Assembly (NCBI GenBank): GCA_030446765.1
Contig: JAUJMR010000001.1
Location: 859,389 to 897,249, forward strand
Source: Chloroflexia bacterium
GTDB taxonomy: Bacteria > Chloroflexota > Chloroflexia > Thermobaculales > Thermobaculaceae
Reading direction: 5' to 3'
DNA: 37,861 bases
Every line of letters starts with the position of its first letter. The stretch's first letter is position 1. A model generated the notes under the pieces. That model saw nothing but the letters and a program-made list of their open reading frames with translations, had not been told where the DNA came from and ran no database searches. The position numbers and the translations under genes are program-made. Positions 1 to 37,861 of this stretch are shown here, piece after piece.

Positions 1-2
1 TA

Positions 3-167
3 GTTGCCGATGGCTACACCAACGCAACCATCGCGGAACGGCTGTATATGAGCCCGAAGACGGTGCGCAATTATGTCTCAAGTGTCTTCGGCAAGTTGCA
101 GGTATCGGACCGGACGCAGGCCGCCCTACGGGCCCGCGAAGCCGGGTTGGGACGAGATAGGGCGTAG
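3..167 (+). CDS. LuxR-family regulator, C-terminal fragment
   Basis: The window opens inside this gene, and only about 54 C-terminal residues are visible. They form the end of a LuxR/NarL helix-turn-helix: a 'TNATIAERLYMSPKTVRNYV' stretch (scaffold helix, turn and DNA-recognition helix) followed by 'VFGKLQVSDRTQAAL', the usual dimer-helix signature. The stop is TAG at 165-167. Such domains are the output end of NarL-type response regulators or of larger LuxR regulators; which kind cannot be told because the N-terminus lies outside. The next gene starts about 70 bases on, so the two may or may not be co-transcribed. Confidence 0.85.
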   Translation, partial: VADGYTNATIAERLYMSPKTVRNYVSSVFGKLQVSDRTQAALRAREAGLGRDRA

Positions 168-238
168 GAGGCGGTCGTCGGGCTGGTCGATGCAGTCTGA
201 CTGTTCCGCCCTTGGTAGGTCTTGAGAGGACAGCCCCA

Positions 239-859
239 GTGAAGCTGCCACTCGTTAATGACTCGACTATAGAGCTTTACACGGAGCTCAGCCCCGAGGA
301 GTGCCGGCGGCGCATCGCCGCTTCGGGCTGGACCGGCGCGGCAAAACCGGACCGGTGGCAGCCCACGACGCTTGACCTCAATGTCTTCCGCAAGATTCAC
401 GGCGATAGCTTCCAGCTTAACCTGCGCCGCACGACGAGGAACATGCCGCAAGAGCCGCACCTGACAACGGCGCGGAGACTCGAGCAGGGGTATCGCGCGA
501 TGTCCTTCCGTGGACGGATCCACCCGCATGGCAGTGGCACACGAATCACCGGCCGCTACGGTTTCGGTATCGTGACACGTCTGAGCCTGCTGGCCGTGCT
601 CGGGTACTTCGCTCTGGAAGTGGGCTCAAACATCTTTCGCGACGATGTAGTCACAGTGGGCGAGTATATTTATGTTGCGGCGGTCATGTTGGCGCTTTTG
701 GCCTTCTATCTCGGCCGTGCGTGGCTGGAGCGCAAGCTCTCGGCTCGGAATGACTCGTACATCGTGGACTTCCTGAAACGCTTCCTGGAGGCGCATGCGA
801 CAGAGCCGCAGAGCGCGGGAACACCGCCCGTCGCCAATAACAGCAACCGTCCAACCTGA
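239..859 (+). CDS. Small membrane protein, two TM segments, unknown family
   Basis: About 206 residues from GTG at 239, which sits 9 bases after a GAGAGGA ribosome-binding site; the in-frame TTG at 212 lacks one. The first ~105 residues are soluble and basic. Two hydrophobic segments follow ('VTRLSLLAVLGYFALEV' and 'YIYVAAVMLALLAFYLG'), then a charged tail ending in a Pro/Asn-rich stretch. The soluble part precedes a helical hairpin, so the protein probably sits in the cytoplasmic membrane with its N-terminus inside. I do not recognise the family. It follows the LuxR fragment and runs tail-to-tail with the exported protein at 986-1690. Confidence 0.7.
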   Translation: MKLPLVNDSTIELYTELSPEECRRRIAASGWTGAAKPDRWQPTTLDLNVFRKIHGDSFQLNLRRTTRNMPQEPHLTTARRLEQGYRAMSFRGRIHPHGSGTRITGRYGFGIVTRLSLLAVLGYFALEVGSNIFRDDVVTVGEYIYVAAVMLALLAFYLGRAWLERKLSARNDSYIVDFLKRFLEAHATEPQSAGTPPVANNSNRPT

Positions 860-985
860 TGCAAAGTTGAGCGGGCTTCCGAGCGCCGGCTACCGTTCCA
901 CCTTCGGGCCGGTAGGCGGATAGGGGACGAACCTTTTCGGCTCGTCCCCGTTGATATTGCCCGCTCGCCGCGCGAGAGAACGCCG

Positions 986-1690
986 TTACCTGCACGTCTC
1001 CTTGAAGGTGGTGCGACCGTCCTCGATGAAGGCGTATGTATCGCCCGAGACGACCTGCCCATCGAGCGTGAGCACCACACTCGCCTCGCGACCCGACCCG
1101 CGAGAGGAGTACGTGAAGGTACACGTGCCATCCGAAAAGGTTCCACGCTGTGAGCTCTTCACCAGGCTTCCGGTGGCGGTGAACTCCGCCGACACCGTCG
1201 TGTCACGGCTGCTCACGACCGTGCAGGTCTCCGTATCCGTGGCGGGATCGTAGGTGCACTCCAACTGATCGAGTGTGATCTTCGTCGGCGAGAGCGTGGC
1301 CGACGAGAGGTTGTTGGCGGCAGTGAATGCGCCGTCAGCGTCCACGGTGCAGCCGGATTCCTGCGTGGAGCCCAGGAACCGACGACCGGAGTACTGCTCG
1401 GTATAGACGGAGAGGCACACCCTCGTGCCGCTGAAGCCGCCGTCGCTCTCACGCGTGCGGCCGTCGAACACGTACAGGTCGGTGTAGGTGCAGGTCGTGA
1501 CCCTGCGCTCCGTGACGCATTCGTACGAGCTCGCGTACGCCGACGTCCCGTCGGATGTGTACGAGGTGGTCTCGCTCGGCGCAGCGGCCGCGGGCCTCCC
1601 CGCGAGTCCGAGAGAAACGGCAGCGATCATGATCGCGACGACTATCTGTAGTACCAGACTGGATCGAACCCAAGTTGTGACGAGTGACAC
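986..1690 (-). CDS. Exported cysteine-containing protein, unknown function
   Basis: 234 residues from GTG at 1690, preceded by a GAAAGGG ribosome-binding site. Residues 1-37 form a classic signal peptide: Arg at 9, a hydrophobic core 'LVLQIVVAIMIAAVSLGLAG' and an Ala-rich cleavage region. The mature part is Ser/Thr-rich and predicted to be mostly beta-strand, with about eight cysteines spaced as 'ECVTERRVTTC', 'SGCTV', 'LECTYD', 'ETCTVV', 'GTCTF' and a C-terminal 'ETCR'. Paired disulfides in an extracytoplasmic beta domain are a reasonable inference. No enzyme motif is visible and I do not recognise the family. It stands alone between two plus-strand genes. Confidence 0.7.
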   Translation of the reverse strand: MSLVTTWVRSSLVLQIVVAIMIAAVSLGLAGRPAAAAPSETTSYTSDGTSAYASSYECVTERRVTTCTYTDLYVFDGRTRESDGGFSGTRVCLSVYTEQYSGRRFLGSTQESGCTVDADGAFTAANNLSSATLSPTKITLDQLECTYDPATDTETCTVVSSRDTTVSAEFTATGSLVKSSQRGTFSDGTCTFTYSSRGSGREASVVLTLDGQVVSGDTYAFIEDGRTTFKETCR

Positions 1691-2242
1691 GTTCGTGACC
1701 CTTTCGCCCTGTCGGGCGTAGTACCGATCGCCAGATCTTGCCCTATCTCTACGTCCCCTATAGCTCTCACCCCCGCTTCGCTGCTTCGCTTGCTTGCCGC
1801 TACCATAAGAAACGCATCCGCGGCAGAAAAGTTCCCTCGGTTCTAATGCACGGCGTGGGTGTATCGTCTGTCGGATATGGAACCTGGGGACGCGGCAGGG
1901 GCACGGTCAATCAGACGGCGCGTGGCATTTGCGCTTTCGGAGCCGTCGATCCTGCACGAAATCTACGCTGCAGACAAAATGTTCCTCGCATCACCGCATT
2001 CCGCGATAAGATGACGAGCCAAAGCGATCACCGGAACTCGGCTAACCTATGCGGTGCGGCCGAGATTCTCCTCGATGCCGCTCCTGCCCAGTGTCCGTGA
2101 GAACCTTCGCAACTCCATGTTATTGAGCCCTGCTTTGCACTCACTGTACCGGGGTGCATGTCTTGTGGATTGCGCCTTGCGATAAGGCCCTCCGCGCGTC
2201 GGGCGGGATTCCGGCCGCTCAACTTGTGGAGGAGACCCCTGT
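1691..2242. other. Intergenic region, no convincing gene
   Basis: About 550 bases between the divergent exported-protein and DUF389 genes. Open frames exist but lack credible composition, start signals or family features. The only clear element is the GGAGGAGA ribosome-binding site just upstream of 2243. Promoters for both flanking genes must lie here, but I could not pick out a well-spaced -35/-10 pair. Confidence 0.5.
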
Positions 2243-3169
2243 ATGCACCGCACCATTGAGATCACCTTGCCCCCGGCCACGACGGACACCATCCTCGGCG
2301 AGTTGGAGAAAATGGATGGAGTGGTCGGGCTCGCGGTCCACCGGGGCTCGTCCATCCTGCCTCCGGGCGATGTGGTGATCGTCCACGCACTCAACCGCGA
2401 TACGGACGAGGTGCTCTCGGCCGTCGAGCGCGCTCGCAAGCTTGGTCCCATTTCTGTGGTGACCGCGGAGGTTGCCAGCATCATCGATCCCGATCGCCGG
2501 GAGCTGGTGGACAACGATGTCGACGAGGCGGTCTGGGAGGAAGCTCAGACCGGCCTGCGGCACCAGGGGCGGGTGACGGCGAACTTCCTGACGCTGATGG
2601 CGCTGGGCGGGGCGATCGGAGCAACGGGACTGGTGTTGGAATCGAGCGCTCAGGCTATCTCCTTTGTCGCGGCCTCGATCATCGCTCCTGGATTCGAACC
2701 CATAGCGAAACTGCCCCTCGGCCTGACGCTACGCAACTGGCGCGTGGTAAAGCGCGGGTTGTATTCGGTCGGGGCCGGCTACCTCGTATTGATGCTCGCC
2801 GCGGCAGCCATGTTTGCCCTCCTGCGGCTAACCGGCACGTCGACGATCAAGGAGCTGCTGGAAAACGAGGAGGTGCACAAGATCGCGCATCCGACGCTGA
2901 TCGAGTACGCCGTCTCGGCGTGCGCTGCCACGGCGGGCGTGACGATGATCATGGCGTACCGCCGGACGGTTATCGCGGGGCCGCTGCTCGCGCTCGTCCT
3001 GATACCCGCTGCCGCACTGGTGGGGGCGGGTATCGCTGCGGGAGAGTTGGGAGTCGCGCTCGACGCGCTCCAGCGCCTGATCGTCGACGCCATGCTCATC
3101 GTCGTCATCGGCGCGATCATCGTCGCTATCAAGCAACGGACCGTGCACCACCGACAGCCCATGGTGTGA
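2243..3169 (+). CDS. DUF389 family membrane protein
   Basis: 308 residues with ATG start and a strong GGAGGAGA ribosome-binding site. Residues 1-80 are a soluble alpha/beta domain. Residues ~115-300 carry five or six hydrophobic segments, including 'FLTLMALGGAIGATGLVLES' and the hallmark 'SFVAASIIAPGFEPI'. This order (soluble N-domain, then a membrane region with S-x-x-I/APxxxP-type motifs) is that of DUF389 proteins, which are widespread in Actinobacteria, Chloroflexi and cyanobacteria and lack an established function. Length suits the short version of the family. It is a single gene: its stop is followed immediately by the palindromic repeats, whose stem-loops might end its transcript. Confidence 0.88.
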   Translation: MHRTIEITLPPATTDTILGELEKMDGVVGLAVHRGSSILPPGDVVIVHALNRDTDEVLSAVERARKLGPISVVTAEVASIIDPDRRELVDNDVDEAVWEEAQTGLRHQGRVTANFLTLMALGGAIGATGLVLESSAQAISFVAASIIAPGFEPIAKLPLGLTLRNWRVVKRGLYSVGAGYLVLMLAAAAMFALLRLTGTSTIKELLENEEVHKIAHPTLIEYAVSACAATAGVTMIMAYRRTVIAGPLLALVLIPAAALVGAGIAAGELGVALDALQRLIVDAMLIVVIGAIIVAIKQRTVHHRQPMV

Positions 3170-3178
3170 TGCATCTCA

Positions 3179-3272
3179 ATACACAATTCGTTTGAAGACT
3201 ATCGCATGTCATCCCGAGCCGCAGCGAGGGAACCGTGGTTGAGGAAGGTGCGGATTCCTCGCAGACTCGGAA
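3179..3272. repeat. Interspersed palindromic repeat, copy 1 (truncated right end)
   Basis: First of three copies of an imperfect palindrome. It has the outer left arm (ATACACAATTCG..., 3179-3207) and both inner arms ('GTCATCCCGAG...' at 3208 and 'CGGATTCCTCGCAGACTCGG' at 3251-3270). The right outer arm is missing where it runs into copy 2. It lies 10 bases past the DUF389 stop. Arms pair with several mismatches, so the transcript would fold into a long hairpin. Confidence 0.8.
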
Positions 3273-3398
3273 TAATACGCGATCCGCTTGAAGCGTGGCA
3301 TGTGTCATCCGAACGCAGTGAGGGATCCGTAGCCCGTGCCACGGATTCCTCGGACGCTCGGAATGACATATGGCCTGCCGTTCAACCGGAGTCCGTAT
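3273..3398. repeat. Interspersed palindromic repeat, copy 2
   Basis: Near-complete copy. The outer left arm 'ATACGCGATCCGCTTGAA' (3275-3292) is partly complementary to the outer right arm 'CCGTTCAACCGGAGTCCGTAT' (near 3378-3398). The inner arms are 'GTCATCCGAACGCAGTGAGG' (from 3307) and 'CGGATTCCTCGGACGCTCGG', followed by AATGAC. It matches copy 3 near 13459 over its full length, though the two lie 10 kb apart. No coding capacity, so it resembles a MITE or a large REP-type element. Confidence 0.8.
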
Positions 3399-3766
3399 AA
3401 CACATCTGTTACCGTATAGCCAGAGTTTGTATCACTCGTGTACGTCATCACCGCTGGAGAGTCGTGGTGCTGGACTACCCCTGTATCTGTGGTTGATTAC
3501 AGTCGCCGTTTAATGGTCGAGCATCAGGAGCGGATCAGAATTCATTCCCACCTCGCGTTAACTTGACAGGCTATGCGAACGCGCGTAGACTACGCTCCTT
3601 GTTGGGTTGTTCGCGAGGAGGGAGAGATCGGATCCAGTAGCGTAGACTGCGGCGATGTCACCGGTGTCGGAACGTGCGAGATGGAAAGCCCAGCTACCAC
3701 CCACAGACGACGCGCGGCAGCAGGTGCGAGTCGCCCCGAGTGGGCGTCAAGAAAGGTTCAAGTTAG
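3399..3766 (+). other. Upstream region of the GH43 gene
   Basis: About 370 bases without a gene. It holds the promoter at 3563-3591 and a ~170-base untranslated leader before the GH43 ATG at 3767. A GAAAGG ribosome-binding site lies roughly 11 bases before that ATG. I saw no clear riboswitch or operator in the leader. Confidence 0.5.
3563..3591 (+). promoter_or_regulatory. Sigma-70-type promoter for the GH43 gene
   Basis: A perfect -35 box TTGACA (3563-3568) is followed after 17 bases by TAGACT (3586-3591), four of six matches to the -10 consensus. Predicted start of transcription is near 3598, giving a ~170-base leader before the GH43 ATG. Confidence 0.65.
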
Positions 3767-6309
3767 ATGTCAACAGCGCAGCACGTGAGAATCTTCCACA
3801 GATTGCTCATCTTTATGATGCTTGCGACCACCTTCGGGATCGCCGATGCATCGAGGGCAAGCGCGGCGGTCACAGCGGTCCCCGCTGCTCAGGGAACAGC
3901 CTTCCGCAACCCGATTCTTCCTACGATCCCCGGGAGCACGCGGAGGGTTGAGACGTTCGCCGATCCCGCCATCATCAAGGCGAAGGACGGCTACTATTAC
4001 GCCTATGGCACGAAGGACCCACGTTTCGACGGCGATACCTTCCACGTGATCCCGATCATCCGGTCGAACGACCTGGTGAACTGGACATACGTGGGCGACG
4101 CCTTCCCGAATGGCAACCCGCCAAGCGCGGACCCGAGCGCGGGAATCTTCGCACCCGACATTCGCTACATGAACGATCAGTACTACATGTACTACAGCAT
4201 CACGAACGTGGCGGGCGATACTGGTGGCGAGACCGGGCCCGGAGGTGATGACTCCGCGATCGCGGTGGCGACGAGTCCCAATCCGGCGGGTCCCTTTACG
4301 GACCGGGGTATTGTGGTGGAGCCGCAGGTGAACCCGTGCTGTGCCGACTTCCGTGCGACCATCGACCCCGCCATCCTGCCCCTACCCGACGGCCGGCATC
4401 TCATCTACTACGGCAGCTACTTCGGTGGCCTGGACGTGCGCGAGCTTACCCCTGACGGCCTTAGGGTCCTTGCCTGCGACTCAGCAGCGGGTCGCGATCG
4501 ATAACCGGTACGAGGGACCGTTCGTCATCTACCGCAACGGCTTCTACTACATGTTCGTGTCGGCTACCGACTGCTGCAACTTCGAGCTTACCGGCTACGA
4601 CGTGTTTGCCGGCCGCTCCCGCAGTCCGTTCGGTCCCTTCGTCGATCGTGAGGGCGACACCTTCGTGGAACCGCGCGTCGGCGGTGAGGTCGTACTAGCG
4701 CAGAACGGCAATCAGTTTGTCGGCGTCGGACACAACGCGGTCATCACCGACGACTCGGGCCAAGATTACATCGTGTACCACGGTATCGATCAACGCAACC
4801 CGGAGATAATCGAGCGGAGTGGCATACCCATCAACCGCCGATCGTTGATGATGGACCGGCTCGACTACATCGACGGCTTCCCGGTCGCACGTGCCGGCGC
4901 CGGTCCGTCGAACACTTCCCAGCCGGCACCCGTCACGCGTGGAGCCGTGGACGACGAGTTCAACCGCTCCACGGGAATCGGTGCCAGCTTCACACAGATG
5001 GGCGGCAAGTGGATCATCTACGACCCCGTTGGAACGAACCGCGGGGTGGTTCGCCAGAACTGGGCGGGCACAACGTCCGCGATGCTGATCAGCGACGGCT
5101 CGACCACAGCGAACTATCGCGCCGAAGGTGACCTGAGGCTGAACACCCTCGGCACGACCACACCGCGCCGCTACGGCCTGATCACGTCGTACATCGACCG
5201 GAACAACTACATTGCCGCCTACCTGCAACCGAACGCTGCCGGTACAGGCGGTTCTCTGGTGACGAACATTCGCGCGAATGGGGTCAACTCCTTCAAAACA
5301 ACGGCCCTGCCGGCGAATTTCAAGCACCGGGACTTCCACAACCTCGCGGTCACGCTGCGCGGTAACCAGGTGACGTTCGAGCTCACCGAGTCACGCCTGG
5401 AGGACCCGATCGAGATCCAGGTCCGCCAGCTTCCGCTGCCAACCCAGCAGGGAGTGGCGCTCGGCGCCGGCAGGGTGGGTTTCGCGACCCAGAACGTCTC
5501 CGCCGACTTCGACAACCTTAGCGCGGCCCAGCTGTTTACACCGGTGACGCGCCGGGTGCCGAACCAGGCACAGGGCGCACTCAACGAGCGGTACACAGAC
5601 GAGTTCAACGGCGGCCTGGACCCGGAGAACAACTGGCAGTACGTGCCCGGCCGGGTGCCGGCCGAGCCGAGCCAGGAGCAGGCAAACCCGCAGCCCGACA
5701 ATCCGTTCCAGGAGCGGCCAGGCTACTATCGGCAGCGGACCGACAACAGGGAACTAACCCGAGCTAACCCGCCACCCGATCGACTCGCGCATATCCTGGC
5801 CCAGGACGCACCCGCGGGTGACTTCACCGTGACTGTGAAGCTCGACTTCCCCTTGCCGGAGGAAGATGGCTTCTTCTTCTTCCAGCAGGCAGGCGTGTTC
5901 ATCTACGAGAACGACGACAAGTACGTTCGGCTCGACCATGTCGCGATCTTCAACACGCGCCAGATCGAGTTCGCCAAGGAGAAGCCGAGCCCCGCGGAGG
6001 GCGATCGAAGGGCCACCACGCCAGCGGCAGTTCGGTGGCACGGTGCTCGACAATCCCGAGCGGATAACGTGGCTCCGCATCGTCGCCAGGACGAACCCCA
6101 CGACCGGGGCGCAGACCTACACGGCCTACAGCAGCGTCGACGGCGTGCGATACGACCGTGGTGGGGCGTGGACGTTCGGGGCGACCAACAACGCCGGCGA
6201 CAGCCCGATGGTGAACCGCAAGATCGGTATCTCCGCCTTCGGTGGAGTTGATCCGAACCAGCAGTTCTTCGACGCGGACTTCGACTTCGTGCGGGTAACC
6301 CAGCCGTAG
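3767..6309 (+). CDS. Secreted GH43-family glycoside hydrolase, interrupted by two frameshifts
   Basis: Read with two corrections this is one protein of ~845 residues. A signal peptide covers residues 1-34. A GH43 five-bladed propeller follows, with candidate catalytic residues Asp66 (in 'FADPAII'), Asp200 (in 'IDPAIL') and Glu249 (in 'YEGPF'). Two concanavalin-like beta domains then start at 'DEFNRSTGIG' and 'DEFNGGLDPENNW'. Known members are arabinofuranosidases or beta-xylosidases acting on plant polysaccharide outside the cell. Frame moves by one extra base at GGG 4464-4466, between Asp200 and Glu249, and again at GGG 6010-6012. Dropping one G at each site restores 'GLRSLPATQQ' and 'EGDRRPPRQRQFGG'. 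Conservation of everything downstream argues for sequence errors or very recent lesions. Confidence 0.85.
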
Positions 6310-6352
6310 TCATCGAAACCGACAGTAGTCCCGCTGAAGCCAAGCGGGTAAG

Positions 6353-6385
6353 GGGCGAAGATCTTCGATGCTTCGCCCTTCTTCT
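6353..6385 (+). terminator. Rho-independent terminator 1 after the GH43 gene
   Basis: Perfect 8-bp stem GGGCGAAG (6353-6360) / CTTCGCCC (6371-6378) with a 10-base loop, followed by the pyrimidine tail TTCTTCTG. Lies 44 bases past the GH43 stop. Confidence 0.75.
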
Positions 6386-6416
6386 GTCCGGCACCTCCGC
6401 TGATGCGGGTAACCCC

Positions 6417-6453
6417 GGCGAAGCATCTGAGATGATGCTTCGCCCCTTCTTCT
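6417..6453 (+). terminator. Rho-independent terminator 2 after the GH43 gene
   Basis: Perfect 11-bp stem GGCGAAGCATC (6417-6427) / GATGCTTCGCC (6434-6444) with a 6-base loop, followed by CCTTCTTCT. Its sequence resembles terminator 1, 60 bases upstream, so the pair may have arisen by duplication. The T-rich side faces rightwards, so both serve the GH43 transcript rather than the convergent methyltransferase gene. Confidence 0.75.
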
Positions 6454-6572
6454 ACCCGGCAACTCCGCTAGATCAGGAGGACCCTACGAAGTTCGCGTCG
6501 GCGAAGTCGCAGGACAGTATCACGCCGGCTTGCGCGCCAGGAGGACGAGACCGGCTGGTCTTCGCGTCGCGA

Positions 6573-7474
6573 CTACATCCAGAGCAGGCCAGGCCACGGC
6601 ATCTTCAGGATCTCCTGACTGGCGTCTTCGACCGCGACAACCTCCAGACCTGCTTCCGCCACGGCCTCCAGATAGCCGGCGCGCCCATTGTGCGTAGCTG
6701 GGGCAGGTAGGCCGTTCCCGGCGCCCAGAACGTTGTCCGCCATCCCCGCGCCACGGCGTCCGGGTGAAAGTCCGTGATCAGCAGGTGGCCGCCCGGGCGC
6801 AGGACGCGCGCGCATTCCCGAACGGTTGGACGGAGGTCGGGCATGTGGCACAGCATCAGCGCGCTCACGACGAGGTCGAATGAAGCGTTCTCGAAGGGCA
6901 GTCCCCCGTCGATGGATGCCAGGTGAAACTCAATGTCCAGCCTTTCCGCGGTCGAGGCGTTGCGGGCAACGTCGAGCATCCCCGGCGATTGGTCTATCGC
7001 CGTCACGCGCACGCCCCGACGCGCGAGCCGCAGCGCGTGCCTGCCCGTGCCCGAGCCAACGTCGAGCGCGGTATCAAATGAGAGGCCATCCAGCAACTGC
7101 TGGACGCGCGGCTCCTCGATGGCGATAAGCGGGTTCTTCTCGATGTCATAGGTCCGAGCCCAAGTGTCATACCCCTCGACCATACCGATCTCCCGGTCCT
7201 CATACTCGGATTCGAGGAGCATGCACGTGCAGGAACGATCGAGCGCGGTGATGACGAGGAGCTCGGCGCCGTCGGGGAGGGGGTACATAGACGCGATGTC
7301 GTGACCGTAGCGTACCGCCCACTCATTGCCCTCGCGATCCTCGTCGGACCAGTCGCCGGCTTGGTGCCGGGCGAGGAAGGTGGACGGATTGAGATTGGCG
7401 GCTTCCAGCGCGGCGGCCGCGGCGGGGGAGACCGTTACGGTACCCAAGGGGAAGCGTGTCGTTGTCTGTGACAT
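6573..7474 (-). CDS. Class I SAM methyltransferase with an extra N-terminal domain, one frameshift
   Basis: ATG at 7474, eight bases after GAGGTC. Residues 1-90 are a separate small domain with a 'DRSCTCMLL' Cys motif that I cannot name. Residues ~95-300 are a UbiE/methyltransf_11-type fold: motif I 'ALDVGSGTGRHALRL' (136-150), an acidic 'AIDQSPGML', 'DLVVSALMLCHM' and 'RVLRPGGHLLITDF'. Substrate unknown. The frame breaks at the GGGG run 6700-6703. Adding one G lets 'PGTAYLP' continue into 'ATHNGRAGYLEAVAEAGLEV', ending at TAG 6573-6575. Without it the protein acquires a short unrelated tail ending at 6605. Two hairpins sit in the leader. Confidence 0.82.
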
Positions 7475-7496
7475 GGAACAAGACCTCACAGAGCGC

Positions 7497-7543
7497 CGTG
7501 GCGGGTTGGAGCCACGACGACGGTTCAGGCGGCTAAGGCCGCC
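7497..7543 (-). promoter_or_regulatory. Two hairpins in the methyltransferase leader
   Basis: Perfect stems CGTGGC/GCCACG (7497-7516, 8-base loop) and GGCGGC/GCCGCC (7528-7543, 4-base loop) lie back to back 23-70 bases upstream of the methyltransferase start. They could shape a regulated leader, but match no riboswitch class I know, and no T-tract follows them. Confidence 0.3.
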
Positions 7544-7839
7544 GGATTGTGTTCCGTTGAGGTCTAGCTCGGCATTGGTTGCGCTCCCGTGATGCCAGCG
7601 GTGTTGGCCCATTGACCGATGGCTGGGCGGAGTCTACCGCATTCGACGTCGGTAGTCCAGGATGGGATCGGACTACCGACGTTCGTGCTTCCCCGTCAGG
7701 TTCGTCCGCGCCCGTGCCATACCTGTGTGGTCGTCACGGCATCCGTACCACGCGTTGGTTGCGTCGCACGATTCAAGCAGGACGGCCTGCCTCCTATCCG
7801 ATCACCACCTCAGCGCCGGATTAGCGCCACCGCACCGCG
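7544..7839. other. Intergenic region between methyltransferase and aminotransferase operon
   Basis: About 300 bases. Several open frames cross it in both directions, but none has a family match or start signal I trust; one encodes a 'PGWDRTTD' string of a kind often seen in spurious ORFs. The methyltransferase promoter probably lies here. No terminator is evident after the aminotransferase stop at 7840. Confidence 0.4.
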
Positions 7840-9465
7840 CTACGCCGGAGCATTCAGCGCCGGTTGTGCGCAGAGATCGCGGAGGGTGCTCAGCAGCCCT
7901 TCCAGGCTCTCCGGGGCGTTCTCACCCATGGTGCAGATCTGGATCCAGTTGCGCCGGACCAGGTACTCGCTCTTGTAGCTCAGCAGGTAGCCCTTCTCTT
8001 CGAGCTGGCTCCCCAGCCACACGGAGTTCAGCGCATCCGGCAACGCGATCGACGTCACGACGGGGGAGGTCTGGGGGCCGGAGCCGACGATGACCATGCC
8101 CAGCTCGTGCAACTGGGCGCGCAGCCAGCTGGAGCGCTCGCTCGCGGCCGTGCCAAGCTCGCTCGCTTTCACCCGCTCCACAGCAGCCTGCATCGCATAC
8201 AGGAGGTTGCTGGAATGGGTGAAGGGGATGCCGTCCGACACCGCGTACAGCCCTAGGTCGAGATAGCGGGGCAGAGTCTTGGACGGCAGTATCTCGTGGT
8301 TGTAGAACACCATGCACAGGCCCGGGAAAGCGCCGAGACCCTTGCCGCTTACGCCTGACGCCATGTGTACCCGCGAAAGATCCACCGGTATGGTCCCGAT
8401 AGAGCTGATGCAGTCCGCGCAGAGGGCGATCCCCTTTTCGTCGCAGAGACGCTGCAGCCCTTCGAGATCATTGAGCAGTCCGCTCGAAGTCTCGCAGTGG
8501 ACGGCCCAAAGCCACTCGATATCGGGGCGTGTCTCGATGGCCCGTGCCACTTCCTCGTGCGAAAGCGGTTCTCCCCAAGGGGCTCGAACGACATCGAACT
8601 GCAGTCCCGCGCGGGTCGCGTGGTCGATCAGCCGATCGCCGAACTCGCCGTTGCTGAGCACCATGCCCCTGCCGCTACGAAGCGATAGCTGCCCGGCGAT
8701 GGCATCGTTGGCGAGTGTGCCCGAGCCGAGCAGGATCTCAACGCGCCGGGAGCCGGTCAGGTCGCACAACAGTTGCTTGACGTGCTGGAAGTCCTGCTTG
8801 AACCCGTCCGCGCGGTGCGAGACCGGTGGCCGGCCAAACGCCTCGCGAACATCCGGCGCGATGCCGACAGGCCCCGGCAGCAGGTTCACCGGCTCGCGCA
8901 GCATCCCGATCGTTCCCGCCGATGGCGCGAAGATTCGGGCACGCTCACCGAACGACTCAGGGGTGAGGTACATGGGCTGGAAGGGGGTTTCCTCCGTGCC
9001 AACCATCGGGCCGAACTCCACGAACCCCAGGTGGTCGTACAGCTTTCGCTGCCGCACGGTCGCGGAAACGACGGCGAGGTCGTAGCGCTGCTGGGCGCAG
9101 TAACGGAAAAGCAACTTGCCCAGTCCCTTGAAGACGACACCGTTGCGGTGCCCCGGCTTGATGGAGAGCAGCCGGATCTCCACGATCTTCTTGTGCTTCG
9201 GCAGGTAGCTGTCGAGGTTTCCCAGCTTCAGGTCCAGGGAGAACGGCCGCCGGTCGCGCAGCGCCATCATGCCGACAAGCTCCTCGCCGCGTAGCGCGAT
9301 CAGGTACGCGTTCTCGCTGTGGTACTTGTCGACGAGCCGGCGATCCGGGTTGACCTCGTGCTGCGGAATCTCCTCCACGAAGGTGCTGTAGTTCAGCTCG
9401 TGGACCTGCTCGAACTCCCGTTCTTCGGATGCGACCTTGAAGGTCATTTGCGCCGAGGCTATCAT
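7840..9465 (-). CDS. GNAT acyltransferase fused to class V aminotransferase
   Basis: 541 residues from ATG at 9465 (AAGGAA site 8 bases upstream). Its ATGA overlaps the plsY stop, so translation is coupled. Residues ~5-170 are a GNAT-like acyltransferase ('VEIRLLSIKPGHRNGVVFKG', then 'LYDHLGFVEFG'), resembling N-acyl amino acid synthases of the FeeM type. Residues ~185-540 are a PLP-dependent class V (alanine-glyoxylate / aminoethylphosphonate transaminase-like) domain: 'NLLPGPVGIAPDVREAFGRP', Asp351 in 'CADCISSIG', and the probable PLP lysine Lys375 in 'GVSGKGLGA'. The fusion implies that one protein makes an amino compound and acylates it, or that the two steps are linked. Substrates are unknown. 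Confidence 0.85.
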   Translation of the reverse strand: MIASAQMTFKVASEEREFEQVHELNYSTFVEEIPQHEVNPDRRLVDKYHSENAYLIALRGEELVGMMALRDRRPFSLDLKLGNLDSYLPKHKKIVEIRLLSIKPGHRNGVVFKGLGKLLFRYCAQQRYDLAVVSATVRQRKLYDHLGFVEFGPMVGTEETPFQPMYLTPESFGERARIFAPSAGTIGMLREPVNLLPGPVGIAPDVREAFGRPPVSHRADGFKQDFQHVKQLLCDLTGSRRVEILLGSGTLANDAIAGQLSLRSGRGMVLSNGEFGDRLIDHATRAGLQFDVVRAPWGEPLSHEEVARAIETRPDIEWLWAVHCETSSGLLNDLEGLQRLCDEKGIALCADCISSIGTIPVDLSRVHMASGVSGKGLGAFPGLCMVFYNHEILPSKTLPRYLDLGLYAVSDGIPFTHSSNLLYAMQAAVERVKASELGTAASERSSWLRAQLHELGMVIVGSGPQTSPVVTSIALPDALNSVWLGSQLEEKGYLLSYKSEYLVRRNWIQICTMGENAPESLEGLLSTLRDLCAQPALNAPA

Positions 9466-10094
9466 CGCCAGATTCCTTTCGAGGCGTGCGACCTTGTTAC
9501 CTGGTCGTCCTGGCCGGGCTGTCTGGCCCTCCACATCTCTATAACATTCTCCCTGTGCGCGAAGAGCACCAGCGCCGCGAGCGCGGCCACCTGCGGCACA
9601 CGCTGTGTCGGCCCACGCAGCACAATCGCGACGACCGGCGCCAAGGCGACGCAAACCAGCCCACTTCGCGTGAACCGGCGGAGCACCGCAAACACCGGCA
9701 CGAATAGCGCGATGATGCCGAGTGCGACCGATAGATCGAGCACCAGAAGCGTACCGCCCGCGGTCGCGGCTCCTTTACCTCCGCGAAAGCTTAGCTGTAC
9801 CGGCCAGACATGCCCCGCGACGACCGCCAGCGCGACGACGGTAACTTCCCACGCTTGTAGCCCGTAGTATACCGCTATTGCGCATGCGAGCGCACCTTTG
9901 CCGATGTCGGCGGCCAGCGTGAGCACCGCGCCCCACGTTCCCAACTCGCGGCGCACGTTCAGCGTGCCGGCGTTCCGGCTGCCCACCTGGCGGATGTCGG
10001 TACCGGTACGGAGGCGCACGAGGTAGTAGCCGGTGGCGAAGCAGCCGATCACATAGCCCAGGATGACCAGCGCAGGAAGCGCCAAGCTATCCAT
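9462..10094 (-). CDS. plsY: PlsY-like acyl-phosphate glycerol-3-phosphate acyltransferase
   Basis: 210 residues, ATG at 10094. An integral membrane protein with about five to six hydrophobic segments, showing the three PlsY motifs: 'GSRNAGTLNVRRELG' (motif 1, with GTLN in place of the usual GATN), 'GHVWPVQLSFRGGKGAAT' (motif 2, the acyl-phosphate and phosphate-binding loop) and 'HRENVIEMWRAR' (motif 3). PlsY transfers an acyl chain from acyl-phosphate to glycerol-3-phosphate at the cytoplasmic membrane. Sitting between a nucleotidyltransferase and an acyltransferase-aminotransferase, and overlapping both, it may be a specialised paralog rather than the housekeeping enzyme. Motif 1 divergence supports that weakly. 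Confidence 0.88.
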   Translation of the reverse strand: MDSLALPALVILGYVIGCFATGYYLVRLRTGTDIRQVGSRNAGTLNVRRELGTWGAVLTLAADIGKGALACAIAVYYGLQAWEVTVVALAVVAGHVWPVQLSFRGGKGAATAGGTLLVLDLSVALGIIALFVPVFAVLRRFTRSGLVCVALAPVVAIVLRGPTQRVPQVAALAALVLFAHRENVIEMWRARQPGQDDQVTRSHASKGIWR

Positions 10095-10932
10095 GCGCCG
10101 GGCTCCCGTGGATGGGGGCGGTTTCGGCGAGACCATGCAGGCGGCGGTCGAGCTGCTCGAGAAGCGGCTCCGGCAGCGCCAGCGCGTGCCGTGTCCCAAG
10201 GTCGGCCATCAACTCCCTGCCCCACTCCCAGGCATAGCGGTATGCCGTCCGCAGGGCCTCGTCGTCGAGGGCAGCGGTACATGCGCGGTATCGGGCGAGC
10301 GCGGCGGGGGAGAGGTCCCGCTCCAGCAGGCGCGATGGTGTCGGCCAGTGCGCGACGCTTCGCTCCTGAAGGCGCACCAGCCACAGCAGGTAGCGCCCCA
10401 TGATGCCGAGGAGCTCCAGTGCCCGGACCAGCTCACCACGCTCCAGGACGTGCGAGCCGAAGAGCGTCCAGTTCACGAAGTTGTCGCACAGAAAGCGCGT
10501 GCGCTCCGCGGTATCGCGCTCGGGCACGTAGCCCACGACCTTGCGCAGGTGATTCGTCAGCCGCCCGGTTCGGTCCAGCAGAAGCGTGCGGTCGAGGGAT
10601 GGCAGCGTATCAGTCTCGCCCCAGGATTCGACCTGCGCCATGTCCGACGCGCGCTCGAAGTGGAACTCGCCGCGGACGAGATTGTCGTAGATCGCGGTGC
10701 CGTTGCCAAACTCATTCGTGAAGTACAGCGCGACGGGCGCGATCCTGCTAGCCCACTCGGCCTGGTCGACATCCGCGTGAGCATCATCATGAAAGAAGAG
10801 TGCGACCTCGATGTCGGAGTGCTCATCGCCCTCGTCGCACGCCCACGAGCCGTACATCATCGCGGCCTCAAGACGGTCGTCCGCGTGGCACACCGCACGC
10901 GCCCGCTCGATCATTCTCTGCTGTACGATCAT
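10087..10932 (-). CDS. Lincosamide nucleotidyltransferase-like protein (Lnu(F)/Lnu(B) type)
   Basis: 281 residues, close to the ~270 of Lnu(F). The N-terminus carries the polymerase-beta-type nucleotidyltransferase signature 'MMYGSWACDEGDEHSDIEV' (Gly-Ser followed by the metal-binding Asp-x-Glu). The C-terminal helical region matches Lnu features such as 'LLWLVRLQERSVAHWPTPSR'. Known relatives adenylylate lincomycin or clindamycin. In this operon setting, with plsY overlapping by 8 bases, another small hydroxylated substrate is equally possible. The start ATG at 10932 has no ribosome-binding site but sits 6 bases after a perfect -10 box, suggesting a leaderless transcript. Confidence 0.8.
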   Translation of the reverse strand: MIVQQRMIERARAVCHADDRLEAAMMYGSWACDEGDEHSDIEVALFFHDDAHADVDQAEWASRIAPVALYFTNEFGNGTAIYDNLVRGEFHFERASDMAQVESWGETDTLPSLDRTLLLDRTGRLTNHLRKVVGYVPERDTAERTRFLCDNFVNWTLFGSHVLERGELVRALELLGIMGRYLLWLVRLQERSVAHWPTPSRLLERDLSPAALARYRACTAALDDEALRTAYRYAWEWGRELMADLGTRHALALPEPLLEQLDRRLHGLAETAPIHGSPAHG

Positions 10933-10938
10933 CCGCCT

Positions 10939-10944
10939 ATTATA
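10939..10944 (-). promoter_or_regulatory. -10 box giving a probable leaderless transcript
   Basis: TATAAT on the minus strand, six bases upstream of the ATG at 10932. The expected initiation point coincides with the start codon. No good -35 box is found at 16-18 bases. Confidence 0.5.
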
Positions 10945-11032
10945 AGTAGGGCGCTCCCATCCGTGGTAACCTGGGGGCTCAGGGAGTGACCTGTGGTCCG
11001 ACTCGGCACCAACGGGTGCCGAGAGCGTGGGG

Positions 11033-12496
11033 CTACGAATAGGTCAGCACCTCGCCGGACGTGTCCGATGAGGAGACAGGCGAGAACTCAAAGCCGCCGA
11101 GGCGCGGATCGAGGACGGAGTGGCCAAGGCGGGCACCCGCCTCCATCCGGCGGATGAGGTCCACCGCATCCTCCATGTCCGCCGCGGGCTCGAGCGGCGC
11201 GGGGGAGTGCACGCGCAGGTCATCGAGGGTCACGCCGTCGAGCAGCCGCCTACCGTCGTTATCGAGTGCGACCCGCGGGATGAGCACCAGGTCCGCGCCA
11301 TCCGTGCCCGGCAAGGCGGCAAGCAGGTCTTCGCCGACGAGGAGTCCCGAGACGTTCGTGTCGCTGCCATAGAACGCGTTGTCGACCGGCTGCACTCGAA
11401 CGGTCAGGCCCGCACATTCTTCCTCCATCTCGCGCGCTACGCTTTCGAGCACCGGCGCGGCGAGCGTGCCGCAGAGCACAATGACGGTGCGCGGGCGTGA
11501 GAGTCCGCGCGGCAGCGTCCGCCGGGCGTGCTTCCAGCCTTCGAGCATGTGCCGCACCATGCCGATCCCGTTCTCGAGCTGCGGGAAGCCCTCATAGGTG
11601 GCTGCGCCCGGCACCTTTCGTCCGGCCAGCAGGTAGAACTCGTCGGAGGCGAACACGAAGGTCGTGCCGTGCTTACGCCGCATCCGGGCCCTACGCTCCT
11701 CCACCTGTCGCACGACGCGGCGGGCCTCCTCCGGGCTGTAGGAGCGCACGGGCGTCGCGGCCTGCGCGGCGATGATGCGGTTGTGCCGCCCGCCCGCGTG
11801 GACGCTGCCGCCGCGGAACTTGGTCAGCCCCACGGGAACGACCGCGACGGAGAGCACCGTGGGGTACAGGGCAGCAAGGTCGTCGAGCGTTCGCTCCAGC
11901 GCCTCACCGTCGTTGAGGCCGGGACAGGCGACGATCTGCGTGTGCACCTGGATGCCGATCTCTCGCAGCCGGGCGAGCTGTTCCAGAATGTCCGGTGCGC
12001 CCGGGTAGCCGAGCAGCTTGCGGCGCAGGTCCGGGTCGGTCGCGTGCACCGATACGTACAGCGGGCTGAGGCGTTGTTCTTTCAGCCTGCGCCAGTCCAT
12101 CGGCGTCAGGTTCGTGAACGTCACGAAGTTGCCGAAGAGGAAGCTATAGCGGAAGTCGTCGTCGCGGATGTACAGGCTCTCGCGCATGCCTTCCTGGTTC
12201 TGATCGACGAAGCAGAAGGGGCAGGCGTTCGCACACTGGCGAATTGGGTTGAAGGTCGGGCGGCCGAACTCGATGCCGAGCGACTCATCCGGCTCCTTCT
12301 CCACCTCGCAGTAGAAGTGATCATCGCCCCGTTCCACGAGCAGCTCGACGGCGTCGGTTGCGGAGTAAAAGCGGTAGTCGATCACGTCCCGCAGGGGGCG
12401 CTTGTTCACGGTGCGCAGGATGTCGCCCGGCTGGAGCTCCAGCTCCTCCGCGATGCTGCCCGGCTGCACGCGCACGATCTCTCCGCCGTGGATCAT
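11033..12496 (-). CDS. PDZ / radical SAM / DUF512 iron-sulfur protein
   Basis: 487 residues. ATG at 12496 overlaps the upstream PHP gene stop as ATGA; the longer reading at 12553 would intrude into that gene. Residues 1-70 are a PDZ-like domain ('GSIAEELELQPGDILRTVN'). A cysteine motif 'CANACPFCFVDQ' near residue 90 fits the radical SAM CxxxCxxC pattern for a 4Fe-4S cluster. The radical SAM barrel and a C-terminal DUF512 domain follow ('IVACPGLNDGEAL', 'FYGSDTNVSGLLVGEDL'). Members are common in Clostridia, Chloroflexi and cyanobacteria; the reaction is not established. Coupled translation with a PHP phosphoesterase suggests the two act together. Confidence 0.9.
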   Translation of the reverse strand: MIHGGEIVRVQPGSIAEELELQPGDILRTVNKRPLRDVIDYRFYSATDAVELLVERGDDHFYCEVEKEPDESLGIEFGRPTFNPIRQCANACPFCFVDQNQEGMRESLYIRDDDFRYSFLFGNFVTFTNLTPMDWRRLKEQRLSPLYVSVHATDPDLRRKLLGYPGAPDILEQLARLREIGIQVHTQIVACPGLNDGEALERTLDDLAALYPTVLSVAVVPVGLTKFRGGSVHAGGRHNRIIAAQAATPVRSYSPEEARRVVRQVEERRARMRRKHGTTFVFASDEFYLLAGRKVPGAATYEGFPQLENGIGMVRHMLEGWKHARRTLPRGLSRPRTVIVLCGTLAAPVLESVAREMEEECAGLTVRVQPVDNAFYGSDTNVSGLLVGEDLLAALPGTDGADLVLIPRVALDNDGRRLLDGVTLDDLRVHSPAPLEPAADMEDAVDLIRRMEAGARLGHSVLDPRLGGFEFSPVSSSDTSGEVLTYS

Positions 12497-13173
12497 GTTA
12501 GACCCACTTTCCTGGCGACCTTCGCCCATGTGCTGACGAAGTGCACGGGCCACGGGCTGAGCCCCCCGCCGATCATCCCCTCACGCACGGCCTGGGCGAA
12601 GTCACGCGGCCCATCGAACGGCCGCAGCGCGGTATACGCGGTGCCGAGCTCGCCGTAGCAGTGGGCATCGGAGCCACCGGTGACGGGCAAGTCGTGCTCC
12701 CGTGCGTACGCGAGGGCGCGGTCGTTGTCTTCGGGGCGGGTCATTCGAGCGTTGAATCCCTCGATCATATCGACGAGCCCGAGGGACACCAGCCGGTCGA
12801 GCGCGGGTGTTGCGAGCCTGCCGCCCCGCAGACTGTCGAACGGGTGCGGCACGTTCACGACGCCGCCCTGCGCGCGGATGCGCTCCGCCGTCTCCTCGGG
12901 GGAGAGCCCGCGCGGGATGTGCTGACTCAGGAAGTACCCGATAACCTCACCCTCGGTGGTCTTGATCTCCTCCGACGGGATGACGGTGAAGCCATCGGGG
13001 GCAGCGGCCGCCACTTCCAGCGCGCCGTCGAACTCGTTGTGATCGGTTATGGCGAGCACGCCGATGCCGCGCTCCTGACAGGTGCGGATCATGCGCTCGG
13101 GGCGCATCCGGCAATCGTGGGAGTGGTAGGTGTGGCAGTGCAGCTCGGCACGCAGCGGAAGTTCGGCAATCAT
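12493..13173 (-). CDS. PHP-domain metal-dependent hydrolase
   Basis: 226 residues from ATG at 13173, behind a G-rich ribosome-binding site. Metal-ligand motifs of the PHP fold are in order: 'ELHCHTYHSHD' (residues ~9-19), 'ITDHNEFDG', 'EEIKTTEGEVIGYF', 'NVPHPFDSLRGG' and the closing 'GGSDAHCYGELG'. This is the short, stand-alone PHP type related to YciV/histidinol-phosphatase proteins, typically nucleotide or phosphoester hydrolases using three metals. It is the first gene of a two-gene operon with the DUF512 protein. Confidence 0.9.
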   Translation of the reverse strand: MIAELPLRAELHCHTYHSHDCRMRPERMIRTCQERGIGVLAITDHNEFDGALEVAAAAPDGFTVIPSEEIKTTEGEVIGYFLSQHIPRGLSPEETAERIRAQGGVVNVPHPFDSLRGGRLATPALDRLVSLGLVDMIEGFNARMTRPEDNDRALAYAREHDLPVTGGSDAHCYGELGTAYTALRPFDGPRDFAQAVREGMIGGGLSPWPVHFVSTWAKVARKVGLT

Positions 13174-13248
13174 ACGCCCCCATGGTAGGGAACGCCCGGC
13201 CCCCGCGTCAAACGAGGCGATGCATGGGGATGGCCTGCGAACTATGTC

Positions 13249-13264
13249 CCTATTAATTAATAGG
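13249..13264. repeat. AT-rich perfect palindrome
   Basis: CCTATTAATTAATAGG is a perfect 16-base inverted repeat in otherwise GC-rich sequence, 76 bases upstream of the PHP start. It has the size and symmetry of a dimeric repressor operator. No cognate regulator can be named. Confidence 0.45.
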
Positions 13265-13316
13265 AGTTGAGACGGTTCGGTTGGGCGCATTTCGGAGGGA
13301 AGTTTAGGAATTGCTC

Positions 13317-13336
13317 CCGCCGCAGGGCGGTTTTTA
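13317..13336 (+). terminator. Possible intrinsic terminator, low confidence
   Basis: A short stem CCGCC/GGCGG with a 4-base loop is followed by TTTTT (13331-13335). The stem is only 5 bp and no plus-strand gene is seen upstream. The downstream GCGGC (13337-13341) could pair alternatively with the GCCGC at the left of the stem. Confidence 0.25.
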
Positions 13337-13458
13337 GCGGCAGAACGTTTACCGGTAGTTTCGTGACTGGTGGGGCCGTATGGTGGCTGGAGGGGCAGGT
13401 TAAACATATGCAGGCTGGTTGCGGCGTCGCCTCGTGCCCAACCCGCCTGGAGTGCGTG

Positions 13459-13588
13459 ATACGCAATCCGCTTGAACCGTAATGCGTGTCATCCCGAACG
13501 TAGTGAGGGGATCCGCATCCTTGTACCACGGATTCCTCGCAGGCTCGGAATGACAGTTGCCCTACCGTTCAGCCGGAGTCCGCATTGC
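13459..13588. repeat. Interspersed palindromic repeat, copy 3
   Basis: Complete copy. Outer arms are 'ATACGCAATCCGCTTGAACC' (from 13459) and 'CCGTTCAGCCGGAGTCCGCA' (from about 13564). Inner arms are 'GTCATCCCGAACGTAGTGAG' (from 13488) and 'CGGATTCCTCGCAGGCTCGG', then AATGAC. It matches copy 2 at 3273-3398 across both outer and inner arms. It lies in non-coding sequence between the PHP operon and the broken secreted-protein gene. Confidence 0.8.
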
Positions 13589-13765
13589 GTGTGCGGCAGT
13601 ATACAGAATGTGAGCAGGGAGGGAAGGGCGCGCCGGTGGCTCGTGGGGCACGGGGGCAGGTACGGAGACCTGCCCCTACACAGGTCAACGTCATCGCCTA
13701 CTGATGTGGGACTGTCCCCTTGCGCTCGCCCGGAGGATCAGCGACGAAGCGTGCTCCTTAGGTCT

Positions 13766-14251
13766 TCACCGTCCCGCCCCGCCGTGCCGCCCGCCCGGTC
13801 GGGGCAGGGCCGACGGGCTCTCCCGGGGCGTCTCGTACTGACACCGGATCAGCGTGTCGCGACGGAACGTGACGGTGGACCTGCAGAGCAAATCGCCCTT
13901 CGATCCGTCGAGTGGCTGGCGGCGGAAGTGGTAGGCGTACGTGCTGCCGCGGGCGACATCCAAACGGATCGTGTACGCCTTTCCGCGGGTGCATTCCCCA
14001 TAGGTTCCGTAGCCGCAGAAGTGGTCCAGCGCAGGCCCGACGAGTCCAGGGTCGCCACCGGCCGAGGGCGAGAACACGCCAGGAGAAGACCTGGCCGCCG
14101 AGCACGGCGCCGTCGAGCATGAGCCGGAACGTGATGGTGACCTCATCGCCCTGTTCGCCCTGGCCGGCCGCGTGGGTGCTCGCGACGACAGTCAACAGCA
14201 GCCCGACGAGGAGTACGACCAGCGTGTGACTGCGCTTGCGCCAATGTTCAC
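13766..14251 (-). CDS. Secreted protein of unknown function, frameshifted
   Basis: Two frames must be joined. The upstream frame has a signal-peptide core ('TLVVLLVGLLLTVVASTHAA') and 'DEVTITFRLMLDGAVLGGQV'. After a one-base shift near 14080-14087 the other frame continues with 'SPSAGGDPGLVGPALDHFCG', 'GKAYTIRLDVARGSTYAYHF' and ends at TGA 13766-13768. The start is unclear. GTG at 14251 follows a GAGG motif but needs another one-base correction to enter the signal peptide; the in-frame ATG at 14354 would give an implausibly long leader reaching into the DUF305 remnant. Family not recognised. Confidence 0.5.
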
Positions 14252-14344
14252 CTCCATCCTCGTATCTTGGTTTCGGGCGCCGTCCGCGCCATCGGGACTC
14301 CAATCCATACGTCGTCGCGGCCGCCCTGCCTCGTCTTGCAGGAG

Positions 14345-14640
14345 CCTGGTCCATCTCGGGAACCTGATCGGTGCCGTACCAGTACCGAAACCGACCATCT
14401 CCTCCGCGCGAGTCTGCCCCTCAGGAACCGTACCAGGCCGTGCGCCACCGCTTCATCTGGTCGATCTCCTTCTGCTGCGAAGAGATTATCTCCTGGCTAT
14501 CTGCTTGGTTTCGGGACGCTTAGCTTGTTCGAGGAACGTGCAGGGACATCGCGATCGCGCTCTCGGATGGTCGCCTGGGTGCGGGATCATCTGCGTCGAT
14601 GAACGCCTTGTCGAAGGGGCTTGACCTTTGGAAAGATCCT
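14345..14640 (-). pseudogene. Degenerate second copy of the DUF305 gene
   Basis: No open frame survives, but the sequence follows the neighbouring DUF305 gene in order. A 36-base stretch at 14347-14382 is identical to 14711-14746. Further along, 'GATCTCCTTCTGCTGCGAAG' answers 'AATCTCCTCCTGTTGGGCGG', and the part around 'GGGATCATCTGCGTCGATGA' answers the segment encoding the IPHH motif region. This is a tandem duplicate eroded by indels and substitutions. The perfect 36-base block inside heavily diverged flanks may reflect a later gene-conversion event. Confidence 0.7.
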
Positions 14641-14677
14641 GCGCCTCGCATCCCCATGTCACCGTCTGGTGCTCAAG

Positions 14678-15156
14678 TTAGCCGTCGGGCATCATCGAGC
14701 CCATCATCTTCTGGTCCATCTCGGGAACCTGATCGGTGCCGTACCATTCCTTGTACCAGGCACGCATCCGGCCAATCTCCTCCTGTTGGGCGGAGATGAT
14801 CTGGTTTGCGAGCTGCTTGATCTCGGGGTGCTGGGCATTCGTCTGGGCCATCTTCGCCATGTCCGTCGCTGACTCGTGGTGGGGGATCATGGCGGCGATG
14901 AACATCTGGTCGAAGCTCATCGCCTCGGTCGCCGTGCCCTCGCCGCCCAGCACCGTACGCATGCGCGCGGGTGCCCGGCACGCCGGCGTGGCTGTGCCCG
15001 GCTTGTCGGCCATTGCCCCGTGATCGGCACCGGCCGTGGCTGGTGGGCATCGCCCCGTTGTGCGATCCGCTGGTGTGCTCGTTATCGCCGGATGAACCGC
15101 ATGCCTCCTGTGAGTAGCAGCCCGACCACCGCGATCAGTGAGAGTAGACGCTTCAC
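14678..15156 (-). CDS. DUF305 lipoprotein, two frameshifts
   Basis: The intact C-terminal part (from ATG at 15013) has the DUF305 signature 'FIAAMIPHHESATDMAKMAQ', then 'EIKQLANQIISAQQEEIGRM' and a Met-rich end. DUF305 proteins are ferritin-like four-helix proteins, often exported and linked to copper or other metals. Upstream, GTG at 15156 behind AGGAGG starts a signal peptide 'MKRLLSLIAVVGLLLTGG'. Dropping one base at ~15102 places Cys directly after it, giving a lipobox LTGGC and then 'GSSGDNEHTSGSHNGAMP'. A second extra base at ~15031-15035 is needed to enter the DUF305 frame. The full gene is thus a lipoprotein of ~158 residues; as read it is broken twice. Confidence 0.75.
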
Positions 15157-15517
15157 CCGTTCAGCCTCCTGGAGTTGGTTCCGGATGGTCGCCTGGATAC
15201 GGAGGGGGCTATATTCGCCATATCTGCAACGTGGCGCGCCGACAGGCGCAGCTAGCCACGTTCGAGCCTCAGCTAGTTTCACACAGGTCCACCGCACCTA
15301 GCCACTATCATATGCCCAAGGGGCCTGCGGGTCTGCGCCCGCGGAATCAAAGCGCTGCCGCTAGCACCCGTGGGACCCCGGAGGTGGGGATGGGCCTCAT
15401 CGCGCTGATGTTGCAGGGCGAGGGAACCTTTGCCTCTCGACCAGCCTCCCTCGACGACGAGTTGTTCGCTGCGGTGAAGGGCCGGGCCTCCGCGCTTCGG
15501 GTCCGCGGCGACGATTG

Positions 15518-15617
15518 CATCGCACAGGGGATCGGCATCGAACGTGCCGGAGGCCCGGAACTTGGTGCCATCAACACAGCGTTGGTGCAACCCGCGCACC
15601 TGTTGATCGTCGGTGGA
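15518..15617. repeat. Degenerate direct repeat, copy 1
   Basis: Begins GCATCGCACAGGGGATCG and ends CACCTGTTGATCGTCGGTGG, with about 60 bases between. Both end blocks recur in the same order at 16080-16137. Confidence 0.6.
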
Positions 15618-16079
15618 GCTCGCTGAGCTGCGCGTTGCTCGTCGGCCGGGCCGTCCGGGTGGGCGTTTCCCGTCGCGCGCGGGTATCGACGCCGGCGCGC
15701 GTCCCGGCATCCCGAGCCGCCTGGCGAGCAGTACGGACGCGTGCACCGCGTGTCCGCCGAGCTGCGCACCAGACACATCGCTAGCCGCTAGTAGGATGGA
15801 GCGCCACGCTGGAGTCGTGCTGCTGAGGCACGCACGGACTGAGGACGAAGTCATGTGCATACCTCAGCGGCGATCGTAAGCGCGCGCTGTGCCACGGGCA
15901 AACCGGTTCACGGCTCTGTCCGCCCGCGCGTTCTCCAGCCGCCGCGCTCCCAATGACCTGATCGCCCTTGCCGCCCAGCATCCGCCGTTCTCTGAGTACC
16001 ATAGCCACACCAATCCAATACCCTGCGGAGGCTTTTTTCGCACCAGAAACTGTCTGGGACCCCGATGGTTAGGCGGCCC

Positions 16080-16137
16080 GCATCGCACAGGGGATCGCAT
16101 CGGACGTGGCGATGCACACCTGTTGATCGTCGGTGGA
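16080..16137. repeat. Degenerate direct repeat, copy 2 (internal deletion)
   Basis: Same end blocks as copy 1 at 15518-15617 in the same orientation, but the central ~40 bases are missing. This fits two remnants of one element, the second with an internal deletion. Confidence 0.6.
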
Positions 16138-16620
16138 CCGAGCGTCCCGGCATCTGGAGCATCTGGTCCGACTAAATACCCTAAGCTACAGCAACCACAA
16201 TGTGTGGCAGCCGACCGTCGACGATAAGGAGGCGGTACTCGATCGCGTCCTGCGGGACCACAGCCGCGATCCGACGGCCAATGCTCAGATCGATATGGTC
16301 AACACCGGGCTGCCGCTGCGCGGGCCGCACTGGTCCGTAACTGGCAGGCGCGCACCGCGGACTCTGTGCCTGTTGGCGCTCCCGGCACCCTTCCTCAGCG
16401 GGATGTTGCTGGCTTGCCCGGCCACGCCATCATCCCGCCAAGAGTGGCCCGCCTCATCCGCCCATCTGCGCCCGGCGCAGACACTCGCCTATCGTCATCT
16501 CTTCTTCGGCACTCACACAACTCACCCCCGGTGCCATCCCCATCCGAGCGAACCGTATCCCCCTCAGTATCACCTCAGGTGTGTGAATATGCGGTCTGGA
16601 AATGTAGTGTTAATCTGTGT

Positions 16621-16626
16621 CATACT
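16621..16626 (+). promoter_or_regulatory. -10 box giving a probable leaderless transcript
   Basis: CATACT, five of six matches to TATAAT, lies six bases before the ATG at 16633. TGGAAA at 16597-16602 is a possible -35 at 18 bases. The geometry matches the box at 10939-10944. Confidence 0.4.
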
Positions 16627-16632
16627 ACGGGC

Positions 16633-16983
16633 ATGATATTAGGCTTCTTTCTGGTCTTCCTGCTCGTATCGGCGCTGATACTGATGCTCGTGAACCTACT
16701 GGCAATGCGCACCCAGCCACGCCACCGGCGAGGCTACTTCTTCTGGGGAGCGATGTGTCAGGTTCTGGCCCTGTTGTTCATCATCGGGGCGATTTTGGTG
16801 GGGTGGCAGTACGAACCCGCAACGGGCAACAACAACGCAATGCCGTTCGTGTACTTCGTGTGTCTCTTCTTCATGCCGGCTGGGCTAGTCCTCCTGCTCA
16901 TCGGCATTTTCGGCCCCCCGACGAGGAGCACAGTCCTCGTGCCTAGTCTCCCGGTTCGGGAATGCGACTTCCTTTCTCCCTGA
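16633..16983 (+). CDS. Small three-TM membrane protein
   Basis: 116 residues from ATG at 16633. Three hydrophobic segments are clear: 'FFLVFLLVSALILMLVNLLA' (residues ~4-24), 'VLALLFIIGAILVGW' and 'YFVCLFFMPAGLVLLLIGIF', joined by a basic loop 'RTQPRHRRGY'. No ribosome-binding site precedes the start, in line with the leaderless promoter proposed. No family or function recognised. The C-terminal ~20 residues look unlike the rest. Convergent with the APC pseudogene. Confidence 0.65.
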   Translation: MILGFFLVFLLVSALILMLVNLLAMRTQPRHRRGYFFWGAMCQVLALLFIIGAILVGWQYEPATGNNNAMPFVYFVCLFFMPAGLVLLLIGIFGPPTRSTVLVPSLPVRECDFLSP

Positions 16984-17004
16984 CTCTAACTCCACGGATT
17001 CCCT

Positions 17005-17024
17005 GGTGTGTTATCCGCCACACC
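17005..17024. terminator. Weak hairpin between convergent genes
   Basis: GGTGTG/CACACC stem of 6 bp with an 8-base loop between the small membrane protein and the APC pseudogene. No T-tract on either side, so any terminator role is uncertain. Confidence 0.25.
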
Positions 17025-17033
17025 CAAGCCAAC

Positions 17034-18977
17034 CTAGCCGACGTGAATGGCCGGCCTGCGTGCCGGATCGGGCTCGGCCTGGCGCAGTACCTCGTGGGTG
17101 ACCGGGGCGATGTCCCCTTCCCCAAAGAGGATATAGCGCATAAGGAACTTCAGCGGGTTGCCCTCGGTCCAGCCGAGATAGATGTGTGGCCGCTTGCCGG
17201 TTCGTTCGCGGAGGTAGAGCAGGATCGCGGCGATCGCGTTCGGGATGGACGCGGCATCCACACGCAGGACCCGGTGGCTATCCAGTTGATGCCCAGTGAG
17301 TCGTAATGTCGGCGCGAACTCCGACGCATCGCGCACGGTAACCTCCAGGAACAGGACGGGCTCTCCCGGCGGGATGTGGCTGCTTTCCCGCTCTTCGCGC
17401 TCCTTGAGAAGATACTCGCGCTCGCTCCGGTCATCAGGATGATTCGCGATGATCCGTATCTCGCCGTGCTGTGCCGCGTCAGTGATGAAGCGGTCTGCCA
17501 TCTCATCGGTTTCAATTCCCGTGACTCGCAACTCCGTGGTACGCCACACCCGCGACACAAGCGACGTCACGATGATCCCGCCAATGAAGGCGCCCGCGAT
17601 CGCAATCCCTCCGGGAGCTTCGATGACGGTGATCACCGTTGTATAGATGAAGATCAGCGCGACGATGCCGAACCAGACAGCCGCCCGTGTTTGTTTCCTC
17701 CGCACGGCGGAGAGCGTCACGGCGATCGTCGCGGACGTGATGACGGCAAGCACGCCCGTGGCATACGCGCCGGCCTGCGCCTCAACGCCTGCACGGAACA
17801 GGATCGTGACCAGAAAGCAGATCGCCGTGAAGATAAGCACCAGCGGGCGGGTTGCCCGGGATTAGTCGGGCGCCATCCCGTAACGCGGCAGGTATCGTGG
17901 CACGATATTGAGCAGGCCAGCCATCGCCGACGCCCCGGCGAACCAGAGGATCGAGATTGTGCTCAAGTCATACACCGTGCCAAACAAATCGCCCAGGTAC
18001 CCGTGGGCGACGAACGCCAACGCCCGTCCGCTCGCCTCTCCGCCCGCTTCGAACTCCTCGGGGGGGATCAGCAGTGTGGTTACCAGGCTGCTCGCGATCA
18101 GCAGCACGCTCATGATCACCGCCGCGGCCGTCAGCAGCTTGCGTGTGTTGCGGATCCGTCCACGCGGCTTCTCCGGTGCATCGTCCGGATCGCCCTTCAC
18201 CAGGGGCATCACAACCACACCTGTCTCGAAGCCGGAGAGTCCGAGCGCGAGCCGGGGGAAAAGCAGCAGTGCCGCACCGAACATCAGCAAGGGATTGCCG
18301 TGCGTCTCGAAACAGGTCGCTGCGCCAGTTTGAGATCACTGACGGGTTCTGCAAAATCTCAACGATTCCCACGCCAAGCACGATGAGATTCAGGCCGATA
18401 TACACCGCGACCAGCACCACCGCGATACCGATGGCCTTTGCGAACCCCTTGAGGAACACCGCGCCCAACAGGGTGATCAGCGCGAGTGTGATAGGCACTT
18501 CGTACCCGTGCAATCCGCGCGCGAATGGATTCTCGACAATATGCGCCGTGGCATCCGCTGCGGAGAGGGTGATCGTGATGATAAAGCCGGTCGCGACAAA
18601 CCCAATCAGGCAGAGCACGAACAGCTTTCCCTGCCACCACGGGAGCAGATCGGCAAGCATGGAGATGGAGCCATCACCTGCGGGCTCTGCTCCGTGACAC
18701 GCTTGTACATCGGCAGGGCACGGAAGAGCGTGATCAGCACAAGGATGAGCGTGGCGACCGGTGAGAGGGCCCCGGCCGCAAGCGCGGCGATGCCTGGCTG
18801 GTAGCCGAGCGTGGAAAAGTAATCCACGCCGGTCAGGCACATCACCTTCCACCACGAATGCTGATGATGGGTCCGCTCGCGCTGATGCGGACCTTCCATT
18901 TCTCTGGGATGTCCCTGGAGCAGCCAACGCTTCAGGCGGTTCACGGGCTGCTGATCCACTACACCGGTCGATGCCAT
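17034..18977 (-). pseudogene. APC-superfamily amino acid permease, broken
   Basis: Starts at ATG 18977 with AGGAGG five bases before it; when joined it encodes ~645 residues. The N-terminal part has '[20 protein letters not shown]', typical of APC permeases of Chloroflexi and Actinobacteria, then ten or more hydrophobic helices and a cytoplasmic C-terminal domain (~200 residues, starting '[16 protein letters not shown]'). Lesions: a missing G at GGG 18682-18684 (correction yields '[13 protein letters not shown]'); an extra A at AAA 18310-18312 (correction yields '[15 protein letters not shown]'); and an in-frame TAA at 17862-17864 after 'YGMAPD', where the following 'SRATRPLVL' stays in frame. 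The nonsense codon is not a homopolymer artefact, so the gene is probably inactive. Confidence 0.82.
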
Positions 18978-19220
18978 TCAGTCCTCCTGCTCGCGTCGTC
19001 GGAGACTCTGCACGGCACTACTCGGAACGATGGCACGCCAGATTACCACAGCACAGAGCATCCGGCCGCGCGGGGAACCGAGTTAAAAGCACGGTGCCAA
19101 CCAGAACGCGCGACTCCGGCACCCTGTCGTTTCGCGCCAACCGGGTCCGCACATAACGGTATACTGGTGCCGGCCGGAGCGCGGACTCGACCCTACCGGT
19201 CAAGTGCCCAGGAGGGATCG
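18978..19220. other. Divergent intergenic region
   Basis: 243 bases between the APC pseudogene and rmd. A TATACT (19160-19165, plus strand) could be the -10 box of the rmd-gmd operon, but no good -35 box sits at 16-18 bases. An AGGAGGG ribosome-binding site precedes ATG 19221. Confidence 0.4.
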
Positions 19221-21163
<1,943 letters not shown>

Positions 21164-21269
21164 ACTGGCGTTATACATAGTGGGGACGCGTTGCCCACGA
21201 TGCGAGGCGCAAAGGACGCGGCGATATATGCATAAAATGGAGGCGGCCGGGGGATTCGTGTCCAGCCGT

Positions 21270-21291
21270 TCGACAACTACGACGTTGTCGA
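21270..21291. terminator. Hairpin between convergent gmd and MFS genes
   Basis: Perfect 8-bp stem TCGACAAC/GTTGTCGA with a 6-base loop, lying between the two convergent stops. It lacks a T-tract on either side but is well placed for a bidirectional terminator. Confidence 0.4.
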
Positions 21292-21329
21292 GCAGAAGAG
21301 GCGCACGTCCGCGTCGAATGGGTCGCCGC

Positions 21330-22535
21330 CTAGCCGCCCTTGCCAGTGCGCACCCCGACTTCTACCGCCGTACGGCGGGGTTCAGGTAACAGCCAGAACA
21401 CGATGGCCCCCGCTATCGGGAGCATCGCGGCGTTGAGCCAGAACGGCGTCGCGTGGCCGACGTTGTCGTACAGCCAACCTCCCACGAGCGGGCCGGCGCT
21501 CGCGCCCATACCAGCCGCCGCGGCGTAGATCCCGAAGGATCTCCCGCGCACGTCCCCACCACTCACCTCCGAGACGATTGCGTCCTGCGCCGGCACCGCG
21601 GCGGCAACGAACAACGCTTCGAGGATCCAGATACCACTCAACAGCGCGAGGCTCGGCGCGAGCGGGAAAAGGAGGGACACCGCGCCACTCGCCGCGAGGG
21701 CGATCGCGACAATCGCGCGCCGGCTGTAGCGGTCCCCCAACGTGCCCAGCCTCCCCGGTGCGAGCGCGTAGACCAGAGCCGAGGGCGCGGACGCCACGCC
21801 GATCCAGAACTCCGTCGCACCGAAGCGGTCGCGCAGGTACAGCAAGGTTATGGGCGCGAGCATCCCGAACGCGGCGGCCACGAGAAACGACACGCTAAGC
21901 AGGCAGAGCAGTACACCTACCGGTGCGGGTCGCAAGGCGGGAGCCGCCAGCGGGGGCGCCTGGGGGCGCACGTTGCGATACACGAGAACCAGCGCGAGCA
22001 GGTTGGTCAGTGCGAAGATAAAGAACGCCACCCGCCAGCCGGAAAGCAGCCCGAGCACGACGACCGCCCCGTACGACGCCATCGTGCCGAGGATCGAGCC
22101 GCTCGTAAACGCCGTGGCAAGCCAGCCATAGCGGCGTCCGCTCGTGTCCTCGCGACCCAGGTCAGCCAGTAACGCGTAGGTGGCGACCCAGAACAACGCG
22201 CTCCCCAACCCCTGCGCCAGACGGGCGGCGAAGAGCACGGGTAGCGAGACACTGCTGGCAAAGAGCGCCGCGGCGAGGACGTAACACACCGCACCGGCGA
22301 GCAGGAACGGCCTGCGCCCCAGCCGATCCGCAGCAATCCCCGTCAGCGGGCGAACGATCACGCCCGTCAGGTGAAACGCCGCGTACAGCAGGCCGACCTG
22401 AAACGTGGTCGCGCCCAGGTCCCGGCCGTACAGCGGCAGGTACACGCCGAGCAACCCGGCGGGCATCGCGAGCAGGAACGCCGGAGGGTAGATCGTATTG
22501 CCGCTCGGCCATATCAGCCGGGTCGCCTTCCTCAT
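21330..22535 (-). CDS. MFS transporter, drug-efflux type
   Basis: 401 residues with 12 predicted transmembrane helices. The loop between helices 2 and 3 holds the MFS motif A variant 'GIAADRLGRRPFLL', and helix 5 begins with the motif C-like 'GSILGTMASYGAVVV'. The second half repeats the pattern ('PGRLGTLGDRYSRRAIV'). This is the DHA1-like arrangement of proton-driven exporters; no substrate can be assigned. It runs convergently with gmd and has its own 5' region of ~250 bases. Confidence 0.85.
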   Translation of the reverse strand: MRKATRLIWPSGNTIYPPAFLLAMPAGLLGVYLPLYGRDLGATTFQVGLLYAAFHLTGVIVRPLTGIAADRLGRRPFLLAGAVCYVLAAALFASSVSLPVLFAARLAQGLGSALFWVATYALLADLGREDTSGRRYGWLATAFTSGSILGTMASYGAVVVLGLLSGWRVAFFIFALTNLLALVLVYRNVRPQAPPLAAPALRPAPVGVLLCLLSVSFLVAAAFGMLAPITLLYLRDRFGATEFWIGVASAPSALVYALAPGRLGTLGDRYSRRAIVAIALAASGAVSLLFPLAPSLALLSGIWILEALFVAAAVPAQDAIVSEVSGGDVRGRSFGIYAAAAGMGASAGPLVGGWLYDNVGHATPFWLNAAMLPIAGAIVFWLLPEPRRTAVEVGVRTGKGG

Positions 22536-22781
22536 CCCTCAGTATGACCGAGAACAGCGGGCCAATCCCGACGTGCCGTGGTGAACGGCCGTGGAGTATC
22601 CTCTGGTCGAACCACCGCACCTGGGTGTCTGCATCGTGGACTTCCGATGTCATGCCTCAGTGGGGCGACACAGGGCTCAGCGCAGGCCGGGAGCTCCGTC
22701 GCCGCGTCGTCACCCGATGCTGGCGGACGCGTAGCCACCGGCGAGACGCCCGTCAACCGGTAGGGTACGGTCGTCGGGTGC

Positions 22782-25495
22782 TCACGGGGCGGTCCGGGTG
22801 ATTCGGACAACGCGCGTGCTCTTCGCGGGGATGCTGGTCTGGAACGTCGCCACCGTCTTTTCGGCATTCAGCGCGATGTACATTTTCTGGCGAGTCACCA
22901 GTTCCTGCCCGGCGACGCTTCCGACCGATGCCATCCCATCCCGGTTGAGGTCCACAGTTACCACGAAGCCGCGCTGAGGGGTGTCGGTCGGGTTGTGCAG
23001 CGTAAGGTGGAGGGTGTTCGTGCTGACGTAGCCGAATCTTTCGATCCACACCTGGCCATTTGACGACCGCGCGTTCGTGATGGGCTCCCACCCTGCAACG
23101 GCGAGTTTTCGGAACAGCGGCGTGTACCGGGCGTAGATAGCGCGATTCTCATCCGTCACCCACCCGAGTCTCTCACCGCCACGATTGCCTCTTGGGCCGG
23201 GGAAGATGCCATAGAACAAGCTCTCCTGCAGGCGGTCGTCGATCTGCGCGGCCGTGAGCGAGCCGTCTCCCACGCGAGTATCGATCGTGGTGACCGGACG
23301 CTGGTAGGCCGCCGTCCGCTTCAACATCGCGAAGCTGTCCGCGGTTACTCCCCATGCAGAGCCGTGCCAGCGTGGCAGGCCCTCCTCGATCCCGAAGTAA
23401 TCGATTAAATCAGCCCCGATGAACCCCGCCGGGGTCACCTCGTTGGCGTTGAAGTTTGCGCTCAGGAACATGTCCTTGCTGTGAAGGTATTGCCGTGGAC
23501 GCCGTATATACTCGTACATGGAAAAGACGACGCGCTGTACCACGCGTCCGCTGTCGTAACTAAATCCCAAGGGCATGTCCGTCAGAGCCCAGTGCGCGCG
23601 GCCATAGTCGTCGGCCCAGCGCCGGTGGCCAGAGGTCGAATCGAGATGGATGCCGTCGAGCCTGCCTCCTGTCGTTGCTGCCTGTTTGATCGCGCGCTCG
23701 ACTTGATGCTTCTGCACGGCGACGATCCAGTCTACGCCGGTGGCGAAGTCAGGATCCGGGTTTTGATGGTACTTGAGGTAGCGCCCGTAGATCTCGAGGC
23801 GCAGCCTGCCGTTCTGGTCGCGTGACGTGGAGTTCAGCGCGCCCTGTGATTCCTCCTTGAGGCGCGTCTCGACATCGTTTCGCGGGGTGATCGATGCGTC
23901 CGCCCGCAACTTAGCCAGCGCCTGCCGGTAGGTGAGCATCGGACACCGGGCGACGCCAGCCGGACATCTCGGCTGGAAGAAGCGCCAGTGGTGGTTGTAC
24001 GCGGCCGAGTAGATATTGCGGGTGTTATCCCATGGGACGAACTCGGTCCCCCAGTCCCGATGTCTGCCGGTGCTGTCGGTGCCGAGGCTGACCATGTTCA
24101 GGCCAAGGCCAAACGGCTTCGACTCGTCCGCTGCGGTATCCGGGGAGTCGAGCTCCTCAAGGACGGGCTTGATGAACCAGCCGCCTTCCCGTGCCGGGTC
24201 GGTACGTCGCACGAACGCTTCCGGTTGGATGGCGTAATACTTTTTAGTCGCGGCACGGAAGCCCCACGCCGGATCCGAACGATACAAGTAGAACGTGAAG
24301 GTCCCGCGGCCGCGTAGCTTAGTTGCCGCTTTTGACACCGCGAGGTCGAACGTGATGGAGAGACCCTGCCTACTGTCATACACCATCCGCGACATGCGCG
24401 GCACCTTCAGCGGCATCGCCACGGATAGTGCCGATTCGCCGTCGTAGATGGTGGCATAGGGGTATCGCGATGGCTCGGGGGTCTGCGTCGTGTTGAACTT
24501 GTACGGCGTTTTGGGCATGATCGTGCGCGACTTCCGGACGTAATCCGCCCACTGCCACCCTACAGCGTCTACCGGCAGGGTATAGGTGATCTGGAACCCC
24601 CGGTCGGTGGCAACCGAGTCGGTGCGCGCGGTGTCCGTTACGGTGCCATCGACGCGGATGTACTGAGAGGTCGCGCTGTATCTGGCCTTGAAGTCCAGGT
24701 TCTGCTGCGGAATCGCCGCGGTCTGCCGCAAGCTCCCGTCGCGTGACCGCGCGACCGAGCCCCTGATATTGATTGGCTCCTCCGCGAGCAGCTCGCCCAG
24801 GTAGATGTCATCAAACCAGGCGGTACCGCTGCCGGCATTGAGCAGCGCAGTTACTCGGACCCTCGACGTCGCACTCAGTGACTTGAAACCAACGGACTGC
24901 TTGTTCCAGTTCGCGGTGTTGGTGTATCCAAAGGTGTAGTAGGTCGCGAGCACCTCACCGCTCTCGTTGAGTTGCTCGGCCTTTACCTGGACCGGCCCAC
25001 CACGTGGACTCGTGATGGGGGATTCCCGGCGAGCGTGCTTGTCGGCAGCACGTCGCGCGCCCGCGACCACGCAGTGAGAAAGTAATAAGTGTAGGGACGC
25101 ACGGGAACGACGGTCGAAAACCCGCCGGACGTAGTAGTCGCGCGATTGGACACGCGTAGTGAGCGAGACCCGGTGCGGGCGGCCGCAGCGTCGAGTACGG
25201 GCGGCGTCGCTCCCCGAGTGATGCGCCAACTATCCGGCACCCGATTCCGATCGGTGTCCGCTTCGAACCCGGCGTTACGCAACAGGTTGGGGTTCTGACC
25301 AACCATTCTCATGGAGAAGCCACCGCCAGATGCAAGGCTGGGAATGGTCCGGGATCCCGAGGTGACGCGCGCTACGGTACCGTCGGGATTCAGCGCCAGC
25401 CCAAGACCATCGCCCGTCCTGAGGGGAGCCAGCGACTGTGCGGAAACCGCCGGGCTCACCGCCGCTTGCTGCACGACGAGCGCAATCAGGAACAA
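22782..25495 (-). CDS. Large secreted protein, probably carbohydrate-active, frameshifted
   Basis: About 905 residues when joined. The N-terminus is a signal peptide ('LFLIALVVQQAAVSPAVSA'). A beta-sandwich carbohydrate-binding-like module follows ('NLLRNAGFEADTDRNRVPDS' ... 'GTAWFDDIYLGEL'), then a long region with TIM-barrel-like pieces ('GRLDGIHLDSTSGHRRWADD', 'FIGADLIDYFGIEEG') and a C-terminal beta domain. A glycoside hydrolase role is inferred from this order; I cannot name the family. The frame breaks at GGGGG 25017-25021, where one more G restores 'GNPPITSPRGGPVQV'. The start is uncertain: TTG 25495 lacks a ribosome-binding site, and an upstream frame from ATG 25595 would join after another one-base shift. 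Confidence 0.7.
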
Positions 25496-25905
25496 CCAGA
25501 CTACGGAATGGATCAGCGGCGGGGCGAGTACGGAAATCGGCGTCGGCTACAAAGGGACACTCCGTTTCCTTCGTTGGATTGGGCATTGGCTGCATCGAAG
25601 CGAGAGGACAGCAGACGGTTCCTGCTCACCAGGACCTGCGCACATCCGAGAACCACGATAGATCGACCACTCGGGTGACAGATCCGTCTTCCATAGCGGG
25701 CGGTGTGCGTTTGTGTTGCAAACAGTGCCTATTTGTATCGACAGCGCAGAAAGCGGACTGCTAGCACATTATTACATTTTCCCGGTTCCCAGGCGACACC
25801 TCTTCCGTGCGTTGCAGAGTTGCCCAATCCAGCAGCCCAGCATCAAACCCGGGACCCCCGCCTGCCGCTACCACCGGACGAGCACGGCGGCAGCGTCGGC
25901 TCGAG
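25496..25905. other. Intergenic region between divergent genes
   Basis: About 410 bases between the large secreted protein and the pyrophosphatase promoter. It may hold extra N-terminal codons and the promoter of the leftward gene. No RNA element or repeat seen. Confidence 0.4.
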
Positions 25906-25935
25906 GTTGCGGCTCCCGCCGCGCGGGGCTATACT
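25906..25935 (+). promoter_or_regulatory. Promoter of the pyrophosphatase gene
   Basis: TTGCGG (25906-25911), an 18-base spacer, then TATACT (25930-25935, five of six consensus bases). Predicted start near 25942, leaving a leader of ~18 bases that contains the GGGGAGG ribosome-binding site. Confidence 0.6.
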
Positions 25936-25959
25936 TCTCCCCACTTGGGGAGGCGAGCG

Positions 25960-27585
25960 ATGGCAAACACGGTCTACATCATCGGACACAAGAACCCGGA
26001 CACGGACTCGATCGCGGCGGCCGTGGGCTACGCGGACCTGAAGCGGCGCACCGGCATGGCGCAGGCGACGCCCGCCCGGCTCGGTGACGCCTGGCCCGAG
26101 ACGCGCTATCTGCTGGAGCGATTTTCGGTGCCGGAGCCGACGCTGCTGACGGACGTGTACACCCGCGTCGGCGACGTGATGAACGCGCATCCCCAGTACC
26201 TCCCAACCGACGCGACGATGCGGGATGCCGGTGCCGTGATCGGCGAGAAGCGCATCGTGCCCATCGTCGATGCCGAGTGTCGCCTCGCCGGCGTAGTCAC
26301 GCTGGACGACATAGCCGCTCGATACCTGCGGGAGCATGACCTGGCGAGCGGCGCGCAAAGCCGCATTGCCGTCTGCAGCATGGTTCGCACGCTGGACGGC
26401 GAGCTGCTCGCAGGAGATCCTGACGGCGACTGGCAGGGCCGTGTTTGGGTCGGAGCTATGCGCACGGAGAGCCTGGTGACGCTCGTGCAGCCGGGTGACA
26501 TGGTGGTTGTCGGCGACCGCGAGCGTCCCCAGAATGCCGCGATCGAGCTCGGCGTGGGCTGCCTCGTGGTCGTTGGCGGCATCGCGCCCTCGGCTGAGAC
26601 AATCGAGCTTGCGCGTGAACGCAACGTGCGGCTCATCAGCACCCCGCACGACTCCTACCGTGTCACCCGCCTCCTGAACCTGAGCGTCCCGGTCTCCGAG
26701 ATCATGCGCCGCGACGCCGCTTACGCCGACCCGGACGACCTGGCGCGAGAAGCCGAGGAGACGCTTTCTGGACGGGAAACCGTCGCGCTTCCGGTGGTAG
26801 ACGCGGACCGCAGGCTCGTCGGCATCGTCTCCCGCGGCGACCTGCTCCGCGCCCGTGGCAAGGGGGTGATCCTTGTAGACCACAATCACAGCACGCAAGC
26901 GGTTGATGGGTTGGAGCAGGCGCAGCTTCTGGAAGTGGTTGACCACCACAACCTGGGCGACCTGCACACACCCGAACCCATCTACATGAAGCTGGAGCCC
27001 GTCGGCAGCACGAGCACGATCGTCGCGGAGTTGTACCAGGACGCGGAACTTGAGCCGGCCCCGCCCATCGCGGGGTTGCTTGCGGGCGGAGTGGTCTCCG
27101 ACACGCTGCTCTTCCGATCTCCGACCGCGACCCCGAGGGACCGGGCTGCCGGCGCGTGGCTCGCTGAGTTGGCCGGCATCAACCTCGATGAACTTGCGCA
27201 GGGAATGTTCCGCGCCAACTCGAATTACGAGCACACGACCCCGCAACAGCTCTTCACCGCCAACCTCAAGGTATTCGAGTGGGGCGGACGCCGCGTGGGG
27301 ATCGGGCAGGCCGAGACGGTTGACATCGCGTACTTCGAGCAACATGCCGAGGAGTTCTGCGCGGAAATGACCCGGCTGAAGCAGACCGAAGGCTGGGACT
27401 ATTCCTTCTTCCTGGCCACGGACATCCTTAAGCAAAGCAGTCAGATGCTCATCCCCAGTGACGAGGAGCGCGCGCTGGCTTTCCGCGCCTTTGGCATTAA
27501 TGCTACCGACGGCATTGTGGAACTGCCGGGCGTAGTGAGCCGCAAGAAGCAGGTTGTCCCGCCGCTCGCCCGCGAGCTCACGTAG
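25960..27585 (+). CDS. Mn-dependent inorganic pyrophosphatase with CBS and DRTGG domains
   Basis: 541 residues, ATG 7 bases after GGGGAGG; upstream in-frame codons are ignored because they precede the promoter. A DHH family II pyrophosphatase: 'IIGHKNPDTDSIAAA' (metal ligands, residues 6-20), a first CBS domain ('VGDVMNAHPQYLPTDATMRD'), a DRTGG-like domain ('AIELGVGCLVVVGGIAPSAE'), a second CBS domain ('VSEIMRRDAAYADPDDLARE'), then 'VDHNHSTQAV', the 'VVDHHNLGD' signature and a DHHA2 domain ending in 'VVSRKKQVVPPL' (substrate-binding Arg-Lys-Lys). It hydrolyses pyrophosphate in the cytosol. The inserted CBS pair normally binds adenine nucleotides: AMP/ADP inhibits, and diadenosine polyphosphates activate when DRTGG is present. 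Confidence 0.95.
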   Translation: MANTVYIIGHKNPDTDSIAAAVGYADLKRRTGMAQATPARLGDAWPETRYLLERFSVPEPTLLTDVYTRVGDVMNAHPQYLPTDATMRDAGAVIGEKRIVPIVDAECRLAGVVTLDDIAARYLREHDLASGAQSRIAVCSMVRTLDGELLAGDPDGDWQGRVWVGAMRTESLVTLVQPGDMVVVGDRERPQNAAIELGVGCLVVVGGIAPSAETIELARERNVRLISTPHDSYRVTRLLNLSVPVSEIMRRDAAYADPDDLAREAEETLSGRETVALPVVDADRRLVGIVSRGDLLRARGKGVILVDHNHSTQAVDGLEQAQLLEVVDHHNLGDLHTPEPIYMKLEPVGSTSTIVAELYQDAELEPAPPIAGLLAGGVVSDTLLFRSPTATPRDRAAGAWLAELAGINLDELAQGMFRANSNYEHTTPQQLFTANLKVFEWGGRRVGIGQAETVDIAYFEQHAEEFCAEMTRLKQTEGWDYSFFLATDILKQSSQMLIPSDEERALAFRAFGINATDGIVELPGVVSRKKQVVPPLARELT

Positions 27586-27650
27586 GGCCGGCCCCTGGCA
27601 CATGGCTTGCCTCTTGACAGGTGCAATGCAGCTTCGGAGGTGAGGTGATT

Positions 27651-27860
27651 ATGGAATCGTTCAAGGACAAGTTCAATAGCGTGGGTGACGCGCTGGACTC
27701 CAATGCCTTTACGTCGGCTGACGACGACCGGAACGAGACGATCGACGAGGTGCCGTCGGCCCAGGATCTCGACGAGGGCTCGGAGCACCAGAGTGACAGC
27801 GCGGATCAGCAAGGGATGACCATCACGAATAACGACGCGGCGCCGAACCAGGATCGGTAG
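27651..27860 (+). CDS. Small acidic hydrophilic protein, unknown
   Basis: 69 residues from ATG 27651, preceded by a GGAGGTGAGG ribosome-binding region. Nearly a third of the residues are Asp or Glu, there is no hydrophobic segment or Cys, and the tail is rich in Asn, Gln and Asp, so it is probably disordered. It sits between the pyrophosphatase and the ThiS/MoaD-like gene in the same orientation. Function not recognised. Confidence 0.6.
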   Translation: MESFKDKFNSVGDALDSNAFTSADDDRNETIDEVPSAQDLDEGSEHQSDSADQQGMTITNNDAAPNQDR

Positions 27861-27906
27861 GACGAGCGGGAAGGTTCGAGCCAACTGGCCGGGCCGAGGA
27901 GGAGTC

Positions 27907-28161
27907 GTGAAGATAACCGTCAGCGCACCAGGGATGAATCAGGACTCGGACACCGCCGCGGAGGGAGCGGCGGCACAAGGCAACGAGTCCACGGAGCACG
28001 ATCTGCCAGAGGGCACCACGGTCGAGGATCTCATCGCCCGTCTCGGACTGAGCGAGTTCAGGCCGGAGATGGCGCTCGTGAACGGGGAGCAGCGCGACCT
28101 CGGCCACACCCTGAGCGAGGGTGACTCTGTTGCCCTCAGCGGCCCGCTCGGTGGCATGTAA
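27907..28161 (+). CDS. ThiS/MoaD-like sulfur-carrier-type protein with masked GG end
   Basis: 84 residues from GTG 27907, behind GAGGAGGAG. The beta-grasp pattern of MoaD/ThiS is visible: 'MKITVSAPG', then a ~25-residue acidic insertion, 'LPEGTTVEDLIARLGL', 'MALVNGEQRD', 'LSEGDSVALSGPLGGM'. Carriers of this fold are activated at a C-terminal Gly-Gly by E1-like enzymes. Here one Met follows the Gly-Gly, so the tail would have to be trimmed, as for JAMM-processed ubiquitin-like modifiers, or the protein is not a carrier. No E1, MoaE or ThiG gene lies nearby. Confidence 0.75.
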   Translation: MKITVSAPGMNQDSDTAAEGAAAQGNESTEHDLPEGTTVEDLIARLGLSEFRPEMALVNGEQRDLGHTLSEGDSVALSGPLGGM

Positions 28162-28198
28162 ATGCGGGATGCCCAATATCTCGGCGTATGGGGCATGC

Positions 28199-28227
28199 TT
28201 GCCGTGCTCGCCGAGCGCATATATACT
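28199..28227 (+). promoter_or_regulatory. Promoter of the tyrS T-box leader
   Basis: TTGCCG (28199-28204), a 17-base spacer, then TATACT (28222-28227, five of six consensus). Predicted transcription start near 28234, immediately before the T-box stem I. Confidence 0.65.
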
Positions 28228-28233
28228 ACGATC

Positions 28234-28496
28234 AATCGAATACGCCACAGACACTGAAGGATACGCAGTAAGCATCGGGGTATGGTGATCAGAGAGCGGT
28301 CGTTCGCTGCGAGTCCGCCACCGCCCGTTTGCCGAAATACCATCCCGAGTCGCGAACTGAACGCCCTGGACAAGTAGGCCCCGCCGGTAGCCCACCGTTA
28401 CATGGGCGGTAGAGCGGGCTCCCGCACACGGAGCCAACCAAGGTGGTACCGCGGAAGACACCCCTCCGTCCTTGTGACAGGAGGGGTGTTTGTGTC
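28234..28496 (+). ncRNA. T-box riboswitch leader (tyrosine)
   Basis: Carries the near-invariant T-box sequence AGGTGGTACCGCGG (28441-28454). It overlaps a perfect 10-bp terminator stem ACACCCCTCC (28458-28467) / GGAGGGGTGT (28480-28489) with a short T-rich tail. Stem I features are in place: AGTA (28267-28270), the AGAGAG box (28291-28296), CTGCGAG (28307-28313), and a stem pairing 28272-28287 with 28319-28332. Opposite AGTA, a TAC at 28338-28340 is the candidate specifier, matching tyrosine. Uncharged tRNA-Tyr would stabilise the antiterminator and allow tyrS transcription; charged tRNA would leave the terminator formed. Confidence 0.92.
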
Positions 28497-28513
28497 TGGA
28501 TGGAGGTACACCT

Positions 28514-29782
28514 GTGGTCACGACTACACAACGGCTGCCGATAGAGGAACAGCTTGCGGCGATGCGCAGGGGCTCGGAGAAGATCCTGCCCGACGAGGCA
28601 GCACTGCGGGCGCTGATGGAGCGCGCGGAGGCGGAAGACCGGCCGCTGCGGATCAAGCTCGGCATAGACCCCACGACCCATGACCTAACGCTCGGGCACA
28701 CGATCCCGCTGCGCAACCTGCGCCGGTTCCAGGACCTCGGCCATCAGGCCGTACTTGTCATCGGCGACTACACCGCGACCGTCGGCGATCCCTCGGGCCG
28801 CAGCAAGGCGCGCCCTCCGCTTACCCACGAGCAGGTACGCGCGAACGCCGAAACCTTCCGTGAGCAAGCCGGGAAGATCCTTGACCTTGAGCGCGCCGAG
28901 GTGGTGTGGAACAGCGAGTGGCTGAGCAAGCTGACGCTCCAGGAGCTGATCCGCATCTGCGGACAGGTCAGCGTGAAGCGGATGCTGCAGGGGGAGTACT
29001 TCGGCAGGCGCATGGAAGACCCCGAGCAGACGATCTTCATGCACGAGATGTTCTACCCGATCATGCAGGGGATGGACTCCGTCGCCATCCGAGCGGACGT
29101 GGAGCTCGGCGGCACAGACCAGGAATTCAACTGCCTGATGGGCCGCGACATGCAGCGCCAGCACGGACAGGAGCCACAGGTCGTGATTACCAGCCCGCTG
29201 CTCCTCGGGCTGACCGGCCCGGAAAAGATGAGCAAGAGCCTGAATAACTACGCCGGAGTGTCGTGGCCGGCGCAGGAGCAGTTCAACCGCCTGATGACGA
29301 TGGCGGACGACCGGATGGCGGAGTACTACCGCTTGCTGACGGACGTACCCCTGGAGGAAGTCGAGCGCAGGCTGGCCGCCGTGCGCAGCGGCGACCGCGA
29401 CCCGCGCGTCGCCAAGAAGGACCTCGTGACGCACATCATCGCCGGGCTAAACGGTGAGCGGGCAGCCGTGGCCGCGGCCGAGGAATACGAGCGGTACGCC
29501 CAACTGCGGCGCGCCGGTGGCGCGGAGAGCATGCTCCCGACGAACATCCGGGAGGAGACGCTGTCCGTTGGGCTCGACGGCGTCCGCCTCAGCACCGTGC
29601 TCACGGCAACGGGGCTGGCTGGCTCCGGCGGCGAAGCGAAACGTCTGATCGAGCAGCGCGGTGTGCGTGTGCGGGGTGAGGTCGTCGCGGACAAGAATGC
29701 TACGCTGAGACCGGGGGAGGTCGAGGGCACATTGCTGCAGGTCGGGCAGAAGCCGCCGATATTGCTCCGAGAAGCTCCATGA
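28514..29782 (+). CDS. tyrS: Tyrosyl-tRNA synthetase
   Basis: 422 residues from GTG 28514, seven bases after GGAGG and just downstream of the T-box terminator; an upstream in-frame start would lie inside the leader. Class I signature motifs are present: the HIGH-like 'THDLTLGHTIPL' near residue 48 and 'PEKMSKSLNN' near residue 240. 'DQEFNCLMGRDMQ' matches the tyrosine-site region. The C-terminal ~60 residues are an S4 RNA-binding domain ('GGEAKRLIEQRGVRVRGEVV'). Length and motifs suit the TyrZ-like subgroup. The stop overlaps the macro-domain start (ATGA), so both share the T-box-regulated transcript. Confidence 0.96.
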   Translation: MVTTTQRLPIEEQLAAMRRGSEKILPDEAALRALMERAEAEDRPLRIKLGIDPTTHDLTLGHTIPLRNLRRFQDLGHQAVLVIGDYTATVGDPSGRSKARPPLTHEQVRANAETFREQAGKILDLERAEVVWNSEWLSKLTLQELIRICGQVSVKRMLQGEYFGRRMEDPEQTIFMHEMFYPIMQGMDSVAIRADVELGGTDQEFNCLMGRDMQRQHGQEPQVVITSPLLLGLTGPEKMSKSLNNYAGVSWPAQEQFNRLMTMADDRMAEYYRLLTDVPLEEVERRLAAVRSGDRDPRVAKKDLVTHIIAGLNGERAAVAAAEEYERYAQLRRAGGAESMLPTNIREETLSVGLDGVRLSTVLTATGLAGSGGEAKRLIEQRGVRVRGEVVADKNATLRPGEVEGTLLQVGQKPPILLREAP

Positions 29783-30357
29783 CGGAGATTCAGGTCGGCG
29801 ACGGTGTGCTGCGGCTCGTGCAGGGGGACATCACGCAAGTCGCCGCGGACGCCATGGTCAACGCCGCGAACTCCGCGCTCGCCGGAGGTGGTGGCGTGGA
29901 CGGCGCGATCCACTGGGCGGGCGGGCCGAGCATCATGGCCGAGTGCCGCTCCCTCGGCCGCTGCCCTACCGGCGGCGCCGTCGTGACGACCGCGGGCAAT
30001 CTTGCCGCCCGCGTCGTCATCCACGCGGTGGCTCCGGTCTGGCGAGGCGGTACGCAGGACGAGGCAAAGCTTCTGGCGAGCGCGTACGGAGAGAGCTTCC
30101 GGCTGGCGAAAGAGCATGGTGCGCGCAGCATCGCCCTGCCCTCACTCGGTACCGGCGCCTATGGGTACCCGCTGGATCAAGCAGCCCCGATAGCGCTTCG
30201 TGCCGCGCTCGACCATCTCAGGACTGGCGAGGCGCCAACGTTCGTGACGTTCGTGCTATGGGACAATCGCAGCCTGACAGCATATAAGAACGCCATCTCA
30301 GACCTGTTGGCTACGAACGAATACGACAGCGCCAAGGCAGTCGACTCAACGCCGTAG
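29779..30357 (+). CDS. Macro-domain protein (ADP-ribose-binding hydrolase type)
   Basis: 192 residues. Typical macro-domain elements are 'LVQGDITQVAADAMVNAAN' (residues 13-31), 'GGGGVDGAIHWAGG' and 'SLGTGAYGYPLDQA', covering both phosphate loops and the Asn/Asp pair that bind ADP-ribose. Bacterial relatives (YmdB type) remove ADP-ribose from O-acetyl-ADP-ribose or from ADP-ribosylated proteins and nucleic acids. The ATG overlaps the tyrS stop, implying translational coupling and control by tyrosine through the T-box. The last ~20 residues are not part of the fold. Confidence 0.92.
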   Translation: MTEIQVGDGVLRLVQGDITQVAADAMVNAANSALAGGGGVDGAIHWAGGPSIMAECRSLGRCPTGGAVVTTAGNLAARVVIHAVAPVWRGGTQDEAKLLASAYGESFRLAKEHGARSIALPSLGTGAYGYPLDQAAPIALRAALDHLRTGEAPTFVTFVLWDNRSLTAYKNAISDLLATNEYDSAKAVDSTP

Positions 30358-30433
30358 GAGCAACTGGTCGCGGAGATTGAAGGGGAACAGGCCGCGTTTG
30401 GACCGAAGAGACGATCCGTGATGGAGGCAGGCA

Positions 30434-31375
30434 ATGTCGGGCAGTGAGCCCTCCACGAAGGCCCATGATGCGCTCGGAGAGGGCCGGGTGGCAGTGGTGA
30501 CGGGGGTGAACAGCCCTCTCGGGATTGGCGCGGGGATCGCCATCGCTCTCGCCGGGGCGGGGATATCGGTCTTCGCCACGTATCTGGCGCAGCCCGTCGA
30601 AGAGTATGGAATCGACCCCGAGGAGGCCGCGCGTGCCGTGGAACCGGGCGAGGCGCTCTACCGGGAGCGAAACTCCGTAGCGCGCCGACGATGTCGCCAG
30701 CCGGATCCAGGCGGATGGAGGCCAGCCGGATCCAGGCGGCGGGAGGAAGGGATCCAGACGTGGGAGGCCGACCTGGCCGATCCTGGCGTCGCAGGGGCGC
30801 TGTTCGACCGGGCGGAAGCGGCGTTCGGCGGCGTCGATGTGCTGGTGAACAACGCAGCGTACAGCGTCAGGGACAGCTTCTTGCCGGTGGAGCGGCTGGA
30901 GGGCCGGAACACAACAGGCGAGTTTGGGGTAAGCACGCTGACGGCGGAAGGACTGGACCGGCACTGGCAGGTCAATGCCCGCGCGCCCGCGCTGCTGATG
31001 GTCGAGTTCGCGCGCCGGCATATCGCGCGTGGGGCGGCGTGGGGACGCATCGTGAACGTGAGCTCCGACGGCGCGCCCGTGTTCCCCGATGAGGTGAGCT
31101 ACGGAGCGACGAAGTACACACTGGAATCCCTGGGCAAGAGCGCGGCGGCGGAGCTCGGCCCGTACGGTATCACGGTGAACACCGTCTCGCTCGGCCCCAT
31201 CCAGACGGGTTGGATCGATCCGGAGCTTGCGGCTGAGGTGGAGCGGGGCACCCCGCTGGGACGCGTTGGGCGGCCGGAAGATGTTGCGGACGTGGTTGCC
31301 TTCCTGTGCTCGGAGCAGGCGCGCTGGATCACGGGGCAGACGATTTTCGTGGGCGGCGGGCACCGGATGGTGTAG
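30434..31375 (+). CDS. Short-chain dehydrogenase with an out-of-frame duplicated patch
   Basis: 313 residues, FabG-like: cofactor loop 'VVTGVNSPLGIGAGIA', 'VLVNNAA', catalytic Ser in 'VNVSSDGA' and Tyr-x3-Lys in 'SYGATKYTLES'; 'GPIQTGWIDPEL' and 'ITGQTIFVGGG' end the fold. Cofactor and substrate unknown. Between 30680 and 30751 the frame reads an unlikely Arg-rich stretch, while shifted frames encode the expected SDR helix: 'DDVASRIQADGG' (+1) and 'SRIQAAGGR' (+2). The cause is a 25-bp tandem duplication plus two single-base shifts, 27 bases in all, so the downstream frame is kept. Confidence 0.85.
   Translation: MSGSEPSTKAHDALGEGRVAVVTGVNSPLGIGAGIAIALAGAGISVFATYLAQPVEEYGIDPEEAARAVEPGEALYRERNSVARRRCRQPDPGGWRPAGSRRREEGIQTWEADLADPGVAGALFDRAEAAFGGVDVLVNNAAYSVRDSFLPVERLEGRNTTGEFGVSTLTAEGLDRHWQVNARAPALLMVEFARRHIARGAAWGRIVNVSSDGAPVFPDEVSYGATKYTLESLGKSAAAELGPYGITVNTVSLGPIQTGWIDPELAAEVERGTPLGRVGRPEDVADVVAFLCSEQARWITGQTIFVGGGHRMV
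30696..30745 (+). repeat. 25-bp tandem duplication inside the SDR gene
   Basis: Units 30696-30720 and 30721-30745 both begin GCCAGCCGGATCCAGGCGG and differ at two bases. Each unit encodes the SDR helix 'ASRIQA' but in different frames. Confidence 0.9.
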
Positions 31376-31441
31376 ATCACCACGCGCGGCACGCCGCCTG
31401 CAATTGCGGGTCCTGCAAATCTTGAGCGGAAAGGCGTGGGC

Positions 31442-32474
31442 ATGACAAAGGCGACGGACATCATGGGTGGCGCGCTGCTGGCGGCGGGTGCGGTACTGGC
31501 GGGCAGAGAGGTGCTGGGGCGGCTGCGAGAAGAGGACCTGGCGGGGCAGGTCGCGGTGATTACCGGCGGTTCCAAGGGGTTGGGGTTCCTGCTGGCGCGG
31601 GAGCTCGCCACGGAGGGCTGCCGGGTGGTGATCTGCGGTCGCGACCAGGAGGATCTTGCGCGGGCACAGCGCACGCTGGAAAAGCGGGGCGCGCGTGCAT
31701 GCCGTCCCGTGCGATGTCTCCGACCGCGGCCAGGTGGAGCAGATGCTCGATGAGGTCAACCGGTTGCATGGGCAGGTGGACATCCTCGTGAACAACGCGG
31801 GGATTATCCAGGTGGGTCCTGTCGAGTCAATGACGTTGCGCGAGTATGAGCAGGCGCATGCCGTGATGTTCTGGGGAACGGTGTATCCGACGCTCGCGGT
31901 GCTGCCGCAGATGCTCGAACGACGCAGCGGGCGGATCGTGAACATCACTTCCGTCGGCGGGAAGGTGAGCGTGCCGCACCTGCTGCCCTATAACTGCGCG
32001 AAGTTCGCCGCCGTGGGCTTTTCCGAGGGGCTAGCCGCGGAGGTCGGCTCGAAGGGGGTGCAGGTAACGACGATCGCGCCGGGTCCAATGCGGGTCGGAT
32101 CGTATCCGAATATCGCGGTGACCGGCAGCCAGGAGCGGGAGTATGCATGGTTCGCGCTGGCAGCGAGCATGCCACTCCTGTCGCTGGCGGGCGAGCGCGC
32201 GGCGCGTCAGGTTGTGCGGGCGACGAAGCGCGGGGAGAGGGTACGGATATTGTCTACACAGGCAAACATGCTCGCCCGCTTTCACGGCCTCTTCCCCGGC
32301 ACAACGGTGCGTCTGATGGGTGTGGTCGACCGGCTGCTACCCGGGTCGGATGGTCCTATCGGAGAAATCGCCCCGGCGCGCGAGGTAGAGTCCCGGCTAG
32401 AAACTCCCCTCTGGCGCGCTGCGACGTTCCTGGGTCGCCGAGCGAGCCGAAAGTATCAGCAGCACGAAGGGTGA
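31442..32474 (+). CDS. Short-chain dehydrogenase with N-terminal membrane segment, one frameshift
   Basis: About 344 residues when joined. ATG 31442 follows GGAAAGG by eight bases. A hydrophobic stretch 'MGGALLAAGAVLAG' near the start may anchor it. SDR motifs follow: 'VAVITGGSKGLGFLLARELA', 'VDILVNNAGII', Ser in 'VNITSVGG' and Tyr-x3-Lys in 'LPYNCAKFAAVG'. The frame changes by one extra base around AAAA 31680-31683 or GGGG 31686-31689, joining 'RTLEKR' to 'ARVHAVPCDVSD'. If real, it would truncate the protein before the active site. The C-terminal ~100 residues go beyond a minimal SDR. Probable partner of the SDR 66 bases upstream. Confidence 0.82.
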
Positions 32475-32529
32475 GGTGAGGACGCAGGAGGATCAGGTTG
32501 CCGCGACAGACCCGGGAAGGACCGACGCT

Positions 32530-32700
32530 CTAGCAGGAGCATGGCCCACCGTCGGCACAGCCGTCGCAGCAGTATGCCTTGTCGGCGGGCATGACGGGTG
32601 CGGTATGAATCTCGTCCCGGCAGGCTTCACAGCACAGATTCGTACCGCGGCCAGCCAACTCTGGGGTTGCGAGGGTGGCGCGTGTACAAACAATACTCAT
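32530..32700 (-). CDS. 56-residue cysteine-rich, metallothionein-like protein
   Basis: From ATG 32700 to TAG 32530. Nine cysteines in 56 residues, mostly in two clusters: 'CCEAC' (residues 23-27) and 'YCCDGCADGGPCSC' (43-56), plus Cys5 and a His at 32. Paired CC-x-x-C motifs and a C-x-C end suggest binding of zinc, copper or cadmium, as in prokaryotic metallothioneins with their 'YCCxxCA' element. This is inference from composition. It is minus-strand and stands alone between the second SDR gene and the DUF3618 operon end. A GAGAG stretch lies about eight bases before the ATG. Confidence 0.65.
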   Translation of the reverse strand: MSIVCTRATLATPELAGRGTNLCCEACRDEIHTAPVMPADKAYCCDGCADGGPCSC

Positions 32701-33278
32701 ATAGCACGCTCTCAGTTCCCCACTACGGCACTGCAGCCACTATAGGCAAACTGCGTCAGTATTCGGTCAACATTGAGTTAACATCTCTTCGGCTCATGGA
32801 CGATGATACGGCTGGCCGCGGGTATCCGTAGGAGAAGACTCGCATATGCGGGGTGAATGCCTCCGGTAGCATGCGCCGACACTGACACTTACGTGATTTG
32901 GCTCGCGGTGATCGATGTGATGCAGTTTTGCCGCGAGCGATTCAGGGCCGGGACTGTAGAGTTCTCGCATCCTGTTACAGACCGGCAAGCACTATGGAGA
33001 CTAAGACTGGGATTACTCTGGTCCGGGTTATAGCGCTTATCCCCGTCGGTTTCTCGTCGCGATCCAACGAGCAACAAGGAGCGGCGGTGTCCCAAGGACC
33101 GCTGTGAGTATCATCGTGACAGGGAGACAGCACACGAAGCAGCGTCCTCTCCGTCCAGGTTGTGCCGGATCGTACATATCTACCCCTTGCAATGAAGGCC
33201 ATGGTCTTATCTATCCTGGCCGACGAGCAAACCACATGTCGGATGCCGCGTGATGTTTGAGGATTACCGAGGGATGCT
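32701..33278. other. Intergenic region, no convincing gene
   Basis: About 580 bases between the cysteine-rich gene and the palindrome. It probably contains the promoter of the minus-strand cysteine-rich gene. A 37-codon plus-strand frame near 32993 begins METKTGITLVRVIALIP but has no start signal I trust. Nothing else stands out. Confidence 0.4.
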
Positions 33279-33306
33279 GCTGGGGCGTTCAATTGAACGC
33301 CCCAGC
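33279..33306 (-). terminator. Perfect 28-base palindrome ending the envelope-module operon
   Basis: GCTGGGGCGTTCAA/TTGAACGCCCCAGC is fully symmetrical, 11 bases past the DUF3618 gene stop. As RNA it gives a 12-bp or longer hairpin and is best placed to be the operon terminator. No T-tract follows, so it may work as a transcript-end stabiliser or Rho-assisted terminator. Confidence 0.55.
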
Positions 33307-33317
33307 ACTGCATGCGC

Positions 33318-34508
33318 CTAACTCGATGTCTGCTGATACTGCTGCCGAAACTCCGGGAAGTACCGCTGCAGGTCCTCGGTGGTGCTTTGCGTCGCCGACT
33401 GGGTAAGGCCGCTCGTGATGTTGGTCATGGTTTGGCCCTGCCCCTGTTGTACCTCATTGCGCGCCTTCAGCACCTTCGCGACGATTGCCGCAATCAGAAG
33501 CCCGCGCGTCCCGCTTAGGTTTCTGTTGAGGATGTCCGGTAGGCGGCTCTGCGCAAAGTCCTCCGCCTTCTCAGTGACGGCGGCGACGACACCGGCGCGC
33601 AGGGAAGTCTGTCCCACGACAGGCTCCAGGTTCCTCTCCAGCATATCGCGCAGATCACGACTCACGAACTGCCTGGTCTTCTCGACCGTCGCGGGCACGA
33701 GAGCCTGCGTGATACGATTTACCTCTTCCTGGTTCGGTGCGGCAGCGGATTGAGTCGATGGAGCAGAAAAGCTCTGCTGCAACTGACTAGCCTGCTGCCG
33801 GACGCTCCCGGTGATCTTCGATACCGGAGGCGCCACGGCAGGCTGTGCGAATATTCCCACACCGGTAGCGATGCTCAATGCAGTGAGCGGGTGCTGCTGG
33901 ACCTGCTGGCTCGTGGTCGTACCCAGATTTCGAACTGCCTGCGAAATGCTGCCGGTCGCGGTGGACACCTGCTGCGAAGCCGCAGTAGCCACGGTGCCCG
34001 TAGTTTCCGCCACCTGGCTGACCGCACCGCCTGCAGTGCTCGCCACCTGCGAGGCCATATCGGACGTTGTCTCGACCACGCCGCCTGCGACATCCGAAGT
34101 GACACTCGCGGCCTGCTGAGCGGCGCTTGTGACCGTCTCACCCGCGCTCTGAGCCGTGCTCGTCACGGTGTCCGTGGCGCTGCTGGCGGCACCCGCAGCC
34201 GAACTGCCTGCCTGGGAAAGGGTGCTCGTGGCAGTGTCCGTCGCGCTGCTGGCCTTCTCCTTGATTCCGGTCGAGGAGGAGCCAGTGACGCTCCCCGAGC
34301 CACCTGACACCACGCCCTGAAGCAGCGAGCCCGCGACGAGTGAAAGGCCAAGTGCGGCCAGTGGCCGCTTGCGTACCTGCTCGCTGATACCCGAGGTGAC
34401 ACTCCCGAGGGTGCTCTGCCTGCCAGGACTGCTACCCGGCAACGACGCGGACATGTCCGCGCGGGTCCGAGCTATATCCGCCTGGATTTGATCTGACGTA
34501 ACAGCCAT
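33318..34508 (-). CDS. DUF3618 protein with long Ala/Ser/Thr repeat region
   Basis: 396 residues from ATG 34508, behind a textbook AAAGGAGG site that lies inside the preceding holin-like gene (37-base overlap). Residues 1-20 are the DUF3618 signature 'SDQIQADIARTRADMSASLP'. A hydrophobic segment follows ('RPLAALGLSLVAGSLLQGVV'), then ~130 residues of imperfect 'SSATDTxTSTxxxAG'-type repeats, likely amphipathic helix or LEA/apolipoprotein-like. A second 'HPLTALSIATGVGIF' segment and a helical C-terminal domain (from ~residue 265) end it. The type is common with Holin-X genes in Actinobacteria and Chloroflexi; role unknown, probably envelope or stress-linked. This is the full-length copy; a truncated one is at 36007. 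Confidence 0.82.
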   Translation of the reverse strand: MAVTSDQIQADIARTRADMSASLPGSSPGRQSTLGSVTSGISEQVRKRPLAALGLSLVAGSLLQGVVSGGSGSVTGSSSTGIKEKASSATDTATSTLSQAGSSAAGAASSATDTVTSTAQSAGETVTSAAQQAASVTSDVAGGVVETTSDMASQVASTAGGAVSQVAETTGTVATAASQQVSTATGSISQAVRNLGTTTSQQVQQHPLTALSIATGVGIFAQPAVAPPVSKITGSVRQQASQLQQSFSAPSTQSAAAPNQEEVNRITQALVPATVEKTRQFVSRDLRDMLERNLEPVVGQTSLRAGVVAAVTEKAEDFAQSRLPDILNRNLSGTRGLLIAAIVAKVLKARNEVQQGQGQTMTNITSGLTQSATQSTTEDLQRYFPEFRQQYQQTSS

Positions 34509-34906
34509 TCTTTATCCTCCTTTAGGCTACGTATGGTCTTTTGCGGGATAAGATCCAGATTCTTCAACTGTCTGCTACCGCGCCCAGCTAGCACGACGCC
34601 TCCTGTCAGCAGCGCCCCTCCAGATAGGAAATAAGCCAGCCAAGAGGGCATACGGGTCGCCAAGAGACGAACAATGGCCTGCAATACATAGGCCAAGCCG
34701 TATACTGCCAGAACCCCACCGCCCACAACCATCGCACTGGACCGGATCGCCGGGGTGACCTTTTCGATGGTTTCGCGCTGCGCCAGTGCTAATTCCTGAC
34801 GCAGCAGCTTCACGCCGTTCTTCGCTAGTCCGGCGATTTTCGTCACCGAGTTGCCACCCCGGCCGGTATCGGCTGACTTATCCGCGAGGGGCGTACCCGC
34901 TTGCAC
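34472..34906 (-). CDS. Holin-X (PF07332-type) membrane protein, copy A
   Basis: 144 residues from GTG 34906. A basic amphipathic N-terminal half ('KLLRQELALAQRETIEKVTP') precedes a helical hairpin: 'AMVVGGGVLAVYGLAYVLQA' and 'WLAYFLSGGALLTGGVVLA', then a charged tail with 'SLKEDKEWLLRQIKSRRI'. This is the arrangement of the putative Actinobacterial Holin-X family; a real holin role is unproven, and envelope function is as likely. It starts five bases after the stop of the stress-gene copy and overlaps the DUF3618 gene. It differs from copy B by four residues (Val/Leu, Ser/Phe, Val/Ile, Asp/Glu). Confidence 0.85.
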   Translation of the reverse strand: MQAGTPLADKSADTGRGGNSVTKIAGLAKNGVKLLRQELALAQRETIEKVTPAIRSSAMVVGGGVLAVYGLAYVLQAIVRLLATRMPSWLAYFLSGGALLTGGVVLAGRGSRQLKNLDLIPQKTIRSLKEDKEWLLRQIKSRRI

Positions 34907-34911
34907 CGTCC

Positions 34912-36017
34912 CTAGGAGCCTGAGCGCGGATACAGGGGATCCTCGTCCGTGCCAAGTGACTCTGGCGAGTCCAGGGTGGTGGACGTCACGCTGGTTGCCT
35001 CACCGGTGACCGGATCGACGTCAACGACGAGCACATCCTCTCCCATTGCAGCGGTATCAGCAACTCCCACGGTCATGTCGTCCGCGATGGGATCGAGTAC
35101 AACGCAGACGCATCGGTCATCGTGACATCACCAGCCACCAGGCCAGCATCCATCGTATCGCTGACCGGCACATCACTCGCTGTTGCAAAGTCGTCGGTCA
35201 TCGTCGTTGTGGTCGCCGTGTCATAGCCAAGATCGGCGCTCGAGTCATACGACGTCGTGTCAGTGGTACTGGCGCTCGTAGTACTGCTCTGGCCAGACTG
35301 CTGACCGACCGAGGAGCCAATCCCGGAGAGCACGGTCGACCGGAGCGAGGAACCCGAGGCCGAGGCCCACAAGGAGCGAGCGGAGTGGGTGCCTGCGTAC
35401 CGCGCCGCGCAGGTCGTTCAGGATCACGCTTCCGCTCGGGTGCTCAATGTACTGCGCTGTCTTGTCGAGCACATTCGCGGTGGTCTGAGCAACAGCTCGC
35501 TGAACCGCCGGAGCCTGCGGGCTCGCGCCCTTCTCCTGTATCGTCGCAGCTGCGGTCTCGATCCTATCGGCGAGCGCATTGGTCGCCTGATCGATCTGCG
35601 TCGTCACGCCGCTCGTGGCGCCCTGCACCTTGTCGGCCGCGGTGCTGGCAACCTGCGCCACCGTGTCCGTCGCCGTCGAGGCGGTGCTGCTGACCGTGTC
35701 GGTGGCGCTCGATGCGGCGCTAGTAACGGTGCCGGCCGCAGACGAGGCGACACCTGTTACCGTGTCGGCGGCTGTCGATGCGGCATCCTTCGCCTTATCC
35801 GTCACACCCGTGCTCCCCTCTTCAGTGTAGTAGTCGGTCGCTACCGGGGCAACGGTCGGTCCACCCACTACGTCAACGTTGTCATCGTGCCTTCGAGCAC
35901 AGCAAGAGCATCGGCCTCCCACTTGGCAATGACGCGGATTTTCTTCCCGCTGCGCGACACGATATCGCTCGTCAGGCCACCGCCGAGTAGCAACTCCTCT
36001 GCCGCCTTAGCATCCTC
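34912..36017 (-). pseudogene. Decayed copy of the stress/YqjD-like repeat protein gene
   Basis: Duplicate of the gene at 36698-37846, lacking its first ~14 codons, which were replaced at the duplication junction (~36014-36020) by the DUF3618 sequence. At least three single-base shifts separate it from the intact copy. One base is missing near 35865-35870, after 'LEGTMT'; one is inserted near 35341 (CCGGAGCG versus CCGGGC), after 'LVGLGLGFL'; and one C is lost near 35094 (GATCGAG versus GATCCGAG), after 'ASALYS'. The pieces otherwise keep the sequence, so decay is recent. Confidence 0.88.
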
Positions 36018-36294
36018 CGGTGTCCGTCGCGCTGCTGGCCTTCTCCTTGATTCCGGTCGATGAGGAGCCAGTGACGCTCCCCGAGCCACCTGACACCACG
36101 CCCTGAAGCAGCGAGCCCGCGACGAGTGAAAGGCCAAGTGCGGCTAGTGGCCGCTTGCGTACCTGCTCGCTGATACCCGAGGTGACACTCCCGAGGGTGC
36201 TCTGCCTGCCAGGACTGCTACCCGGCAACGACGCGGACATGTCCGCGCGGGTCCGTGCTATATCCGCCTGGATTTGATCTGACGTAACAGCCAT
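36007..36294 (-). pseudogene. Truncated DUF3618 gene copy (N-terminal 95 residues)
   Basis: Begins at ATG 36294 with the same ribosome-binding site as the full-length copy and is identical to it over its first ~92 residues. It then breaks off after 'ASSATDT' where the duplication junction joins it to the stress-gene remnant, adding Gly-Gly-Cys and a stop. It keeps the DUF3618 motif and the first membrane segment, so a short product could still be made. Confidence 0.85.
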
Positions 36295-37803
36295 TCTTTA
36301 TCCTCCTTTAGGCTACGTATGGTCTTTTGCGGGATAAGTTCCAGATTCTTCAACTGTCTGCTACCGCGCCCAGCTAGCACGATGCCTCCTGTCAGCAGCG
36401 CCCCTCCAGATAGGAAATAGGCCAGCCAAAAGGGCATGCGGGTCGCCAAGAGACGAACGATGGCCTGCAATACATAGGCCAAGCCGTATACTGCCACAAC
36501 CCCACCGCCCACAACCATCGCACTGGACCGGATCGCCGGGGTGACCTTTTCGATGGTTTCGCGCTGCGCCAGTGCTAATTCCTGACGCAGCAACTTCACG
36601 CCGTTCTTCGCTAGTCCGGCGATTTTCGTCACCGAGTTGCCACCCCGGCCGGTATCGGCTGACTTATCCGCGAGGGGCGTACCCGCTTGCACCGTCCCTA
36701 GGAGCCTGAGCGCGGATACAGGGGATCCTCGTCCGTGCCAAGTGACTCTGGCGAGTCCAGGGTGGTGGACGTCACGCTGCTTGCCTCACCGGTGACCGGA
36801 TCGACGTCAACGACGAGCACATCCTCTCCCATTGCAGCGGTATCAGCAACTCCCACGGTCATGTCGTCCGCGATGGGATCCGAGTACAACGCAGACGCAT
36901 CGGTCATCGTGACATCACCAGCCACCAGGCCAGCATCCATCGTGTCGCTGACCGGCACATCACTCGCTGTTGCAAAGTCGTCGGTCATCGTCGTTGTAGT
37001 CGCCGTGTCATAGCCAAGATCGGCGCTCGAGTCATACGACGTCGTGTCAGTGGTACTGGCGCTCGTAGTACTGCTCTGGCCAGACTGCTGACCGACCGAG
37101 GAGCCAATCCCGGAGAGCACGGTCGACCGGGCAAGGAACCCGAGGCCGAGGCCCACAAGGATCGAGCGGAGTGGGTGCCTGCGTACCGCGCCGCGCAGGT
37201 CGTTCAGGATCACGCTTCCGCTCGGGTGCTCAATGTACTGCGCTGTCTTGTCGAGCACATTCGCGGTCGTCTGAGCAACAGCCCGCTGAACCGCCGGAGC
37301 CTGCGGGCTCGCGCCCTTCTCCTGTATCGTCGCGGCCGCGGTCTCGATCCTGTTGGCGAGCACATTCGTTGCCTGATCGATCTGCGTCGTCACACCACTG
37401 GTCGCGTCCTGCACCTTCTCGGCTGCGGTGCTAGCAGCCTGCGCCACCGTGTCCGTTGTCGTCGAGGCTGCGCTGCTGACCGTGTCAGCCGCGCTCGATG
37501 TGGCACTAGTGACAGCACCAGCCGCAGAAGATGCGGTGCCTGTTACGGTATCCGCAGCTGTCGACGCAGCATCCTTTGCCTTATCTGTCACACCCGTGCT
37601 CCCCTCTTCTGTGTAGTAGTCAGTTGCCACTGGGGCCATAGTGGGCCCGCCCATGACGTTCACCGTAGTCATCGTGCCTTCAAGTACGGCGATGGCGTCA
37701 GCCTCCCAGTTGGCGATGACGCGGATTTTCTTCCCGCTGCGCGACACGATATCGCTGGTCAAACCACTACCAAGTAGCAACTCCTCTGCTGCCTTGGCAT
37801 CAT
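36020..37803 (-). repeat. Segmental tandem duplication, unit B
   Basis: Second unit of the 1.79-kb duplication, matching 34234-36019. The join reads GCATCCTCCGGTGTCCGTCG. To its left the sequence follows the stress gene (intact form GCATCATCCACGG); to its right it follows the DUF3618 gene. The two sources share only two or three bases at the join, so an illegitimate event is likely. Confidence 0.88.
36258..36692 (-). CDS. Holin-X (PF07332-type) membrane protein, copy B
   Basis: 144 residues, the same as copy A except for four positions (for example 'MPFWLAYFL' in place of 'MPSWLAYFL'). It starts five bases after the stop of the intact stress gene and overlaps the truncated DUF3618 copy by 37 bases, as copy A does with the full one. 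Two nearly identical products are thus made from one likely transcript. Confidence 0.85.
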   Translation of the reverse strand: MQAGTPLADKSADTGRGGNSVTKIAGLAKNGVKLLRQELALAQRETIEKVTPAIRSSAMVVGGGVVAVYGLAYVLQAIVRLLATRMPFWLAYFLSGGALLTGGIVLAGRGSRQLKNLELIPQKTIRSLKEDKEWLLRQIKSRRI

Positions 37804-37846
37804 CCACGGTAGGGTACTCTCTTACTGTAACGCGCTCAGAACTCAT
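36698..37846 (-). CDS. Stress-type repeat protein with YqjD/DUF883-like membrane segment
   Basis: 382 residues from ATG 37846 (GAGGT site upstream). Residues 1-60 form a small alpha/beta domain ('VTVREYPTVDDAKAAEELLL') resembling the N-domain of general stress proteins of the GSP17M kind, tentative. Residues ~80-150 hold 'AASTAADTVTGTASSAAG'-type repeats. At ~155-230, 'RIETAAATIQEKG' and 'LRGAVRRHPLRSILVGLGLG' match the end of DUF883/YqjD-like membrane-anchored proteins. The last ~130 residues are Ser/Thr/Asp-rich and end with 'VLVVDVDPVTGEA'. It heads the operon: Holin-X and DUF3618 genes follow. Its promoter is outside the window. Confidence 0.78.
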   Translation of the reverse strand: MSSERVTVREYPTVDDAKAAEELLLGSGLTSDIVSRSGKKIRVIANWEADAIAVLEGTMTTVNVMGGPTMAPVATDYYTEEGSTGVTDKAKDAASTAADTVTGTASSAAGAVTSATSSAADTVSSAASTTTDTVAQAASTAAEKVQDATSGVTTQIDQATNVLANRIETAAATIQEKGASPQAPAVQRAVAQTTANVLDKTAQYIEHPSGSVILNDLRGAVRRHPLRSILVGLGLGFLARSTVLSGIGSSVGQQSGQSSTTSASTTDTTSYDSSADLGYDTATTTTMTDDFATASDVPVSDTMDAGLVAGDVTMTDASALYSDPIADDMTVGVADTAAMGEDVLVVDVDPVTGEASSVTSTTLDSPESLGTDEDPLYPRSGS

Positions 37847-37861
37847 AACCCAAACCTCACT

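Follow-up and report, generated by a model that had tools for sequence, protein, structure and literature searches.

A PlsY paralogue paired with a GNAT-aminotransferase fusion, and a proposed route to a phospholipid with one fatty acid attached through nitrogen

Described systems and the layout of the locus

PlsY catalyzes the committed step of phospholipid synthesis in bacteria and is regarded as a single-substrate enzyme. Several other described systems resemble parts of the locus analyzed here. OlsB-OlsA and GlsB-GlsA, responsible for ornithine, glutamine and glycine lipids, share with it a GNAT of the same superfamily and an adjoining O-acyltransferase gene; here, however, the O-acyltransferase partner is of the PlsY type, a membrane enzyme that has a phosphate clamp, rather than a PlsC-like protein such as OlsA, and a single protein unites the GNAT with a PLP enzyme. 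The N-acyl synthase of Gemella reportedly carries an aminotransferase domain too, and we know of no plsY partner for it. Accounts of this enzyme (Cohen et al. 2017, via PMC11271093, PMC10666787) give N-acyl serinol as its product (PMC11271093), and we propose that the synthase analyzed here likewise acts on a serinol compound; the Gemella product is monoacylated and unphosphorylated. N-acyl serinol, the nearest known product to the one proposed below, is a bioactive metabolite of the human microbiome. Cj1437 and RtxA (through its N-terminal domain) make serinol phosphate from dihydroxyacetone phosphate (DHAP) (PMC11800397, PMC3222319), which is the reaction we propose for the fusion; neither is linked to acyl transfer or known as a close relative of the fusion.

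The window, meaning the whole stretch of 37,861 nucleotides that was analyzed, holds three minus-strand genes overlapping by 8 nt (Lnu-like gene and plsY', ATGGATAG) and by 4 nt (plsY' and the fusion gene, ATGA). The coordinates confirm these overlaps, which had been pointed out in an earlier note on this DNA, and our profile searches agree with the family calls made there for all three proteins. The features are as follows.

10087..10932, minus strand: Lnu-like gene, 281 aa, matching PF21418 and the LnuF profile
9462..10094, minus strand: plsY', 210 aa, a PlsY paralogue by its PF02660 profile match
7840..9465, minus strand: GNAT-aminotransferase fusion gene, 541 aa, with homologues in about 30 other loci
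8905..9465, minus strand: N-terminal GNAT domain of the fusion, FeeM/LuxI/OlsB-like long-chain N-acyltransferase, from profiles and a model
7861..8892, minus strand: C-terminal class V aminotransferase domain of the fusion, from a fold match and the PLP lysine K375
10939..10944, minus strand: TATAAT, candidate -10 of the operon, kept in three genomes of the genus

Pairing of plsY' with the fusion across genomes

The fusion has homologues in Chloroflexota, in 11 of 246 sampled genomes of Planctomycetota, in 8 of 247 of Acidobacteriota, in 4 of 148 from the class to which a SAR202 genome belongs, in deltaproteobacteria and on a Cytobacillus megaplasmid; none was found in viral contigs and phages. 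The homologue in Cytobacillus spongiae is LS684_RS21500. In 19 genomes, drawn from Chloroflexota, Planctomycetota, Acidobacteriota, a deltaproteobacterium and Bacillota, plsY' lies on the same strand directly upstream of the fusion or of its unfused or GNAT-only counterpart. The unfused arrangement is seen in one SAR202 genome (L032), where plsY is followed by one gene for the GNAT and, next to it, another for the aminotransferase. In G219 the gene after plsY encodes only the GNAT, gatC and gatA come next, and a search of this genome for the aminotransferase returned generic family members only (at most 163 bits, where true members score about 490-517). The three activities are therefore not always together, since G219 has no family aminotransferase and in 13 genomes the fusion is found without plsY'. 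Genomes of the latter kind must either draw on a different O-acyltransferase or end with the N-acyl compound. Of the two refuting results named in the earlier note, neither came about in full: the fusion does occur without plsY', which is a frequent partner but not an obligate one, but in all loci examined the PlsY' clade adjoins the fusion or its GNAT part.

The check for a second, canonical plsY called for by that note gave a positive answer: one lies on the same contig (G000:C92:729691-730236), about 139 kb from the operon, and plsY' is thus not a sole-copy housekeeping gene. Each of the 19 paired genomes carries two or more PlsY-family genes (the second one in G379 being a partial match that contains stops, and both of those in Cytobacillus lying on the same 690-kb record), and a single PF02660 gene was found in 12 of the 13 genomes where the fusion lacks an adjacent plsY'. 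In an unrooted tree whose comparison rows come from the same genome set, the 18 PlsY' rows make up one side of a branch, as a single clade with support of 100/100, set against 38 other copies. Distances among PlsY' proteins and among fusions are correlated (r 0.93, 0 of 2000 permutations), a value to which shared species history contributes.

Unrelated housekeeping and resistance genes lying together by chance would agree with the Lnu-like gene being limited to one genus, but this is extremely improbable given a pair that recurs over distant groups in genomes that have a further PlsY-family gene apart from it; for plsY' and the fusion it is refuted by pairing, copy number and the single clade, while the Lnu-like gene may be a chance neighbour. 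We conclude that plsY' and the GNAT-aminotransferase gene, two of the three operon genes, very probably constitute a conserved lipid-biosynthesis module. No direct description of a plsY-GNAT-aminotransferase module, and no assayed enzyme of the fusion family, was found in the literature searched, which was largely open-access.

PlsX was found in all 18 genomes tested. Several neighbouring genes point to lipid metabolism: an LplT-PlsC-AMP-ligase fusion lies upstream in two loci from distant groups (L027 and L031), an AMP-ligase-ACP-PlsC gene is present in L028, a PlsC-like gene in L075, and TMEM164 together with a sulfatase/LTA-synthase-family gene in L024.

Residue patterns and the proposed amide lipid

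PlsY' is a member of the 7-TM acyl-phosphate acyltransferase family (PF02660, 135 bits, cut-off 24.1) and its profile alignment with aaPlsY (5xj5) runs end to end. In aaPlsY, Ser35, Arg45, Lys104 and Asn180 hold the phosphate of glycerol-3-phosphate (G3P), Ser142 and His177 contact its C2 hydroxyl, and Thr41 and His92 are assigned to the acyl phosphate, whose carbonyl is bound by Thr41 (PMC5700162). The phosphate clamp is retained in the window protein (S39, R49, K107, N183), as is H180, and across the clade the equivalents of Ser35 (18/18), Arg45 (17/18), Lys/Arg104 (18/18), Asn180 (13/18) and His177 (18/18) are largely or fully kept. Ser142, on the other hand, is found in none of the 18 sequences (14 Gly, 2 Ala, 1 Leu and 1 Phe; Gly145 in the window), as against 30 of the 36 other PlsY copies having that position, the remainder being highly divergent paralogues or a fragment. 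The register of the alignment is sound here, since the spacing from Lys104 to the site is equal in nearly all rows. Keeping the phosphate grip while dropping the C2-hydroxyl contact suggests that PlsY' acts on an altered, G3P-like substrate. An identity as the housekeeping G3P acyltransferase was rejected on the missing Ser142, the separate clade, paralogous to the canonical copy, and a TIGR00023 score (129.4 bits) under the cut-off of 137.2.

The divergent motif 1 reported earlier for this protein, GTLN for the canonical GATN, is present as claimed but not general, the clade having mostly GARN. It falls on the Thr41 position (11 Arg, 4 Thr, 2 Leu and 1 Ser among 18 sequences; Leu45 in the window) and concerns the acyl donor and not G3P. 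Because most members have Arg or Leu there, and Ala at this position badly harms aaPlsY, the acyl donor of PlsY' may also differ.

Profile matches bear out the union of a FeeM-like GNAT and a PLP-dependent class V aminotransferase in one protein. The GNAT domain matches FeeM (35.7 bits, cut-off 27, E 1e-7) and Acetyltransf_5, the OlsB-type family (28.4 bits, cut-off 22.4), as do all 20 family GNAT domains tested, and its best sequence matches in the PDB are acyl-homoserine-lactone synthases. Its model (pLDDT 83) fits LasI, FeeM and MesI best when ranked by query coverage (TM 0.67-0.68), though by E-value ordinary GNAT acetyltransferases rank above these three; for the complete fusion the AlphaFold model reached a modest pLDDT of 71 and served for fold class only. 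The domain thus resembles long-chain N-acyl synthases of the FeeM and LasI type and is a putative user of long-chain acyl-ACP.

The aminotransferase domain has the AGT/AEPT fold (1vjo, E 3.4e-22) and retains the PLP lysine K375 (SGKGLG). The best NCBIfam match of the fusion is PhnW-AepZ at 143.8 bits, far under the curated cut-off of 360.8, and an identity as PhnW, the 2-aminoethylphosphonate aminotransferase, was rejected on this score. At the R-[IV]-G site the arginine, which in AGT and AEPT binds the carboxylate of the substrate, is replaced by glutamine in every family member with a complete C terminus (Gln509 in the window), as against Arg in 19 of 19 generic class V aminotransferases from related genomes. 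Glutamate or alanine as amino donor is hard to reconcile with this loss unless another basic residue substitutes, for example R505, which is near-invariant in the family.

Based on these residue patterns, we propose the following pathway, in which substrates, step order and product are all inferred and to which we assign a probability of roughly 0.45. The PLP domain would transaminate DHAP to serinol phosphate, the 2-amino analogue of G3P, and the fused GNAT would transfer a long acyl chain, probably from acyl-ACP, onto its amine. PlsY' would then esterify the free C1 hydroxyl with an acyl phosphate made by PlsX, giving 1-O-acyl-2-N-acyl-serinol phosphate, an amide analogue of phosphatidic acid, which could enter head-group synthesis or, once dephosphorylated, become a ceramide-like lipid. 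Serinol phosphate would be the simplest acceptor for an enzyme that keeps the G3P-like phosphate grip, if C2 differs and the amine made by the PLP enzyme is N-acylated. The idea in the earlier note of an acylated amino compound or aminolipid is thus supported by the fusion and the PlsY paralogue, but not in its inclusion of the Lnu-like gene as a general step.

The same enzymes could instead belong to an amino-acid lipid pathway of the ornithine- or glycine-lipid kind, with the aminotransferase producing an amino acid, the GNAT acylating its nitrogen and PlsY' acylating a hydroxy-acyl chain. The Acetyltransf_5 matches of all 20 GNATs agree with this, as does the known two-step logic of a GNAT and an O-acyltransferase (PMC11631085). 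Such a pathway has no need of the phosphate clamp, however, the aminotransferase is without the residue that binds amino-acid carboxylates, and the O-acyltransferases known there are PlsC-like, and we therefore consider it unlikely. Somewhat more doubtful is a fusion that makes a free N-acyl serinol signal, as in Gemella, with plsY' acting separately on ordinary or altered G3P: PMC11271093 attributes N-acyl serinol to the Gemella enzyme, and the 13 genomes with the fusion but no plsY' would suit it, but the pairing over distant groups, the one clade, the correlated distances and the loss of the C2-hydroxyl contact speak for one common pathway. Another C2-modified, G3P-like acceptor or other PLP chemistry (phosphonate or lyase-type), leading to a different acyl-amino lipid, is likewise rather improbable; the nearest NCBIfam model is a phosphonate-related one, albeit far under its cut-off, and the change from Arg to Gln may mean atypical chemistry, but no phosphonate gene was recognized among the neighbours examined and the residues of PlsY' agree more directly with serinol phosphate.

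Under the serinol-phosphate pathway, the residue pattern of PlsY' and its pairing with the fusion predict a phospholipid-like amide lipid, which should resist phospholipases acting on the C2 ester. The module would extend the known logic of an N-acyltransferase combined with an O-acyltransferase, with a reasonable chance of a new class of phospholipids. The product of the pair appears to be a membrane lipid not described before, one of its fatty acids being attached via nitrogen and not oxygen; that several lineages make a whole phospholipid series in which an amide replaces the C2 ester of phosphatidic acid is a claim we advance tentatively, as a real possibility.

The Lnu-like gene and expression of the operon

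The third protein (PF21418, E 3.4e-32) is similar to the lincosamide nucleotidyltransferases LnuB and LnuF: it aligns without gaps with LinB (3jyy) over residues 1-261, its whole-length similarity including the GS...SDIE and GEFHF motifs. It differs from them in reaching at most about half the curated cut-off score of any Lnu type and in its location in a lipid operon; with 231.8 bits against a cut-off of 450 for the LnuF model, an identity as LnuF was rejected. The gene is present beside the pair in three genomes, all of the window's genus, and had no match in any other fetched locus. Nucleotidyl transfer as a general step of the pathway, as the earlier note had it, is rejected on this distribution, and the Lnu-like gene is a local, genus-level addition to the conserved pair. 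Lipid nucleotidylation, drug resistance or something else are candidate roles for the enzyme.

The TATAAT lies 6 nt 5' of the ATG of this first gene and is conserved across the three genomes of the genus; a generic promoter scan did not pick it up before the Lnu-like gene. As a candidate -10 element judged from its position and conservation, it may be the operon promoter and would give a near-leaderless mRNA. A GC-rich hairpin (z -2.7) follows the TIGR03279 gene that precedes the operon, and this hairpin together with the conserved TATAAT makes it probable that the operon is transcribed as a unit of its own. In the two further genomes of the genus the three genes stand in the same order, at 84-99% identity. 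Purifying selection acts on each of the three, with dN/dS of 0.16-0.28 for the Lnu-like gene and 0.21-0.37 for plsY', and is strongest on the fusion gene (0.03-0.06).

Start of the operon

The operon is preceded on the minus strand by two features:
window 11034-10985, minus strand, stable GC-rich hairpin 3' of the TIGR03279 radical-SAM gene
window 10944-10939, minus strand, conserved TATAAT after the hairpin
As the TATAAT lies only 6 nt upstream of the first operon ATG, a near-leaderless mRNA is suggested.

Neighbours of the fusion in other genomes

On a Cytobacillus megaplasmid (L024), the divergent plsY paralogue is directly preceded by a TMEM164-family membrane protein gene (6622-7338), and the GNAT-aminotransferase fusion is directly followed by an LTA-synthase/sulfatase-family gene (9593-11443). 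A two-domain polyphosphate kinase 2 gene adjoins the fusion in place of plsY in three related genomes (L101, 9177-10640; L102, 5878-7365; L103, 5577-7049). Fusions of a more divergent branch (L078, L079, L080, and L107) have no adjacent plsY. One SAR202 genome (G384) carries seven PlsY-family genes (L032, L043, L054-L058), several without the canonical phosphate-clamp residues.

Split glycosidase-like gene

A glycosidase-like secreted-protein gene (GH43-type by eye; window 3767-6309, plus strand) is broken into three overlapping frames:
3767-4504, plus strand, first frame
4341-6251, plus strand, second frame
5866-6309, plus strand, third frame
These reflect either assembly frameshifts or a pseudogene; the counterpart in a relative (L025), in contrast, is one 842-residue frame (11094-13622).
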